Part shown: piece by piece, positions 1 to 64,000 of the stretch | How positions within the stretch are numbered: the first letter of the stretch is position 1 | Layout: every line of letters starts with the position of its first letter | Source: Scytonema hofmannii PCC 7110 | GTDB taxonomy: Bacteria > Cyanobacteriota > Cyanobacteriia > Cyanobacteriales > Nostocaceae | NCBI RefSeq assembly: GCF_000346485.2 | Contig: NZ_KQ976354.1 | Span: 3,289,421 to 3,353,420, forward strand | DNA length: 64,000 nucleotides | Reading direction: 5' to 3' | Notes under the pieces: generated by a model | Databases searched by the model: none | What the model saw: the letters and a program-made list of their open reading frames with translations, nothing else | Told to the model about the DNA's origin: nothing | Translations under genes and position numbers: made by a program

Positions 1-2553
1 ACGGTTCCAGGCGGGGTAGTAGTACTCGAAATGAACCGCCGTTTGTTCTGCGATCGCCCGATGCACTTGCGTATAAAACTTACTGCCCACCACATCTGGA
101 AACAATTCCCAAATGCTTTTTCCCAGCAATGCTTCCTTAGGCAATCCAACCGTTTCCACAACCCGGTTATTGACGTAGATATAACGCCACTCTCGATCCA
201 GGACTAAAAACAGATCGTTAATTCCTGAGAGAACAGATTCCAGTTGCTCTTTCGCCGTTTCCACTTCTCGTCGCTGCGCCTGCTCGCGACGGGTTGACTC
301 CTGCCGCAACTGAGCCAATTTCAGGTTTGCCTCTACCCGTGCTAGAAGTTCGCGGGCAGAGAAGGGTTTGATCAGATAGTCATCGGCTCCTGCTTCGATT
401 CCTTCAATGCGAGACTCTTCTCCAGCACGAGCGGAAAGCAGGATGATGGGCAATTCCTTTGTCTGCGGGTCAGCCCTCAACTCCCGCAGCAACTCGAATC
501 CATCTAATTCCGGCATCATCACATCCGTAAGCACCAGATCGGGGAGTTGCTGACGAACGGCAGCTAATGCAGCCACCCCATCCCTCACCGCTTCCACTTC
601 ATACTGTTGGCTCAACAGACGCTTTACATAGTCACGCATATCGGCATTGTCATCTGCCAGCAGAATTCGTGTAGTCCGCTCAGAGGAGGAATCTTGCTCC
701 CCTGCTCCCCTGCTCCCCTGCCCCTCCTCTTCAGGGAGCCAACGTAATACTTCTTCAACATAAGGTGTAGCTCCTGTTACTGTTGATGTCAGAGTGCGGG
801 TTGAATTAATGCATTCGCTCGGCAAATGAGCATATCCAGTAGGAATTGATACGGTGAAACTCGTTCCCCGGTCAACGACGCTGCTCACCTGAATTGTGCC
901 ACCATGCAAGCGTACTAGTTCTTGAACTAACGACAGGCCAATCCCCGATCCTTCGTAAGTCCGTCCTCTTGCCCCCTGCACCCGATGAAACCGTTCAAAG
1001 ATGTGGGGTAGCTCGTCAGCTGGAATACCTGTACCCGTGTCCCGTACCTCTAGCTCAACGCAGTCTTGGCAATCGTACAGGGTAACCGCGATCTCTCCCT
1101 CAAACGTGAATTTAAAGGCGTTGGAGAGCAGGTTCAGCACAATCTTCTCCCACATCTGGCGATCGACATACACGAATCGAGATAAGGGAGAACAGTGTAC
1201 TACTAAACGCATCCCAGCCCGCTCGATAGCTGAACGAAACACGCCTGCTAAATCTGCTGTCAGCATCGCCAAGTCAGTCGGCTCATACACGGCTTGAACG
1301 CGATCTGCTTCAATCCGGGAGAAATCCAGTAAGGTATTGACCAGTTTTAACAAGCGCAGGGAATTACGATGAACGGTTTCCAGTTGTTCGCGTTCGCTCG
1401 GATTTAGTCCTGCGGAATTGCTTAGCGTATCTTTCAACAGTCCCAATATGAGTGTGAGGGGAGTGCGAAACTCGTGGCTGATGTTGCTGAAGAAGGTCGT
1501 TTTAGCTCGGTCTAGTTCTGCCAGTGCCTCTGCTCGTTTGCGTTCTGCTTCATACGCACGGGCATTGGCGATCGCGGTGCCAATGAACCCAGTGACAAGG
1601 TCAAAGAACGTCCGGTATGCTGTATCTAGCACGAGATAATGGCTAACGCCAACGACAAAAAGCCCGGTGAGATGCTCGTTGGTCCCGACAGAAATGGGAA
1701 GCACTAACACCTGCTTTGTCAAATCGGGACGGGGTTCGCCAGGAAACTGAGCAACGAGCGTTTCGAGGTTGGAGCACTCAGCGGGGCGCTGCGTCCGAAG
1801 CACCAACGCAAGCGGCAACACTGAGGAGTCATCGTCTGCGCTCACCACCCAAGGCAACAGATACCCGTCTTCGGGAAGCCCAACCGAGGCGCTCATTGTG
1901 GCGCGAGTACCCGTCTCGTCTACAAGGTAAATGGCGGCAAACGGGATGTCGTGTGGATTCTCAGCTATAACCTTCGCCGCTTCTTGGCATGCCTCCTCAG
2001 CCATTTGCGTTTCAGCGACGCGGCTCCCGATATTGCGGTGCGTTTCGAGCCGTCTCGCGCTGACGACTTGCTCGGTAGTCTCGGTACAAGGACAGAAGAT
2101 GCCTTGAACGGTTTTCCCATCGCTCGCGAGTATCGGACCAAAGGTGAACCTGACGTAGACTTCCTCAAGGGGGAGTCGGCGTGCGAAAAACATCCTCACG
2201 TCCTCGGATAACGTCGCACTCCCGGTAGCGTACACACTCTCAAGCATTGATCCGATTGTTTCCCAGATTTCCTGCCAGCACTCACGTGCGGGCTGACCGA
2301 GATAGCGAGGGTGCTTCGTCGCACCAAGGAAAGAGATATATGCGTCGTTGTAGAGGACGGTGAAGTCACGTCCCCAATACATCACGATCGGGATGCGAGA
2401 GGTGAGGCAAAGGCTCACTGCAACACGCAAGTTGTCTGGCCACTGTTCCGGCAGTCCTAAATCAGTCTTCGACCAGTCAAAAGCACGCATACGGGCTGCG
2501 AGTTCGCTATCGCCAGGAAAAAGACGCTCAAGCTTAGGGTCTATCGAGGTCAT
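1..2553 (-). CDS. Hybrid sensor histidine kinase (PAS-GAF-HisKA-HATPase-REC-PAS), C-terminus off the window
   Basis: Cytoplasmic two-component sensor with no membrane segment in the visible 851 codons. The start is the ATG at 2551-2553 (MTSIDPKLERLFPGDSELAA). Order: a PAS-like region at about 40-150, a GAF-like region at about 170-330, then the H-box SHEFRTPLT with phospho-accepting His360. The HATPase follows, with an N-box (NLLSNAFKFT) and G-boxes DTGTGIP and GSGIGLSLV. A receiver domain follows, with the acidic pair LLADD and phospho-acceptor Asp677 in LTDVMMPE. A second PAS begins near 780 and is cut by the window edge. The domain order is directly readable; the signal sensed is unknown. 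No neighbour suggests a partner regulator, and a further kinase module may lie beyond the edge. Confidence 0.93.
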   Translation of the reverse strand, partial: MTSIDPKLERLFPGDSELAARMRAFDWSKTDLGLPEQWPDNLRVAVSLCLTSRIPIVMYWGRDFTVLYNDAYISFLGATKHPRYLGQPARECWQEIWETIGSMLESVYATGSATLSEDVRMFFARRLPLEEVYVRFTFGPILASDGKTVQGIFCPCTETTEQVVSARRLETHRNIGSRVAETQMAEEACQEAAKVIAENPHDIPFAAIYLVDETGTRATMSASVGLPEDGYLLPWVVSADDDSSVLPLALVLRTQRPAECSNLETLVAQFPGEPRPDLTKQVLVLPISVGTNEHLTGLFVVGVSHYLVLDTAYRTFFDLVTGFIGTAIANARAYEAERKRAEALAELDRAKTTFFSNISHEFRTPLTLILGLLKDTLSNSAGLNPSEREQLETVHRNSLRLLKLVNTLLDFSRIEADRVQAVYEPTDLAMLTADLAGVFRSAIERAGMRLVVHCSPLSRFVYVDRQMWEKIVLNLLSNAFKFTFEGEIAVTLYDCQDCVELEVRDTGTGIPADELPHIFERFHRVQGARGRTYEGSGIGLSLVQELVRLHGGTIQVSSVVDRGTSFTVSIPTGYAHLPSECINSTRTLTSTVTGATPYVEEVLRWLPEEEGQGSRGAGEQDSSSERTTRILLADDNADMRDYVKRLLSQQYEVEAVRDGVAALAAVRQQLPDLVLTDVMMPELDGFELLRELRADPQTKELPIILLSARAGEESRIEGIEAGADDYLIKPFSARELLARVEANLKLAQLRQESTRREQAQRREVETAKEQLESVLSGINDLFLVLDREWRYIYVNNRVVETVGLPKEALLGKSIWELFPDVVGSKFYTQVHRAIAEQTAVHFEYYYPAWNR

Positions 2554-2961
2554 TATGTTTCTCTCCCCCATTCTAGATAGTATCTGATAGCAGATCCATT
2601 GCTAGGGGTGAGGACTGCGATGTACAAAACCGTCGCCAAACTTGGCTATCAATTACCAAATAGGTAGGCTAACTCCAACGCTGGTTTTTGAGATTTGTTA
2701 TGAGGGGTACTCTGTACCTACAAGGTATCCCCATTCCCGCAGGAACAGTTTGTTTGCCGTAGCTTGCCCTGTAACAGACAGTTAGTCTGTGCCTATTTGT
2801 GACCAGAACTAGTCTGGCGACCGAACCTGCACGTCTCGACTCCTTACGATCCTCTGGTCTTTCAGAGTTGGGATGGTACAAGCGTCGATGCTTATCACTT
2901 TAATTATTGCACGTTAAACAGGTTTAGGCAACATTATAGATGATTCTGGGTAAGAAAACGG
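2554..2961. other. Intergenic, no gene seen
   Basis: About 400 bases upstream of the sensor kinase. One open frame on the minus strand (2669-2881) has no recognisable motif and looks like chance. I see nothing I can name here. The kinase promoter should lie in the first 100 bases. Confidence 0.4.
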
Positions 2962-3114
2962 CTATCTAGTAGCAGCCGAGCGCTCATTTTCCCAACTGTT
3001 AACGGTTAGGAAAATCACTCCCAACTTGGCGGCAAATTTCTTCTGGGTTAGCCCCTTATGTTGCTGAAGCTCTCGAATCAGCTTGCCAATCTCCGGCTGC
3101 TTCGCTGTAAGCAC
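2962..3114 (-). pseudogene. Remnant of an XRE-type helix-turn-helix gene
   Basis: Reading from a GTG at 3112-3114 to a TAG at 2962-2964 gives 50 residues containing IGKLIRELQQHKGLTQKKFA followed by AKLGV and NSWENERS. This is the signature of the XRE/Cro helix-turn-helix (GLTQ..FA..LGV....NRWENGRS). The usual TFPTINRWENG segment is altered (IFLTVNSWENE) and no conserved sequence follows. It is most likely a truncated, decaying antitoxin or regulator gene; a tiny solo HTH protein is possible. Confidence 0.5.
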
Positions 3115-3378
3115 TTTGTTGCATTACTTGGTTGCACTACTTTTATATCTTAATCTGATAGTCGAAGATTAGTCACGCTTTATAAAATTTAACATATCAA
3201 AAGGATGATTTTTGACCCGATCTCACCACTGCTTTCAATCACTTTTATTTATTAATTCAACAAAAAAGAATATTTGCTTAGTTCAAAAGATTTACTTAAA
3301 GTAATTATTACAGAGATGAGTTGACGGTTCAAAGAACACGACAACAAATCAGCGAGTCACAAACTTAAATTCACAGGG

Positions 3379-3461
3379 CTTACGCAAAAATTGCTAGAAA
3401 CCTTGATTTATTGAACCGCCAAGACGCCAAGAGCGCCAAGAATTCGTAGAGCGTGCGTAAG
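3379..3461. repeat. Palindromic dispersed repeat with CTTACGCA / TGCGTAAG ends
   Basis: An 8-bp inverted repeat (3379-3386 and 3454-3461) encloses three CGCCAAGA-type direct repeats (about 3416-3440). This is typical of small dispersed cyanobacterial repeats. It lies 50 bases before the DUF1003 gene. The rest of 3115-3512 is AT-rich and shows no gene. Confidence 0.5.
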
Positions 3462-3512
3462 TCATAATTCATACAGTAACGAGTCTAAGTAGTACTTAAC
3501 AGGAGAGATAAA

Positions 3513-4139
3513 ATGAAAGCCCAAACCAACAAAACTGTCAAATCTGTTGTAGAACTTCCCCAAAGCCAAGAAGACACATCAACCGAACTGCAAAAGTCAC
3601 AAAAAACTGATTCTGACTTGACTATGGGGCAGCGCCTAGCTGATGCGATGGCAGCCAAAGTTGGTTCGTGGGCTTTTCTAACAGCCCAGACAAGTATTTT
3701 AGCAGCATGGGTTACTTTTAACTCAATACCGGGTCTACCTCACTGGGATCAACAACCATTTATTTTGCTAAACTTGGTCTTCTCTTTTGCTTCAGCATAC
3801 ACTGCTCCCATCGTATTGATGAGTCAAAACCGACAGTCAGAAGAAGATCGTCGCAACTCTCATATAGATCACGAAGTCAACCGCACCGCATCACAAAATA
3901 TTGAACTCCTGCATCAAAAATTAGACGCTCACGAACAACAGCGTTTGGAGTTAATGCAACTTCTCAAAGAACAGCAGCAACATTTAAGCGAGCTAAAAGC
4001 AAAAGCAGTTTTTGCTCAACAACAGCAAACAGAGAGCAAAGTGTCTGCTGAAGCAACCAAAAACCAGAATAATCTTGTTTATCTCCAGCCTGTTGTAGAC
4101 CGTGGCAGTGTATCTGTCAAAGTAGTTCGCAAAGTTTAG
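3513..4139 (+). CDS. DUF1003 family membrane protein
   Basis: 208 residues, preceded by a good ribosome site (AGGAGAG, 7 bases before ATG). Two hydrophobic helices (about 50-70, VGSWAFLTAQTSILAAW, and 83-103) are followed by APIVLMSQNRQSEEDR and an HEVNRTASQNIELLHQKLD motif, which is the DUF1003 signature. The C-terminal third (about 125-185) is Gln/Glu-rich and likely coiled coil. Family function is not established; it is an inner-membrane protein sometimes linked to ion or stress responses. It stands alone, 160 bases before the CadD-like gene. Confidence 0.85.
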   Translation: MKAQTNKTVKSVVELPQSQEDTSTELQKSQKTDSDLTMGQRLADAMAAKVGSWAFLTAQTSILAAWVTFNSIPGLPHWDQQPFILLNLVFSFASAYTAPIVLMSQNRQSEEDRRNSHIDHEVNRTASQNIELLHQKLDAHEQQRLELMQLLKEQQQHLSELKAKAVFAQQQQTESKVSAEATKNQNNLVYLQPVVDRGSVSVKVVRKV

Positions 4140-4301
4140 TCTTCAGGGCAATACTCAGAAAATAGGTGCGAAATACTTTGCAACCCTCGCATCACAGGTA
4201 ATCCCAATTTTAAAAAAATAGTGAGTTGAGAGTAAGTCTAAGTAAGACTTTCTCAATCCAAAATCTAAAATCCAAAATCCAAAATTTAAGGACTAGCAAC
4301 A

Positions 4302-4991
4302 ATGAGTACGTTTATAAATGCTGTTCCCTCTGGAATCGCCGCCTTTACCGCGACTAATCTTGATGATATCGTCATCCTAACACTACTTTTTTCGCAGGTT
4401 AATACAGCATTTCGGCACCGCCACATTATCGTAGGGCAGTATCTAGGCTTCACAGTCTTGGTTATTATCAGTCTGTTAGGGTTTTTTGGGAGTTTTGTTC
4501 TGCCTAGTGTTTGGTTGGATGTTTCTGGCTTTATCCCCATTGCTGTAGGTTTAAATCGTTTGGTCAATATAGAAGAGGAAGATATAGATGATGAACTAGA
4601 GATACCTTCGTCTCAATTCTCACCTATAGGTAGTTTTCTGTCTCCTCAAACCTATGGTGTGGCAGCTATCACCTTTGCTAATGGTGGTGACAACATCGGT
4701 ATTTATATGCCATTATTTGCCAGCAGTAGTTCAGTGAATTTGCTAATTACTATAGGTGTATTCTTTATCCTTGTTGCAGTCTGGTGTTATATAGCCTATC
4801 AGTTAACTCATCAAAAAGCGATCGCCAAAATACTCATGCGCTATGGTAATTCGCTTGTACCATTCCTCTTGATTGGATTGGGCGTGTATATTGCATTGGA
4901 TAGCTTGGTTCTAGCAGTATTGTCAGTTGTTGTGATGTTCTTTGGTTGGATGTTTTTTAATATGTCACGTCAGCGCGTCACCTCTGCATAA
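4302..4991 (+). CDS. Cadmium-resistance (CadD-like) transporter, LysE superfamily
   Basis: 229 residues with several hydrophobic segments. The opening AAFTATNLDDIVILTLLFSQ (about residues 12-33) matches the Cad family motif, where NxDD lies in the first helix. A second NGGDNIG motif near residue 127 is the typical internal repeat. CadD-like proteins export Cd2+ or other small solutes across the cytoplasmic membrane; the cyanobacterial substrate is not known. No metal-responsive regulator (CadC/SmtB) is adjacent. The start ATG follows an AAGGACTAG stretch. Confidence 0.8.
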   Translation: MSTFINAVPSGIAAFTATNLDDIVILTLLFSQVNTAFRHRHIIVGQYLGFTVLVIISLLGFFGSFVLPSVWLDVSGFIPIAVGLNRLVNIEEEDIDDELEIPSSQFSPIGSFLSPQTYGVAAITFANGGDNIGIYMPLFASSSSVNLLITIGVFFILVAVWCYIAYQLTHQKAIAKILMRYGNSLVPFLLIGLGVYIALDSLVLAVLSVVVMFFGWMFFNMSRQRVTSA

Positions 4992-5160
4992 TCAAAATTA
5001 GTCAATCCCTACCTTAATAGGTGACTATAAAATTTTTTAATCTTTGGAGCAAAGTCATAATTGGTTTTAATAAATTCTTTCTATTATTTTGAAAATAAAT
5101 AGTGTTTGTTGCTATTAAAGTAGCTTAGATATAGTAGACTATACCTCCGAGGATGGTTAA

Positions 5161-5198
5161 CAGTGACCAGTGACCAGTAACCAGTGACCAGTGACCAG
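5161..5198. repeat. CAGTGAC heptamer tandem repeat (STRR)
   Basis: Five head-to-tail heptamers (CAGTGAC, one variant CAGTAAC) followed by CAG. It belongs to the short tandemly repeated repeats of filamentous cyanobacteria. The same unit recurs at 53823-53846 and, in reverse, near 21255-21272. It is intergenic here. Confidence 0.85.
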
Positions 5199-5352
5199 CT
5201 AATCCCCATACTTAAAAGTAGAGGATTTGAACAATGAATCAATCTCTTTTTTTCATGAATAAATTTTTGGGATTGTACCGTATACTTAACTGGTCAAATA
5301 AAAACAGTAAGTGCAAAAACTCGATGTTCTCGTAATAAAAAGGAGAAAAATT

Positions 5353-6003
5353 GTGAAAAGCTTTAAGGCAATTTTGGTGTTTCTGCTGCTATTAGTTAAC
5401 TTAGTTGTGGCTCAGCCTTCTTTTGCAGATCCCATCGCGGAAAAGAGTCCTGAGTATATCGGGATCAATCAACAGCTCGATCAACTCCTGCAAATCAGAA
5501 ATGACCCATCTCAAGGTGGTTACACCGTAGAAGATTTACAAAAAAGAATTGCTGACCTGCAATTTCAGAAATATATCCAAGAGAGTACAGAAGATTGGGG
5601 CGTTTGCCGCAACGAGACAGGGAAGACAATAGGTGTCTATGCCCATAAGCCAAGCAAATCTAGCACCCCTACCAATACCCTCTTCTACTTGGGAGCCGGT
5701 AAAAAAACCGATGATGAGTGGGACTGCGATGGCATATACCTACCTAACGATGCGAAAGTCGCTGGTATTAACCTTCCTGCTCCTGTAGCTGGACAAGCTG
5801 AACAGACAGCAGGACAACAGCCTTTCGTTCTCAAGATTGTAGATGGAACACAGTTAGTTGCTAGAACTAACGCTGTCACTGGTGACGTTGAATTGAATGC
5901 TCCTATTGCTGGAGTCATTGCAGCTGGTGAGCCGAACTGGTCAATTCCCAATCTCTCGCAAGCAGAAGTGAGCGCTCAAGTTCCCAATGCTCCCATTGAC
6001 TAG
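5353..6003 (+). CDS. Secreted protein of unknown function
   Basis: 216 residues from the GTG at 5353, chosen because AGGAGAA lies just upstream and the protein then begins with a clean signal peptide (VKSFKAILVFLLLLVNLVVA, cleavage near QPSFA-DP). A longer frame from 5311 would put a charged tail before the signal and is less likely. The mature part has a Gln-rich helical stretch (20-60) and then a Gly/Asp-rich domain with two Cys (WGVCRNETG and DEWDCDGIY). I do not recognise the family. A strong terminator follows at 6049. Confidence 0.75.
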   Translation: MKSFKAILVFLLLLVNLVVAQPSFADPIAEKSPEYIGINQQLDQLLQIRNDPSQGGYTVEDLQKRIADLQFQKYIQESTEDWGVCRNETGKTIGVYAHKPSKSSTPTNTLFYLGAGKKTDDEWDCDGIYLPNDAKVAGINLPAPVAGQAEQTAGQQPFVLKIVDGTQLVARTNAVTGDVELNAPIAGVIAAGEPNWSIPNLSQAEVSAQVPNAPID

Positions 6004-6048
6004 AAAGCACACTGCTGTGTCGTCAAGTTTTCCCACCTAATAATGTTC

Positions 6049-6082
6049 AACCTCCTCAATTGAGGGGGTTATTTTATTTTTT
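6049..6082 (+). terminator. Rho-independent terminator
   Basis: An 11-bp arm pair (AACCTCCTCAA / TTGAGGGGGTT, one G-T wobble) is followed by ATTTTATTTTTT. It sits 46 bases after the stop of the secreted-protein gene. Confidence 0.85.
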
Positions 6083-6258
6083 AAGTCACAACCCCAAACC
6101 TGCACCTATTAGAGCTTCAGTCCATTAATCCCACGCAAATTAGTTTCTTTGTAGGGACGCTTTCATTCAGCGCATCTCTAATAAAGAAACTGGGTTTTTG
6201 AAATTACTGTACCAATGCTCTAGTAGGCAATTAGACTTTTTAGATATCCTTTATCCTT

Positions 6259-6741
6259 TTAGTCCAAAAATATAGCGTCAAATACTGAACGCTTTACTCT
6301 GAAATTAATCGCCATTAATCTCTGATATAAATCATCCAAATTATCTATAACTATTCTGTCTTCAGAAGTCAAATTTTTGATAATTCCTAGAGTCCCTCTG
6401 ACATTTAAACCTAAGCGTATTGCTTCTTTTCTAGCAGCAAAATCATCAAGTATAACGTAATTAGCTTGTATTTCCGTCGCTAAAGCTATTGCTTCAGATT
6501 CTCCTTTACCCAGACGTGCATTTAGGCTATTTGCCAAAGATATTAGGTTAACTATTTGGATTTCTATCCGATTCTCATCAATTAATCTGTTAATGTATTT
6601 GCTTTTCTCATCTTGTTTAGCTTTGATTTCTGTATATACAATCTCTGGTAAATAAAATTCATTTGCTGCCTCAAGAAATTTTTACAAATAATCCAATTTT
6701 GCTAGAAAAATTAAAGGCGATGAATTAAAAACGATTTTCAC
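6259..6741 (-). pseudogene. DUF3368 PIN-like toxin with an in-frame nonsense codon
   Basis: Starting at the GTG at 6739-6741 the protein reads VKIVFNSSPLIFLAKLDYL, then TAA (6682-6684, codon 20). It then continues in the same frame: KFLEAANEFYLPEIVYTEIK, the acidic GKGESEAIALA and ILDDFAARKEA. Those are the DUF3368 N-terminus, central and C-terminal motifs. GAA to TAA at codon 20 would restore an intact gene of 160 residues. The start overlaps the stop of the upstream antitoxin (GTGA), the usual translational coupling. A re-start inside (TTG at 6537) would give only 92 residues without the first acidic motifs. It is either a genuine inactivated toxin or a base-call error. Confidence 0.8.
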
Positions 6742-6989
6742 TTATTTGACCAATTCCTTTCAATTTCTACATCTTCTGGCAATAAGTAAGAAAATTCTAT
6801 TCCGGCTATTTCTAATAATTTTAACAAGACTTCTGTGTCTAATTCCATGATTTCTGCTGCTTTTCTTAAACTAATAATCCTGGCGGATAAAGCACCAAGA
6901 ATAAAGAGAAAATTTTTCTTCTCCTCAAGATTTGGAAATATGGTAAGTTCTGAGGCGATTCCCTGGAATATTTCTGCTTTTGTAGTCAT
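6738..6989 (-). CDS. UPF0175-type antitoxin, partner of the DUF3368 toxin
   Basis: 83 residues from the ATG at 6987-6989 (MTTKAEIFQGIASELTIF); an upstream start at 7016 is possible but adds a hydrophobic tail unlike the family. The C-terminal half, LGALSARIISLRKAAEIMEL followed by LLKLLEIAGIEFSYLLPED, is the UPF0175 helix-turn-helix pattern (GxxSxxxAAELxGxxxxxFxxLLxxxGI). It overlaps the toxin start by four bases. The family normally represses its own operon and neutralises the PIN-like toxin. With the toxin interrupted, this antitoxin would be an orphan. Confidence 0.75.
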   Translation of the reverse strand: MTTKAEIFQGIASELTIFPNLEEKKNFLFILGALSARIISLRKAAEIMELDTEVLLKLLEIAGIEFSYLLPEDVEIERNWSNK

Positions 6990-7385
6990 GACAATGGTTG
7001 ATAAGATTAGTAGCACTTACTATATTACCTAACGGAAGCGGGGCTTGCTATACAGCAGTGGATGTGGTGTCTGTACTCTTAAGGTATTGCACAATACTTT
7101 GCTACTCACCTTAGTGAAGAAAAAGTTTGTGTAGACTGTAGCCAAAATATTTGGGAAGCCCTTAGCTTGTATGTCATGCAAGCATTTGGTCTTTCGCAAT
7201 GCACCTGTTGATCCCTCTAGACTTTTTTGTCTTAAAGATATATAATGTATCACAAAATAAAATTTTAAACCAAAAAATCTCACTAAAAACAGACTCCCAG
7301 TCTTAAATTTAGATGAAATAGTTAAAAAAATGTGAAAAATTCAGATAGAGTCATATACACAGTCAACCATTACCGTCTCTAACAG
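6990..7385. other. Intergenic, no gene seen
   Basis: About 395 bases between the divergent antitoxin and the ATPase gene. A minus-strand open frame at 7029-7283 shows no family signature. The promoter of the downstream cassette should lie in the AT-rich last 100 bases. Confidence 0.4.
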
Positions 7386-8834
7386 ATGAATGTTGATGAG
7401 GCATTGGTTGTTCTAGATATATTTCTAGAAAACCGCTTAAACAATCTACAGGAGCTAGTTTTCCGCCAATCCTGGGAGGGGCAAACTTACCAGGAAATAG
7501 CGGACAGCTCTAGTTATGATGCTAACTATATTAAGGATGTTGGTTCCAAGTTATGGAAGTTACTGTCTCAATCTCTGGATGAAGAGGTAACTAAAAGTAA
7601 TTTTCGTTCGGTCATTAGAAGGCGAGGGGAAAGTTCTGCTATTCATAAGAAATCGCAAAATGCCCAAGCGGTTCTGTCGCATTACCAACAGTTAGCAGAT
7701 AAGGAATATCTCGAACTGCCCACTGGCGATCGCGAAAACTTGGAATCTTCTATCGGTTACACGAGGCAAGAGGACCAGAAATCTTCAATCCCTGTTCCCG
7801 ATCGCTTGGATATTCCCAGCGGTCCAGTACCACTCAATTCCTTCTTTTATATTGAGCGTCCTCCCATTGAAGAACGTACCTATGCTGAGATTGCTAAACC
7901 GGGAAGCCTAATCCGGATTAAAGCACCCAAGCAGACGGGTAAAACCTCCCTGATGCAGAGAATTCTGACTCATGCCAGACAGACAATAGGCGTACACACT
8001 GTGTTGATTAGTTTTCAACTAGCAGACAGTCACGTGTTCACCAGTTTGGATAAATTCTTGCGATGGTTTTGTGCTAATGCCAGCCGCCAGTTAAACATAG
8101 AACCAAGGCTAGATGATTACTGGGATGAGGACATTGGCAGCAAAGTCAGCTGCACGTTGTATTTCCAAGAGTACCTCTTGCGGAAAATCGACTCTCCAGT
8201 CGTATGCGCTTTGGATGAAGTCAACCGAATTTTTGAGTATCCAGAAATCTCTGGTGACTTTTTGCCACTCCTGCGCTCCTGGTATGAGGATGCAGCAGAA
8301 TTGGAGATCTGGCAAAAATTGCGATTGCTTGTGGTTCATGCCACAGAAGCTTATATCCCTTTAGATATCAATCAATCCCCTTTTAATGTCGGGCTGGCAA
8401 TTAAATTACCAGAATTTACATTGGCACAGGTACAAGATTTAGCAATTCGTCATGGGTTGGATTGGGCAAAAGGAGAGATAGGGGCGCAAACACTGGCTCC
8501 TCTTGTCGCTATGATTGGCGGTCATCCTTATCTAGTACGTCTTGCTCTCTACCACTTAGCACGTCAAGAAGTAACCCTAGAGCACCTCCTGCATGAAGCT
8601 CCGACAATTGGTGGTATTTATAGCAATTACCTGCGGTATCATCTTGCAAATCTCCAAGAACATCCCGAACTAGCAACAGCATTTAAACGTGTTTTGACAG
8701 CAACTGAAGACGTGCAATTAGAAGCAATTTCTGCTTACAAATTAGAAAGCATGGGTTTGGTAAAGCTTGAAGGAAATCATGTAGTGCCTAGCTGTGAGTT
8801 GTATCGGCTGTATTTTTGCGAGCAATTGGGCTAG
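7386..8834 (+). CDS. AAA-like domain ATPase with N-terminal HTH-like region
   Basis: 482 residues. Residues 1-80 (EALVVLDIFLENRLNNLQEL, then RQSWEGQTYQEIA, then YIKDVGSKLWKLLSQ) resemble the helix-turn-helix region at the N-terminus of cyanobacterial vWA-MoxR-associated/AAA proteins. Residues 150-470 are an AAA-like (AAA_35 type) domain: Walker A RIKAPKQTGKTSL (about 178-190) and Walker B VVCALDEVNRIF (about 269-280). It ends five bases before the start of the next gene, itself an AAA_35 protein, so the two are surely co-transcribed. The family is STAND-like and presumed to be a regulatory switch; the ligand is unknown. Confidence 0.85.
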   Translation: MNVDEALVVLDIFLENRLNNLQELVFRQSWEGQTYQEIADSSSYDANYIKDVGSKLWKLLSQSLDEEVTKSNFRSVIRRRGESSAIHKKSQNAQAVLSHYQQLADKEYLELPTGDRENLESSIGYTRQEDQKSSIPVPDRLDIPSGPVPLNSFFYIERPPIEERTYAEIAKPGSLIRIKAPKQTGKTSLMQRILTHARQTIGVHTVLISFQLADSHVFTSLDKFLRWFCANASRQLNIEPRLDDYWDEDIGSKVSCTLYFQEYLLRKIDSPVVCALDEVNRIFEYPEISGDFLPLLRSWYEDAAELEIWQKLRLLVVHATEAYIPLDINQSPFNVGLAIKLPEFTLAQVQDLAIRHGLDWAKGEIGAQTLAPLVAMIGGHPYLVRLALYHLARQEVTLEHLLHEAPTIGGIYSNYLRYHLANLQEHPELATAFKRVLTATEDVQLEAISAYKLESMGLVKLEGNHVVPSCELYRLYFCEQLG

Positions 8835-8839
8835 TTGAT

Positions 8840-11800
8840 ATGAACGCTTACGAATATCAGATTGGTGGCAGTCTCAAAATGGATGCTCCTAGTTATGTGG
8901 AGCGACAAGCTGATTTTGAACTATACGACGCCTTAATTAAGGGTGAATTTTGTTATGTGTTTAGTTCCCGACAAATGGGCAAATCTAGCTTGCGTTTGAG
9001 AACGAGGTGTCGGTTGCAAGAAGCTGGTTATTGCTGCGCTTCTATTGATATGACTAGGATCGGCAATGGAAACATTACCCCTGCTCAATGGTATAAAGGC
9101 ATAGTTGTTGATTTATTGAGGGGGTTTGACCTTTTTGGATCGGTTAATATAAAAACTTGGTGGAATGAGCGAGAGGATTTACCGCTTTTACAGCGATTAA
9201 GTCAGTTTGTAGAAGACATTTTGCTAATCAAATTAAAAAGTGAAAAAATCTTTATTTTTATTGATGAAATTGATAATATTCTTAGCCTAAATTTCCCCGT
9301 AGCGGATTTTTTTGCTTTGATTCGTGCTTGCTACAATCAACGAGCAGAAAATCCAGAATATAACCGTCTGACTTGGGCTTTGTTTGGCGTTGCTACTCCC
9401 TCGGATTTGATTTCAGACCGGACTTGTACTCCCTTTAATATTGGTACATCTATTAATTTACATGGGTTTCGTTTATCAGAAGTCGAGCCACTGGCAGCAG
9501 GGTTAGAGGGTAAGGTAGCTAACCCTATGGCAGTGCTGAAAGAAATTTTGAACTGGACTGATGGGCAACCATTTCTCACACAAAAGTTGTGCCATATCGT
9601 AGAACATGAAAGAATTAGCGGTAGCATGGCTTTACATCAGGAAACGGGGTATTCGGAAACAGAAGAACGATATAAGTTAGATTATCACTTACCGATTGTT
9701 AATTATCATCTGATTAGCATATATTACCAGTTTCCCTCAATTATTTTGGAGAAGCTAGTAAAAACAAACATTATTGATGATTGGGAAGCTCATGATGAAC
9801 CGGAGCATTTAAAAACAATTCGCGATCGCCTCCTCACTAACGAGCAACGTGCTGGGAGCTTGTTGGCACTTTATCAAAGAATTTTACAAGGAGTTGACGT
9901 ACCAATAGATGACTCATCAGAACAAATAGAACTTTTACTCTCTGGGCTAGTCGTTAAGCAACAAGGAAAACTGAAGGTTAAAAACCGCATTTATCAAGAA
10001 GTTTTTAATCAAGCCTGGGTAGAAAAACAATTAGCAAAACTGCGTCCTTACGGCCAAACATTAAATTCATGGGTTGCATCATTACGACAAGATTCTTCGA
10101 GGCTGCTGCGAGGACAAGCTCTGTTAGAAGCACAAGCTTGGTCTGTCGGCAAAAGTTTAAGCGAGTTGGACTATCAATTTTTAGCAGCCAGTCAAGAACT
10201 CGATCGGCGAGAAGTTGAAACAAGGTTGGCCGCAGAATACACTAAAGAAATCAAAGCAAGACTAGTCCAAGATCAAAAAGTTGCCCAACTTCAAAGAGTA
10301 TCTCTAGGCACACTCGCTTTAGGACTTGTCATTGCTTTGGGTTTGGGAGTTACAACCTTCTTTCAGTACCGCAACGCACTGCAAAACGAATTAAAAGCCA
10401 TTGCCACATCTTCCAAAGCTTTGCACGCTTCAGAGAAAAAATTAGATGCTTTGATGGAAGCAATTAGAGCAGGACAAAAACTGCAAAGTCTTGGAAGTGT
10501 AGATGTACAAACTCAAACACAAGTTGAATCTGTACTGCGACAAGCTATTTATGAAGTGAAAGAGTATAACCGCTTGTCAGGGCATAGTGCAGGGGTGAAT
10601 TCAGTTGCCATTAGTACAGATGGGCAAATATTTGCTTCAGCAAGTGCAGACAAAACAGTCAAACTTTGGAAACCTGATGGCAATTTAATTCGGACATTGG
10701 AAGGACACACTGCAGGCGTCAACACAGTTGCTATTGGTACTAATCATCAAGATAAGAAGAAAAATCTTTTTATTGCCTCAGGTGGTGAAGACAGGACAGT
10801 TAAACTTTGGCATCTTGATGGCACCTTACTGACCACTTTGAAAGGACATAGCGATGCAGTAGAGTCAATTGCTATTAGTCTTGATGGGAGTACGATCGCT
10901 TCAGCAAGTGACGACAAGACAGTTAAACTTTGGTCGGCTGATGGAACTTCGCTACGCACAATTAAAGGGCATAGTGATGACGTTGAGGCGGTTGCTATCA
11001 GCCCCGATGGAAAAATGCTTGCTACAGCTAGTGACGATAAAACAGTCAAACTTTGGAAAATGGACGGTACATTACTACATACACTAAAAGGACATCGCGA
11101 TGAAGTCGAGGGAGTCCATTTCAGCCCTAATGGGAAGATGATTGCCTCAGTGAGTGCAGATAGAACTATCAAGCTGTGGAATTTAGATGGGACTTTGAAA
11201 GCAACTTTAATCGGACACAGCAATCAAGTTGAAGGAATTGCCATAAGTTCTGATGGCAATGTTATTGCTTCGGCAAGTCGAGACAAAACAATCAAAGTGT
11301 GGAGACCAGATGGCACGTTATTAACCACTCTTCGCGGTCATGATGCAGGAGTCAGAGAAGTTGCCATCAACCCCGTCAACAAGATGATTGCTTCAGCAAG
11401 TCGGGATAACACTGTGAGGTTTTGGAGGCAAAACAGTTCCTTATTAAACACTCTGTCCGGTCATAGTGATGCTGTTTATGGAGTGGCTTTTATTCCTAAC
11501 GGAAAGATGATTGTTTCAGCAAGTCGGGATAAAACTGTCAAATTTTGGAATCCAGATGGGACATTGCATCTGAGTCTTATTGGTCATCAAGCAGGAGTCA
11601 ATGGCATTGCGATCGGACCGGATGGGAAAACTATCGCCTCAGCTAGTTCGGATAATACTGTCAAAATTTGGAATCAAAAGGGTCAGTTGCTGACAACTCT
11701 TGTTGGGCATAAAGATGTAGTCAAGGGGATTGCGATCGCTCCTGATGGCAAAACTATCGCGTCAGTCAGTGACGATAAGACGGTTAAACTTTGGAAGATT

Positions 11801-12430
11801 AATGGTAAGGGTGGAGTTGAAACCAACGCCTATGCAACACTGGTTGGGCATAGTTCTGGCGTGAATGGAGTCGCGATCGGCTCTGACGGTCAAATTATTG
11901 CTTCAGTCAGTGATGATAGTACCGTGAGATTATGGAAACCAGATGGAACGTTAGTCAAAATTATCTCAGGACATAGCAATCAGGTGAACGCAGTTGCCAT
12001 AAGTCCCGATCGCAAGTTGGTTATTTCTGCAAGCGACGACAAGACGATCAAACTCTGGACAATGGATGGTACGCTGTTGAAAACGTTGACTGGTCATGGT
12101 GCAGGGGTTTATGCAGTAGCGATCGCTCCTCATGGTAAAATGATAGCCTCAGCGAGTTCAGATAACACTATCAAACTTTGGAGAATTGACGGTCAGTTGT
12201 TGACAACTCTTTCCGGGCATAGCGATACCGTCAAAGGAGTTGCATTTAGCCTTAATGGTAAAGTTTTAGCCTCAGTCAGTGATGATAAAACTGCAATTTT
12301 ATGGGATTTAGACCGGGTTTTGGCTTTAGATGAGCTTTTTGTTCACGCTTGTAATTGGGTGCAAGATTATTTAACAACAAATCCTGATGTAAATGAAAGC
12401 GATCGCAATCTTTGCACTCGCCGCAAATAG
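8840..12430 (+). CDS. AAA-like ATPase fused through a membrane helix to 14 WD40 repeats
   Basis: 1196 residues from the ATG at 8840, preferred to an upstream TTG at 8816 that overlaps the previous gene. The AAA_35 domain (about 10-400) has Walker A SSRQMGKSSLR (residues about 41-51) and Walker B IFIFIDEIDNIL (about 136-147). A Lys/Arg-rich stretch precedes one hydrophobic helix (about 488-508, LGTLALGLVIALGLGVTTFF). From about 578 to 1160 there are 14 WD40 units of about 41 residues (GHSxxVxxVAISPDGKxIASASxDKTVKLW), enough for two seven-bladed propellers. Positive-inside charge suggests the ATPase is cytoplasmic and the propellers periplasmic. Probably a signalling scaffold; partners unknown. 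Confidence 0.9.
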   Translation: MNAYEYQIGGSLKMDAPSYVERQADFELYDALIKGEFCYVFSSRQMGKSSLRLRTRCRLQEAGYCCASIDMTRIGNGNITPAQWYKGIVVDLLRGFDLFGSVNIKTWWNEREDLPLLQRLSQFVEDILLIKLKSEKIFIFIDEIDNILSLNFPVADFFALIRACYNQRAENPEYNRLTWALFGVATPSDLISDRTCTPFNIGTSINLHGFRLSEVEPLAAGLEGKVANPMAVLKEILNWTDGQPFLTQKLCHIVEHERISGSMALHQETGYSETEERYKLDYHLPIVNYHLISIYYQFPSIILEKLVKTNIIDDWEAHDEPEHLKTIRDRLLTNEQRAGSLLALYQRILQGVDVPIDDSSEQIELLLSGLVVKQQGKLKVKNRIYQEVFNQAWVEKQLAKLRPYGQTLNSWVASLRQDSSRLLRGQALLEAQAWSVGKSLSELDYQFLAASQELDRREVETRLAAEYTKEIKARLVQDQKVAQLQRVSLGTLALGLVIALGLGVTTFFQYRNALQNELKAIATSSKALHASEKKLDALMEAIRAGQKLQSLGSVDVQTQTQVESVLRQAIYEVKEYNRLSGHSAGVNSVAISTDGQIFASASADKTVKLWKPDGNLIRTLEGHTAGVNTVAIGTNHQDKKKNLFIASGGEDRTVKLWHLDGTLLTTLKGHSDAVESIAISLDGSTIASASDDKTVKLWSADGTSLRTIKGHSDDVEAVAISPDGKMLATASDDKTVKLWKMDGTLLHTLKGHRDEVEGVHFSPNGKMIASVSADRTIKLWNLDGTLKATLIGHSNQVEGIAISSDGNVIASASRDKTIKVWRPDGTLLTTLRGHDAGVREVAINPVNKMIASASRDNTVRFWRQNSSLLNTLSGHSDAVYGVAFIPNGKMIVSASRDKTVKFWNPDGTLHLSLIGHQAGVNGIAIGPDGKTIASASSDNTVKIWNQKGQLLTTLVGHKDVVKGIAIAPDGKTIASVSDDKTVKLWKINGKGGVETNAYATLVGHSSGVNGVAIGSDGQIIASVSDDSTVRLWKPDGTLVKIISGHSNQVNAVAISPDRKLVISASDDKTIKLWTMDGTLLKTLTGHGAGVYAVAIAPHGKMIASASSDNTIKLWRIDGQLLTTLSGHSDTVKGVAFSLNGKVLASVSDDKTAILWDLDRVLALDELFVHACNWVQDYLTTNPDVNESDRNLCTRRK

Positions 12431-12464
12431 TGGCAGAGTAGATCGTGTATTATTATTTCAAAAA

Positions 12465-13901
12465 ATGTTTATATCACTTTCAAGGCGCAGGAAACGCCGT
12501 TACATTCTAAAAATACTCATATTCAGCTTGATAATTGGCGGTTGCAGCTATTTATCTCAACCAAAAGCGCCCCCAGTTGTTAATTCTTCCGAAAATAAAA
12601 CTTTAACAATTTGGTGGGATAAGGGTTCTAATATAGAGGAAGATGATGCTCTTATAAAGCTAATTAAAGACTGGGAAAAAACAAGCGGTAACCAAGCCAA
12701 ACTCGCTTTCTATAGTAACGACAAGCTTCCAGAAAGAACTAGAAGGGCAATTCAAGCTGGCAATGTCCCTGATATTGTGATGAGTAGCAGTGCAGAGAGA
12801 GAGTTGATACCGCACCTTGCTTGGGAAGGAAAATTGGCAGATGTTTCAGATGTTATTGAACCAGTCAAGAACAACTATTCTGAAGCTGCACTAGAAGCTG
12901 TTTATTTTTATAACAAATCTGCTCGCAAACGCAGCTACTATGCAGTACCAATCAATCAGCTGACAATCCACATCCATTACTGGCGGGATATGCTCAAGCA
13001 AGTCGGTAGTCGTGAGAGCGATATTCCTACAGATTGGGATGGTTTTTGGAAATTTTGGCAACAGGTGCAGGATGACTTAAAAGCACTAAATCCACCACAG
13101 GATAAAAAAGAACTTATTTACGGGTTAGGTTTACCATTTTCCGTTGCTGCTGCAGATACTTACTATACCTTCGAGCAGATTTTAGAAGCATATAATGTTG
13201 AAATTGTCAATTCTCAAGGTGTACTCCGTCTTGACGAGCCTAGCGTGCGTCAAGGCATTATTAAGAGTTTGACGTGGTACGCAAACCTTTACCAACAGGG
13301 TTACGTACCTCCAAATGCAACTCAATGGTTAAATCCCGATAACAATCGCAACTTGATTAACCGTAAAGTGGTGATGACAGCAAACACCACACTTTCAATT
13401 CCTGCTGCTGTACGTCAAAATCCCGATCTTTATCGGAATAAAGTTGGGACTCTAGAGTTTCCTAAAAAACCCAATGGTGAACCAATGCGTTATTTAGTTG
13501 CCGTTAATGCTGCAATTTTGTTTACCAATTCCAACAATCAGAAAGAAGCAAAAGATTTTCTGACGTATCTCATTCAACCCGAAACCATAAAAACATATAT
13601 CAAATCGGCTGGGGGAAGATACTTACCAGTCATGACGCCATTATGGCAAGATTCATTCTGGACAAATCCAGCAGATCCCCATCTTTCCATCGCTTCTAAA
13701 GTGTTAATGAAAGGTCAAACACGTCCATTTTATTTTGTCCAAAACCCTGCTTACAGTTTAGTTTTGCAAGAAAACATCTGGGGTAAAGCGATCGCCAGAA
13801 TAGTGAAAGATAGCGCTTCTCCACAACAAGCTGCTAGTGAAGCGATCGCACAAATTAAAGAAATCTTTGCCAAATGGGAGCGTTCGGGCAATGATAACTA
13901 A
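12465..13901 (+). CDS. Family 1 extracellular solute-binding lipoprotein, paralog 1
   Basis: 478 residues from the ATG at 12465, which gives an n-region SRRRKRR, a hydrophobic helix and a lipobox LIIGGC; the open frame extends upstream to 12393 inside the WD40 gene but without a signal. The mature protein starts LTIWWDKGSNIEEDDALIKL and carries GNVPDIVMSS, IPTDWDGFWKFW and LNPDNNRNLINRKVVMTAN, typical of carbohydrate-type (MalE-like) binding proteins of ABC importers. No permease or ATPase gene is adjacent. It lies 34 bases after the WD40 gene and overlaps the next paralog by 11 bases. Confidence 0.88.
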   Translation: MFISLSRRRKRRYILKILIFSLIIGGCSYLSQPKAPPVVNSSENKTLTIWWDKGSNIEEDDALIKLIKDWEKTSGNQAKLAFYSNDKLPERTRRAIQAGNVPDIVMSSSAERELIPHLAWEGKLADVSDVIEPVKNNYSEAALEAVYFYNKSARKRSYYAVPINQLTIHIHYWRDMLKQVGSRESDIPTDWDGFWKFWQQVQDDLKALNPPQDKKELIYGLGLPFSVAAADTYYTFEQILEAYNVEIVNSQGVLRLDEPSVRQGIIKSLTWYANLYQQGYVPPNATQWLNPDNNRNLINRKVVMTANTTLSIPAAVRQNPDLYRNKVGTLEFPKKPNGEPMRYLVAVNAAILFTNSNNQKEAKDFLTYLIQPETIKTYIKSAGGRYLPVMTPLWQDSFWTNPADPHLSIASKVLMKGQTRPFYFVQNPAYSLVLQENIWGKAIARIVKDSASPQQAASEAIAQIKEIFAKWERSGNDN

Positions 13902-15303
13902 AAAATTACCAACAAATTGTCGTATTATATTACTGGGATTAACACTCAGTTTAAGCGTTTTTTCTTGTACCAACAATTCCGAGCCTGACACATCCTTGCC
14001 AACTGAATCTTCTGCAAAGAACGGAGTATTAACACTGTGGTGGGATAAAGGTTTTACGCTAGAAGAAGATGAAGCAATACAGCAAGTTGTCAAGCAGTGG
14101 CAACAAGAGACTGGTAACAAAGCTGAGCTTTCTCTATTTAGTGCAGATGAACTATCAAAGAAGACCCAAAGGGCAATTCGATCTGGCAATCCACCTGATA
14201 TTGTTATGAGTAACAATGCAGATCGGATTCTTAACCCAAGTCTTGCCCGAGAAGGTAAATTAGCAGATGTTTCTGAGGTTGTTCAATCTGTCAAACCTTT
14301 TTATTCTGACACCGTATTAAAAAGTGCTTATTTTTATAACAAGCTCACAAAGAAGCAAAGCTATTATGCCGTACCCCTTCACCAAAGCATTCCTTATATT
14401 TTTTACTGGCGAGATTTACTCCAGGAAGCAGGTAAGAGTGAAAAAGATATTCCTAAGGATTGGAATGGCTTTTGGGAATTTTGGAAACAAATACAAGATA
14501 CTTTACAAACAAAGAACAATCAAAAGATTTATGGGCTTGGTTTACCTTTATCGGTTGGGGCTGGAGATACTTTTGAAGTCTTTGAGCAGATTTTAGAAGC
14601 CCATGATGTGCAAATTGTAGACGAGCGAGGTCGATTGCGTACAAGCGATCCAAAAGTCCGTCAGGGACTTATTCATTGCATAGCTTGGTACACCAAATTT
14701 TATGAGCAAGGTTACGTGCCTAAAGATGCAGTGAATTGGTTTAATCCAGATAACAATCGCAGCTTATTTAACCGCCATGTGGTTATGACTGCTAATAATT
14801 CTCTCTCAATTCCTGCTGCTGTACGTCGAAATTCAGACGTTTACTTTAACAAGCTGGGTACTATTGGATATCCCAATAAACCTAACGGCAAGCCGATGCG
14901 TTATGTTTCTCTTATCACTCAAGCAATTATCCTAACAGAGTCAAAAAATCAGAGATTAGCTAAGGATTTTTTGATATATTTTATCAGCCCCGAAATTATG
15001 GGAAATTATCTGAAGGCTGCAGGCGGACGGTTTTTTCCAGTACACGATCTTGTTTGGAAAGACCCGTTCTGGACAAATAAGAAAGATCCTCACATCTCAG
15101 AAGGTGCTAAACCACTCATTATGAAACAAACTCGTCTATTGTATATCGCTCAAAACTCTTCCTATAGTAAAGTGTTGATGAAAAATGTTTGGGGTCAAGC
15201 TCTCCGTCGAGTTGTCATAAATCGCGTTTCACCAGAGGAAGCAGCTGATAAGGCAATTCAACAAATAAATGAAATTTTTGCTGAATATAGCAATCCTATT
15301 TGA
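13891..15303 (+). CDS. Family 1 extracellular solute-binding lipoprotein, paralog 2
   Basis: 470 residues from the ATG at 13891 (MITKKLPTNCRIILLGLTLS, lipobox SVFSC), which overlaps the previous stop in ATGATAACTAA. Conserved with its neighbours throughout: LTLWWDKGFTLEEDEAIQQV, IRSGNPPDIVMSN, LAREGKLADVSEVV, IPKDWNGFWEFW and NPDNNRSLFNRHVVMTANNS. The C-terminal motif RVSPEEAADKAIQQINEIF ends the domain. As with the other two copies, there is no transport ATPase or permease nearby, so it may serve as a sensor or feed a transporter encoded elsewhere. Confidence 0.88.
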   Translation: MITKKLPTNCRIILLGLTLSLSVFSCTNNSEPDTSLPTESSAKNGVLTLWWDKGFTLEEDEAIQQVVKQWQQETGNKAELSLFSADELSKKTQRAIRSGNPPDIVMSNNADRILNPSLAREGKLADVSEVVQSVKPFYSDTVLKSAYFYNKLTKKQSYYAVPLHQSIPYIFYWRDLLQEAGKSEKDIPKDWNGFWEFWKQIQDTLQTKNNQKIYGLGLPLSVGAGDTFEVFEQILEAHDVQIVDERGRLRTSDPKVRQGLIHCIAWYTKFYEQGYVPKDAVNWFNPDNNRSLFNRHVVMTANNSLSIPAAVRRNSDVYFNKLGTIGYPNKPNGKPMRYVSLITQAIILTESKNQRLAKDFLIYFISPEIMGNYLKAAGGRFFPVHDLVWKDPFWTNKKDPHISEGAKPLIMKQTRLLYIAQNSSYSKVLMKNVWGQALRRVVINRVSPEEAADKAIQQINEIFAEYSNPI

Positions 15304-15311
15304 TTTTGGAA

Positions 15312-15370
15312 AGTAGGCAGGGCTAAAGCCCACCAAAAGATTCAGTTTGTGGGCTTTAGCCCTGCCTACT
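15312..15370. repeat. Perfect 22-bp inverted repeat between solute-binding genes
   Basis: Arms at 15312-15333 and 15349-15370 are perfectly complementary (core GGCAGGGCTAAAGCCC) around a 15-base loop. It looks like a dispersed cyanobacterial palindrome. In the transcript it would form a very stable hairpin that could attenuate or protect mRNA between paralogs 2 and 3. Confidence 0.85.
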
Positions 15371-15405
15371 GAAAGATTTTCTTTTACTTGCTGCCAGTGC
15401 AATCT

Positions 15406-16818
15406 ATGAAACAAAAAACTCGCGATCGCTATAACTTATGCCGCTTTTTCCTAACAGCATTAGCTCTCAGTTTTACAATTTTTGCTTGTTCTCAATCCAT
15501 TACCTCAGAATCCGAAAAGTCCTCTGTTAGGACATCTCCGAAAGATGATAAAATTTTACAAATTTGGTGGGATAAGGGCTTTGAGTTAGAAGAAGATGAG
15601 GCAATTAATTTAGTTATAAAAAACTGGGAGAAAAAAAGCGGTTATAAAGCTAAACTTTCTGTTTATGGACCAAACGAACTCCTGGACAAAGCTCAAAGAG
15701 GAGTGCGATCGGGCAATACACCCGATCTATTATTGAATTTTAGAGCGGAAAGACAACTCAATGCGCGTTTAGCTTGGGACGGTAAACTAGCAGATGTATC
15801 TGATATCATTGCCCCTATCAAGGAATTATATCCCGAATCTATCTTAAGAACGGCTCATCTCTACAATAACGTTCAGAAACAGCGCAGTTATTATGCAGTT
15901 CCTATTAGCCAAACAACAATGCTCTTTTTCTACTGGAAAGATTTGTTAAAGCAAGTAGGACAGAGTGAAACTAGCATTCCTACAGAATGGAATGGCTTTT
16001 GGGAGTTTTGGAAAAAAGTGCAGGACGATCTCCGAGCAAAGCAAAATAATATATATGGTTTAGGTTTACCTTATTCAAGTGCTTCAGGAGATACCTATTA
16101 CTTTTTCGAGCAACTTTTAGAAGCATATGGTGTTCAAATTTTTGATGCTCAAGGGCAATTACTTGTCAGAAACCCCGAAGTGAGGCAGAAAATTATTTAT
16201 GTTTTGGACTGGTATGCCAAGTTTTACCAGCAAGGCTATGTACCACCAGATGCAATCAAGTGGTTAAATCCAGATAATAATCGTAATTTACTCAACCGTC
16301 ATGTGGTAATGACACCCAATGGCACTCTCTCAATTCCCAGTGCTGTGAGTCAAGATAGGGATACTTACTATAAAAAGCTTGGTACTTTAAAATTTCCTAA
16401 TAAACCAAACGGTCAACCCATGCGATATATTGTTGCAATTGGTCATGTTATACTATTTGCCAATTCCAAGCACCAAGAGACAGCTAAAGACTTTCTTAAA
16501 TACTTAATTCAACCACAAATATTAGGAACTTATCTTAAAAGTGCAGAACGCGGTCATTTTCCAGCACTCAAGCCTGTTTTGAAAGACCCTTATTGGACAA
16601 ATTCAGCCGATCCTCATGTTTCCAGTGTTGGCAAAATATTAACCCAAGGTTCAATACGTCCATTTGATTATGTTAATAACCCGGCTTATACTTTAGTGCT
16701 CGATAAAAATGTTTGGATCAAAGCACTCAATCGAATTATTAGCGATCGCCTGACCCCAGAACAAGCAGCTGACGAGGCTATTGTGCAGATAGAAGAAATT
16801 GTTAATAAATGGAATTGA
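15406..16818 (+). CDS. Family 1 extracellular solute-binding lipoprotein, paralog 3
   Basis: 470 residues from the ATG at 15406 (MKQKTRDRYNLCRFFLTALA, lipobox TIFAC); an in-frame TTG at 15388 is less likely. It shares ILQIWWDKGFELEEDEAINL, VRSGNTPDLLLN, IPTEWNGFWEFWKKVQDDL and WLNPDNNRNLLNRHVVMT with the two preceding proteins, so the set arose by tandem duplication followed by clear divergence. A 22-bp hairpin separates it from paralog 2. The 3' end is followed within 20 bases by a short degenerate CAGTGACC repeat and then the helicase remnant. Confidence 0.88.
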   Translation: MKQKTRDRYNLCRFFLTALALSFTIFACSQSITSESEKSSVRTSPKDDKILQIWWDKGFELEEDEAINLVIKNWEKKSGYKAKLSVYGPNELLDKAQRGVRSGNTPDLLLNFRAERQLNARLAWDGKLADVSDIIAPIKELYPESILRTAHLYNNVQKQRSYYAVPISQTTMLFFYWKDLLKQVGQSETSIPTEWNGFWEFWKKVQDDLRAKQNNIYGLGLPYSSASGDTYYFFEQLLEAYGVQIFDAQGQLLVRNPEVRQKIIYVLDWYAKFYQQGYVPPDAIKWLNPDNNRNLLNRHVVMTPNGTLSIPSAVSQDRDTYYKKLGTLKFPNKPNGQPMRYIVAIGHVILFANSKHQETAKDFLKYLIQPQILGTYLKSAERGHFPALKPVLKDPYWTNSADPHVSSVGKILTQGSIRPFDYVNNPAYTLVLDKNVWIKALNRIISDRLTPEQAADEAIVQIEEIVNKWN

Positions 16819-17096
16819 TCTCTGGTCACTGATTAACGCTGGGAAGTAGGGTAAAGCCTTTAAGCGTTATGTGGGAAAAATTAGTCAGGTAAAGAAGGAT
16901 TTCATAAGCTTATATAATACCAATGCTTATTCACGCTACTTAAATAACCTGAGTTCGACATAAAAAAAGACTGAAAACTAGACAAAGTGGACTTTCTTCA
17001 CCCAAAATGAAATAATCACACAATTAATATTGAGCGATTGTTAAGTAGAAATGGAGATTTTTTGAAGTTGTTTAGATAATAGTAAGCGCCAAAGGT

Positions 17097-17993
17097 TCAG
17101 AAGGAAAGAAATATTCCTCTTGTAATAAATTCAACCATAGCTGTTGTTAAATTTAATGAGGGTTTTTTATCTTGATATGTATAAGCAATTAACCCAGCAA
17201 TAACGTTAACCATAAAATTACAAACGCTACGGTGACGTGTATGTTGAATTTGAGAGATATTTTTTAATTGGTCATTAACGGTTTCTATTAGGGAACGCTT
17301 TCTTAACAAAATTTTATCAATTATAGGAATTAAACGATTTTTCATATTTTTTTTAAGAGTTGTAATAAGTTGAATATTTTGTTGTAAGAGAAGGTCAAAT
17401 AATTTTTGAGAAATATATCCTCGGTCACCAAATAATTTCCCAAATAAATTTTTTGTCATTTCTGGTACGGGTTTACGATCGTCAACATTGGCTGGGGTAA
17501 TGATAAAAGAAATAATTTCCCCAAATTCATTAATAATTAAATGTAATTTAAAACCAAAGTACCATCCCACAGAACTTTTACCCCAATTAGCTAATCCTTT
17601 AAAAACTTTATTGCGTTTAGCTCGAGGATTTAAACAGATTTCTAGAGATGTTGAATCAATAAAATTGATGCCAGTGCTTTGTTTGGGACGTAGATTTAAA
17701 TACCAACATAAGGGAATTAAAGCACTTTTCTCTAATTCTACAAATCGATTGTAACTAACAAGATTCGGAAAATGCTTTTGAAAAAAAACACAGATATATT
17801 TAGTATAGTAATCTTTAAAATTTCTATAAGATGAGTGATGAAAATAAATAATTATTGTCATGACTTCACTCAAACATAAATTAAATGTCTTTTGACGCTT
17901 TCGCTCAGTTGTAGAAAGTAATTCTTGCTGCCATTTTTTTTCAAAATCTTTACAAAAATCATCTATATCACAAAATAGCTTCTCTAATTCCAT
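17097..17993 (-). CDS. IS982 family transposase
   Basis: 298 residues, the usual family length. The catalytic DDE triad is visible as Asp in NFIDSTSLEIC (about 111), Asp in KLFGDRGYISQK (about 190) and Glu in SLIETVNDQLKN (about 236). Also characteristic are ERKRQKTFNLCLSEVMTI near the N-terminus and the run GLANWGKSSVGWYFGFKLHL. No frameshift or stop is seen, so the element may still be active. It cuts and pastes the element via its terminal repeats. Confidence 0.93.
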   Translation of the reverse strand: MELEKLFCDIDDFCKDFEKKWQQELLSTTERKRQKTFNLCLSEVMTIIIYFHHSSYRNFKDYYTKYICVFFQKHFPNLVSYNRFVELEKSALIPLCWYLNLRPKQSTGINFIDSTSLEICLNPRAKRNKVFKGLANWGKSSVGWYFGFKLHLIINEFGEIISFIITPANVDDRKPVPEMTKNLFGKLFGDRGYISQKLFDLLLQQNIQLITTLKKNMKNRLIPIIDKILLRKRSLIETVNDQLKNISQIQHTRHRSVCNFMVNVIAGLIAYTYQDKKPSLNLTTAMVEFITRGIFLSF

Positions 17994-18028
17994 ATTTTTT
18001 TACCTTGGTTTTTGATAAAATTACAAAA

Positions 18029-18439
18029 TCAAAGCCTTATTTTAAATCTTCCGGAGACACAATTCGTGAATAAAATTCTTAACTGTTTGGCAAGTGATAT
18101 CCGTGCTGACTTTTTATGTTTGAGAATTTTTTTGGCTATTTTAATAGCTTCATATTCAGTCAAATTTGAATCTGTGATTATTTCATTTTTGTGCAGATTA
18201 GATGTTGTTATTGATTCTGTAATTCTTTCACTTTCTTCTAAATTTGAATCTATCACAAAATCATGTTTGGTTTCTTGGTCTGATATTTTGGATTTTGTGA
18301 TTGTTTCATAACCCTTCGATTTTGATGGAACGATCACATCATTTTTTGCTGTTTTTGATTCTGTGTCTAAATCAAAAAATTCTCCAGAATCAAGTCTGTG
18401 AGCTAATTCCAGTACTTGTGTTACAATTAATTTTGGCAC
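18029..18439 (-). CDS. Passenger ORF of the IS982-like element, unknown function
   Basis: 136 residues, probably from a GTG at 18437-18439; the frame is open further upstream (TIRVPKLIVTQVLELAHRLD) without a clear ATG. The N-terminus looks like a short DNA-binding-type segment (TIRVPKLIVTQVLELAHRLD). The middle is low-complexity with repeated D/TSNLxExExIT units, and the C-terminus is a basic helix (AIKIAKKILKHKKSARISLA). I do not recognise a characterised family. It lies inside the terminal repeats, 36 bases upstream of the transposase gene, so it moves with the element. Confidence 0.55.
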   Translation of the reverse strand: MPKLIVTQVLELAHRLDSGEFFDLDTESKTAKNDVIVPSKSKGYETITKSKISDQETKHDFVIDSNLEESERITESITTSNLHKNEIITDSNLTEYEAIKIAKKILKHKKSARISLAKQLRILFTNCVSGRFKIRL

Positions 18440-19397
18440 ACGGATTGTCCGAAGCGTCTTTATTCTTCCAAATTGCCTAACTAAGGTGCATTTTCACGTC
18501 TTCCTCCCCTTCGATCTTGTTTTAATGCTTTTTTACTACTCATAACCAAAATGAATTCATCACAAATTCATTTTACTTCTTGTAGTACCCAAGATATCTG
18601 ATTTTCTCTCTAATTCTTAATAAAGAAGCTTATTGAGAATTTATGAACTGGGGATGAATTACTACAATCTTTACTCTGCTTGGTTTTCAGACTTTATCTT
18701 ACGTCGAACTCAGGTTTAAATAAGGTAATTATTCAGGCAATAGGTCGGATATGTCGAACCAATATTAAAGCTTCTAAAATTCATATTCTTGCTGATACTT
18801 CAATCCGAAAACATCTAACCAAATTTTCTCTACCAGAGGATGTAATTCCTGTTCGAGAATATACTGCTATCCTTGAATCAGTCAATGATTCGACTAACCT
18901 AATTCACGATGATGATTATTACGAAAAAATGAAGCTAGAAGATGAATACTTGCTTTCAACAGATACAATTTATCGACAGCACCTCATGATAGAATCGATT
19001 GAGACTATATCTAATGCTACTCTTAAAACGACCATTAAAGAACTACTTATAAAGCGAGATATTAGCTCTCGAACATTAAATCTATTTGATTGGTCTAAAC
19101 TACAATTAACTGGAATTTGGACTTTTGCTGCTTGGGATGAAGATGCCGGTCATGTTATTTTTATGGAAATTTCGGTTCTTGCGTACAAAGCGCGTGCTAA
19201 ATTTGTTGAAAAATAAGCTTGAGACCAATGCTCGGTCAAGCACAACAGTCATTATTGACTGCATGACGGTCAGATTTCTGAAATTTAGACTATAAGCGCC
19301 TGTAAGCCCTGATTTTAAAGCAAATTTATCGACTCTATTTAAGAATTTAGCACGATATGTACGAAAGAACCTAAATTATTAATTGTTCCCTAGTTTG

Positions 19398-19649
19398 CTA
19401 CAAAACTATTTGCTTTTGAGCTATTTTATCTAAAATGCGTTTTTCTGCTGCTTCTAGGTGAGCCAATGTATCTAACATTTTTTGTTTCTCTTGCCGAATT
19501 CTTTCTAAATTCTTGATAAGATAATCGCCACTTAAGTAATAATTACCAATACGTAGTGTTTCCTCGTCTGTAATTTCTCTTCCCGCGAAAGCATTACCTT
19601 CAAGTTCTTCTACTTTTTGAATCCAAGCAATCGCTTGTTCGGGTGTCAT
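19398..19649 (-). CDS. Small hypothetical protein paired with the GNAT gene
   Basis: 83 residues, acidic N-terminal half (MTPEQAIAWIQKVEELEGNA) and a long helical C-terminus (LIKNLERIRQEKQKMLDTLA) that is probably a coiled coil. It begins three bases after the stop of the upstream GNAT-like gene, so the two form an operon. Not recognised. The arrangement resembles GNAT toxin/antitoxin modules, but the gene order and the absence of a ribbon-helix-helix motif make that only a possibility. Confidence 0.6.
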   Translation of the reverse strand: MTPEQAIAWIQKVEELEGNAFAGREITDEETLRIGNYYLSGDYLIKNLERIRQEKQKMLDTLAHLEAAEKRILDKIAQKQIVL

Positions 19650-19652
19650 ATC

Positions 19653-20234
19653 TTAACTCCAACGCAATCTATATGCTTCTAAAAATTGTAGCGCTTTTTC
19701 CCTTGTTAGTATCATCTCTCTAGAACCGTCTGGATTCTCTTCAAACCCAATACTTCTGTAAAACTCAATGGCTGCGGGTATAGCTGCAACTTTGAGTATT
19801 CCACTCATTCTATTTGGAGGAGAAGTCATTTCATGAATGATTTCTGCTATCAACCAGGTTGCTGCACCTTTTCTTGTTTCGGATACACTTTGGGGTAAGC
19901 AGTTCCAAGGTGCAGAACAAACTATATCTAACAGTAGATGCTGTTGCTCGCCTTCATATAAATAAATTTCTCCTACTCTAGATTCAATAATTGAACCAGC
20001 TTGAAGCATATTACTGCTTTTTACTCCTCGAAACATATTAAGGCTATCAGTAGCAGCCTCTAATAAAGCTAGAGATTTGTTCACGCAATATCCAAATTTA
20101 GTTCTCAACGTATTCTCAGGATTGCCTCCATAAAATTCTCTAATGTATTCATCTATTTTTTCTTGCCAGAATATGAGATATGAAATTGCTGTGCTGTCGG
20201 CGTAATTGATGTATTCAAATATATTTCCGGTCAT
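19653..20234 (-). CDS. GNAT-fold N-acetyltransferase-like protein
   Basis: 193 residues. The C-terminal part has the acetyl-CoA fold signature: GAATWLIAEIIHEM, then GILKVAAIPAAIEFYRSIGF (the AxxFYxxxGF motif of GNAT enzymes), then SREMILTREKALQFL. The N-terminal 90 residues (YINYADSTAISYLIFWQEKI, YCVNKSLALLEAA) do not match a known acetyltransferase. Substrate unknown. It precedes an 83-residue partner by three bases. Confidence 0.65.
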   Translation of the reverse strand: MTGNIFEYINYADSTAISYLIFWQEKIDEYIREFYGGNPENTLRTKFGYCVNKSLALLEAATDSLNMFRGVKSSNMLQAGSIIESRVGEIYLYEGEQQHLLLDIVCSAPWNCLPQSVSETRKGAATWLIAEIIHEMTSPPNRMSGILKVAAIPAAIEFYRSIGFEENPDGSREMILTREKALQFLEAYRLRWS

Positions 20235-20448
20235 AATGATTTTGTCTAAAAAGTATTTATTATAGTCATTTTACTAGATTTATTAATACTTTTTATAAAA
20301 AAGTGTTTGAATTTTTATAGGTGAAAATTTGTGGTGCGATCGTCTTGCGATCGCTTTGTATCGCAAATCCTGTCTATTTAGAGGTATTTTTTTATTTATA
20401 GATATTAGACATCTCCAGAAATTAATTATGCATTACTTGAAAGTCTTG

Positions 20449-20476
20449 GTAGGGGCGCAATGCCTTGCGCCCCTAC
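20449..20476. repeat. GTAGGGGCGCAA hairpin repeat
   Basis: Perfect 12-bp inverted repeat (GTAGGGGCGCAA / TTGCGCCCCTAC) around TGCC. Related copies are at 29015-29039 and 45248-45275. All three are intergenic. The rest of 20235-20605 shows no gene. Confidence 0.85.
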
Positions 20477-20605
20477 GTCTTTTCCACTCCTATGTCTATT
20501 TGATTCTCTGAGGCAAAACTGGGTTGACTTATACGAAAGCCTTAAAGAGAAAAAGTAAGTTCAACTCTCCGTTGCTGTGTTCACGGAATTTAAACGCGAA
20601 CTATT

Positions 20606-20953
20606 TTGACCGGATTTTACCTTTCATTTTCCTTAACCGAGCAGTATTGCACTACTCCTCGATGGCGTTCTTTGCTTAATTCTCGGCTCAAGTCTCAGCT
20701 TATTCCTCGCCATGCTATCACTAGTAGTGCATTACCTGGTTCTTTTCAAGCTTCTAACATTACTGAGAGCCAAAGTGCAGATGTTGATACTGATATCCTT
20801 TCAGTGCCACTCTTTAGTACAGAGCAGGAGAAGAAGTCTTTACGAGCCGCTATAGATCTTGTTAAAGAAGGGATGGAGGATGAGTCAGAATATGATAAAG
20901 AAACATATTCTCAAATTGAGAAAGGTTTGAACAATAATGATTTTTCTCTTTAA
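20606..20953 (+). CDS. Possible antitoxin of the truncated VapC
   Basis: 115 codons from a TTG; the true start could be further in. The part most like a protein is the C-terminal half (LFSTEQEKKSLRAAIDLVKE, YDKETYSQIEKGLNNN), acidic and helical. It ends nine bases before a PIN-domain gene, which is the usual position of a VapB-type antitoxin. I do not recognise a DNA-binding fold and the first 45 residues may be non-coding or from an older fusion. Confidence 0.4.
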   Translation: MTGFYLSFSLTEQYCTTPRWRSLLNSRLKSQLIPRHAITSSALPGSFQASNITESQSADVDTDILSVPLFSTEQEKKSLRAAIDLVKEGMEDESEYDKETYSQIEKGLNNNDFSL

Positions 20954-20962
20954 AATTCTTGA

Positions 20963-21385
20963 ATGAGTAAGGTTGTTTTATTAGACACTAATCCATTAAG
21001 CCAAGTCATACACCCTAAAGTGGATGCTAGAGTAATAAAGTGGTTGGAATTACTAGATGCAAGTTCTGTAATTTTAGGAATACCAGAAATATCTGATTAT
21101 GAATTGCGTCGAGAATTACTCAGAGTAAAAAAGGTTGAAAGTATAAAGCGTCTTGATAAGTTTGCACTACTAAATCAATGGATTCCAATTACTTTTGAAA
21201 CAATGCGAAAAGCAGCAGAGTTATGGGCATCGATACGTAACCAAGGTCACCGATCACTGGTCACTGGTAGCATTTGTTCAAATTCCCGACGAAATACTAA
21301 ATCGCTGTATTCTTGCCACTCTTTTTTACGACTTTGGGATAACTGTTGTAATGTTGCCTGTTGGACACGAATTATCAATGGGTGA
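20963..21385 (+). pseudogene. VapC-like PIN toxin, 3' end replaced
   Basis: The first 92 residues are a good PIN domain: VVLLDTNPLSQVIHP (first catalytic Asp), then IPEISDYELRRELLR (conserved Glu) and TFETMRKAAELWASIRNQG. At about 21243 similarity stops, where a CAGTGACC repeat begins. The frame then runs antisense through the neighbouring monooxygenase gene, giving about 48 nonsense residues. The last conserved Asp residues of the PIN active site are lost, so the toxin should be inactive. Confidence 0.75.
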
Positions 21386-22746
21386 CGAAAATGTTCGTAT
21401 TTTTCAAAGGCTTGGTTGATAGCTTGTGTATCATCCCAACTCTTTTCTCTTGCAATGTTAGCTATTAAGGTTGTAATGACTAACGCATCTTCAAGCCCTT
21501 GATTTGCTCCTTGTGCCATGAAGGGAGGCATTCCATGGGCTGCATCACCAACTAATACGACTCGTCCTGAACTCCAAGGTGGTTGAATTTTGACACGATT
21601 GTCTTCTATGTCGAAAGCGGTGCTGGGAAGTTGTAAGGAATCTGCAACACTAGCACGGTGGATGTAGTACGGGCGCTGTTGCATATTAGCAGGAGTTGAT
21701 AGGCTCACTAACTGTTTGAGGACATCGGGAAAACCAGCTTTCTCCAGTGCAGGGACAGCTATGTCAATCAAAGATTTACCAGATTTTCCTAGTAATATGT
21801 TCAGAGGCAAAGCATGATGGATGACATATCCGACTGGACCGCCCGGTCTGTGAAACAAAATCATCCTTGGCACTTCCATATGGGAATCTTCAGAGATTTC
21901 ATCGTTACGGATTGTGACAACAGGTGACCCTTGGAAGAAAGTTTCTTCTAACGCTAACTTGAGATTGTCTGGAATGTCAATAATTTGACTACAGGCAATC
22001 GCAGCATACCCAGAATATTCAGGTTTTGCAAAAGCAGAGTACGGACTATTTTTGTAAAGAATCTGGCGAACCGTAGAGTTGATTCCGTCGGCTGCAACAA
22101 TGAGTTTTGCCCGGAAGGATTTTGTTTCCAATTGTTGGGAACTTGTCTCTAAATTCTGAGGCGGGTTCTCTTCTGGTTTTTGTTCTTCTGTCCAATATGC
22201 ATAAGGATTGGCTTCTATTGTTGTATCGGAGACACAATCTACTCTGACGTACCCAGTGTCGGATTCATCCACTATATTTATACACCGATGATTGGGTCTA
22301 ACTTGCTCTTGGGGGAGTAGTTGTCTGAGGGTAGTTTGCAAGTTATACCAACTAATTGATGTTCGACCCTCTCCATACTCTTGGAACCAATCATCATAAT
22401 TTAGAGAAAACGACGAGATTCGCTCTCCACGCAAATTCTTTTGTACCCATTCACGCGTACTTTTGGGAGGCTGTGTTCCTGGAGTTTTCTTTACAGTCTC
22501 TTCGCTGGGTGGCTTGGGATTCAAAAACCTATTACCAGCTTCTTTAATTTGTTCATACGCCTGAGAATCTAAATATTTGAGAGCTTTTAATCCATTGGGG
22601 AGAAGATCTACCGTTTGACCGACTTGACGAAAGGCACGAGTTTGATCGACAACTAACAGATTTTCCAAACCCCGCTTGCGTAAACCGATGGCAGTTGCCA
22701 ATCCGACAGGTCCAGCACCAATGACAACAACGTCGAGCTTTTCCAT
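21247..22746 (-). CDS. FAD-dependent monooxygenase (PHBH-type)
   Basis: 499 residues from the ATG at 22744-22746 (MEKLDVVVIGAGPVGLATAI); an upstream ATG at 22767 is also open. The N-terminal GAGPVGLATAIGLRKRG binds the FAD ADP moiety. VAADGINSTVRQIL is the DG motif and VVLVGDAAHGMPPFMAQGAN is the GD motif contacting FAD ribityl, followed by GLEDALVI. These are flavin hydroxylase hallmarks; the substrate is not predictable. The last residues (PVTSDR, stop) are encoded by a CAGTGACC repeat and overlap the truncated vapC tail on the other strand, so the native C-terminus may have been altered. Confidence 0.88.
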   Translation of the reverse strand: MEKLDVVVIGAGPVGLATAIGLRKRGLENLLVVDQTRAFRQVGQTVDLLPNGLKALKYLDSQAYEQIKEAGNRFLNPKPPSEETVKKTPGTQPPKSTREWVQKNLRGERISSFSLNYDDWFQEYGEGRTSISWYNLQTTLRQLLPQEQVRPNHRCINIVDESDTGYVRVDCVSDTTIEANPYAYWTEEQKPEENPPQNLETSSQQLETKSFRAKLIVAADGINSTVRQILYKNSPYSAFAKPEYSGYAAIACSQIIDIPDNLKLALEETFFQGSPVVTIRNDEISEDSHMEVPRMILFHRPGGPVGYVIHHALPLNILLGKSGKSLIDIAVPALEKAGFPDVLKQLVSLSTPANMQQRPYYIHRASVADSLQLPSTAFDIEDNRVKIQPPWSSGRVVLVGDAAHGMPPFMAQGANQGLEDALVITTLIANIAREKSWDDTQAINQAFEKYEHFRHPLIIRVQQATLQQLSQSRKKEWQEYSDLVFRREFEQMLPVTSDR

Positions 22747-22851
22747 AAAAGCAATCTCATTATGCATTCCACTTTATATACTAACTGCTGTTCTGGCGAT
22801 TTTCAGACATTGCTGACAGTGTTAGGATCGAAGTAATGGCTTTCTAGTGAT

Positions 22852-23667
22852 ATGCAGCGAACTTTCATCCCTGGCATTATTCCATCTGTAGTAGAGTCCG
22901 AACCCTCTTTGTGGTTCGCGTTTGTTGGCAACAAGTTGTTAATCCGTTCTGAAGGTACAGTTAGCCACATTCCCAGGTTTGCTAGTTTAGCAGAAATTGG
23001 TTTGAAGCCACTGCGATCGCAATTCCTTGGTACTATTGATGGCATTGGGTGTTACTCTGCCGAACTGCTCAAGGACTCTATCATCCCTGATGGTTTGAGG
23101 TTAGCGGGACTGCGGGAATTGTACGGAAGCTTAGATGAGGACTTGTATGCAGTATGCGGTCGCGCTGTTCAGATTATGGAATGGGATCGTACCCACCAGT
23201 ATTGCGGTTATTGCGCGACGCCTACAATTCAATTAGCACATGAGCGTGCTAAGCGTTGTCCTAAGTGCGAGTTAGTCAATTATCCGCGCCTCTCGCCTGC
23301 AATGATTGTTCTTGTCTCGCGAGGTGAAGAAGTCTTGTTAGCTCGTGCTCCTCGGTTTCCACCAGGTATGTACAGCATACTGGCTGGATTTGTGGAACCA
23401 GGAGAATCGTTGGAAGAAACGGTGGTGCGAGAAGTCCGAGAGGAAGTAGGGATTGAGGTCAAAGATATTCGCTATTTTGGCTCGCAACCTTGGCCGTTTC
23501 CCAACTCACTTATGATTGGATTTACTGCGACTTATGCAAGTGGTGAGATCGTCATCGAACCGCAAGAGTTAGTAGATGCTGCTTGGTTTAGTAAATCTAA
23601 CCTACCGCAGATCCCTTCCAAGCCCAGTATTGCCCGAAAACTCCTCGACTGGTTTGTTTCGACTTAA
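22852..23667 (+). CDS. nudC: NAD(P)H pyrophosphatase NudC
   Basis: 271 residues, close to the family length. It hydrolyses NAD(H) to NMN(H) and AMP and can remove NAD caps from RNA. Zinc ribbon: CGYC (about 121-124) and CPKC (about 139-142). Nudix box: GFVEPGESLEETVVREVREE followed by VGI (about 181-203), with the REVxEE metal-binding core. The NudC-specific SQPWPFPNSLM follows (about 212-222). The start ATG is at 22852. It is divergently oriented from the monooxygenase, separated by about 105 bases. Confidence 0.95.
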   Translation: MQRTFIPGIIPSVVESEPSLWFAFVGNKLLIRSEGTVSHIPRFASLAEIGLKPLRSQFLGTIDGIGCYSAELLKDSIIPDGLRLAGLRELYGSLDEDLYAVCGRAVQIMEWDRTHQYCGYCATPTIQLAHERAKRCPKCELVNYPRLSPAMIVLVSRGEEVLLARAPRFPPGMYSILAGFVEPGESLEETVVREVREEVGIEVKDIRYFGSQPWPFPNSLMIGFTATYASGEIVIEPQELVDAAWFSKSNLPQIPSKPSIARKLLDWFVST

Positions 23668-23910
23668 CAGTTGGGATTAAGGATAAGCCATTGCAACTTT
23701 TGCGCGATCGCGTTTTGGCACGACTGTTAGCAACATCAACAACGGCATAAATTCACTACTGCTTTTGAGTTGGTTGAAAACAAACTGATGGAAAAAACTC
23801 AGTTAGTTTTTAACAGTATGATGATTGTTTTGAGGCTGATTTTCTCTGTGTTAGCGGACATAATGACAATAGTGCTCAAAGAACTATCCAGGATTACGCA
23901 CTCACATGAA

Positions 23911-23978
23911 AGAAACCGGGTTTCTGGGCAGAGACACATGGCTGAAACGACAATTTTTGGTAAAGAAACCCGGTTTTT
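23911..23978. repeat. AGAAACCGGGTTTCT inverted repeat
   Basis: Arms at 23911-23925 and 23964-23978 are complementary at 14 of 15 positions, and each arm is itself nearly palindromic. A single related arm occurs at about 43326. Apart from this, 23668-24202 holds no gene I can support. Confidence 0.7.
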
Positions 23979-24202
23979 CGTTAAGTCCTACTATCTTTAA
24001 ACATTGAATCGAAAAAGAAACAAATAATCCACTTATTTCTTATTTTCAATATATATCTCACGAGTTTTAGTGTGCAGTTTAAGGTGTGGATGATTACATG
24101 AAAAAACAATGAGAAAAGTCTCATGATGTATAAAAAGTTTTTTGATAAAGTAAATTATTGTATCTATTACTTCTAATACTTGTGTTTTTACCAACTTTAA
24201 CC

Positions 24203-24484
24203 ATGAATTCACAAGCATATCGTTTGCAGTCCGATAATTTTTCCGATCAGACAGAATTGATTAACCAAGAAGACCAATGTTTGCTGTATGAGCGGTTTTG
24301 CGTTATGGCAAGAGATACTGTAGACGGAAGTTACTATGTTGGGCGCGTTCAGTTGAATGCAATTCAGCCTGATTATTTTTGTTGGTGTAATTCCTGTACG
24401 CAGTTGAATTTAGGGATTTTGGTATACGGCTACTTATCAGAATGTCGTAATGTGAATGAGAAACCGTTGTTAGTCATCAGATAG
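24203..24484 (+). CDS. Small hypothetical protein
   Basis: 93 residues from the ATG at 24203 (MNSQAYRLQSDNFSDQTELI); an upstream in-frame start at 24158 would add a hydrophobic leader, so a secreted form is possible. Several Cys residues (DQCLLYERFC and CWCNSC) could bind metal or form disulphides. I do not recognise the family. It stands alone, with repeats downstream. Confidence 0.45.
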   Translation: MNSQAYRLQSDNFSDQTELINQEDQCLLYERFCVMARDTVDGSYYVGRVQLNAIQPDYFCWCNSCTQLNLGILVYGYLSECRNVNEKPLLVIR

Positions 24485-24536
24485 ACTATATAATATTTAG
24501 ACTAAGGGAACTGCAAAAAATAAATTATCCCCGGAA

Positions 24537-24684
24537 TGTGGGATGGGCGTCAAAGCCCGTCTCTTAATTAATGGCGGGCAAGATGCCCGCACCACAAGAA
24601 ATTTTGAGACATTATTTTTATTTGGAAATTCCTAACTGAACGACATGATTTCTTTGTAGAGACTAGCCATGCTTAGTCTCTACA
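24537..24684. repeat. Cluster of two dispersed palindromes
   Basis: First, 24537-24600: GTGGGATGGGCGTC ... GATGCCCGCACCAC, with outer GTGG/CCAC pairing; relatives are at 60706-60770, 43238-43262 and 30237-30262. Second, 24655-24684: TGTAGAGACTA / TAGTCTCTACA hairpin, with a second copy at 43296-43324. Nothing else is seen in 24485-24822. Confidence 0.7.
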
Positions 24685-24822
24685 CATACGAGATATGAAG
24701 CTTTGCAGGCGAACCAACCGAGTTTTTGGGACTACTGTATAGTCATCAATGGGAAAATCCTACAACCAAACATGAAAAAGGAATATCCCCTACTCCCCAC
24801 TCCCTTTTTCTAGCTAGTTTTT

Positions 24823-25779
24823 TTATTCGAGTCTCAAGTTGTAATTTTTGAGTTTCACTTGATTAAAACCTTCAATGCCTTGCAATCCACCCGTATGAAC
24901 GGCGACAATTGTAGTGTTGGGGCGGAAAAATGCTTTTTTTGCCAAATCGAAAATACCGAAAACCATTTTTCCAGTGTAAATTGGATCGAGAGCAATAGAA
25001 TATTTTCGTTTAAAATCATTGATGAATAAAATTAATTCTGGTTTCCACTTGGCATAGCCACCAAAACAGTAATTATCATTGATTTGCCAATTTTTGCAGC
25101 ATATATTTTCTTGTGTGTCAAGCATTTTTTGTACGTCATTTTTTAAAAAATCTCCTTTTAATGCTGAAAACCCGATGATATGTTGCTCTGAATCTGCAGC
25201 CGCAATAATACCAGCCAAGGTGCAACCCGTACCACAGGCTGTACAAAAATAATCAGGTCGAAATAGCATTTGTGAATGAATTTCTTCAACAATTTCCCTA
25301 CAGCCTTGCAATGCTAAAGTATTCGAGCCACCTGATGGCAAAAAATAAACAGTACCAAATTCTTTTTCTATCTGTTTAAGAACCAAACTTTCATCCCGAA
25401 ACTCAGAGCGACTGACAAAAAGCAGTTTCATTCCACACTTTTCGGCAAAATTCAGTGTTGTGTTGAGGGATTGGGTACGTTCACCGCGAATAATACCAAT
25501 GGTTTCAATCCCAACATATTTTCCTACTGCAGCCGTGGCATAAATATGATTTGAGAAGGCACCACCAAATGTCACAAGCCGTGGAAATCCTAACTCTTTG
25601 ATCTTCAAACAATTGTATTTCAACTTCCGGAATTTATTACCCGATACTGAGGAATTTAGTAAATCATCTCTTTTAATAAACAGCCTAATGTTCGCTTCTG
25701 TTAGCGTTTCGTCAAAAATTTCCTGAATTGGGCTTACAGGGATATTGAAAAAACTGGCGACTGTTTCTGAGCAGGACAT
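24823..25779 (-). CDS. PLP-dependent enzyme, ACC deaminase/D-cysteine desulfhydrase family
   Basis: 318 residues. The Schiff-base lysine is Lys49 in SVSGNKFRKLKYN, preceded by the family's FIKRDDLL. FGGAFSNHIYATAA provides the substrate contacts (GGxxSNH). The phosphate loop is ACGTGCTLAGII. Members deaminate 1-aminocyclopropane-1-carboxylate or desulfurate D-cysteine; specificity cannot be told from sequence by eye. It starts one base after the stop of the P450 gene, so the two are translated from one message. Confidence 0.88.
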   Translation of the reverse strand: MSCSETVASFFNIPVSPIQEIFDETLTEANIRLFIKRDDLLNSSVSGNKFRKLKYNCLKIKELGFPRLVTFGGAFSNHIYATAAVGKYVGIETIGIIRGERTQSLNTTLNFAEKCGMKLLFVSRSEFRDESLVLKQIEKEFGTVYFLPSGGSNTLALQGCREIVEEIHSQMLFRPDYFCTACGTGCTLAGIIAAADSEQHIIGFSALKGDFLKNDVQKMLDTQENICCKNWQINDNYCFGGYAKWKPELILFINDFKRKYSIALDPIYTGKMVFGIFDLAKKAFFRPNTTIVAVHTGGLQGIEGFNQVKLKNYNLRLE

Positions 25780-25780
25780 C

Positions 25781-27067
25781 TCATGCTACCTTGTCGAACT
25801 CAATATAGAGGTGCTTCAGTCCCCGCATGAGTATGTTCGGTAAGTACTGGTAATTTTCTTGTGCCAAGCGGATGTTCTTCAGCCTTAACAGCAAACGCTC
25901 ATAGGCGATGTGCATTTCCTTACGCGCAAGCATAGCACCCAAACAAAAATGAATGCCATGACCAAAAGATAGGTGGTTGCTGGCATTATGGCGATCCACA
26001 TCGAAACGCTCGCCCTCTTGAAATTTTATGGGATCGCGGTTAGCCGCGTCGAAGCGGAGCATGACCAAAGACCCAGCTTTGAGATCGACGTCTCCTAGTT
26101 TTGTATCTTGCGTCACAACGCGCCACATTCCAGCTGTCGGACTTTCCATCCGGAGAACTTCTTCAACAAAGTTCTCTAATTGGGAAAGATCTGTTTGTAG
26201 CAACTTCATCTGCTCTTGATTCTTTGCCAGCAACAACATCCCACCCGCGATCGCACTGGTAACCGTCTCATTGCCAGCGACTAGTATTTGCTGAATTATA
26301 CTCAGCAGCTCGGCAGTGTTGAGCGATCGCTCTCCAAGCACCTTTGCCTGTACCAAATCGGAGATCAAATCATCCTGAGGCTGTTTTTGGCGTGATTCTA
26401 TGACATCATGAAAATAGTGCTGAAAAGCAATGACATCTTTAGCACACTCGATCTCCTGCTCTCTAGTGAGTCTGTGACCTAGGCGTGCAATAAAAGCATC
26501 AGACCATTGCTTGAACTGCGGCAGATCTGCTTGCGGCACACCTAACTGCTGAGCAATAACTTTGATAGGCAGAGGTACGGCAAACTCACTGACGAATTCA
26601 CACTTACTCTGAGCGATGAAACTGTCAATGAGTTCATCAACAATCTGCTGAATCAAGTCATGCATTTTGTTGACACGCGACGAGGTGAATGCTTTATTCA
26701 CAAGAGATCGAAATCGCTCGTGTTCTGGCGGATCTGCCGTCAGCAGGGTGTTCATCTGAGGCCAGCCTTGAGCATAGATTTTCTGCAACTCATCGTCAAT
26801 TTCTTCTTTGCCCGCCAGTAAAGTAGAGAAATTGCTAGAGAATACTTTTGTATCCTTCAGAATTTCTATTACCAAATCATAGCGGGTAACGAGAAAGAGC
26901 TTGGCGTCAGTCCTGGGACTGGGTAACTCCATAATTGGTGCTTGCTCCCGTGCCAGTTTGTAGAATTCATAAGGGCACACAAGCAGTTCAGGGTCAAAGA
27001 AGTTGTAGTCCGACAGATGCTTCATGCTTTTGATGGTGGTCTTCAGTGATGGTTTGCTTTGAGTCAC
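25781..27067 (-). CDS. Cytochrome P450
   Basis: 428 residues, soluble bacterial class. The heme-binding loop is FGHGIHFCLGAML with Cys375 as thiolate ligand. The I-helix reads VAGNETVTSAIAGG (oxygen-activating A-G-x-E-T), and ExxR appears as EVLRMES. Substrate unknown. The first gene of a two-gene operon with a PLP enzyme. No dedicated ferredoxin or reductase gene is adjacent, so electrons must come from general partners. Confidence 0.95.
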   Translation of the reverse strand: MTQSKPSLKTTIKSMKHLSDYNFFDPELLVCPYEFYKLAREQAPIMELPSPRTDAKLFLVTRYDLVIEILKDTKVFSSNFSTLLAGKEEIDDELQKIYAQGWPQMNTLLTADPPEHERFRSLVNKAFTSSRVNKMHDLIQQIVDELIDSFIAQSKCEFVSEFAVPLPIKVIAQQLGVPQADLPQFKQWSDAFIARLGHRLTREQEIECAKDVIAFQHYFHDVIESRQKQPQDDLISDLVQAKVLGERSLNTAELLSIIQQILVAGNETVTSAIAGGMLLLAKNQEQMKLLQTDLSQLENFVEEVLRMESPTAGMWRVVTQDTKLGDVDLKAGSLVMLRFDAANRDPIKFQEGERFDVDRHNASNHLSFGHGIHFCLGAMLARKEMHIAYERLLLRLKNIRLAQENYQYLPNILMRGLKHLYIEFDKVA

Positions 27068-27221
27068 TGTGCTGTGAGCATCATTTTAACATTTCTATAC
27101 CAAAGTCAGTTTTTGTGTTGATGAAGACTGTTTCGATGAACGTGTTTTCTCCTCAAAAATTTTACTCTTTTCTTCTAGAGAAGTTCGTCCCCGCCCTACT
27201 GTGCCAAAGATCGAACATGAT

Positions 27222-28490
27222 TCACCGGATACCCTCATTATCGATCGCACTGTAAATGTCGGTGGGGGCTAGTCCCAACCAAGGATCGTTACTGGGAGTC
27301 AGAAACAGTTCGGCATAAACTTTTTCATTCAATGCATCCACATAGCTTGTTTGGTTACCCCGTACAAACCATTGATGAATTTGTCTGTGCAATATATATT
27401 CGTTTCTCACTGTATCGAGAGCCATCGCTGCTTCAAAATTCCGAATCAGTTTTGATATATCCTGTGGATTTTTGGCAGACTGAAACTTTTTATCACCGAT
27501 TAAGGCAATGCTGTTTTTATCCAGTTTGGCAGACTCTGCATAGAGTTGGGCAATTCTGCTCCAAGTTGCTTGGTCTGTAATTTCTAAAGGAGTGTTTGGA
27601 TTTTCTGTGCTTTGCGGCTGGAGATTGTTGAGTATTGGGCTTTCCACTCTCATTTTTGAAACGGCCACTGCACCTGCTACTGTAGCACTAGGAGTTGCGC
27701 TCTCATTGTTGGGAGATGCGACTAGCCGAGGTGGAGACTGGATACCCAGTTTCGATAAATCTGCTGTCCATTGGTTTTGAAGAGTATTGAGGCGATCGCT
27801 ATGGTATTGTCGTAAAAAAGCTTCACGTTGCGAACCATTACGTTTGCTGTATTCCTTTGCTGCTACTTCCCCTTGCTGTAGGCGATCGAGAAAAGCTTTT
27901 GGTCCGTATAGTCCTGGAATTGCATCAATGGGACGACCCGAACTATCTAAAATGTAATGAATGCTATTACCTGTAATTGTACGTTCTAGTTTGCGCCCAT
28001 CACCAAAATCAATCGTTACTTTTGGTACGGGACGAACTGATTGCCAATGAAGGATAAAGTTTTCTCTTAATAGCTTAGAAATTTCTGCGTTTGGATATAA
28101 TGCGACTCTGAAAAACCTGCTGTTAGCGCAACTGAGATCTGTCTCCAAATTGCCTAGCAACCGCAAAGATAAAATTGGTTTACCGCTAGCTGTTGCAGCT
28201 GCTTTCGCTTTTTCTAGATCGGTGTACCAGTAAAGCTGAGAAGCATAACAATCTCTTTGCTGACAAAGGGAATCTAAAGCTTGACGGATTTGCACGTTAG
28301 CAGAATTTAATTCATTGGCATGGGATTTGAGAAATATTTCCAATCCAGTTTGACCTTTTTGTCGCAGCATCGCAACTTCTTGAGATAGTTTAGACGTTTT
28401 TGATATAGGAGTTTGAGTATAAGCTGGTTGTGAAAAACTGACACTTACCAGCATCAGTGCAAATGGAATTTGAACAAGAATTGTTTTCAT
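27222..28490 (-). CDS. Secreted thioredoxin-fold-like protein of unknown function
   Basis: 422 residues with a signal peptide (MKTILVQIPFALMLVSVSFS, cleavage near AYTQ). Residues about 85-210 (DLEKAKAAATASGKPILSLR, FILHWQSVRPVP, HYILDSSGRPIDAIPGLYGP) follow the layout of thioredoxin-like domains, but there is no CxxC; the Cys pairs LCQQRDC and SCANSR lie elsewhere. The C-terminal 200 residues have no recognised domain. The 5' flank and first codons are duplicated at 29371-29460. Confidence 0.7.
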   Translation of the reverse strand: MKTILVQIPFALMLVSVSFSQPAYTQTPISKTSKLSQEVAMLRQKGQTGLEIFLKSHANELNSANVQIRQALDSLCQQRDCYASQLYWYTDLEKAKAAATASGKPILSLRLLGNLETDLSCANSRFFRVALYPNAEISKLLRENFILHWQSVRPVPKVTIDFGDGRKLERTITGNSIHYILDSSGRPIDAIPGLYGPKAFLDRLQQGEVAAKEYSKRNGSQREAFLRQYHSDRLNTLQNQWTADLSKLGIQSPPRLVASPNNESATPSATVAGAVAVSKMRVESPILNNLQPQSTENPNTPLEITDQATWSRIAQLYAESAKLDKNSIALIGDKKFQSAKNPQDISKLIRNFEAAMALDTVRNEYILHRQIHQWFVRGNQTSYVDALNEKVYAELFLTPSNDPWLGLAPTDIYSAIDNEGIR

Positions 28491-28738
28491 AAAATAAAAT
28501 ACAAAAGAGCCAGTGTTAACCCACTTTCTCTAAGATTAACATGGAGATTGGGAAACGATTGTATGTTATGACTGTCTTCATATTAGAGTTTGAGAAATGG
28601 AATCAAATTCTTTAAACCCTCTCTTGAGTGTATTGACTGAGTACCCTAATGGGGAATCCTTCATTTTATTTCTGGAATTGAATGTAAATCGACAGAAGTC
28701 AATTATTGTCAAACTCAATAAATACTTCTCTACAACAA

Positions 28739-29005
28739 ATGAACAATATAATACAAACAACTCTTCCAACTCTAAAAAATGGTAGTTCTGGCGTAGCAGT
28801 CCAAATTTTGCAACGATTGTTAATGTTTCAAAGTATCAGCGTTCCTCGGTTATCTCTAAAAGTTGATGGTCTTTTCGGTCAATCAACAGAAGCAGCTGTG
28901 AAAGATTTTCAAAAAAGCAGAGGACTATCTGCAGATGGAGTTGTTGGTCTCAAAACTTGGCAAGAACTGAGTGCTTTACCTGGTGATGGAGAAGAAACTT
29001 TGTAA
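28739..29005 (+). CDS. Peptidoglycan-binding domain protein (PG_binding_1)
   Basis: 88 residues from the ATG at 28739, chosen over an upstream start at 28706 that the domain does not need. A single domain: LPTLKNGSSGVAVQILQRLL, then VDGLFGQSTEAAVKDFQ and LSADGVVGLKTWQEL, the standard three-helix repeat (GxxGxxVxxLQ..L.....DGxFGxxTxxAVxxFQ...GLxxDGxVGxxTW). No catalytic domain or signal peptide is present. Such stand-alone domains are frequent in cyanobacteria. Confidence 0.85.
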   Translation: MNNIIQTTLPTLKNGSSGVAVQILQRLLMFQSISVPRLSLKVDGLFGQSTEAAVKDFQKSRGLSADGVVGLKTWQELSALPGDGEETL

Positions 29006-29014
29006 GTAAGACAA

Positions 29015-29039
29015 GTAGGGGCGCAATGCCTTGCGCCCT
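29015..29039. repeat. GTAGGGGCGCAA hairpin repeat, second copy
   Basis: Same palindrome as at 20449, with the distal arm shortened to TTGCGCCCTT. It lies 10 bases after the peptidoglycan-binding gene. Confidence 0.75.
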
Positions 29040-29083
29040 TATAATAAATGTGGTTTATTTAGGTAGACACTATTGCGATATCA

Positions 29084-29373
29084 TCAAATCCTAGTTTTCA
29101 GTTGAGGTTTTGATGTTTGTCTGAGTTTTTGTATATCTATGTTTACAAGAATCTGTAGTAGCAGATTCAACAAGCCAACTTTTTGTTCCGGACAACTTCT
29201 GTTTAATTCACCAATTAATTTTTCTGAGGTCAGAAACCCGTCAACACCATCATGATTGATTAATCTGCGTTCATTGGGAAAACCTAGCAGCCTGACCGCA
29301 ATCAGGAGAGTATGCGTTTGCTGTAGAAAATCACTGCTTCTTGCTGCCAAGGATGTAAGATATTAGTGCTCAT
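29084..29373 (-). pseudogene. Possible frameshifted small gene
   Basis: From an ATG at 29371-29373 the frame reads MSTNILHPWQQEAVIFYSKR then ILS and TGA (29302-29304). The minus-one-related frame is open from upstream of that point and reads LLIAVRLLGFPNERRLINHD, DGFLTSEKLIGELNRSCPEQ and on to a TGA at 29084. Both halves have protein-like composition, suggesting one gene broken by an indel near 29305. Family not recognised. It could also be two chance frames. Confidence 0.3.
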
Positions 29374-29460
29374 AGAATTTGAACAAGAATTGTTTTCATA
29401 TATTAAGCTATACGAGAACCAGTATTGACCTACTTTCTCCAAGATTAACATAGAGGTTTA
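29371..29460. repeat. Duplicate of the 5' end of the 27222-28490 gene
   Basis: The segment resembles 28470-28550: it repeats the first codons (ATGAAAACAATTCTTGTTCA on the minus strand) and the upstream ACTTTCTC[C/T]AAGATTAACAT. After eight codons the copy diverges into a stop. A third, shorter echo of the ACTTTCTCCAAG motif is at about 30318. Confidence 0.65.
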
Positions 29461-29558
29461 GTGTTGCAGGATGGTTACATACCTATAATTAAGCTAAGTA
29501 GGCTTGACTGCATAGAACAGTTAGGACGCTTTCTTATTAGCTGTATGTCGAATTTATT

Positions 29559-30182
29559 ATGTCTAAACCAAAAATTTTGCAAGAAGGAACTAGTTACACT
29601 TTTCGTTCTTACTTCGAGTTACCTTATGAAACAGAAGATATTTTAGCTGAATTGGGTTATAGCTTTTCACGTGCGCGTATGACCTTACCCTCTTCTCAAC
29701 GTGTACCACAACGTTTACCTGAATTACGTCAGCAAATCGAGGAGTTGTTACCATTAGTAACTTTATCAAGCGAAACTGCACGTCGAGAAATTATGGTAGC
29801 ACCAGTACTTTCGGAACTAGCGCGTTTTTGTAAGTGTCAAATGCGTTTAGAATATCCTCTCCAGGTAAGTTCTCAACTCAAAGGTAATCTAGATTACTTA
29901 CTGCGAAATACGAACACAGAAGAAAGAAATAAAAATTTTCTGGTAGTTGAGGCTAAAAACGACGATTTGTCAAGAGGATTTACTCAACTATCAGCAGAGT
30001 TAATCGCTTTGGCAATAGCAGAAGAACAAGATATTCTTTATGGTGCAGTTACAGTAGGTGATACTTGGCGTTTTGGTTTATTAGAACAACAGCCTCTTCA
30101 TATTACTCAAGACATTACTTTGTATCGCGTGCCTGATGATTTAGATGTTTTAATGCAAATATTGATTGGAATTATTGAATAA
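29559..30182 (+). CDS. Hypothetical protein with PD-(D/E)XK-like motif
   Basis: 207 residues. A central GNLDYLLRN ... NFLVVEAKNDDLSRGFTQLS resembles the D ... ExK active site of PD-(D/E)XK nucleases, followed by a helix (AELIALAIAEEQ) as in that fold. The N-terminal 90 residues are helical without a known domain. Similar proteins occur in many cyanobacteria, often next to toxin genes. Nuclease activity is inference from the motif only. Confidence 0.6.
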   Translation: MSKPKILQEGTSYTFRSYFELPYETEDILAELGYSFSRARMTLPSSQRVPQRLPELRQQIEELLPLVTLSSETARREIMVAPVLSELARFCKCQMRLEYPLQVSSQLKGNLDYLLRNTNTEERNKNFLVVEAKNDDLSRGFTQLSAELIALAIAEEQDILYGAVTVGDTWRFGLLEQQPLHITQDITLYRVPDDLDVLMQILIGIIE

Positions 30183-30353
30183 TAGTATTTTTCGCATAGG
30201 AACAGATTGTACCTTCCAAGAAATTTCTTCATCATGTAGGGTGGGCGTCCTCGCCCGCCCACTTCATAGGATGGTGTTTATACTTTCTTCAAAATTTAAC
30301 ATTTCTGATTTTGACTGACTTTCTCCAAGGCTAACACGGTGGGAGTCATGGAG

Positions 30354-30516
30354 GGGAGCATCCCGTTTTGGCAATTTGCCCTCAGAATGGAATTCTAGGG
30401 CTATACAAACAAAGTTCACCTACGTGGACTTCGTATTAGTCCGCGCAGGCGGACTTAGCTTGTATAGCCGCGATTACGAACATCGCCAGGTGTTTTTTCC
30501 AAATTGGGATACTCCC
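30354..30516. mobile_element. MITE, GGGAG[T/C]ATCC family, copy 1
   Basis: 163 bp with terminal repeats GGGAGCATCCCGTTTTGG / CCAAATTGGGATACTCCC. The flanks are a perfect 8-bp duplication TCATGGAG (30346-30353 and 30517-30524). The interior contains nested hairpins (outer arms GCTATACAA / TTGTATAGC). It is nearly identical, in opposite orientation, to copy 2 at 39477-39639. It has no coding capacity. The remainder of 30183-30678 has only a short GGGCG palindrome at 30237-30262. Confidence 0.9.
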
Positions 30517-30678
30517 TCATGGAGCGCGTTAAAGCCTTCTAACTTGGGTTGATGAAGCAATAGCTTTGCACTTTGCATAACGGCAGATCTCAGTTGAAAC
30601 TCTCCAACTCCTTTGTACGGGATATAGAATTGAAAGAGAATACGATTACAAAGTACTAGCTTTATAAGAGACGTAAAA

Positions 30679-31116
30679 GTGCAACAGCAGTCTAATGGTC
30701 GGCTCTGTGTTTTCTTAGATACAAATGTTTTAGCGGCTTATCTACGTGGTGAGCCGCCTATTTCCCAGATCTTTTCCAATGAAGTTCTCAAGAGAGTGCG
30801 CTTTGCAATTAATCCTATAGTGCTTCAAGAGCTTTTTTTTCTGGCAGAAACTCATAAATATCCTGAAATATTAGACAACCTTCAAGCAGAAGTCAGTATG
30901 TTACCCCTCAATCTTGAGAGGGCTGAGGAATATCTTCAACAAGCAAACACTCTTCGCAATCTTTTAGCCCATTCAAATGATATTTTGATTCTTAGTAGTG
31001 CTGCCGATTGTGATTATTTAGTCACTTACGATCGCGCACTCAGGTCATTGCCAACCAGCAAACCTCAGATAGTTACTCCCGAACAACTGCTCTCTCAACT
31101 TGGAACTAAGGTGTGA
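30679..31116 (+). CDS. PIN-domain toxin
   Basis: 145 residues from a GTG (VQQQSNGRLCVFLDTNVLAA). The PIN active-site acids are visible: Asp in FLDTNVLAAYL, Glu in IVLQELFFL, Asp in HSNDILILSSA and Asp in YLVTYDRAL. PIN toxins are Mg2+-dependent RNases. No antitoxin gene precedes it. A second PIN fragment starts at its stop (GTGTGA overlap), so it may be an orphan or part of a broken two-gene module. Confidence 0.8.
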   Translation: MQQQSNGRLCVFLDTNVLAAYLRGEPPISQIFSNEVLKRVRFAINPIVLQELFFLAETHKYPEILDNLQAEVSMLPLNLERAEEYLQQANTLRNLLAHSNDILILSSAADCDYLVTYDRALRSLPTSKPQIVTPEQLLSQLGTKV

Positions 31117-31310
31117 AGGTTTATATTGATACAGGTATTTTTATTGATTACCTCAGTCCACAAACAATAGCTGGTTCATCATTACGATCTATAAGCCGTC
31201 GTAGCCGTACTTCTCAGAAGTTATTTGAGGATGCAGAGAAAGTGCTCAAGTTGATAGCATCTTCACATATAGGAGCTACATCAAGCCTTACATACTATAT
31301 TATTCTTTAA
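31113..31310 (+). pseudogene. N-terminal fragment of a second PIN-domain protein
   Basis: 65 residues overlapping the previous stop by four bases. KVYIDTGIFIDYLSP is the first PIN motif. RRSRTSQKLFEDAEKVLKLI and GATSSLTYY are typical of the following helices. The frame then ends at once (IIL, stop) where a full PIN domain needs about 70 more residues. This is a truncated copy. Confidence 0.65.
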
Positions 31311-31329
31311 TACTGTTATTAGATGTAAA

Positions 31330-31581
31330 ATGACTACAAACACTACAACTATGCACAACCTCAGTAGAATTACTCACAACTCAGCAGTTATGAGTGGCAA
31401 ACCCTGTATCCGAGGAATGCGCGTCACTGTTGGTACTATTGTCGGCTTAATCGCATCTAGACATTCTTTCAGTGATATTCTCAAAGCATATCCATACCTA
31501 GAAGAAGCAGATATATATGAAGCACTTGCTTATGCAGCTTGGAGAGCAGAAGAAATTGAAGTTCCCTTGAAAACCGCATAA
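31330..31581 (+). CDS. DUF433 antitoxin
   Basis: 83 residues. The DUF433 signature is complete: SGKPCIRGMRVTVGTIVGLI, then DILKAYPYLEEADIYEALAY and AAWRAEEIE. DUF433 proteins usually precede and neutralise a DUF5615 PIN-like toxin. No intact DUF5615 gene follows here; the only one in the window is broken by a MITE at 39380. A decayed DUF433 copy lies at 35972. The start could be the internal ATG at 31351. Confidence 0.85.
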   Translation: MTTNTTTMHNLSRITHNSAVMSGKPCIRGMRVTVGTIVGLIASRHSFSDILKAYPYLEEADIYEALAYAAWRAEEIEVPLKTA

Positions 31582-31726
31582 AAATTTTGATAAATATGAA
31601 TTTGTACCCAAATTGGATTGGGGTAACCAAAAATGTTCAAAATTAGATGAGCGTGCCGATCATACAATAGAAGTATTATTATGGCGATCGCAAGTTCAAA
31701 ATCTCCAACCACTGAAAATTCATTGA
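31574..31726 (+). other. Possible coding remnant
   Basis: A frame overlapping the end of the DUF433 gene reads NFDKYEFVPKLDWGNQ, SKLDERADHTIEVLLWRSQV and QPLKIH before TGA. The composition looks like protein and not like noise, but there is no start codon and I do not recognise the family. It may be the tail of a lost gene. Confidence 0.25.
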
Positions 31727-31764
31727 CATGTTAAAGAGTGTGGGAAATGGGGTACTATGAAATT

Positions 31765-32052
31765 ATGAACTTTGAATGGGATAAAAATAAAAACGAAGCT
31801 AACATTATCAAGCATGGATTAGATTTCGCAGATGCTCCAAGAATTTTTAATTTTCCACTTCGGATTAGTTTAGATGAGCGCGAGGATTATGGAGAAGACC
31901 GTTGGATTGGAATTGGAATGCTAGATGGTCGAGTAGTGGTGGTCGTTTACACCGAACCAGACGAACAAACTGTTCGCATTATCTCACTCCGAAAGGCTTT
32001 ACCTTATGAAAGAAAACGCTATGAACAATACCTCAAGAACGAACTGGGATAA
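31765..32052 (+). CDS. brnT: BrnT-family toxin
   Basis: 95 residues from the ATG at 31765 (MNFEWDKNKNEANIIKHGLD), chosen because the BrnT domain begins exactly there. EWDxxKxxxNxxKHG is the family start. SLDEREDYGEDRWIGIGML, then VVVVYTEPDEQTVRIISLRK and ERKRYEQYL complete the RelE-like fold. BrnT is a ribonuclease toxin. The antitoxin start (32021) lies inside its last codons, so the two are coupled, and BrnA normally represses the operon. Confidence 0.9.
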   Translation: MNFEWDKNKNEANIIKHGLDFADAPRIFNFPLRISLDEREDYGEDRWIGIGMLDGRVVVVVYTEPDEQTVRIISLRKALPYERKRYEQYLKNELG

Positions 32053-32272
32053 GGTTGACGCACTAACAGAAGATGAAATTGATACCTCCGATATTCCACC
32101 ACTGACAGAAGACTTTTTTAGCAAGTCACATTGGCGCAAACCAGTCTCATCACCTAGTATTCTAGTTCCAATTGATGCAGAAACCCTGGCATGGTTTCAA
32201 GCGCAAGGAGAAGATTATGAGAAACGGATAGCTGCAGCATTAAGAATTTATGCAGAAGCACATAAGTATTAA
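32021..32272 (+). CDS. brnA: BrnA-family antitoxin
   Basis: 83 residues from the ATG at 32021 (MNNTSRTNWDKVDALTEDEI), overlapping brnT by 32 bases. The acidic N-terminus DKVDALTEDEIDTSDIPPL and the C-terminal SILVPIDAETLAWFQAQGE and RIAAALRIYAEA (ribbon-helix-helix) are the BrnA pattern. It should bind both BrnT and the operator. Confidence 0.9.
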   Translation: MNNTSRTNWDKVDALTEDEIDTSDIPPLTEDFFSKSHWRKPVSSPSILVPIDAETLAWFQAQGEDYEKRIAAALRIYAEAHKY

Positions 32273-32365
32273 TGTGGCGAAAGATTAACGTGGTAGGCAA
32301 GCAACAGATGGCTCTGTATTGTAAACAAGCCATAGAAGTACTTTCAAAAAAAACGTATTTTCTTT

Positions 32366-32587
32366 ATGTCCTCTTTGATAGAAATCGAAACAGCAATTAA
32401 ACAACTTCCAGAAAACGAAATTCGCCAACTTGCCATGTGGATTCAGACATACTTAGATGAAGCATGGGATCGGCAAATAGAAGTAGATTTAAAATCTGGT
32501 AAATTAAACAACCTGATTGGTAAAGCAGAAGCTGACATTGCAGCTAATAACGTGAGAGATCTTGATGAAGTCCTTAACGACACCTGA
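32366..32587 (+). CDS. Antitoxin of a ParE/HigB-like module
   Basis: 73 residues. IEIETAIKQLPENEIRQLAM, then WDRQIEVDLKSGKLNNLIGK and EADIAANNVRDL match the small addiction-module antitoxins that precede cyanobacterial RelE/ParE-type toxins. The downstream toxin starts within its last codons (32565), so they are coupled. Confidence 0.8.
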   Translation: MSSLIEIETAIKQLPENEIRQLAMWIQTYLDEAWDRQIEVDLKSGKLNNLIGKAEADIAANNVRDLDEVLNDT

Positions 32588-32822
32588 TTTTTGGCAAGCA
32601 TATGCTGCTTTGTCTTCCGAGATGAAAGAGCAGGCTCAAAAAGCATACCAGCTATGGAAAAATAATCCCTCACACCCATCTCTCCATTTTAAGAAGGTTG
32701 GTAAAAATCTTTGGTCTGCTCGCATTGCAGGAGGTTACCGAGCATTGGCATTAAAAAAAGGTGATGATTATTACTGGTTTTGGATTGGTTCTCATGAGGA
32801 TTATGATGCTATGCTCAATTAA
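32565..32822 (+). CDS. RelE/ParE-superfamily toxin
   Basis: 85 residues from the ATG at 32565 (MKSLTTPDFWQAYAALSSEM). KEQAQKAYQLWKNNPSHPSL followed by HFKKVGKNLWSARIAGGYRAL and a YYWFWIGSHEDYDAML tail fit the RelE-like fold (conserved Lys, Arg and C-terminal His-x-x-Tyr). It probably cleaves mRNA or inhibits gyrase; sequence alone does not decide. It overlaps the antitoxin by 23 bases. Confidence 0.85.
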   Translation: MKSLTTPDFWQAYAALSSEMKEQAQKAYQLWKNNPSHPSLHFKKVGKNLWSARIAGGYRALALKKGDDYYWFWIGSHEDYDAMLN

Positions 32823-32848
32823 ATTCAGTTATGGTTAAGTATTTAAGA

Positions 32849-33178
32849 CTACTTGGAAACAACTCGTGTTCGAGCTTGTGAGTCAGATTGAGGTTTGCTT
32901 GTGATTACAATCTCCACATCTTGACCTAGTGCATTTAAGAATTGAAATAGGTTTACAGTAGAAAAGCTGGATAATTTTCCTGTCATCAAAGCAGATACCT
33001 TGGATCGATCAATTACTAAAAGTTCTGCTGCTTCAGCTTGTGTCATGTGTTGCGTGGAAATAATGTTGCAAATTTTACGTACAAGTTCGGCTTTTACCAG
33101 CAATTCGTCAGGGTTCTCTAAACTCAAATCGGCAAATACATTACCGCTACTTGCTTGTATTTTAATTTCCTCAGTCAT
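32849..33178 (-). CDS. XRE-family antitoxin (HigA-like)
   Basis: 109 residues. A helix-turn-helix at about 45-80 (THQ-type: HMTQAEAAELLVIDRSKVSA, then LMTGKLSSFSTVNLFQFLNA) and LGQDVEIVIT match the compact XRE antitoxins paired with HigB toxins. Its ATG overlaps the stop of a 41-residue upstream remnant (ATGA), so it was the second gene of an operon whose first gene seems truncated. Confidence 0.85.
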   Translation of the reverse strand: MTEEIKIQASSGNVFADLSLENPDELLVKAELVRKICNIISTQHMTQAEAAELLVIDRSKVSALMTGKLSSFSTVNLFQFLNALGQDVEIVITSKPQSDSQARTRVVSK

Positions 33179-33300
33179 TGTTGCTCTTCTTGTTGAGTAT
33201 AGTTTTCTGCATATTCCTCCTTTACTTCATCTAGCATTGCGATATAAACAGTAAACCAAAAAGTTTTTCCCTCTTGAATTGTTCGCACTGACTTAAACAC
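33175..33300 (-). pseudogene. Small upstream partner or remnant of the HigA-like operon
   Basis: A GTG at 33298-33300 opens 41 residues (VFKSVRTIQEGKTFWFTVYI, EEYAENYTQQEEQQ) that end overlapping the antitoxin start. The composition is protein-like but it is far shorter than a HigB toxin and has no toxin motif. Either a truncated gene or a tiny coupled leader. Confidence 0.35.
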
Positions 33301-33746
33301 TATAACAAGTACGCTTGGTCATTGTTCATTAGGATACCAACCTGCTGGTAAGTGGTCGGACAAAAAGAAATGAGCTATGTCAAGAAAAGTTAAGAGAACA
33401 GAGGAAATGCCATCGCCTTTTAAAAAAACTTTGCAATTGACTATGTTTTGGTTGTAGTTGGTGTAGATGACTTATATGTGGCATTGGACGCAAGCGATTG
33501 GCTTGAGGTGAGGAAGTGGGAGAACAGGAAAAATCGGGCATTAGGGCTATTATTCAAAGTTTTATTGCGAATTTGCCTAAAAACTGCATATGTTGCTTTT
33601 TTTAACATCTATATATTTAAATTGGATATTTAAAGTAACTAATTTTGTTATCTACCATTAGAGGGATTTAAAAAAAAAAACTCCTTGGAGAAAGATTTTT
33701 TGAACTAGTTATGCGATGATGATTTCTATTACTACATGAAATTCAT
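33301..33746. other. Intergenic, no gene supported
   Basis: About 445 bases. One plus-strand frame (33448-33633) has no family signature. An A-run at about 33670 is the only notable feature. Probably decayed DNA of the accessory island. Confidence 0.35.
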
Positions 33747-33989
33747 GTGTGTTATGTGTTTGTTGATGGGGTAAGCATTAGTCCAAACAATCAAATTATT
33801 GCTTCTGCTAGCTCTGACAAAACCATCAAACTTTGGAAACGCGATGGCACTTGGACTCAAACTTTAGAGGGGCATGAAAATACAGTGATAGATATTAGTT
33901 TTAGCCACGACGGACAAATCCTTGCATCTGTTAGTAAGGACAAAACTATTAAAATTTGGCAAGCTCCAAGAGAAGCTCATCAAGGTTGA
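33747..33989 (+). pseudogene. WD40-repeat fragment
   Basis: 80 codons holding less than two blades: VSISPNNQIIASASSDKTIK followed by LW, and GHENTVIDISFSHDGQILAS followed by VSKDKTIKIW. They resemble the large WD40 protein at 8840-12430. There is no upstream domain or good start, so this is the 3' end of a lost WD40 gene. It stops one base before the LanM-like fragment. Confidence 0.7.
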
Positions 33990-33990
33990 A

Positions 33991-34476
33991 ATGAAAGTTA
34001 AAACATCTGACTTAACGCACATTATTGCTCAAGCTAGCTATTTATCTGAACGTCTGGGCAAACAGTTACAAGTTACTGATAGCGAACAACAGCTAATATC
34101 GCGTCTTCAACGCTGGTGTAAGGTCAGTGCTCACGGAAACTGGGAAAAATTCCAGAAGCGCCTACTTTGGGATGGGTTAGATATTGAGCAAGCACAACAG
34201 GCTTTGTGATCGCTCCCTGTAGTGGATAGCCAAGTTTTACCAGTTTGGGCTGAGACTTTGAGGGCGATGATTGAAACCGCTTCTCATTTTCATCCTCCAT
34301 CATTGACTACGATAAATCTGCAGAAACCTTTAGCATTTCAACCATTTCAAGAACTATTGCTACCAGCAATCTCTGTGGCGCGACAGCAGTTATTAATTCG
34401 TTTGGGTACTAATTTTCTATCTGATGAACATCTACCTTTAAAAATACTCTCTGAGTCCGCTTACCTCACTTTCGAG
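33991..34476 (+). pseudogene. N-terminal fragment of a LanM-type lanthipeptide synthetase
   Basis: Starting MKVKTSDLTHIIAQASYLSE, it continues LQRWCKVSAHGNWEKFQKRL, LWDGLDIEQAQQAL, then TGA (34207-34209), then in the same frame VLPVWAETLRAMIETASHF, PFQELLLPAISVARQQL and ILSESAYLTFE. This is the LanM N-terminus (before and within the dehydratase domain). CGA to TGA explains the stop. Similarity ends near 34476, where a truncated helicase gene begins on the other strand. About 85% of a LanM protein, including the cyclase domain, is missing. No precursor-peptide gene is seen. Confidence 0.65.
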
Positions 34477-35702
34477 TGTAGTCATATCCCCCTAACAACC
34501 CTGCTTGTAAAACTTCTACACAGCGATGCTCTTCTATCCCTGTTAACTGGCTTAAATCCCGTGCTGCACCTTCTTTTCCTGACAAACTACGGGGTTGGGC
34601 GCGAACTAGGCGAGAACTGTTTGATTCAGTTCTGACTCCAAAAGTACTCTCAATCCAGATGGACAAGGGATCTGTGACAAAACTTTGGTAATCTTGAGAA
34701 GAGGTTACTGTTGGTGTAAAAATCCGTTGAGTCAGTTCTTGAATAAAATTGGAGTTTTGTAAATTTTTATGAGGAGTATTGCGTCGTAGGGTTTCTCCGA
34801 TAACGTGTTCTGGATAGACCACTGTCCCAAAAAGTTGAGAAGCAACACGAGCAACTTCAAATTGTTGTTGTTGATAAGTCCCTGCACTTGCCAAAGTTGC
34901 TGATGTACCAACACACTGAAAATTTTCTCCTGCTAAACGTTCTCTCACCCGCCGCACCAACATAGCTACATCTGCGCCTTGGCGACCTCGGTAGGTATGC
35001 AGTTCGTCTAAGACTAGAAAGTGCAATCCTTGGGCTGCATGAATTAAATCCTTTTCTCCCGGTCGTGTTAGGAGGAGTTCTAACATGACATAGTTAGTGA
35101 GTAAGATATCTGGTGGATTTGTTTGAATCTTTTTATCTTTCTTGGTCATTTTCTTGTCCGGTGTAGCGGGCGAAAGTGACTGGTTGTTGATTTTCAGGGT
35201 AGCCGCGACACAAAAACTTTTCTAGTTCTTTTGCTTGACTGTTGGCTAGGGCATTCATTGGGTAAACAACGATCGCTTGAATTCCTTGAACGGAACCTAG
35301 TTTGAGAACGCGATCGACAATGGGAATAATATAGGAAAGACTTTTTCCAGAGCCAGTTCCTGTGGTGAGAACATAGTTATATCCGTCTCGAGCAATGCCA
35401 ATTGCATCAGCTTGGTGTTTGTGCAAGCATAAGGGTTGACCGTTCTCTTGTTGTTCGTCTTTTTTAACCCGGAAAATACGGGAACACTCGCTATGTAATA
35501 TACCTTGCTCGACGAGCTCGTCAATCCATCCGCCTGGTTCAAAAGCAGGATTCAGTTGAATGAGTGGTTCGGGCCAAAGAGTTCCTTGGCTAAAGTTATC
35601 TCGAACGTACTGTACAATTCTTTTGTCTTTTATGTGAATAAAGCTAGTGACGTAGGATGAATAGTCCTTAATTAGCTTGTGTCGAAAGTCAAAGATATTC
35701 AT
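34466..35702 (-). pseudogene. DEAD/DEAH-box helicase, frameshifted and 3'-truncated
   Basis: The first frame (from ATG at 35702) gives LHKHQADAIGIARDGYNYVL followed by TTGTGSGKSLSYIIP (Walker A, motif I) and VVYPMNALANSQ (Ia), ending RYTGQENDQER, TAA. The next frame continues with PPDILLTNYVMLELLL, FLVLDELHTYRGRQGADVAM (DEAH-like motif II) and CVGTSATLAS (motif III). Removing one T in AGATAAAAAG (about 35119) would join them. The protein stops at GGYDYTRK, well before motifs IV-VI of a family usually far longer. The break coincides with the end of the LanM fragment. Confidence 0.78.
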
Positions 35703-35971
35703 AGGTCGCTCTAATCGGGACTATCTCCTTTACAATACGTACTACTTGCTCAACCGCACAACTGGTTTAACAAGCAGTACGTACGAGCGTCAATAGCAAA
35801 ATCTCAGATGAAAATGAGAACAAAAGTTCTCTGTGTAAGTGTAACCGATTGACAACGGTATGACATCCTTGAAGCGATCGCCCATACATAAATCTTATAA
35901 ATTTGCCGTCAAAATTACTAAATTAGCGTTAAATTTGTTGAGCAACAGCTAAACAGCAAATGTGTTAAACA
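35703..35971. other. Intergenic upstream of the broken helicase
   Basis: About 270 bases holding the presumed helicase promoter. A GTACG-type dyad occurs at about 35737-35785. No gene is seen. Confidence 0.35.
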
Positions 35972-36073
35972 GGGCGGACTTTCGGTGATATCCTTAAAGT
36001 ATATCCTTACTTAGGAGAAGCAGGTATATATGAGGCAATCACTTATGCAACTTGGTAGACGGAAGAAATAGAA
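35972..36073 (+). pseudogene. Decayed DUF433 fragment
   Basis: The frame GRTFGDILKVYPYLGEAGIY followed by EAITYATW, TAG, TEEIE matches the second half of the DUF433 protein at 31330 (SFSDILKAYPYLEEADIY, EALAYAAWRAEEIE) with an internal stop and no N-terminus. It lies directly upstream of hicB. Confidence 0.7.
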
Positions 36074-36118
36074 AGTTGGTGTAGGGAGGATGTCACAAAC
36101 AACTATAGTGAGTGTCAT

Positions 36119-36325
36119 ATGCGGCAAGTAATTATGTACAGGGATGAAGATGGATACTGGGTTGTGGAATGTCCTAGCCTCAGAGGATGTATTAGCCAAG
36201 GTAAGACTAAAGATGAGGCACTAGCAAACATAAAGGAAGCGATCGCAGGTTACATCGCAGCTTTAGAGGAAGATGGTTTGCCTGTTCCAGAAGAAACTTT
36301 TGAAGCATTTCTGGTTGTTGTGTGA
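36119..36325 (+). CDS. hicB: HicB-family antitoxin
   Basis: 68 residues. MYRDEDGYWVVECPSLRGCI followed by SQGKTKDEALANIKEAI is the HicB partially degraded RNase H-like fold; GLPVPEE follows. It lacks the DNA-binding tail of long HicB proteins. The hicA start overlaps its stop (GTGTGA), so the pair is coupled with the order hicB-hicA common in cyanobacteria. Confidence 0.92.
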   Translation: MRQVIMYRDEDGYWVVECPSLRGCISQGKTKDEALANIKEAIAGYIAALEEDGLPVPEETFEAFLVVV

Positions 36326-36543
36326 GTAAATTACCAAGAATTTCGGGCAAAGAGTGTATCAAAGCTTTGCAAAAGGTAGGGTTTTATCAAAAGCGGAGAG
36401 AAAGCAGCCACATAATTCTTCGCCGGGATGAACCGTTTGTCCAAGTCGTTGTTCCAGATCATCAAGAATTAGCGACAGGAACATTGCGAGCAATTATTCG
36501 AGATGTCGGTTTAAGTGTGGAGGAATTCATAATGTTATTGTAA
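36322..36543 (+). CDS. hicA: HicA-family mRNA interferase toxin
   Basis: 73 residues from a GTG at 36322. LPRISGKECIKALQKVGFYQ, then RRESSHIILRR with the conserved active-site His (SHI here for the usual SHH), then VVVPDHQELATGTLRAIIRD. The double-stranded RNA-binding-like fold is complete, so the toxin is likely functional and held by HicB. Confidence 0.92.
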   Translation: MSKLPRISGKECIKALQKVGFYQKRRESSHIILRRDEPFVQVVVPDHQELATGTLRAIIRDVGLSVEEFIMLL

Positions 36544-36616
36544 AGTGCTTTGTCTCACTGTATTTCTAAGTTGAGACGGCTATTTGACTTGATATGGTGG
36601 GCTTTAGCCTACCTAG

Positions 36617-36790
36617 TTTGTACCATATCTATATAAGCTTTTTGGAATTGCAACCCTTGCTACATGGAGTATACGATCGCGCTCGATTAGAACTTGCGAT
36701 CGACTATAATACACCTTGCTCTCCCAAGTTATCTCTAGAAGATGACACTTGGCTGCGAAGTTTTATGTCCTCAAAAAATCAATCGTTATG
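36617..36790 (+). pseudogene. Internally deleted DUF4058 duplicate
   Basis: The frame ELQPLLHGVYDRARLELAID followed by YNTPCSPKLSLEDDTWL matches the C-terminus of the DUF4058 protein at 38656-39396 at about 90% base identity over 100 bases. Immediately before it, TTTGTACCATATCTAT equals the sequence just upstream of that gene (38612-38627). The copy therefore joins the 5' flank to the 3' end with the body of the gene missing. Confidence 0.65.
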
Positions 36791-37174
36791 AGCGTGTTCA
36801 AACTTGTAAATATAGAAGAGTCGGCTGAGTGTCTTGAGTTGGTATCCCAAGTCCTCGTGTTGCTCTGGTTAACGCCAGTTGAAGCAACTGCGGAGGGTTT
36901 CTCCCCTTTGAGGGACGTGGCGACAAGTCAATTGATGAACGCTGCATATTCATCTTAAGAATGAAGTTAAAACTGTTACTTTTGTGTCAGCTTCGGGAAC
37001 TCTATCAATATAGTTCATGTCACGGTAGTCTCAGTAGTGCATTACACATAACAGGGTGTGAGGAAATCATCATTATTTTCCGGGTTTTTACTGAGTTGAT
37101 GTGCCAAATATCTGGAGTAACTACTGTGTCTGAATTGTGTTGTAAACACCGTTTAGGGTTCTGAGAATCAGCAT
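36791..37174. other. Intergenic, no gene supported
   Basis: About 380 bases between the DUF4058 remnant and the Tudor-like gene. Open frames at 36749-36958 and 36961-37164 lack any recognisable motif. Confidence 0.35.
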
Positions 37175-38464
37175 ATGGATAAATCCATTATTCAATTGGT
37201 TGACGAGTTACCATCTGACAATATTACTGTCAAAGTTTTAAAAGCACTGGATTATGTAGCACCAGGGCAGTGGAATAATTTGGTAGGATTTGACAATAGT
37301 ATCCGTGCAATTACTGGAGAAACCAATCCCCAAGTCATTCAGCAAATTCGCGATCGCGCTGTTATCTTATACCACGAGCCTCAACGAGGTTACCAAGCTG
37401 CTATCAAACTTTATCAAACAATTGATGGCGCAGATACAGCTATGGCAACTGCGGCTTTAGCCAACAAAGTTGGTGAAAAAATCGGTTTTCTTTCCTTCTT
37501 AAGCAAAATTACACCAAAAGCGGACGTCACTCAAACAATTGATTTAGTCCTGAAAGTAGCTGTCGAAATTATTGCATTCTCCAAACTCAATGGTATTCCC
37601 CAACCTAATCCACAAGAGTTTGTCAATACCCTGACAAATAACTATAAAGATGCATCTTTGATGCGGATGGTTGCTTTAGTTTGTCTGGATGGAGTTTTAC
37701 CCTTAGGTCCTGACTTTCTCAGCAAAATACAGGAAGTTATGAGTGGTACGAATACTGGCGCGATCGCTCAAAATCCTCTCTTCTCAGCCATCAACAACTT
37801 TCTCCCTGGTAGCAATCCTTCTGATAAAGTTGGTTTTATCACTCAGGGTTTCAACTCCGTACAAGGCTGGATGAATAACTTAGTCTCAAAAACTGGTGTA
37901 ACACCCCAATCAATTTTTAGTCATCTAGGCAATTTTATTCAGATGGCTGATGATAATTTAGACTTTGTGGCAGCATTCTTAGATCAAACCACCAATTACT
38001 ATGAGCATACAGGAATTCAAACTGTGGCTCGCAGTCTGATTTTACAAGCTCATACTTTAGTAAAACAAGAAGTTCAAGAACAGCAGTCAAAGCCCCGTGC
38101 TATGAAAACTGATAGCGATCGGTATGCAGAAGGGACAAAAGTAGAGGCTTGGGATAGTGACGAGGAGGAGTGGTACGAGGCAACTGTTGAACAAGTGAAA
38201 GGTAACCGCTACTTTATTCAGTATACTGGTTACGATTCCTCTCATAACGAGTGGGTTGAAGAAGACGATATTCGGATACGCGATCGCAACTCATCTGATG
38301 ATGGTGAATATAGAGTGGGTCAAAAGGTAAAAGTTTGGGATGAGGAAGAAGAGGAGTGGTATTCTGCAACGATTGGTAAAATCAAAGGTCAGCAATATTT
38401 TGTGCATTACATCGGTTACGACTCATCCTATGATGAATGGGTTGATGAGGAAGAAGTTTGTTAA
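37175..38464 (+). CDS. Helical protein with two C-terminal Tudor/chromo-barrel-like domains
   Basis: 429 residues. Residues 1-305 are helical with no known domain. Residues about 313-360 (GTKVEAWDSDEEEWYEATVE, YFIQYTGYDSSHNEWVEEDD) and 375-428 (GQKVKVWDEEEEEWYSATIG, YFVHYIGYDSSYDEWVDEEE) are two copies of a Tudor-knot/chromo-barrel pattern: G-x-K-V-x-x-W...WY-x-A...Y-x-V-x-Y-x-G-Y-x-x-S-x-x-E-W-V. In eukaryotes this fold reads methylated histones; in bacteria its ligand is unknown. No signal peptide. Stand-alone gene after an accessory stretch. Confidence 0.75.
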   Translation: MDKSIIQLVDELPSDNITVKVLKALDYVAPGQWNNLVGFDNSIRAITGETNPQVIQQIRDRAVILYHEPQRGYQAAIKLYQTIDGADTAMATAALANKVGEKIGFLSFLSKITPKADVTQTIDLVLKVAVEIIAFSKLNGIPQPNPQEFVNTLTNNYKDASLMRMVALVCLDGVLPLGPDFLSKIQEVMSGTNTGAIAQNPLFSAINNFLPGSNPSDKVGFITQGFNSVQGWMNNLVSKTGVTPQSIFSHLGNFIQMADDNLDFVAAFLDQTTNYYEHTGIQTVARSLILQAHTLVKQEVQEQQSKPRAMKTDSDRYAEGTKVEAWDSDEEEWYEATVEQVKGNRYFIQYTGYDSSHNEWVEEDDIRIRDRNSSDDGEYRVGQKVKVWDEEEEEWYSATIGKIKGQQYFVHYIGYDSSYDEWVDEEEVC

Positions 38465-38655
38465 AAACGAGATCTCCTCAACCAACTCCCCTACCATATT
38501 TCTAAACCAGAATTAAAGTTCTAGGAGATTGCGATTCGCATTTCGACAACGAACAACGTATGAAGTGCGATCGCAATTTATCATTGATCGACAAGCTGTT
38601 TTTCCAAAGACTTTGTACCATATCTATTAAGCAGTTAAATTTCTTCCTATTTACG

Positions 38656-39396
38656 ATGCCATCTCCTTTACCTGGTATGAATCCTTATCTGGAAAATCCA
38701 GAATTGTGGTCAGAATTTCATAGCCGGATGATTGTGGCGATTGCTGATGCACTTGACGCTCGCCTCAGTCGAGATTACCGTGTTGCTGTAGAAAAGCGAG
38801 TATATTTGAGCGAAGCTGAGGAAAGCGTGTTAGTTGGTATTCCCGATGTCTCTGTGACTGCTTCTGTGCCAAAAACCTCTCAAGCGATAGCTTCTGCTAC
38901 TGTGGTTCAACCTGTCAACATTGAGATTCCAATTGCAGAGGAAGTTCAAGAGCGTTTCCTAGAAATTCGCGAAGGTAATACAGGAAACGTCATCACGACT
39001 ATCGAACTGCTATCGCCTAAAAATAAACGCACTGGTGAAGGACGTAGTACTTATCTCCAAAAGCGACAAAAAATTCTCACGAGTGCGACTCACTTAATTG
39101 AAATAGATTTATTGCGGGGAGGTGAACCACTTCCCACGATTGGTGCAGTTCCATCAGATTATCGCATTTTAATAAGTCGAAGCTCTCAACGTCCAAAGGC
39201 TCAACTTTACGCCTTTAACTTAAGACAACCAATACCAGCTTTTCCCATTCCTCTACGTACTGCAGAACCAGAACCACTGTTGGAATTGCAACCCTTGCTA
39301 CATCGGGTGTACGATCGCGCTCGGCTAGAACTTGCGATCAACTATAATACACCTTGCATTCCCAAGTTATCTATAGAACATGAAATTTCTTGTTGA
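38656..39396 (+). CDS. DUF4058 family protein
   Basis: 246 residues from the ATG at 38656 (MPSPLPGMNPYLENPELWSE), the canonical start of the family; the frame is open to 38560 but unconserved. IVAIADALDARLSRDYRVAV, VYLSEAEESVLVGIPDVSV and IELLSPKNKRTGEGR are further landmarks. The domain resembles PD-(D/E)XK proteins (IELLSPKNK like ExxSxxN/K) but function is unknown. The C-terminus is shortened (SIEHEISC) compared with the related tail at 36617. The last 17 bases overlap the broken DUF5615 gene. Confidence 0.88.
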   Translation: MPSPLPGMNPYLENPELWSEFHSRMIVAIADALDARLSRDYRVAVEKRVYLSEAEESVLVGIPDVSVTASVPKTSQAIASATVVQPVNIEIPIAEEVQERFLEIREGNTGNVITTIELLSPKNKRTGEGRSTYLQKRQKILTSATHLIEIDLLRGGEPLPTIGAVPSDYRILISRSSQRPKAQLYAFNLRQPIPAFPIPLRTAEPEPLLELQPLLHRVYDRARLELAINYNTPCIPKLSIEHEISC

Positions 39397-39694
39397 TGCT
39401 CAGTTACCGATTCGCCTTGCGCGTTTCCTACAAGCTTCAGGCTACGATACAATTCATACCAGAGATTTACCTAAACGGGAGCATCCCAATTTGGAAAAAA
39501 CACCTGGCGATGTTCGTAATCGCGGCTATACAAGCTAAGTCCGCCTGCGCGGACTAATACGAAGTCCACGTAGGTGGACTTTGTTTGTATAGCAAGAGAA
39601 TTCCATTCTGAGGGCAAATTGCCAAAACGGGATACTCCCACCTAAACAAAACGCTACGTCGGAGCCACAAATTCCTAGCCACCGCAATAGTTAA
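39380..39694 (+). pseudogene. DUF5615 PIN-like toxin broken by a MITE
   Basis: The first 32 residues MKFLVDAQLPIRLARFLQAS, GYDTIHTRDLPK are the classic DUF5615 N-terminus. The reading frame is then interrupted at 39477 by the 163-bp MITE. After it, the frame resumes QNATSEPQIPSHRNS and stops, so even without the MITE the 3' half is missing. The toxin is certainly inactive. Confidence 0.85.
39477..39639. mobile_element. MITE, GGGAG[T/C]ATCC family, copy 2
   Basis: 163 bp with ends GGGAGCATCCCAATTTGG / CCAAAACGGGATACTCCC and a perfect 8-bp target duplication ACCTAAAC (39469-39476 and 39640-39647). It is nearly identical to copy 1 in reverse orientation. It is inserted in the DUF5615 gene. Confidence 0.92.
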
Positions 39695-39697
39695 ACG

Positions 39698-41404
39698 TCA
39701 AAATGGTGTCTTTGCCTCCAAGTACAAAGCTTTTCCTTGCTGCGGATGCTGGAAGCGAAGTTCTCTAGCATGCAAATGTAACCGATTTGCCTCAACATGA
39801 CATCCATAAAGACGATCGCCCAATATAGGTATCCCAAGTCCTCTTATATCAGCAGCATGAACTCTCAATTGATGAGTTCGCCCTGTTAGGGGTATAAATT
39901 CTACGCGAGTGTAGTTTCTCTCTTGTGCCACTACCTGAAAGTGAGTCACGCTGGGTTTTCCATTCTGCCAATCAACTTGCTGATACGGGCGATTTTCAGG
40001 ATTTCCCCATAAAGGCAGTTCTATGATCCCCCTATCAGTGGTAGAGGAACCAGCAAGCAAGGCTTCATAAACTTTGTGAACTTGTCGTTGCTGAAATTGC
40101 TGACTGAGTTGCCAATAAGTTTGCCGATCGCGAGCTAACAAAAGAATACCAGAAGTGTCTTGGTCTAAGCGATGTACAGTCATAAGTTCTTCACCATCTG
40201 GTAACAAATGACGCAAACGACTGAGAACACTGTCCTGGCGATCGCGATAACGTCCTGGAACTGATAATAAACCCGCAGGTTTGTTCACAGCAATCAACCA
40301 TTTGTCTTCATAAAGAATGGGTAGTCTTTCCTCTTGTTGATAATGTAAAGATGCGCCTCTTGTCTCTACATTTCCCTGCGGTAATCCTGAAAGCAAAAAC
40401 CCCATCAATGGCTGACACCGTTCCGCACAAGCCCCGTAAAATTCTCCTTGGACTTTATCTCCATCGTTAGAAGATATTCCCCACCAAAACTCTGCCATTG
40501 CCAACGGTTTTAAACCATGTGTTGCTGCATAGTGAAGCAGTTTTGGAGCACAACAATCTCCTGTTCCAGTTGGCATAGAACTTCCTGGAATCAACTGTTG
40601 CAATGATGAAGATTGCCCTAAAAAATTCATGACAGAGTAAGCAGCATGCATCTGAGCTTGAAGTTGACGAGATAATTCTTTCCGCAACTGTTTTAATTTG
40701 CGAATTTGCCCATCTGCAGTTTCAATCGATTGCTTGAGCGATCGCAATGCTTCATCCCGTTGACGTTTGAATCTACGTTTCTCGATTCCATCCTGACGGC
40801 TTTCTTCATCAAGTTGTTCAAGGGTTACAGTCAGTGATTCTCCTGTTAGCGTTTCACAAAAGATCTGGCGTTTTTCGTGTCGTTGCGCCTTCCTATTTTG
40901 GTGGCGATCGCTCATTTCTTGCAGGTGTAACTCAAACTCACGCGACAAATTTTCATATTGCTGTCGTTCTGGAAGTTGCTTGAGGGAAATAAGTTTTTGC
41001 TTAATATTTTCTAATTCAGCGAGTGTAAGGGCTTCGTCTAAAGCAACTTGTTCGCGCCCAGGAATGGATGGAACCCACCCCTCCACTATATTGCTACCAT
41101 TCAGCAGCCCGGAGAAAGCTTTGAGTATTCGTTGTTCGCCCGAAGGTAGTTCTACTAGCAAGACTCCATACATCTTACCCTCACGGGAATAACCCTCTTC
41201 AGTAGCAAGATATCTCATTAAACCATGTGCGATCGCTTCTACTAGAGGAGTGCGCGGAAGTCTCAGTATTTCGCCACTTTGAGGACAACGCCCTTCATAG
41301 TAATAGGTAGGAATGGAGTTTGCTGTCGTGCGATAAGCTGAAGGCTTAACGGCTGAAGCCGTATCGCTTTCCAGAAAATCTGAAAGTGGGTGAAGAACTA
41401 CCAT
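39698..41404 (-). CDS. RluA-family RNA pseudouridine synthase with long N-terminal extension
   Basis: 568 residues. The catalytic domain occupies about 360-568: NKPAGLLSVPGR, MTVHRLDQDTSGILLLARDR with catalytic Asp414, PLTGRTHQLRVHAA and GIPILGDRLYG. The N-terminal 350 residues include a charged coiled coil (about 160-260) and a Cys-containing CCAPKLLHYAATHGLKPLAM segment known from longer cyanobacterial members. It isomerises uridines in rRNA or tRNA; the target is not known. The stop lies four bases from the broken DUF5615 frame. Confidence 0.9.
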   Translation of the reverse strand: MVVLHPLSDFLESDTASAVKPSAYRTTANSIPTYYYEGRCPQSGEILRLPRTPLVEAIAHGLMRYLATEEGYSREGKMYGVLLVELPSGEQRILKAFSGLLNGSNIVEGWVPSIPGREQVALDEALTLAELENIKQKLISLKQLPERQQYENLSREFELHLQEMSDRHQNRKAQRHEKRQIFCETLTGESLTVTLEQLDEESRQDGIEKRRFKRQRDEALRSLKQSIETADGQIRKLKQLRKELSRQLQAQMHAAYSVMNFLGQSSSLQQLIPGSSMPTGTGDCCAPKLLHYAATHGLKPLAMAEFWWGISSNDGDKVQGEFYGACAERCQPLMGFLLSGLPQGNVETRGASLHYQQEERLPILYEDKWLIAVNKPAGLLSVPGRYRDRQDSVLSRLRHLLPDGEELMTVHRLDQDTSGILLLARDRQTYWQLSQQFQQRQVHKVYEALLAGSSTTDRGIIELPLWGNPENRPYQQVDWQNGKPSVTHFQVVAQERNYTRVEFIPLTGRTHQLRVHAADIRGLGIPILGDRLYGCHVEANRLHLHARELRFQHPQQGKALYLEAKTPF

Positions 41405-41468
41405 AAATTAGAATAATAATACCACGCATACAGTAAATGATAAATCCAGAAAAACTTGCGTAACGTAA

Positions 41469-41588
41469 TTATGTGGCAATAGCAGCTGCTTTTCGGAGAG
41501 CAGAGCCAAATTCCTCTGGTGAAGAATAACGAGCCTTAAAGGCGTCTTCTGGGATGTATAAAGTAATTTTGGCGATTTTGACGAGTAT
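41469..41588 (-). pseudogene. Fragment of a UPF0175-like antitoxin
   Basis: The frame IAKITLYIPEDAFKARYSSP followed by EEFGSALRKAAAIAT, TAA resembles the N-terminus of UPF0175-type antitoxins (I.IPDDAF.ALR..PEEFG..MR.AAA.K). There is no start codon and the helix-turn-helix half is missing. It lies between the FAD oxidoreductase and RluA genes. Confidence 0.45.
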
Positions 41589-41602
41589 AGCAAAGCAAGC
41601 TT

Positions 41603-43186
41603 TTATACAGCCATTTCAAGCTCAAAGTCTTCGAGTTCTTCTACTTTCTCAGTGTTGCTTATACCGTAAATCTGAGATAATCGCCCTGTTTGTGCTAACA
41701 AATTTCGCACTTCTAAGTTAGAAATTTCTGCAAGGTTTCGCTGTTGCGCGATCGCAATTCCTGCAGCAATTCCCACTCCCTGAGCGACACCACAGTTGAA
41801 TTCTACAATTCTCCCAGGAAGACAAGCATAACCAATAAATCCGGATGCTGGACTGACAACTGCCAAGTTGGGTACATCTTTAATGAAAGCGTGCTGAATG
41901 CCAATATTAAATAATGGCGGGTTCTCTAACACACTGCGGTCAAAACCTTTTTCAGTTGCTTTGAGATCTAAACCTTCAATTCCACTGCGAGTGTTGAAAT
42001 GGTAGCCAAAGGTTCCTAAAGCTTCTCTTTCTGGTACTCCACCTGCTAGCATTTCATATCCACACAGAGGCTTAACTGCTCCTAAAATATTACCTGCATG
42101 GCGAATATACAGTTCGGGTGCGTGCTTGACTTCAGAAGCACCAATGCTTTCAAACCACTTCCTCACAAACAGCATCTCATTGAGCATTTCTAGCGTTGGT
42201 TTGGCTTTAGCCCGTGCGAGTCCTTCTGCTTGGTCAGCATTGACTTTATATAACAGCGCATTCCAAGACAATCGACCTTTAGACAAAATTGTTATCTTGC
42301 CTTTGTCAAAAACAGCACCGCCAGATTCTAAGTCGATAGGTGTGCCTCTAACAGCATGATAGGCAATAGATATCGCCCTACTGCGTATATCTATATAATC
42401 TTTGCCAACTATCATTGTTTTGAGATTGCCATCTTCATCTAGCAAGTCTTCTCTTAACTGTTTTGCGATCGCAGCACTCCCACCTGCTGCAATATCTATC
42501 CACTTTCTGGCTTCTGGATCGACTGGATTTGTTAACAATTGCAGATAATCTAACTCTAAGTTCTGGAGTTTTTCAAGACTCAACCCGTAAGTTTCAAACA
42601 CTAAGGTCACGGCTAATTCCGAATCTGGTAAACCAAAAGTTTGAAATCCCTTCAGTTTTTTTACACCAAATGAGAGCGCTAATTCCGCATTCACAGTGCA
42701 ATCAATAAACTGTTTCCCCAAACAAGTCTCGTCTTTAGTCAGTTTGATTCCCTGGATTTTTTTTCCGGACGCGATCGCAGACTCAATCTCTATATTGCTC
42801 TCTATATCCACACGCGCTTCATACAACATCTCTCGCAAAACAGCACCCGCTTTATCTGGATCGAGAGCTATATGTTCCACACCCGCCCGTTGCAAAAACT
42901 CCTGATAAATTGCAGGCGGATCGCCAAACATTTCTAAATCTAGCGATTGGCGAATCGCTGGAGGTACTATACAACGATTGAGGTAAGACAATCGACCCCG
43001 GACTAAATGACCTCCGATCCCAACCTTGGAATTTCCTTTAGACAGGAGTAGAGTTCGGGGGTACTGGTTTTTTTGACGGTAATATTCCCTTACCGCACAA
43101 ACTAAGGCAAGAATGCCAGGAACTTCGTCTCCGAAGCAGATAATGTCATAAGTGCGGACTGTGGAAGGAATACTGACCTGAGACAT
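41603..43186 (-). CDS. FAD-dependent oxidoreductase (FAD_oxidored type)
   Basis: 527 residues from the ATG at 43184-43186 (MSQVSIPSTVRTYDIICFGD); the frame extends to 43264 through a dispersed repeat and is less likely used. The N-terminal YDIICFGDEVPGILALVCAV is an atypical dinucleotide-binding loop (GDExxG instead of GxGxxG). IGGHLVRGRL and LGKQFIDCTVNAELALSFGV follow. The C-terminal VSPASGFIGYACLPGRIVEF fits the end of the FAD domain. Substrate unknown. Similar genes are common in cyanobacteria. Confidence 0.75.
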   Translation of the reverse strand: MSQVSIPSTVRTYDIICFGDEVPGILALVCAVREYYRQKNQYPRTLLLSKGNSKVGIGGHLVRGRLSYLNRCIVPPAIRQSLDLEMFGDPPAIYQEFLQRAGVEHIALDPDKAGAVLREMLYEARVDIESNIEIESAIASGKKIQGIKLTKDETCLGKQFIDCTVNAELALSFGVKKLKGFQTFGLPDSELAVTLVFETYGLSLEKLQNLELDYLQLLTNPVDPEARKWIDIAAGGSAAIAKQLREDLLDEDGNLKTMIVGKDYIDIRSRAISIAYHAVRGTPIDLESGGAVFDKGKITILSKGRLSWNALLYKVNADQAEGLARAKAKPTLEMLNEMLFVRKWFESIGASEVKHAPELYIRHAGNILGAVKPLCGYEMLAGGVPEREALGTFGYHFNTRSGIEGLDLKATEKGFDRSVLENPPLFNIGIQHAFIKDVPNLAVVSPASGFIGYACLPGRIVEFNCGVAQGVGIAAGIAIAQQRNLAEISNLEVRNLLAQTGRLSQIYGISNTEKVEELEDFELEMAV

Positions 43187-43227
43187 AGTGTTTTCAAGGC
43201 ATAACTCTTGTCTTTTGGATAATAACT

Positions 43228-43345
43228 CACTAGTATAGAACGGGCGGGGACGCCCGTCCCACAAGTAGTGGTAATTTATTTCTTGGAAATCCCTTTGTAG
43301 AGACTAAGCATGGCTAGTCTCTACTTAGAAACCGGGTTTTTGTGA
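43228..43345. repeat. Cluster of dispersed palindromes
   Basis: GGGCGGGGACGCCCGTCCCACAA-type repeat (about 43238-43262), a TGTAGAGACTA / TAGTCTCTAC hairpin (43296-43324, reverse of the one at 24655) and a single AGAAACCGGGTTTTT arm (about 43327-43341). All lie between two genes. Confidence 0.65.
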
Positions 43346-43364
43346 TTTCTAAGGCCTTATGTGG

Positions 43365-43871
43365 TTAAGGGTTGCCGAGGAAATCTTTTTTGCCAAGTTC
43401 TACACCGCAGTGCCTAAGAATGTCATATGCTGTTGTGACATGAAAATAAACGTTTGGTAAAACAAAATAGAGGAGAAATGGCATTCCCTGAAAAGATAGA
43501 GTGTTGTCACGCATCTGTAAAGTAATTGTTTTTTCCTCCGTACCATCAATTTGCTCGGGTTTAAATGTATTTAAGTAAGTGATAGTTTTCTGAACGCGTT
43601 CAATAAGTTCGCTTAATGTCGTTTCATTGTCCTCAAACTTGGGTGCTTCTATGCCTGCTAATTGTGCAGCACCTCTACGTGCTATGTCAGAAGCAATTTG
43701 CACTTGTCTTGACAGTGGAAACATATCCGGGAAGAGGCGACTATTGGCCAACACATGCCGATCTATTTTTTTTGTTTCTTCATAAATAGCACCTTTTTCC
43801 AGAATCCCCACAAGGTTATTCAGCGTGCGAATACATACTGGTATTGAGGCTTGATACATTGAGATAGTCAT
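43365..43871 (-). CDS. DUF1993 family protein
   Basis: 168 residues from the ATG at 43869-43871 (MTISMYQASIPVCIRTLNNL), the conserved family start. DMFPLSRQVQIASDIARRGA, the central LAGIEAPKFEDNETTLSELI and FYFVLPNVYFHVTTAYDILR with HCGVELGKKDFLG are all characteristic. The family is helical and DinB-like, with no established activity. A stand-alone gene. Confidence 0.9.
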   Translation of the reverse strand: MTISMYQASIPVCIRTLNNLVGILEKGAIYEETKKIDRHVLANSRLFPDMFPLSRQVQIASDIARRGAAQLAGIEAPKFEDNETTLSELIERVQKTITYLNTFKPEQIDGTEEKTITLQMRDNTLSFQGMPFLLYFVLPNVYFHVTTAYDILRHCGVELGKKDFLGNP

Positions 43872-44191
43872 TGTTCTCTTACATAAAGGGTTCAAACCTT
43901 GTATATTTTATAACAGAATTGGCAGGATAAAGAACGATTTTTAAGTAAATAGGTCACAGCGATTAAACATTGTACCGACGCTCTAGCTATTTTCTACAAT
44001 GAAAGTATTTTTTATTACATTATTTTCATGAATTTTTAACGAAAAAGATTATCGTTACTTGACTAGAAAGTAAAAACAAGCTAAAAATCATACATAGGAT
44101 TAGCTGAGTGAACAAAGAACTATCTTTTTCCCTCTGCCTTTTTTTGTAACTCCAAGAATCCCTTTTCTATCTCTACGCAGATAAATTTTCT

Positions 44192-45238
44192 ATGACTCAA
44201 CTAACCGTGCAATCAAAGAACACTGTTTCCGATATTCCCAAAAGAGGAATGCCTGTGACCATCATTACAGGATTTTTAGGGAGTGGCAAAACCACACTCT
44301 TGAATCAAATCCTGAAAAATAAACAAAACTTAAAAGTCGCCGTACTTGTGAATGAGTTTGGCGATATCAATATTGACAGTCAGTTGCTAGTTTCTGTAGA
44401 CCAAGACATGGTAGAGCTAAGCAATGGCTGTATTTGTTGTACCATTAATGATGGATTGGTAGATGCAGTTTACCGAATTTTAGAAAGAGAAGAATCCATA
44501 GATTATTTAGTGATAGAGACGACAGGGATAGCAGATCCCCTGCCGATCGTACTCACATTTCTAGGAACAGAACTCAGGGATTTAACAAACCTTGATTCTA
44601 TCTTGACCGTTGTCGATTCTGAAACTTTCAACTCCGAACACTTCCAAAGTGAAGCAGCGTTAAAACAGGTAACTTATGGAGATATCGTTCTTCTAAATAA
44701 GACTGACCTTGTCACACCAGAAAAGCTGCAAGAACTAGAAACCTACATCCATAATGTCAAAGCGAGTGCGAAAATTCTGCACTCTACATATGGTCAAGTA
44801 CCTTTACCATTAATTTTAGGTGTAGGCTTAAATTCAAAAGATGTTTGTGGTTTTGATGACGACACTCACGAACATCACCATCATAACCATACCCACGAGA
44901 ATCATCATCATGACCATCATGACCATCACTCACATCATTTAGAAAACGATGGATTTATGTCAATTTCCTTTCAAAGCGATCGCCCTTTTGATGTTCACAA
45001 GTTTGAGGAATTTCTTACAGAAGAGATGCCAGAAGGCGTCTTTCGAGCAAAAGGCTTTCTTTGGTTCGATGATAGTGAATTACGCCATATCTTTCAACTA
45101 AGCGGTCCGCGTTACCATTTATATGCTGATGAATGGACAACCGCACCTAAAAATCAGTTAGTTGTGATTGGCAGAAATTTAAACAAACAAGAAATGACTT
45201 CACTGCTGAATAAATGTTTGGTAACTGTTAGTGGTTAG
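44192..45238 (+). CDS. COG0523 (CobW/G3E) family metal-chaperone GTPase
   Basis: 348 residues. Walker A GFLGSGKT at 27-34. The CxCC metal site (Cys80, Cys82, Cys83 in SNGCICCT) binds zinc in this family. Walker B is near IETTGIADP and the base motif is LLNKTDLV. Residues about 224-251 are a His-rich insert (HEHHHHNHTHENHHHDHHDH...) before the CobW C-terminal domain. It is most like the zinc-linked branch of the family, which delivers Zn2+ to client proteins under deficiency. Upstream 43896-44191 is AT-rich; I could not see a convincing Zur box. Confidence 0.9.
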   Translation: MTQLTVQSKNTVSDIPKRGMPVTIITGFLGSGKTTLLNQILKNKQNLKVAVLVNEFGDINIDSQLLVSVDQDMVELSNGCICCTINDGLVDAVYRILEREESIDYLVIETTGIADPLPIVLTFLGTELRDLTNLDSILTVVDSETFNSEHFQSEAALKQVTYGDIVLLNKTDLVTPEKLQELETYIHNVKASAKILHSTYGQVPLPLILGVGLNSKDVCGFDDDTHEHHHHNHTHENHHHDHHDHHSHHLENDGFMSISFQSDRPFDVHKFEEFLTEEMPEGVFRAKGFLWFDDSELRHIFQLSGPRYHLYADEWTTAPKNQLVVIGRNLNKQEMTSLLNKCLVTVSG

Positions 45239-45247
45239 TGCTTAGTG

Positions 45248-45275
45248 GTAGGGGCGCAAGGCTTTGCGCCCGTAC
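45248..45275. repeat. GTAGGGGCGCAA hairpin repeat, third copy
   Basis: Arms GTAGGGGCGCAA / TTTGCGCCCGTAC pair around GGC. It starts 10 bases after the COG0523 stop and may act as a transcription barrier, though no T-run follows. Confidence 0.75.
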
Positions 45276-45316
45276 ATAATTAGTTGTTAAATTCACTACT
45301 AACGACTAACCCTGAT

Positions 45317-45865
45317 TTAACATCCTCCAGCCCAAGTGATCCATTTGTGAGATAAGCCAGTGTATGTCTTACTTCCGCTCACTTCATGCTCGTTCATGGT
45401 GACTCCACTTAAGTCCGCGCCACTCAATTCAGCTTCATTTAAGTTGCTACCAATTAAATTTGCCTGACTCAGGTTAGCCCCACTTAAATCTGCACCACTC
45501 AATTCAGCTTCGCTAAGATTAGAGCCACACAAATTTGCTCTGACTAAATTGGCACTTCGTAAATCGCCTCGACAGAGATTGGCTTTTTCCAAGTTAACAT
45601 TAATTAAGTCGGCCCCAATTAAGTTTACTTCACTCAAGTTAGCACCCATAAGGTTTGCGCCGCTTAGATCGGCATCTGTTAAATTTGCACGGCTTAAATC
45701 GCATCCCCTGAGATCTGCACCCGTGAGATTTGCGCCACTCAAATCTGCTCCACCAAAGTTTGCACCATGTAAATCAATATCGTTGAGATTTTCTTGATGC
45801 AAATTCGTACCATTAAAATCCCGCTCTCCTGCTGCATATCGACTCAGGAGCTGATTAACGTCCAT
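45317..45865 (-). CDS. Pentapeptide-repeat protein
   Basis: 182 residues from the ATG at 45863-45865 (MDVNQLLSRYAAGERDFNGT), the normal family start; the frame extends upstream to 45916. About 24 consecutive A(D/N)Lxx pentapeptides (ADLSGANLTGADLRGCDLSR and so on, residues 35-160) would form one right-handed quadrilateral beta helix. Two segments, LSEAELSGADLSGANLSQAN and LNEAELSGADLSG, show recent internal duplication. No signal peptide, so probably cytoplasmic. Function unknown. Confidence 0.92.
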   Translation of the reverse strand: MDVNQLLSRYAAGERDFNGTNLHQENLNDIDLHGANFGGADLSGANLTGADLRGCDLSRANLTDADLSGANLMGANLSEVNLIGADLINVNLEKANLCRGDLRSANLVRANLCGSNLSEAELSGADLSGANLSQANLIGSNLNEAELSGADLSGVTMNEHEVSGSKTYTGLSHKWITWAGGC

Positions 45866-46178
45866 ATTGTCTGCCTCGCAATTGTGAATGAAGGAATCCT
45901 CTCTTAAACCACACAATCAAGATAATTTGCTCAGTTGCCAGCAACTTGAATTCTAAGAAAGTACTTGTAGTATTATCTATTTTGCTATATTTTTTTGCTT
46001 TCGGAGTATCTACTTAACGGAAATATACTTAATTTATTGAACCTAATTTACATACAGTCGTTTATCGAAATTTACAATCTTAAGTCACGTATCGTCATGC
46101 AATTCAATTACAAGTCAGACAATATAAACGGATTTTATTCTCTGGTTTTTCTATGAACATTTTTTAAGAGAAATGTAA

Positions 46179-46454
46179 ATGTTATTGCTTGTATTGTACG
46201 ATATTACTAATGATAAAAAATGCACAAAGTTGTTCACTTTCCTAGAAGTATATGGGCGAAGAGTGCAACTTTCCATGTTTAAATGTTTTTTAAGTTTAGA
46301 GGAGATGCGGCAACTTTATGAAAAGGTGAAAAAATTAGTTAAACCTGTGGAGGATAATGTGCGGTTTTATTGGATACCCCAAGAAGCTGTTGAGAGGGTG
46401 TTAACTATTGGAGGTGAATCACCTCAACCACCGCCAAAGTATTATGTTATCTAG
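46179..46454 (+). CDS. cas2: CRISPR-associated endonuclease Cas2
   Basis: 91 residues. LLVLYDITNDKKCTKLFTFL has the N-terminal beta strand and conserved Asp (YDI). YGRRVQLSMFKCFLSLEEM is the Q-x-S-x-F motif, then VRFYWIPQEAVERVLTIGGE and a Pro-rich tail. Cas2 dimers bridge two Cas1 dimers in the spacer-integration complex. It lies 345 bases upstream of a CRISPR array on the same strand, but cas1 and any effector genes are not in the window. 45917-46178 upstream has no gene. Confidence 0.93.
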   Translation: MLLLVLYDITNDKKCTKLFTFLEVYGRRVQLSMFKCFLSLEEMRQLYEKVKKLVKPVEDNVRFYWIPQEAVERVLTIGGESPQPPPKYYVI

Positions 46455-46482
46455 GTTTGAGGGTTCTTTGAGGGTTACTTTC

Positions 46483-46798
46483 AGATGTTCATCGACACCA
46501 CTCGCTGAATCGCTGAAACCCTATATTTTTCGTTGAGTGGTGTCGATAGCTTACTGGGCAAGGGTTTGAGGTACGTGTTTTGCTAAATTTTTGGGAGGAT
46601 ATACTTTTAAATGTCTATCGACGCATCTCCCCAAATCGCCGAAACCCTATATTTTCCGTTGAGATGCGTCGATGCCTTACAGGGAAAGGGTTTGAGGTAT
46701 GTGTTGCGAGCAATTTTTGGGAGAATGTACTATACTTTTTCTAGATGCGTCGATTTGGCTTCTGAAACCCTTACTGGGTAAGGTCTCCTAGACGAACT
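46483..46798 (+). promoter_or_regulatory. CRISPR leader with tandem structured units
   Basis: Unit 1 has stem arms ATCGACACCACTC (46491-46503) and GAGTGGTGTCGAT (46535-46547). Unit 2, 126 bp later, has ATCGACGCATCTC (46617-46629) and GAGATGCGTCGAT (46661-46673). Both are perfect 13-bp stems differing by three compensatory pairs. In each, AAACCCT in the loop can pair with AGGGTTT downstream (46516-46522 with 46561-46567; 46642-46648 with 46687-46693), an H-type pseudoknot. A third partial unit starts at 46743 (AGATGCGTCGAT, GAAACCC) and ends in a CCTTAC/GTAAGG hairpin 15 bases before the first repeat. The position and AT-rich spacers suit a leader. Confidence 0.75.
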
Positions 46799-47715
46799 CC
46801 CCACCGATTGGGTCAATTCGGATTAGTTGGAAACTGAGTGTTGGTGGCGCATCCGTGCAGGAAGCACCCCCCACCGATTGGGTCAATTCGGATTAGTTGG
46901 AAACGTTTCTTGGCCGTTGGCGAAGAAGCGGAGATCCCCCACCGATTGGGTCAATTCGGATTAGTTGGAAACTTGAAGACATCTTAAAAGATTTAACAAA
47001 ATAATTTTTCCCCACCGATTGGGTCAATTCGGATTAGTTGGAAACTAAATGCACTTCTCGCAATATCTATACAAAGAATCAATCCCCACCGATTGGGTCA
47101 ATTCGGATTAGTTGGAAACCACTTTGGGTTAATAAAATTGTCGAAGGGAATAAGGTGACCCCACCGATTGGGTCAATTCGGATTAGTTGGAAACTACTTT
47201 GTTCCAGTAGCTGGAAAAGAAGGGGAGTATGCCCCACCGATTGGGTCAATTCGGATTAGTTGGAAACCACTGATTCTTCTCTTGTTGATAAGCATGCTTA
47301 ATCTCCCCCACCGATTGGGTCAATTCGGATTAGTTGGAAACGGTATCCCATGTGTGCTTGCTGATTCGATAAAAAGTAAAGCCCCACCGATTGGGTCAAT
47401 TCGGATTAGTTGGAAACACGTTCTTGTTGATGAGCGCGATACCAATCTAGAACCCCACCGATTGGGTCAATTCGGATTAGTTGGAAACTTCACTGCAGTT
47501 TCCTGCGTTGATCGAGTCTGTATAAGAAACCCCCACCGATTGGGTCAATTCGGATTAGTTGGAAACCTTTCCTTCCCTTGTTAACAGCCAGCATAATCCC
47601 TGATCCCCACCGATTGGGTCAATTCGGATTAGTTGGAAACTTTAAATAGTGAAATAGTAGCCATGGAAAATTCCTCATTCCCCACCGATTGGGTCAATTC
47701 GGATTAGTTGGAAAC
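46799..47715 (+). CRISPR. CRISPR array, 13 repeats and 12 spacers
   Basis: The 36-bp repeat begins CCCCACCGATTGGG and ends ATTAGTTGGAAAC; all 13 copies appear identical. Repeat starts: 46799, 46869, 46937, 47010, 47084, 47159, 47232, 47306, 47382, 47453, 47531, 47605, 47680. Spacers are 32-42 bases, a wide spread. The GGAAAC 3' end fits the 5' handle of processed crRNAs, so transcription is probably left to right from the leader. No spacer was seen to match the rest of the window. The last repeat is not degenerate, so the array may once have been longer. 47716-48317 downstream has no clear gene apart from a MITE. Confidence 0.97.
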
Positions 47716-47950
47716 AAGGCAATCTTAGCTCGATCGCCTGCTTTTACCTTCGTTCTCGTCATTTGTTACTTGCCTAATTTCTTCGGCTACTTTTAAAGAA
47801 TTAGAAATTGATTGATCGAGATTTTTGAATGGTAATAATCACTGATAAATATCCAAATATCTCCTACTAATAAAAGTGGTTTTTGATACCAGCAAATTTT
47901 GAGTCGATCAACAATTTGATATAAAAGCCACCTTTGCACTTGGATATCAG

Positions 47951-48049
47951 GGGAGTATCCACTTTCGGAAGAAACATAATTCTTTGATACCAGAACCCGG
48001 ACTATATGGTTTGTCTAAAAAAGTCCATCTGCCAAAAGTGGATGCTCCC
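47951..48049. mobile_element. MITE, GGGAG[T/C]ATCC family, short variant
   Basis: 99 bp with ends GGGAGTATCCACTTTCGG / CCAAAAGTGGATGCTCCC and a perfect 8-bp target duplication GATATCAG (47943-47950 and 48050-48057). The terminal ten bases match the two 163-bp copies, while the interior differs. It is probably mobilised by the same or a related transposase. Confidence 0.88.
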
Positions 48050-48317
48050 GATATCAGAAACTCGATAAAGCTCAAAACAGGTATTTGCTTCCAGAATTGA
48101 GAACTCGGCGATTAGTTGTTGATTTTCCTGTAGGAGTTTTAACTTTGGGTTAGGGTTCAGCAAAATCTCCTATTTTGGTAAAAATTCTAATTTAGAAATT
48201 CTGAATTATTCATGAAAATTGCTGTATATTAAAAATTATCTCCTTTTTTCTTCCCTCTGCGTTCATCTGCGTTCATCTGCGGTTCATTAAAATAAATTCC
48301 GAATTCTGATACAATTA

Positions 48318-49313
48318 TTATATTAAATCTTCATAATTCAACATCTCAACAAGTGTTGTTTCAATCGCTTGACTCACGAGCTGATTTCCCTGTAAATTTA
48401 GGTGAATGTGGTCGTGATATAAAGATTCAGGAGATTGAGTTGAATTAAACACAGGCAAAAAATCTATGTAAGTGATTTTCTGTTCTCGACAAAACTCATT
48501 AAGACGATCGCGAGACTTAATTTCGTAATCCCTCGGTCCCGGTTCGCCAATTTCGCGAAGCAAAGGAGTCATCACGAGTAGAAATCCACTGTTCGCTTGA
48601 CGTGCAAATTCACGAATTTTCCCAATAGCCTCCAAGTTAATACCCACGCGATCGCCGTCTTCTTTCTGCACAACCTCCAACTCCGGAATTGGCTGTGGTT
48701 TTAAGACATAACGGTTAAAGACTTCCACCAAAGCAAAAGGTGGTTTTCGATCTGGATAGTTGCGATCGCGTCCTACTGGTAAAGAAGTAGGAGCCGTTGC
48801 AAACAAGTCATCGGTATTAATTACCAATACCACAAATCGAGCATTAAAATTCCCAAACCTTTGCAGGTAAGCCAATTCATTTCGTGGACCCCAAGAATTA
48901 GCAGAAGCATTAAGGACTTCCACTTGTGAGAAAGGACTGGCAATAGCTGATGATAGAGAATAACTCATTAAGCTAGAAATCGTCTTATTTTGGTCAGTCC
49001 ACCACCCTCCGTTAATAATAGAATCACCCAATAACAGTATTCGTAAGGTAGAAGATGAAAGAGTCTTTTCTACGGATGCGCCTCGCATTGAGTACTCATT
49101 AATTTCTATACGATTGCCAAAGCGCTTGGTGTGCTGATTGGGGGCTAATAAATAGCCAATTTTCTCATCTGTAATGTAGGTGAGGGGATTACCAAAACCA
49201 AACAACCAGCGCAATCCCACCTCCAGAACAACAAATAATCCGACAACAACTACCAAACTGACAACTAGAACAGCTTTCACCACCACAGACCCCCAGTAAA
49301 TTTTTGTAAACAA
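48318..49313 (-). CDS. Membrane-anchored SGNH/GDSL-type hydrolase
   Basis: 331 residues. One N-terminal hydrophobic helix (about 10-35, AVLVVSLVVVVGLFVVLEVG) anchors it with the enzyme outside. ILLLGDSIINGG carries the catalytic Ser (GDS block I), NASANSWGPRNELAYL block II, LVINTDDLF near block III, and YHDHIHLNLQGNQL the Asp/His pair of block V (DxxH). These enzymes are esterases or acetyl-transfer hydrolases; a role in polysaccharide deacetylation is plausible but unproven. No partner acyltransferase is adjacent. Confidence 0.85.
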   Translation of the reverse strand: MFTKIYWGSVVVKAVLVVSLVVVVGLFVVLEVGLRWLFGFGNPLTYITDEKIGYLLAPNQHTKRFGNRIEINEYSMRGASVEKTLSSSTLRILLLGDSIINGGWWTDQNKTISSLMSYSLSSAIASPFSQVEVLNASANSWGPRNELAYLQRFGNFNARFVVLVINTDDLFATAPTSLPVGRDRNYPDRKPPFALVEVFNRYVLKPQPIPELEVVQKEDGDRVGINLEAIGKIREFARQANSGFLLVMTPLLREIGEPGPRDYEIKSRDRLNEFCREQKITYIDFLPVFNSTQSPESLYHDHIHLNLQGNQLVSQAIETTLVEMLNYEDLI

Positions 49314-49533
49314 AAATCTGATATCAAGAGTTCCAACCTACTCTATTTTTTCTAAACAATCCCAAGTATCATCCTGTATAAAAAGAAAGACTATGCCATT
49401 TGATATAAGTAATTATGTCGATGTCAACACTACCAAAGTTGAATCATAATGATTAGGGGAAAGTTTGCAGAGAATGCGAACCAAACGATTAAAATCGACT
49501 TGATAGAGTTCTATGGAGTAGGCCAATCGAGCT

Positions 49534-49674
49534 ATGTCCGACTTAAATCGAGGAATTATGAAATTTGATGGCGCTGACTCCCCAAAAGTAGTTACCACCT
49601 TCTCCGTGGTACTTCTGGGAGCGATTGCAGCACTCATCATTTGGGCGCTACAATCTGCCTACGCAGTCCACTAA
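49534..49674 (+). CDS. Small single-helix membrane protein
   Basis: 46 residues: MSDLNRGIMKFDGADSPKVV followed by the helix TTFSVVLLGAIAALIIWALQ and SAYAVH. Well-formed start, soluble acidic head and one membrane helix suggest a real gene of the photosynthetic-membrane small-subunit type. I cannot assign it to a named subunit. A second in-frame ATG at 49558 with GAGGA close upstream is an alternative start giving 38 residues. 49675-49935 downstream has no gene. Confidence 0.6.
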   Translation: MSDLNRGIMKFDGADSPKVVTTFSVVLLGAIAALIIWALQSAYAVH

Positions 49675-49935
49675 TTTTTTATTAGCGGACTCTCACCAAT
49701 CGAGAAGCTAAGTTATCCTAAGAGGTCATCTCGAATCAACTTCCTGGCTGTATTCAATTGCAGGTGAGTTTGTTCGGGATGACTGGTGGCTTAAGTCTTA
49801 TTGCTTACCCAACAACTAACAGAGCAAGTGGGTTGGGTCTTGATGGGTATCGTTGTAATTTTATAATGTAAGAAAAATTTTAGATCTCAGATTTTAGATT
49901 TTGGATTGAAAATAAATCTAAAATCAAAATCAAAA

Positions 49936-52818
49936 ATGCTAGAACTTTGGGGTATTGTCATTATCTTTATCATCTGTCCCCTCCTGGGTGCGCTACCGCT
50001 TATTGCCTGGATTACCCAAGCCTTAGCTAAGCGGAAGATAGCACAATTGGGGACAGGAAACATTGGTGTGTCATCTGCCTTCTACCACGGTGGTACGCTA
50101 GTGGGAGTGCTGGCAGTCTTATCAGAAGCGCTTAAGGGTATTGCAGCAGTCTTACTTGCCCGTGTTATTTTCAAAGATGGCTCGGCGTGGGAGTTAGTTG
50201 CTTTAATTGCCCTGGTATTAGGTCGGTATATAGCAGGTCGAGGCGCAGGTACGACAAATGTGGTTTGGGGATTTGCCGTACACGACCCCTTAGCAGCAAC
50301 ATTTGTATTGTTGCTAGCTAGCGTTAGTTTTACGATTGTGCGCTCCAGACAAGTGGCAAAATTTGGGATTTTAATTTTGTTTCCACTGATTGTGGGGATT
50401 TTGCACAGCGAAGACCCACCTCATATTATAGCTGCAGTTGCTTTAGCGGCTTTACTGGGTTGGATTTACAAACAAATGCCTGATGATTTGGACTTACCCG
50501 TTGAACAGGCGCAACCCGATACGCAAGCAGCATTTAAATTTTTTCGGGGCGAACAAGATATTCTGACCCTGGATGACGATTTAGATGCTCGTTTTTTCGG
50601 ACAAAAGGCAGCTAGACTTGCAGAAGTCAAGCGATGGGGTTATCAAGTTCCCAAGGGATGGGTACTAGCTCCTTATGACGATCCCGCACCGTTGATAGAA
50701 TTGCTTCAGCCATCGCGTCTATTTCCCCTTGTAGTTCGTTCCTCAGCCATAGGAGAAGACACGGAACTGGCTTCGGCTGCGGGTCAGTATGTTACAGTAT
50801 TAAATGTGACGACAAAAAAGGAATTGCGCGATGCGATCGCACGCTGTCAGGCTTCCTATAATAGTTCATCAGCAGTACAATACCGCAGCGATCGCGGAGT
50901 GTATGATGGAGCAATGGCAGTCCTGGTTCAGCAGCAAGTCCAAGGAGTCTATTCGGGAGTTGCTTTTACCCGCGATCCCATTACCAAACAAGGTGAAGCT
51001 GTCGTCATAGAAGCATTGCCAGGAAATGCAACTCAAGTGGTTTCCGGACGAACTACCCCAGAACAATATCGTGCTTACATTGGCGATACAGACAACCTCG
51101 CTTCCATAGAACTAGAAGGTAAAGGGAGCATTCCAGCCGCTTTAATCAAGCAAGTTGCATATCTATGTCGGCGGATTGAACAGCGCTACCACGGAATTCC
51201 TCAAGATATAGAGTGGACTTTTGACGGTCAAACTCTTTGGGTGTTACAAGCACGCCCCATAACAACACTGCTACCAATTTGGACTCGGAAAATTGCAGCA
51301 GAAGTTATTCCCGGACTGATTCGTCCCCTAACTTGGTCGATCAATCGCCCGTTAACTTGTGGTGTTTGGGGAGGAATTTTTGCTTTGGTTTTGGGTGAAC
51401 GTTCTATGGGGTTAGATTTCAACAAAACAGCAACTTTATACTACTCTAGAGCTTTCTTTAACGCCTCGTTGTTGGGAGAAATTTTCCAGCGTATGGGTTT
51501 ACCTCCCGAAAGTCTGGAGTTCTTAACACGGGGCGCAAAAATGAGTAAACCTCCCGTGGATACGACTTTACGCAACTTACCTGGATTGATACGGCTGGTT
51601 TGGCGGGAAATCTGTCTAAAAATGGATTTTCAGTGGGACAACAGCAAGCGTTTTGCTCCTGCTTTGTCTCAGTTAAGTCAGGAGTCAGTAGAAGACCTCG
51701 ATCCGGTGAAGTTAGTCGCTAGAATAGAAGATATTTTGGAGTGGCTTCGCCGCGCGACTTACTATAGTATTATGGCTCCCCTGAGTGTGGCATTGCGGCA
51801 AGCAATATTTCGGGTAAAAGACGGGGAACTTGATAATAGCAAGACTCCAGAAATAGCGGCGCTGCGATCGCTTCAACAACTGGCTGCACAAGCCCGACAA
51901 GTTATGCCCGATCTCGATCCAGAAATGGCATTTGAGCAGTTAGAACAAACACCCGAAGGGCAAGAAATTCTCACACAATTTGAGAATCTGCTGAATAAGT
52001 ACGGTTACTTAAGCGAAGTAGGAACCGATATTGCTGTTCCCACTTGGAAGGAAGCACCATCAGCAGTCAGACATTTGTTTGTGCAGTTCATGCAGCTACC
52101 TGAACCAGCAAAACCCAAGCAAAAAGGAAAGAAAAAAAGAGGTTTTGTACAAAGCCGTGTCGATTTAAAGGGGCGAGTGACTGAGGTATACTCCCGACTT
52201 TTAGCCGAATTGCGTTGGTGTTTTGTGACCTTAGAACAGGTGTGGTTAAAATCAGGCTTGCTCGAAGAACCAGGAGATATATTTTTCTTGGATTTTGATG
52301 AAGTGCGGCGTCTTGTTGAAGGTTTTGAGCCAGACTTTGTGGATCGGTTACACGATTTAGTGAAATTGAGACGAACCGAACTTGACAATGACAGTCAGTT
52401 AGAGCCAGTACCTTTGTTAGTTTACGGTAACGACCCCCCAAAATTTCCGTTCCGAAGTGCGATCGCCTTACCCGATCAAGTTCTGCAAGGTATTCCTGCT
52501 AGTCCCGGACAAGTGGAAGGAAGGGTGAAGGTGTTGCGAAACTTACAAGCTGTCGTTGATGTTGATAAGGATACAATTCTAGTAGTGCCTTATACTGATT
52601 CTGGATGGGCTCCTTTGCTAGTGAGAGCGGGAGGATTGATTGCTGAAGCAGGTGGAAGACTTTCTCACGGAGCAATCATTGCTCGCGAATATGGGATTCC
52701 TGCAATCATGGATGTCAAAAGTGCTACATGGATACTACAGGATGGTCAGAGGGTAAGGATGGATGGATATAGGGGTATTGTAGAAATATCTAACGATTTA
52801 AGACCCGAACACGAATAG
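49936..52818 (+). CDS. Fusion of a PlsY-like membrane domain with a PEP-synthase-like enzyme
   Basis: 960 residues from the ATG at 49936 (MLELWGIVIIFIICPLLGAL). Residues 1-190 have several membrane helices and the glycerol-3-phosphate acyltransferase motif LGTGNIGVSSAFYHGG (PlsY has GTGNIGxxNxxR). Residues about 210-450 form a PEP/pyruvate-binding domain: FGQKAARLAEVKRWGYQVPK, PLVVRSSAIGEDTELASAAG, IEWTFDGQTLWVLQARPIT. The C-terminus is the swivelling phosphohistidine domain, GGRLSHGAIIAREYGIPAIM with its His. The TIM-barrel PEP domain is absent. It could be a phosphotransfer-linked lipid enzyme; function is inference. Confidence 0.85.
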   Translation: MLELWGIVIIFIICPLLGALPLIAWITQALAKRKIAQLGTGNIGVSSAFYHGGTLVGVLAVLSEALKGIAAVLLARVIFKDGSAWELVALIALVLGRYIAGRGAGTTNVVWGFAVHDPLAATFVLLLASVSFTIVRSRQVAKFGILILFPLIVGILHSEDPPHIIAAVALAALLGWIYKQMPDDLDLPVEQAQPDTQAAFKFFRGEQDILTLDDDLDARFFGQKAARLAEVKRWGYQVPKGWVLAPYDDPAPLIELLQPSRLFPLVVRSSAIGEDTELASAAGQYVTVLNVTTKKELRDAIARCQASYNSSSAVQYRSDRGVYDGAMAVLVQQQVQGVYSGVAFTRDPITKQGEAVVIEALPGNATQVVSGRTTPEQYRAYIGDTDNLASIELEGKGSIPAALIKQVAYLCRRIEQRYHGIPQDIEWTFDGQTLWVLQARPITTLLPIWTRKIAAEVIPGLIRPLTWSINRPLTCGVWGGIFALVLGERSMGLDFNKTATLYYSRAFFNASLLGEIFQRMGLPPESLEFLTRGAKMSKPPVDTTLRNLPGLIRLVWREICLKMDFQWDNSKRFAPALSQLSQESVEDLDPVKLVARIEDILEWLRRATYYSIMAPLSVALRQAIFRVKDGELDNSKTPEIAALRSLQQLAAQARQVMPDLDPEMAFEQLEQTPEGQEILTQFENLLNKYGYLSEVGTDIAVPTWKEAPSAVRHLFVQFMQLPEPAKPKQKGKKKRGFVQSRVDLKGRVTEVYSRLLAELRWCFVTLEQVWLKSGLLEEPGDIFFLDFDEVRRLVEGFEPDFVDRLHDLVKLRRTELDNDSQLEPVPLLVYGNDPPKFPFRSAIALPDQVLQGIPASPGQVEGRVKVLRNLQAVVDVDKDTILVVPYTDSGWAPLLVRAGGLIAEAGGRLSHGAIIAREYGIPAIMDVKSATWILQDGQRVRMDGYRGIVEISNDLRPEHE

Positions 52819-52911
52819 GGGTCAGGGATTAGGGGTTAGGGGTTAGGGAAAAACCCAATAGCCCCACCAAAAGCAATATAGTTTAGTTATGAACCCAGTT
52901 ACAACAGCCCA

Positions 52912-53835
52912 ATGAGAAACCGCGCACTGCTGTTAGTCAATCGCCAAGCCCGTCAGGGAGAAAAAAGCTTACCAGAAGCGATCCGTTGTCTTGAAGAATC
53001 GGGTTTTGTTTTGATCCAAGAAACCACCCAAAAACCACAAGATCTCGGTGAAATCATTCTCCGCTACCAGCAAGAAGTTGATTTAGTCATTATTGGTGGT
53101 GGTGATGGAACCCTCAATGCTGCGGTAGATGCTTTGGTTGAGACTCGTTTACCTCTGGGAATTTTACCTTTAGGAACTGCCAATGATTTAGCTCGAACTT
53201 TGAGAATTCCTAACTCCATACCTGAGGCGTGCAAAGTCATTGCCAAAGGAGAGATCGCACGCATTGATTTAGGCGTAGTCAATGGCAAGCACTTTTTTAA
53301 TGTTGCTAGCTTGGGATTGAGTGTACAAATTACCCAGAAACTGACTAAAAAAACTAAGCAACGTTGGGGAATATTTGCCTATGCTGTGACTGCTTTACAA
53401 GTCATTTGGGAATCGCGACCTTTTCACGCAGAAATTCAGATCAACGGTCAATCAATTCGAGTGAAAACAGTGCAAATTGCCGTAGGTAATGGTCGCTATT
53501 ACGGTGGCGGTATGGCAGTGGTTCATAATGCCATGATTGACGACCAAAGATTAGACTTGTACAGTTTGGAGATTCGACACTGGTGGCAAATCATTCCTAT
53601 TCTACCTACAATGCGACAAGGGCGGCACATTAATTGGTCTGGTGTTCGTTCTCTTTCAGGTGAAGAAATTGAAGTGTATACTCGGAAACCTCGCCCTATC
53701 AATACTGATGGTGAAATTACAACATATACTCCCGCTCACTTCCGTGTTCTTCCTAAATCTTTAGCTGTATTAGTTCCAGTGGAAGACTCTAATGGTGCGG
53801 GTTGGAGCAGTAACCACCTGACCAGTGACCAGTGA
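52912..53835 (+). CDS. Diacylglycerol kinase-family lipid kinase (YegS/BmrU type)
   Basis: 307 residues. The ATP-binding glycine loop DLVIIGGGDGTLNAAVDALV is at about 59-78, and LPLGILPLGTANDLARTLRI is the family's second motif. VAVGNGRYYGGGM and DQRLDLYSLEIRHW close the C-terminal beta-sandwich. It phosphorylates lipids such as diacylglycerol at the membrane surface. It follows a PlsY-like fusion by about 90 bases and may share its lipid role. The last residues (LTSDQ) and the stop are encoded by a CAGTGAC heptamer repeat. Confidence 0.92.
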   Translation: MRNRALLLVNRQARQGEKSLPEAIRCLEESGFVLIQETTQKPQDLGEIILRYQQEVDLVIIGGGDGTLNAAVDALVETRLPLGILPLGTANDLARTLRIPNSIPEACKVIAKGEIARIDLGVVNGKHFFNVASLGLSVQITQKLTKKTKQRWGIFAYAVTALQVIWESRPFHAEIQINGQSIRVKTVQIAVGNGRYYGGGMAVVHNAMIDDQRLDLYSLEIRHWWQIIPILPTMRQGRHINWSGVRSLSGEEIEVYTRKPRPINTDGEITTYTPAHFRVLPKSLAVLVPVEDSNGAGWSSNHLTSDQ

Positions 53836-53846
53836 CCAGTGACCAG
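53823..53846. repeat. CAGTGAC heptamer tandem repeat
   Basis: Three CAGTGAC units plus CAG. The lipid-kinase stop codon (53833-53835) lies inside it and the exoD start is 22 bases downstream. Confidence 0.85.
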
Positions 53847-53867
53847 AGATCGGCTCACTCAAGCTCA

Positions 53868-54473
53868 ATGCACCTCAAATTTTCTCAAGATATTAAGTCT
53901 CTGCTGCAACGGTTATCCGAACAGCCACTCAGTCTGGGTGATATTTTGGCTGAAACCTCAGAACGAGGATTTTGCCTGGTGATTATATTATTGGTATTGC
54001 CTTTTCTATTTCCTATACCACCCGGTTTAACAGGTCCCTTTGGTGGTGCTTGCTTGATATTATCAGTACAGATGGTTTTGGGAAAGCGATCGCCTTGGCT
54101 TCCGCAAAAAATAGCTAAGTATAAATTCCCTCGCGCTTTTGTTGAAACACTTTTACAAAACCTAAGACGCGTTACTAGATTGTTAGAAAAAATCACCCGT
54201 CCCAGGATGGCAAAAATCGCAAATCATCCTTTTATTTGGAGATTTAATGGGCTTTGTATTTCTTGGTTAATTCTTCTGCTGATTTCACCAATTCCTCTCA
54301 CTAATCCCATTCCTACCGTAGGAATCTTGCTTCTTGCAGTTGCTACGATAGAGTCTGATGGTTTGTTAATGTGTGTTGGTTATATTTTTACTGTTTTAAC
54401 AACTTTATTCTTTGGATTTATTTTTTACGCTTTGTGGATGGCTCCCAGTTTACTACCTCAAATTTTCCGATAA
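53868..54473 (+). CDS. ExoD-family exopolysaccharide synthesis protein
   Basis: 201 residues from the ATG at 53868 (MHLKFSQDIKSLLQRLSEQP); the frame is open to 53832 but passes through the heptamer repeat. LGDILAETSERGFCLVIILL followed by VLPFLFPIPPGLTGPFGG is the ExoD signature. GLCISWLILLLISPIPLTNP and VATIESDGLLMCVGYIFTVL are the later membrane helices. The family is linked to exopolysaccharide production in rhizobia; the exact role is unknown. Confidence 0.9.
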   Translation: MHLKFSQDIKSLLQRLSEQPLSLGDILAETSERGFCLVIILLVLPFLFPIPPGLTGPFGGACLILSVQMVLGKRSPWLPQKIAKYKFPRAFVETLLQNLRRVTRLLEKITRPRMAKIANHPFIWRFNGLCISWLILLLISPIPLTNPIPTVGILLLAVATIESDGLLMCVGYIFTVLTTLFFGFIFYALWMAPSLLPQIFR

Positions 54474-54499
54474 AAAAACCCTCAGCCACAGACTGAGGG
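54472..54499 (-). terminator. Rho-independent terminator (minus strand)
   Basis: Stem CCCTCAG / CTGAGGG (54479-54485 and 54493-54499) around a 7-base loop. Read on the minus strand it is followed by seven T. It would end transcripts from the nuclease-like genes at 54661 and beyond. On the plus strand there is no T-run. Confidence 0.75.
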
Positions 54500-54660
54500 C
54501 GGTAATTAGGGTGCATCTACCATCTCTATATCCCCCTCGTCTCTCTCTACCTCCGGAAAGAATCAAAAATTTGATGGGTAAGTTTGCTCAGATACCCGAC
54601 TTCGCATAAGTTATCGGGTATTAAGTTAGTTAAATGGTCTTTGAGAAAATGTCAAATTCG

Positions 54661-55340
54661 CTATGTCCTTGGGCGTTGAAATTGTGCCAGTAACTCTTCG
54701 CGAGACAGTTGTAGCAACAAACGGGTATATTGCTCAGTCGGTAGTTGCAACAATGATGGGATGATACCAGCAAGCCGTTCATCTAGTTCTCCAAAACGGA
54801 CTTTGAGAAGGTTCTCAACGACAAGGCGTTGCCCTTGCTCTCTTCCTCGAAGCTCAGTCTGTTGCTCCCACTCCAGGTAAGCTTGTGATAATGTCATAAG
54901 TAACCTCCGCTCGTCTTCATCAATCTCGCCACTGATTTCTATATTAATCTTCCAAGTTAAGAGCAACTTTAACACTGCAGAACGTTGGGGATTTTCAACG
55001 GGTAGAGCAATCACTTCTTCTATTGCTTGCTGTTGGGTGGCATCTCTACCCAAAACCCTCAGCCATAAAGTTTCTGGCGTTCGGGGTAACTTGTTGATAA
55101 GCTGTTCCATATCTAATTTGCATATTAAACCCCAGAGGCGCAGAGGGCGCAGAGTAAGAGAGAGAAGAGTTTGGTGCTTTTTATCAAACCTTAAAAATAT
55201 GCAAGTTAAATGTGTTTTAGCTTAGCAATCATTGCTGTCTTCAGTCCCTCTGCAAAAAAATAGATTCCTTCGAGCCAAGTATCATCAACAAGCGCACGAA
55301 ATGTGTTTATAAGGTTATTTGATGCACTTGGATCTGGGGT
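54661..55340 (-). pseudogene. Decayed third copy of the tandem DUF4351-like gene
   Basis: An open frame 54661-55110 (MEQLINKLPRTPETLWLRVL on) matches the C-terminal half of the genes at 56462 and 57577. Upstream of codon 7 about 130 bases of unrelated sequence (about 55091-55228, with TTGCATATT / AATATGCAA near its ends) are inserted. The homology then resumes (55229-55340, AGTATCATCAACAAGCGCAC on the plus strand) and ends. The N-terminal 115 residues are absent. Either the short frame is expressed alone or the copy is dead. Confidence 0.7.
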
Positions 55341-55402
55341 TTCCGTAGTAACGGAACAATTTTAGTCGCTAAACCATAAATGAATGTTGAATAGCGAATT
55401 TA

Positions 55403-55888
55403 CTAAATAGGATACTCCAACGGCTTATTTTGCGTTTTGAAATGTTTTTTAACACTCTTAACTAAACTCTCAGTTCTTTGACGGTAATAATTTCCTCTAC
55501 GCCCTCTTTCATGAATTACAGTTGGGTGTAGGACTCCCCATAACTTCAAAAACATTTCGCCGTAAATATCATAAACGAATTCATTATCTACCTGACCATT
55601 TTGAATCAAAATCCAAACACGGTCTAAGCTTGATAAAACTTCATCAATGATAAGAAAGTCTTCTGTTGTCAGTTGGGACGGCTCTCGACCTTTCAGAGAA
55701 TATATAAAAGTTCTGTTTTTTCTGCTATTCGGTGAGGAAAGCTCATCAAATAATCTAATAGATACATCTAATTTGTGGCTTCGATTTGTTTGCCTAACCT
55801 GCAAAACAGCAAATATAACCGTAATGATTATTACAACTGTTTGAATGAGAGATGATATTGCGCTTATTGCCTCCCATCTTGATGACAT
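55403..55888 (-). CDS. Hypothetical protein with one N-terminal membrane helix
   Basis: 161 residues. Helix about 9-32 (ISAISSLIQTVVIIITVIFA), then a cytoplasmic or periplasmic helical domain (HKLDVSIRLFDELSSPNSRK, LLIIDEVLSSLDRVWILIQN). It resembles small DUF4760-like proteins in layout; I cannot assign it firmly. It is located between copies of the tandem gene family. Confidence 0.6.
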   Translation of the reverse strand: MSSRWEAISAISSLIQTVVIIITVIFAVLQVRQTNRSHKLDVSIRLFDELSSPNSRKNRTFIYSLKGREPSQLTTEDFLIIDEVLSSLDRVWILIQNGQVDNEFVYDIYGEMFLKLWGVLHPTVIHERGRRGNYYRQRTESLVKSVKKHFKTQNKPLEYPI

Positions 55889-56262
55889 AACCTCGCTCCT
55901 AATCGTTTTTGTAGTAACTCAACAATAAACGTCATTAAGGGAAAATAAACCTGCTCAAACTTCTAATAATACTTCTTATCAGTAGCCCAAACCTTGAAAT
56001 ACTTCTGATAATGCGCTCTTTGACCATGTTTAAGCTGGGGTAATTACTTCTGATTGTCACCCAGACAATAACTTGTCCGGGTACTGGAAGCATAAGGTAG
56101 CAGTTGAGTGACTGAAACCCTCATTCTGACTATTAGCAATTTTTCACTAATCGGGTTTTCAGATCAGCAATATTATCCTTCCACCGACACTACTTGATTT
56201 TCAGCCTTAGCGTCGTTTTCTGTTCCTTTGCTACAAAAACGCCAAAGGGAGTTCTCGTCATT
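55889..56262. other. Intergenic, no gene seen
   Basis: About 370 bases between the membrane-helix gene and the downstream duplication. No reading frame with a recognisable motif. Confidence 0.35.
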
Positions 56263-56461
56263 CTATAGTATTTAAGTACTATATCTATCTATACACAGAC
56301 TTTTACAGAGTACAAGTGTTTTTTTTGACGCTTCATCAACTTTTTATTCTTAGGCAAAAATTGACTTTTGTAAGAACGCTAATGCAAGTCAAGCCAGTAT
56401 TTCAACAACTGGCTTGGTTAGAGAAGTTAGTTAAATGCTCTTTGAGAAAATGTCAAATTCG

Positions 56462-57376
56462 CTATACCCTTGGGCGTTGAAATTGTGCTAGTAACTCTTC
56501 GCGAGACAGTTGCGAAAGTTGCAGCAGCAAACGAGTATATTCCTCAGTCGGTAGTTGCAACAATGATGGAATGATACCAGCAAGCTGTTCATCTAGTTCC
56601 CCAAAACGGACTTTAAGAAGGTTCTCAACGACAAGGCGTTGCCCTTGCTCTATTCCTTGCTCTCTACCTCGAAGCTCAGTCTGTTGCTCCCACTCCAAGT
56701 AAGCTTGTGATAATGTCATAAGTAACCTCTGCTCGTCTTCATCAATCTCGCCACTGACTTCTATATTAATCTTCCAAGTTGAGAGCAACTTTAACACCGC
56801 AGAACGTTGGGGATTTTCAACGGGTAGAGCAATCACTTCTTCGATCGCTTGCTGTTGGGTAGCATCTCTACCCAAAATCCTCAACCACAGAGTTTCTGGA
56901 GTTCGAGGTAACTTGTCGATCGCAATCACTGCCGTTTTCAGTCCCTCTGCAAAAAAGTAGATTCCTTCGAGCCAAGTATCATCAACCAGCGCACGAAAGG
57001 TATTGACAAGGCGATCCGATGCACTTGGAGCCAGAATCCATAGCTGAGGCAGTTCTGCTTCTGGAATGGGATCTCCTTCTCGTTTGGCTTTGCGTTGGAA
57101 ATCGGCTTGCAGGAGAAATAGCTTGAGCAAACAATTTCGCACTTGTGTAAATGTAGGTTGATTGCGAAATGGTTCCAACAAGCAAGGTGTGGTGGCAATT
57201 CTACCGAGTAAACCCAGAGTTTGGGGATTGACAGTTGGCTGTTGGGATGGCGCAAACCAAATATCCACAAATCTTGGCTCACCAGGAACTTCAAGCGTTG
57301 GTTTGACTTCACCAACTAAAGTCAATAACTCTTCTAAGAATTGTTTAGAAAATTGGTCAAAGGGAGTTCTAGTCAT
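56462..57376 (-). CDS. DUF4351-like / Rpn-type protein, tandem copy A
   Basis: 304 residues. N-terminus MTRTPFDQFSKQFLEELLTL then GEPRFVDIWFAPSQ resembles the start of the Rpn/PD-(D/E)XK transposase-like nucleases. The C-terminus RLVVENLLKVRFGELDEQLA, IPSLLQLPTEEYTRLLLQLS is a DUF4351 tail. The middle (LPRTPETLWLRILGRDATQQ) is shared by many cyanobacterial paralogs. A short insertion (REQGIEQGQ and QLSQLSREE) distinguishes it from copy B. Nuclease function is inferred only. Confidence 0.7.
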   Translation of the reverse strand: MTRTPFDQFSKQFLEELLTLVGEVKPTLEVPGEPRFVDIWFAPSQQPTVNPQTLGLLGRIATTPCLLEPFRNQPTFTQVRNCLLKLFLLQADFQRKAKREGDPIPEAELPQLWILAPSASDRLVNTFRALVDDTWLEGIYFFAEGLKTAVIAIDKLPRTPETLWLRILGRDATQQQAIEEVIALPVENPQRSAVLKLLSTWKINIEVSGEIDEDEQRLLMTLSQAYLEWEQQTELRGREQGIEQGQRLVVENLLKVRFGELDEQLAGIIPSLLQLPTEEYTRLLLQLSQLSREELLAQFQRPRV

Positions 57377-57576
57377 TCTATAGTATTTCAGTACTACATC
57401 TATCTATACACAGGCTTTTACAGAGTACAAGTGTTTTTTTTGACGCTTCATCAACTTTTTATTCTTAGGCAAAAATTGACTTTTGTAAGAACTCTAATGC
57501 AAGTCAAGCCAGTATTTCAACAACTGGCTTGGCGAGATCGGTTAGTTAAATGCTCTTTGAGAAAATGTCAAATTCG

Positions 57577-58470
57577 CTATGCCCTTGGGCGCTGAAATCT
57601 TGCCAGTAACTCTTCGCGAGACAGTTGCAGCAGCAAACGGGTATATTGCTCAGTCGGTAGTTGCAGCAATGATGGAATGATACCAACAAGCTGTTCATCT
57701 AGTTCCCCAAAACGGGCTTTGAGAAGGTTCTCAACGACAAGGCGTTGCTCTTGCTTTCGTCCTCGAAGCTCAGTCTGTTGCTCCCACTCCAGGTAAGCTT
57801 GTGATAATGTCATAAGTAACCTCCGTTCGTCTTCATCAATCTCGCCACTAACTTCTATATTAATCTTCCAAGTTGAGAGCAACTTTAACACCGCAGAACG
57901 TTGGGGATTTTCCACCGGCAGAGCAATCACTTCTTCTATTGCTTGCTGTTGGGTGGCATCTCTACCCAAAACCCTCAACCATAAAGTTTCTGGCGTTCGG
58001 GGTAACTTGTCGATCGCAATCACTGCCGTTTTCAGTCCCTCTGCAAAAAAGTAGATTCCTTCGAGCCAAGTATCATCAACAAGCGCACGAAAGGTATTGA
58101 CAAGGCGATCCGATGCACTCGGAGCCAGAATCCATAGCTGAGGCAGTTCTGCTTCTGGAATGGGATCTCCTTCTCGTTTGGCTTTACGTTGGAAATCGGC
58201 TTGAAGGAGAAATAGCTTGAGCAAACAATTTCGCACTTGTGTAAATGAGGGTTGATTGCGAAACGGTTCTAACAAGCAAGGTGTGGTAGCAATCCTACCG
58301 AGTAAACCCAGAGTTTGGGGATTGACAGTTGGCTGTTGGGATGGCGCAAACCAAATATCCACAAATCTTGGCTCACCAGGAACCTCAAGCGTTGGTTTGA
58401 CTTCACCAACTAAAGTCAATAACTCTTCCAAGAATTGTTTAGAGAATTGGTCAAAGGGAGTTCTAGTCAT
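57577..58470 (-). CDS. DUF4351-like / Rpn-type protein, tandem copy B
   Basis: 297 residues, about 95% identical to copy A over most of its length (start MTRTPFDQFSKQFLEELLTL; ends LLLQLSREELLARFQRPRA). It lacks the two short insertions of copy A. The near identity indicates recent tandem duplication. Each copy has its own upstream flank, so each is probably transcribed alone. Confidence 0.7.
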   Translation of the reverse strand: MTRTPFDQFSKQFLEELLTLVGEVKPTLEVPGEPRFVDIWFAPSQQPTVNPQTLGLLGRIATTPCLLEPFRNQPSFTQVRNCLLKLFLLQADFQRKAKREGDPIPEAELPQLWILAPSASDRLVNTFRALVDDTWLEGIYFFAEGLKTAVIAIDKLPRTPETLWLRVLGRDATQQQAIEEVIALPVENPQRSAVLKLLSTWKINIEVSGEIDEDERRLLMTLSQAYLEWEQQTELRGRKQEQRLVVENLLKARFGELDEQLVGIIPSLLQLPTEQYTRLLLQLSREELLARFQRPRA

Positions 58471-58634
58471 TCTATAGTATTTCAGTACTATATCTATCTA
58501 TACACAGACTTTTACAGAGTACAAGTGTTTTTTTTGACGCTTCATCAACTTTTTATTCTGCTGTTATCATCCTTTGGAATACTTGCCAGACCGAGACGCA
58601 GAGTACACAGAGGTAATCCTTCAGGGGCGAAAAT

Positions 58635-59243
58635 CTAATCAGTATTAAATATCTGTTGAACAGTTAAGTTTAATTCTGGGAATGTTGGAGAATGAAGACG
58701 GTCATTATTGCCAAATTTAGTCATTTGGTATTCACCTTCTATTAAAGAGCAAACAAAGATAGTAGGTATTTTGGGATTACCAAGGAATGAGCGTCCACCT
58801 AAAGCCAAGTAATCAACAATCCAATATTCTGGAATACCAATTTGTTCGTAAACCGCATACTTAATATAATAGTCATCACGCCAGTTGGTACTAACGACTT
58901 CAACGACTAAAGGAATAGATGCAGCCTGCGTTACAGTAGATTCTTTTTTACAGTAAGGTTCAAACTGCAAATTATCTTTGTTGACTATTAAAATATCTGG
59001 TGAATAAGCTGATTCATTTTCTAAAGGCTTAACTAATGCTGTTTTAGGAATTAGGTAGCGAAGACTTAACCGATCTAATTCTGTACCCAATTTTTTAGTT
59101 AAAAAGCCTGTGACTTCTTCATGTTCTCCCAGTGGTTGTGCCATTTCAACAATTATTCCATCATGCAGTTCATAACGTTTACCCTCTGGTTTCCATTCGA
59201 TAAATTCTTGAAAGCTGATTCGGTTAGGTAGTGGTTGTAGCAT
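58635..59243 (-). CDS. Uma2 family endonuclease-like protein (PD-(D/E)XK fold)
   Basis: 202 residues. RISFQEFIEWKPEGKRYELH, DGIIVEMAQPLGEHEEVTGF, AYSPDILIVN (active-site Asp) and LVVEVVSTNWRDDYYIKYAV followed by YEQIGIPEYWIVD (Glu and Lys of the PD-(D/E)XK core) are the full Uma2/DUF820 pattern. Cyanobacteria carry many copies. Their biological role is unclear. It is separated from aroB by 40 bases on the same strand, but probably unrelated. Confidence 0.92.
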   Translation of the reverse strand: MLQPLPNRISFQEFIEWKPEGKRYELHDGIIVEMAQPLGEHEEVTGFLTKKLGTELDRLSLRYLIPKTALVKPLENESAYSPDILIVNKDNLQFEPYCKKESTVTQAASIPLVVEVVSTNWRDDYYIKYAVYEQIGIPEYWIVDYLALGGRSFLGNPKIPTIFVCSLIEGEYQMTKFGNNDRLHSPTFPELNLTVQQIFNTD

Positions 59244-59281
59244 AGTTGATTACTGAAAAATTCTTCATTTTCATAAACTAT

Positions 59282-60385
59282 TTATTCTACGGTTATCATC
59301 CTTTGCAACACTTGCCGAATTGTATCTGATGGCACTTCATCAGTAATTGTTACGGTTCCAATCTGTGTTGGCAAAATAAACCTGACTTTACCGGCTTTCA
59401 CTTTCTTATCCAGTTGCAAAGCATCAACTATAGCTTCAATATCTAGCCCGGATGGAAGTTGAGTTGGTAAACCTGCTTTTTGAATCAGGGAATCTTGACG
59501 TTCTGTCTCTTCTTTTTGCCACATTCCCAGTTCTACTGCAATCTGTCCTGCTGCTACCATGCCAATGGCAACTGCTTCACCATGATTCACAACACGATAA
59601 CCTGTCAAGCTTTCTACTGCATGACCGATAGTGTGTCCGTAGTTGAGAATCGCCCGCAGTCCCGCTTCTTTCTCATCTTTACTAACGACATCAGCCTTTG
59701 CTTGACAAGATCGTGTTAAAATGCTATCTATTAACTCTGGTTTGACGTAGCGCATTTGGTCAAGACGTTTGCTCTGTTCCATCTCGCTAAATAATTGAGC
59801 ATCCCAAATGATACCGTATTTAATGACTTCTGCCATTCCCGCACGAAACTCCCGCACTGGCAAAGTTTTTAGTACCTCTGGATCTATAAGAACCAAGCGC
59901 GGTTGATGAAATGCACCAATCAAATTCTTTCCTTTGGGATGATTTACACCAGTTTTTCCACCGATGGACGCATCCACCATTGCTAGGAGTGTCGTTGGCA
60001 CTTGTACAAAGTTAATCCCCCGCAACCAAGTGGCGGCGGCAAAGCCAGTCATGTCTCCAATGACACCACCCCCCAATGCCACCATTGTTGATGAGCGTTC
60101 TATGCGATTTTCTAAGGCAGTATCGTAAATTTTCTGCACTATACTTAAGGTTTTATAGCGTTCACCTGGTGGTAAGGTACAACGTGCAACTTCAAACCCA
60201 GCTGCTTCTAGAGATCCTATTGCCCTTTCACCATAATGCCTAAATAATGTTGGGTTAGAAACTATAAGTACCTTCTTGCCCAGCTTTAGATTCGTCATGT
60301 ATTCACCAAGCTTGTCTAGACTGCTAGGTGCGATCGCAATTTCATAGGACTGCTGCGGCAGATTCACGTTAATAACAGAAGCCAT
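59282..60385 (-). CDS. aroB: 3-dehydroquinate synthase AroB
   Basis: 367 residues from the ATG at 60383-60385 ([20 protein letters not shown]). It converts DAHP to 3-dehydroquinate, step 2 of the shikimate pathway, using NAD+ and a divalent metal. NAD loop: [40 protein letters not shown] followed by [16 protein letters not shown] is the most conserved stretch. Metal ligands: Glu in MAEVIKYG, His in [12 protein letters not shown] and His in [11 protein letters not shown]. Length and motifs are complete, so it should be active. Confidence 0.97.
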
Positions 60386-60588
60386 TACCAAACCCCTCTC
60401 AAAGCTCCATCGGGCTGTATTCTACAGCATAGGCATTATTAATTCCTGAATGTTAGACGCTTTTTATGTTCTTTGATATCTAATTTTTGGATAGATCTTC
60501 CTTAAGGATGAGGGGATGAGGGGGACAGTTGAGCGCCAACCCAAATAAATGTTTCAATAGATTTATAAATGAATGTGGAGAAACACAA

Positions 60589-60684
60589 ATGCTTGCTGCG
60601 ATCGCTTACGTAGGATTCTTAGCCGTATTTACTGGTATTGCTGTTGGTTTATTGTTTGGTTTGCGTGCTGCCAAAATTCTCTGA
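60589..60684 (+). CDS. petL: Cytochrome b6f complex subunit PetL
   Basis: 31 residues: [20 protein letters not shown] followed by [11 protein letters not shown], one membrane helix. The pattern M-hydrophobic-AY(I/V)[19 protein letters not shown] matches cyanobacterial PetL. Ribosome site GTGGAG lies 9 bases upstream. It is too short for ordinary ORF finding. It is required for stability of the b6f complex in thylakoids. No other pet gene is nearby, as is usual for petL. Confidence 0.85.
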
Positions 60685-60705
60685 TTTATAACGTGCAAAA
60701 CTCTT

Positions 60706-60810
60706 GTGGGATGGGCATCTTGCCCGTTCTTTGAGCGAGTGTACGGGCGAGGACGCCCGTACCACAAGAACCCACAAGAACCCACAAGAACCCACAAAAA
60801 CCCACAAAAA
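60706..60810. repeat. Dispersed palindrome plus a 10-bp tandem repeat
   Basis: A GTGGGATGGGC ... GCCCGTACCAC repeat (60706-60765) is followed by four 10-bp units, CCCACAAGAA twice and CCCACAAAAA twice (60771-60810), with a related ACCACAAGAA just before. Confidence 0.75.
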
Positions 60811-60838
60811 CAGGGTGTGGTTCTTGATTTTGCTAAGG

Positions 60839-61846
60839 TTACCTAACAACGCTTTCTTTAGCAACCTTTTCCTGGCGTGTAAAAGGAGGACGCATTTCCA
60901 AACCAAGCAAATCCAACATTTCGCGATCGCACCCGTAACCCGGACAGGGAGTTGTCACTGTTAGCATATGTCCGTCATCGCTAGAAAAGATGGAATTTGC
61001 TCCTGCTAGGAAGCACAGCGCTTGTTCAACCTGCGACAGCTTTGCTCTACCTGCACTTAAACGAACGTCAGAAGCAGGCATAACAATTCGGGCTGTAGCA
61101 ATCATCCGCAGGATATCCCAAATGGGAATCTCTGATTGGTTTTCTAAAGGTGTCCCTTCAACCCTGGAGAGAATGTTTACTGGTACGGATTCTGGGTGAG
61201 GATGTAGGGTTGCTAGAGTGTGTAGCATGGATATTCGGTCATCTGTAGTTTCACCCAGACCGAGTATACCTCCAGAACAGACAGTGACGTTTGTTTGACG
61301 AACATTGTTAATCGTGTTGAGGCGATCGTCGTAGGTTCTGGTGGTAATAATAGTGCTGTAGTAATCTCGAGAAGTGTCTAAGTTATGGTTATAAGCGTAA
61401 AGCCCCGCTTCTTCCAAACGCTTGGCTTGTGCTTCTGTGAGCATACCTAAAGTGCAGCAGACTTCCACGCCTAAGGCGGTGACTTCCTTAACCATATCCA
61501 GCACGTGCTCGAATTGAGAATTGTCGCGCACCTCTCGCCAAGCCGCGCCCATACACACCCGACTCGCACCGTTTACGAGTGCTTGTCGTGCAATCCCAAC
61601 CACTGTTTCCTTTTCTAAGAGTGCTTGTGGCTTGACTTCTGTCTTATAGTGAGAAGACTGAGCACAGTAACCACAATCTTCCGGACAACCCCCAGTTTTG
61701 ATTGATATCAGTTTACAAACTTGTATCTTTTTGGGATCGTGGTATTGACGATGTGTACTAGCAGCTTGATAGATAAGCTCTAGCAACGGAGTATTATATA
61801 TTGCACGTATCTCTGATTCTTGCCAATCGGATCTTATTGCTGACAT
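60839..61846 (-). CDS. bioB: Biotin synthase BioB
   Basis: 335 residues from the ATG at 61844-61846. A radical SAM enzyme that inserts sulfur into dethiobiotin. [16 protein letters not shown] holds the CxxxCxxC cysteines of the [4Fe-4S] cluster. [53 protein letters not shown] (conserved YNHN) and [19 protein letters not shown] (Arg ligand of the auxiliary cluster) are all present. No other bio gene is adjacent. Confidence 0.97.
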
Positions 61847-62049
61847 CACTGACCTATTTTAGATTTTGGATTTTGGATTGAGAAAGTTCGATCTAAATTT
61901 GAGTTTAACTAACTATTTGTTACATTCTTTGTTCAAATTATTATAAAATATTAAAATATTATTTGTTTAAAATATAAGCTTCAATTTAGTTGTCAATACT
62001 ACAGAAAAATTAGAAAATATTGCCATTCTAGTCATCAATAACGATAAAA

Positions 62050-62616
62050 ATGGAACTGCCACTGATTACCACTGAGCGTCTTTTACTAAGATTAGCTACT
62101 GAAGAAGATATTCCGGCAATTCTAAAATTTTATACAAACAACAAAACTTTTTTGACACCATACTCGCCCTCTTGGGCTGATGGTTTCTTTACTGAAGATT
62201 ATTGGTATTGGAGGATAGATAGCGATCGCAAAGAATTTCTAAACGACATATCCTTAAGACTATTTATTTTTCTGCAAAACAAGCCAAAGACAGTTATTGG
62301 ACTCATCAACTTTAGTAACTTCACAAGACGCGCCGCTCAGTATTGTAATGTTGGATACGGGCTGGCAGAAACCGAACAAGGAAAGGGCTATATGACAGAA
62401 GCACTGCAAGCAGCAATTCAATATGTATTTCAAGAATTAAATATGCACCGTATTATGGCTAACTATATGCCTCACAATCAGCGTAGCAGTAATGTCTTGA
62501 AGAAGCTGGGATTTGTCATAGAAGGTTATGCCAGAGATTACTTATTCATTAATGAAAAATGGGAAGATCACATTTTTACAAGCATCACCAACTATAATTG
62601 GCGTTTAAAGAATTAG
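62050..62616 (+). CDS. RimJ/RimL-type GNAT N-acetyltransferase
   Basis: 188 residues. TERLLLRLATEEDIPAILKF at the N-terminus, VGYGLAETEQGKGYMTEAL with the acetyl-CoA loop (Q-G-K-G-Y), and HRIMANYMPHNQRSSNVLKK followed by LGFVIEGYARDYLFINEKWE are typical of the RimJ/RimL group, which acetylates protein N-termini such as ribosomal proteins. The specific target is unknown. Confidence 0.92.
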   Translation: MELPLITTERLLLRLATEEDIPAILKFYTNNKTFLTPYSPSWADGFFTEDYWYWRIDSDRKEFLNDISLRLFIFLQNKPKTVIGLINFSNFTRRAAQYCNVGYGLAETEQGKGYMTEALQAAIQYVFQELNMHRIMANYMPHNQRSSNVLKKLGFVIEGYARDYLFINEKWEDHIFTSITNYNWRLKN

Positions 62617-62654
62617 TCCAGCATCTCTACGAAATCCTATAGGAACATTTCTCA

Positions 62655-63089
62655 ATGAATTACAAATATACGAAGCGCCTGTCTGTATTTTTTACATCTT
62701 TTGTTCTAATTACCATCTTATCAGGCATACCTTCTACAGCAATTGCAAGACCCCTTCCCTCATATATACTCGTTCCACTCACGATACACGCTTTAGGATA
62801 CGCCTTACCACGTATTGAAAAAAAACTAACGCCTCAACAGCGTCAAAAAGTACAAGCCCTCAAAGAAGCAGCATACCAAGAAGTTGAGGCTGTATTTACC
62901 CAAGTTCAACATAGCAAAATGGTTCAAGGCTTGCGATCGCGTCAGAATATTCCTCAAGTGATGCAATCGTTGAAGCTTACACCTACACAAAGAGCGCGTA
63001 TACAAGCAATCATTCAAGCCTCTCGACGAAAAATCAATGCTATCCTCGCTGAGGATTCATCAATAGTCAACCGAAATTCGAGAAATTGA
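62655..63089 (+). CDS. Periplasmic LTxxQ-motif (Spy/CpxP-like) protein
   Basis: 144 residues with a signal peptide (SVFFTSFVLITILSGIPSTA, cleavage near AIARP). The mature part is helical with two LTxxQ motifs, KLTPQQRQKVQALKEAAYQE (about 56-75) and KLTPTQRARIQAIIQASRRK (about 110-129), as in Spy/CpxP chaperone-like proteins. Pairs of LTxxQ are diagnostic. It may act as an envelope-stress chaperone. A hairpin follows 15 bases after the stop. Confidence 0.75.
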   Translation: MNYKYTKRLSVFFTSFVLITILSGIPSTAIARPLPSYILVPLTIHALGYALPRIEKKLTPQQRQKVQALKEAAYQEVEAVFTQVQHSKMVQGLRSRQNIPQVMQSLKLTPTQRARIQAIIQASRRKINAILAEDSSIVNRNSRN

Positions 63090-63103
63090 GATTTAGTGCA
63101 TAC

Positions 63104-63136
63104 AGATCCCCGACTTCTTTAATAAGTCGGGGATCT
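63104..63136 (+). terminator. Hairpin, probable terminator and dispersed repeat
   Basis: A perfect 13-bp stem AGATCCCCGACTT / AAGTCGGGGATCT around a 7-base loop, then AACTTTTG. The same palindrome is common between genes in cyanobacteria. With few T after it, termination is plausible but not certain. Confidence 0.7.
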
Positions 63137-63252
63137 AACTTTTGTGGAAGGGCTGACAGAAGATACTATTAAAGAAGAAGTGTCTCAGTTCAATTTATCT
63201 AATCTATCGCCCCAGACTGGCTACATTTTACACCAAATCGCACACAAGTCTA

Positions 63253-64000
63253 ATGACTCTAGCTGAAACAGCAAACAACAAGATTTCTGGCAATCCCTTC
63301 CTCAACCTCAACTACGAAAGTGCTCTCGAAGCTTTAGGTAATGATTATTACGACGAAGTGGCAGCAGCAGAATTTCCCCAACACATATTACGTTGGCGTA
63401 ACAATTCAATCCTGAGTCGCTTGGGGCTAAATCCTGAAGATGTGACAGATGAGCATTTTATCACAGCTTTTGGCAAATTTGAAGGAAGAAAACCATTGTT
63501 AGCGCTTCGTTACCACGGCTATCAATTTGGTGAATACAATCCTTTTTTGGGTGATGGTAGAGGGTTTCTCTACGGACAAGTACGGGGTACTGATGGTGAA
63601 TTATACGACTTTGGTACCAAAGGTTCTGGTAAAACTCCTTACTCCCGTGGTGGGGATGGTATGCTGACTCTCAAGGGCGGCGTGCGGGAAGTTCTAGCAG
63701 CAGAAGCACTACATCACATGGGTGTACGTACTTCGCGATGTTTGAGCATGATTGAAACAGGGTTGTCCCTTTGGCGCGGTGATGAACCCTCTCCTACCCG
63801 TTCTTCAGTTATAGTCAGGATGAACCGATCGCACATCCGATTTGGTACATTTGAACGATTGCATTATATTCGACGTCCCGATTTAGCCAAGAAGCTCTTA
63901 GATCATGCGATCAACCAATATTATCGATATCTAGTAGATGAAAAAGAAAAATATGCCTTGTTTTATACAGATTTAGTCAAAAGAACAGCAGAACTTGTAG
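63253..64000 (+). CDS. selO: SelO family protein adenylyltransferase, 3' end off the window
   Basis: The first 249 residues are visible from ATG at 63253. [60 protein letters not shown] and [20 protein letters not shown] are the SelO (YdiU/UPF0061) N-terminal landmarks, including the ATP-binding Lys region of this pseudokinase fold. SelO AMPylates protein Ser/Thr/Tyr and is linked to redox stress. The C-terminal half is outside the window. Confidence 0.95.

Follow-up and report, generated by a model that had tools for sequence, protein, structure and literature searches.

A self-matched three-copy DNA element in a family of cyanobacterial CRISPR leaders: a candidate element for spacer integration

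Introduction

What keeps the two arms of an inverted repeat matched to each other in front of a CRISPR array? The question is raised by a 64,000-nucleotide stretch of the genome of Scytonema hofmannii PCC 7110 (the window; C1:3289421-3353420 of the 12.3-Mb genome G000), in which a CRISPR array is preceded by two tandem units that each contain a perfect inverted repeat. In the original prediction, which was made from the letters of the window alone, compensated differences between the two stems were taken as a sign of selection on an RNA or cruciform structure, a pseudoknot was considered possible, and a structured leader RNA, an anti-repeat-like regulator or an integration-host site was suggested as the function. 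The locus also bears on a wider matter, since the route by which the integrase reaches the leader-repeat junction without IHF is an open question for cyanobacterial and RT-Cas1 systems.

Results and Discussion

Organisation of the locus

The forward strand of the window carries, in this order, a decayed cas1 3′-end remnant (46057-46178), cas2 (46179-46454; TIGR01573, 55.8 bits, cut-off 24.5), the two units and a CRISPR array of 13 exact 36-nt repeats (46799-47715). The cas1 remnant was recognised by a Cas1 match with one stop (G000:C1:3335477-3335575, window positions 46057-46155); the bases beyond 46155 up to the start of cas2 were assigned by eye against a sister locus, L003. The units (46476-46601 and 46602-46727) form a 126-bp direct repeat with 79% identity. 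As described originally, they contain two perfect 13-bp inverted repeats 126 bp apart (46491-46503/46535-46547 and 46617-46629/46661-46673), whose stems differ by three compensated pairs (A-T/G-C, C-G/A-T and A-T/T-A); AAACCCT and AGGGTTT are present (in unit 2 at 46642-46648 and 46687-46693), and a hairpin, CCTTAC..GTAAGG, ends 15 bases before repeat 1 (46799). The inverted repeats are not due to chance, since none of 3000 first-order Markov simulations of 46455-46798 contained a perfect 13-bp inverted repeat with a gap of 3-60 nt, as compared with two in the real stretch. What had been overlooked is a further copy of the unit 2 arm in the third partial unit (AGATGCGTCGAT, 46743-46754), which co-varies with the other copies too.

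The same leader was found at four other places in G000 (L002, L003, L004 and L005). L002 is of the unit 2 type and L003 and L004 are of the unit 1 type, each with a third copy of the arm, T, in addition; L005 keeps the T end only. Window positions 46455-46619 match L003 and positions 46603-46798 match L002, both at 96%, so that the tandem can be read as a junction of two paralogous leaders near 46603-46619, where the two matches overlap. By these alignments, unit 1 represents a CRISPR leader of the L003 type that has been truncated, and it is fused to a complete paralogous leader (46617-46798) made up of unit 2 and the "third partial unit".

In the truncated leader, the L copy of the 13-bp element (46491-46503, reverse strand, allele ACCACTC) was assigned from the L003 match and the R copy (46535-46547, forward strand) as its inverted-repeat partner. 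In the complete leader, conservation begins with the L copy (46617-46629, reverse strand, allele GCATCTC), which was assigned from sequence and alignment. It is followed on the forward strand by motif A in the L-R interval (CGCCGAAACCCT, 46637-46648), after which many relatives have a TATAAT-like box; by the R copy (46661-46673), 44 bp from L; by motif B (GCCTTACAGGGAAAGGGTTTGAGG, 46674-46697); by a putative -10 box of a pre-crRNA promoter (TATACT, 46731-46736), assigned by consensus match only; by the T copy (TAGATGCGTCGAT, 46742-46754), 81 bp from R; and by second A and B motifs with the leader end (CTGAAACCCTTACTGGGTAAGG...TAGACGAACT, 46762-46798). Motif A, the R copy, motif B and this last segment were delimited by conserved columns.

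Three further features of the window were recorded: a pentapeptide-repeat-like ORF adjoining the CRISPR locus (45317-45916, reverse strand, by eye), a match to Rfam NsiR1, nitrogen stress-induced RNA 1 (54471-54522, reverse strand; 47.8 bits, gathering score 39), and a long perfect inverted repeat with arms of 22 bp, read from overlapping 13-mers (15312-15370).

Conservation of the leader and parent CRISPR-Cas system

The region lies directly 5′ of repeat 1 and is conserved between arrays with the same repeat, and was classed as part of the leader on these grounds. In a family-level search, 82 of 145 genomes gave a match at E≤0.01, where the query took in repeat 1 and 16 bases beyond it, only four candidates per genome were scored, and part of the matches are to the repeat only; among the long matches listed, most run from the L arm up to and including repeat 1. 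At the order level, the leader alone matched in 96 of 388 genomes (E≤0.001), in some of them partially. A profile search, with an HMM built without L093, L095 and L096, gave 196 matches; 20 that covered fewer than 165 columns were left out, and the remaining 176 collapsed to 139 distinct full-length leaders. Four of these belong to class 2 by their loop (see below), which leaves 135 class-1 leaders.

The neighbouring Cas1 was found in hosts that include Scytonema, Brasilonema, Nostoc, Fischerella, Calothrix, Coleofasciculus and Crocosphaera. When loci were fetched by Cas1, the full triple followed, by a strict pattern, in 17 of 24; two of the misses were Bacteroidales-type MAGs. The distance from cas2 to the leader was 39-42 bp in 29 of the 41 leaders with cas2 upstream. 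L003 (G000:C1:6.39-6.40 Mb) directly follows the genes for an RT, Cas1 and Cas2, and Cmr-like genes are close by. At this locus Cas1 (TIGR00287) and Cas2 scored above their cut-offs and Cmr3 above the Pfam cut-off; RT (297.4 bits, cut-off 300) and, with NCBIfam models, Cmr4 (69.4, cut-off 87) and Cmr2 (46.5, cut-off 79.4) scored below. Judged by this gene content, with RT, Cas1, Cas2 and Cmr together, L003 is an RT-Cas1 type III-B locus. The locus in the window retains cas2 and the cas1 remnant only.

One plasmid that carries this leader is annotated with a III-B Cas10/Cmr2 and Cmr3. The leader is present, whole or in part, in four cyanobacterial plasmid records (AP018301, NZ_CP026682, CP150887 and NC_019740), and no phage copies were found at E≤1. 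Arrays with other repeats carry related leaders. The L003 array is directly followed by another CRISPR array (L003 2610-3000), the repeat of which differs (GTCTCCACTAACAATGTGGAGGCGCATAATTGGAAAC).

Co-variation of the three copies

In the orientation of R and T, the 13-bp element reads GAG-nn-GYGTCGAT; L is the inverted copy, R and T are direct copies. The core GYGTCGAT is nearly constant, and positions 1-4 and 6 vary among the leaders of one genome. At position 3, G, T and A are about equally common (first 83 leaders), and the copies within a leader agree: L with R in 124 of 139, R with T in 122 of 138 and L with T in 126 of 138 leaders (43-45 expected). Positions 3, 4 and 6 were identical in all three copies in 103 of the 139 (shuffled mean 7.7, maximum 17). 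Chance-corrected matching was 0.83-0.96 at positions 3, 4 and 6 and 0.35-0.53 at positions 1 and 2. When column pairs at least three apart were ranked by background-corrected mutual information, the top 13 all connected L, R and T, and the 14th fell in the L-R loop.

The three copies are about equally constrained: over positions 0-9, a single copy deviated 53 times in L, 45 times in R and 64 times in T, and all three differed ten times. On a tree from which the element had been left out, position 3 changed 41 times in L, 43 times in R and 38 times in T, and the combined state 51 times; these counts are rough because the leaders are related and the alignment is short, and the co-variation statistics are uncorrected for the tree. 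Even where two leaders of a single genome are about 90% identical apart from the element, all three copies can differ (L020/L060 in G023; L144/L169 in G460). Among the 139 leaders, R copy positions 1-6 recurred as AGATGC (38), AGTGGT (32), AGGTGT (25), AGGTGC (8) and GAGTGT (8). The coupling ends sharply at the element edges on the tested sides, with flank matching of -0.05 to 0.14 over eight positions on the variable side (all three pairs) and of -0.05 to 0.03 over seven positions on the other side (R-T only). Since the variable positions co-vary among L, R and T about equally, L/R is not a simple hairpin.

Spacing, class-2 leaders and promoter-like sequences

As in the window, L and R are 44 bp apart in 115 of the 139 leaders. 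The R-T spacing is 81 bp in 130, 80 bp in four and 82 bp in five of these leaders, which were recruited by similarity to an 81-bp-spaced query that favours this value; T lies 56 bp from the leader end in 125. Measured from the T core to the end of GAACTC, the distance in class 1 was 53 bp in 100 of 114 leaders, seven of the 135 being without a T core by pattern and 14 without a leader end; the other values were 47 bp (11), 51 bp (2) and 55 bp (1).

Class-2 leaders, which were picked by their loop motif, differ from class 1 in the loop (CCTTGAAAAC...) and in the repeats of their arrays, and in the 11 that were measured the identity of the R-T interior to the class-1 consensus is only 0.41-0.55. 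The triple is nevertheless preserved, with alleles that are also seen in class 1. Twenty were found, of which L218 is without a recognisable T and L219 without a recognisable leader end. On the GAACTC measure, 18 of 19 class-2 leaders gave 53 bp (7) or 55 bp (11). A search over 70-105 bp gave a single T-like site in each of 19 class-2 leaders, at an R-T spacing of 80 bp (9), 81 bp (2) or 90 bp (8). The shift from 80/81 to 90 bp amounts to about one turn of the helix; since five genomes, some of them related, supply the eight leaders with 90 bp, the independent events may be few. No cas family was matched by ten proteins near five class-2 arrays, and the sole Cas1/Cas2 match in 28 loci (the class-2 set and the leader loci fetched with it) was at L209, a class-1 locus. 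One of the ten proteins, encoded close to its class-2 array (L212 10183-11964), is a reverse transcriptase of the group II intron type (TIGR04416, 343.9 bits, above cut-off).

A -10-like box with at most one mismatch to TATAAT precedes T in 105 of the 135 class-1 leaders; in the control, it was found in 98 of 128 real windows and in 937 of 2560 (37%) shuffled ones. A TATAAT-like box also precedes R (columns 20-41) in 85 of 139 leaders, as compared with 0-7 in the other windows tested. Both the shuffled control and the second box weaken the case for the class-1 promoter. The -10-like boxes of class 1 lie downstream of L, and promoter-like sequence upstream of L (at most three mismatches of 12) was found in 15 of 135. 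As the promoter consensus lies before T and R and is rare upstream of L, transcription in class 1 probably begins at T or R, and the RNA would exclude L; read-through from cas2 is possible. Of 18 class-2 leaders, 17 have a match to a TTGACA-type promoter (1-3 mismatches of 12), placed 16-28 bp before L. The triple keeps its distance to the leader end while the best promoter matches move between the classes, and to judge from these sequence features spacing and promoter placement point to integration rather than transcription; a part in transcription is still conceivable. Inversion of a promoter by recombination of L with T or with R gained no support: the 83 aligned leaders, recruited by similarity to one orientation, all show that orientation.

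Proposed function of the element

We favour, with slightly better than even confidence, a helically phased three-site DNA element for spacer integration, similar to the docking and folding motifs of types I-E, I-F and I-D. L, R and T would be DNA binding sites for the spacer-adaptation machinery, that is, Cas1-Cas2 and/or a host DNA-bending protein. The bound machinery would fold the leader and place the integrase on the first repeat, by analogy with IHF and the leader motifs of types I-E and I-F. Fixed, helix-phased distances between the sites and to the leader end, as in a docking motif, are present; a constant sequence recognised by the cognate Cas1-Cas2 was not found. If Cas1-Cas2 were the reader, a constant site would be expected; instead, alleles differ among leaders of one genome with a single close RT-Cas1 and hardly follow the tree of the adjacent Cas1-Cas2, which counts against this reading. 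By position and phasing the element may be likened to these docking and folding motifs; as its variable letters do not form a constant site for the integrase, it is not counted among them. Of the three functions suggested originally, an integration-host site comes closest to what the data favour.

A bolder form of this proposal, which we regard as rather unlikely, is that every leader has a private, self-matched three-copy address, and that the machinery requires a mutual match of L, R and T and not a fixed sequence. Recognition would then be homotypic or would occur by nucleic-acid pairing at the DNA level, and the leader would fold onto itself; if true, the self-match would be a cis-encoded self-recognition code for spacer integration. 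We know of no CRISPR leader motif that resembles a self-matching three-copy code. A literature search over titles and the beginnings of abstracts did not return the element; single motifs may have been described earlier.

Determinants of the allele

A trans-acting partner was sought in several places, and no gene tested followed the allele. Cas1 is not supported as the determinant, as G061 and G123 each have one close RT-Cas1 but two alleles. On the tree of adjacent Cas1-Cas2 (n=26), the allele needed 11 changes as compared with a mean of 13.4 after shuffling, and 18 of 300 shuffles gave a count as low; it is hardly linked to this tree. The genome is not supported either: 37 of 85 same-genome pairs share the allele, where pairs from different genomes with equal background identity would lead one to expect 33.0.

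The copies might also be operators of paralogous regulators, one regulator per leader with its allele at all three sites; T, near the transcription start, would be a repressor site that loops to L/R. That only a few alleles recur, and do so in class-2 leaders as well, that one whole site is occasionally replaced and that the spacing is helical would suit such operators, and the RT-cas1 locus encodes a candidate, TIGR03985, whose similarity to WYL/WCX is weak (below the Pfam cut-offs) and which was matched in 83 of 145 genomes. As the determinant it gained no support: the four leaders of G023 carry four alleles, and no TIGR03985 was found in that genome, whereas G061 has one copy and several alleles. 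G023 is without a close RT-Cas1, and its leaders may be relics under relaxed selection. The sharing of alleles within a genome, no higher than expected, speaks against regulators too, as does the best promoter match of class 2, which lies elsewhere than at T. One exact allele, searched in six genomes, gave 27 exact matches, mostly in leaders or leader-like spaced pairs and three isolated; a regulon outside leaders was also rejected, as the hairpin pattern, present in 18 of 99 genomes, gave matches that are leader-like in their loop sequence by eye. Operators of this kind are considered unlikely.

RNA structure and matching without function

The idea of selection on an RNA or cruciform structure survives in part. 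The match between the arms is indeed maintained, far above the shuffled level (103 of 139 against 7.7); an RNA stem as the cause is not supported, since the direct third copy is matched as well as the inverted one, the mismatches show no G.U preference and promoter-like sequence upstream of L is rare in class 1. The L-R mismatches comprised 14 G.U, 23 A.C and 75 others and the L-T mismatches 18, 29 and 84, where random mismatches would give about one sixth each of G.U and A.C. Compensatory changes at L-R pairs 7, 9 and 10 were present in 56, 36 and 76 leaders; the wobble tolerance of a structured leader RNA was not seen beside them. The supposed pseudoknot AAACCCT/AGGGTTT finds no support in the co-variation: three of seven pairs hardly vary (136-138 of 139 paired, no compensation) and the other four break, mostly uncompensated. 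An anti-repeat-like regulator is disfavoured by the presence of the same element in leaders with unrelated repeats. Folding gives uneven support: z-scores were -2.36 for unit 1, -0.67 for unit 2, the best fold of which differs from the 13-bp hairpin, and -0.28 for the third part; the antisense values were -2.85, -2.39 and -0.16, and the region 46455-46830 scored -3.08. No Rfam family was matched at the locus at gathering scores.

These results bear on an RNA switch, in which L would pair with R or alternatively with T, and the exclusive hairpins would control pre-crRNA synthesis or processing. L is complementary to R and T alike, compensatory changes at L-R pairs are abundant, and an RNA would hold all three copies if started at the likely class-2 promoter upstream of L or, in class 1, by read-through from cas2. 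The lack of a G.U excess in either set of mismatches, an R-T match about as good as L-R or L-T, the scarcity of class-1 promoter-like sequence upstream of L, the strict spacing and the negative Rfam search make such a switch quite improbable.

A small leader ORF was rejected: frame 0 from the L arm is open (median 41 codons) and without a coding signal, its synonymous excess being 1.11 (columns 0-166) or 1.17 (columns 0-60), with some other frames equal or higher. In many class-1 leaders (e.g., L009, L011 and L042), a recurrent AAGGAGGTTTTGTAACATG in the cas2-L gap of about 40 bp resembles a ribosome site plus an ATG that opens this frame, likewise without a coding signal.

Inverted repeats a few dozen bases apart are hot spots for template switching and gene conversion, and such events would keep L, R and T alike in cis with no partner in trans and no function; this is very unlikely, as conversion tracts should spill into the flanks, where matching falls to about zero on the tested sides, and R x T events should tend to delete the interval, yet its length is kept.

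Conclusions

The three-way cis-coupling is an odd evolutionary signature, of which fixed protein sites, RNA stems and gene conversion each explain a part only. With its precisely defined sites and distances and its natural alleles, the element lends itself to direct tests of its putative role in spacer integration.

Among known systems, the arrays of RT-Cas1 branch 5 are alike in gene content: the branch is reported to be specific to Cyanobacteria, as in the III-B system of Arthrospira platensis, and its RT adjoins Cas1 (PMC5513706), just as RT lies beside Cas1 with a type III-B effector here; the passages of that account examined describe no leader motif (PMC5513706). The type I-D leader of Synechocystis 6803 pSYSA is reported to span 202-220 bp, with conserved motifs I-III that enhance spacer uptake, the third of which is compared there to the integrase anchoring site of type I-E; for cyanobacterial I-D leaders, bending by a host factor distinct from IHF is proposed, Synechocystis being reported to be without an IHF homologue (PMC10212523). 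By eye, this leader shares a loop-like stretch, TGAACCTTGAAAA, with the class-2 leaders (L131 8100-8310) and, unlike the present element, has no clear L/R/T triple. In type I-F, Cas2 is reported to contact inverted-repeat motifs of the leader, and IHF to fold it (PMC12259127). The leaders of types I-E and I-F resemble the present ones in having an inverted motif at a fixed distance from the first repeat; they differ in that here the motif is present in three copies, whose letters vary between leaders but match within one.
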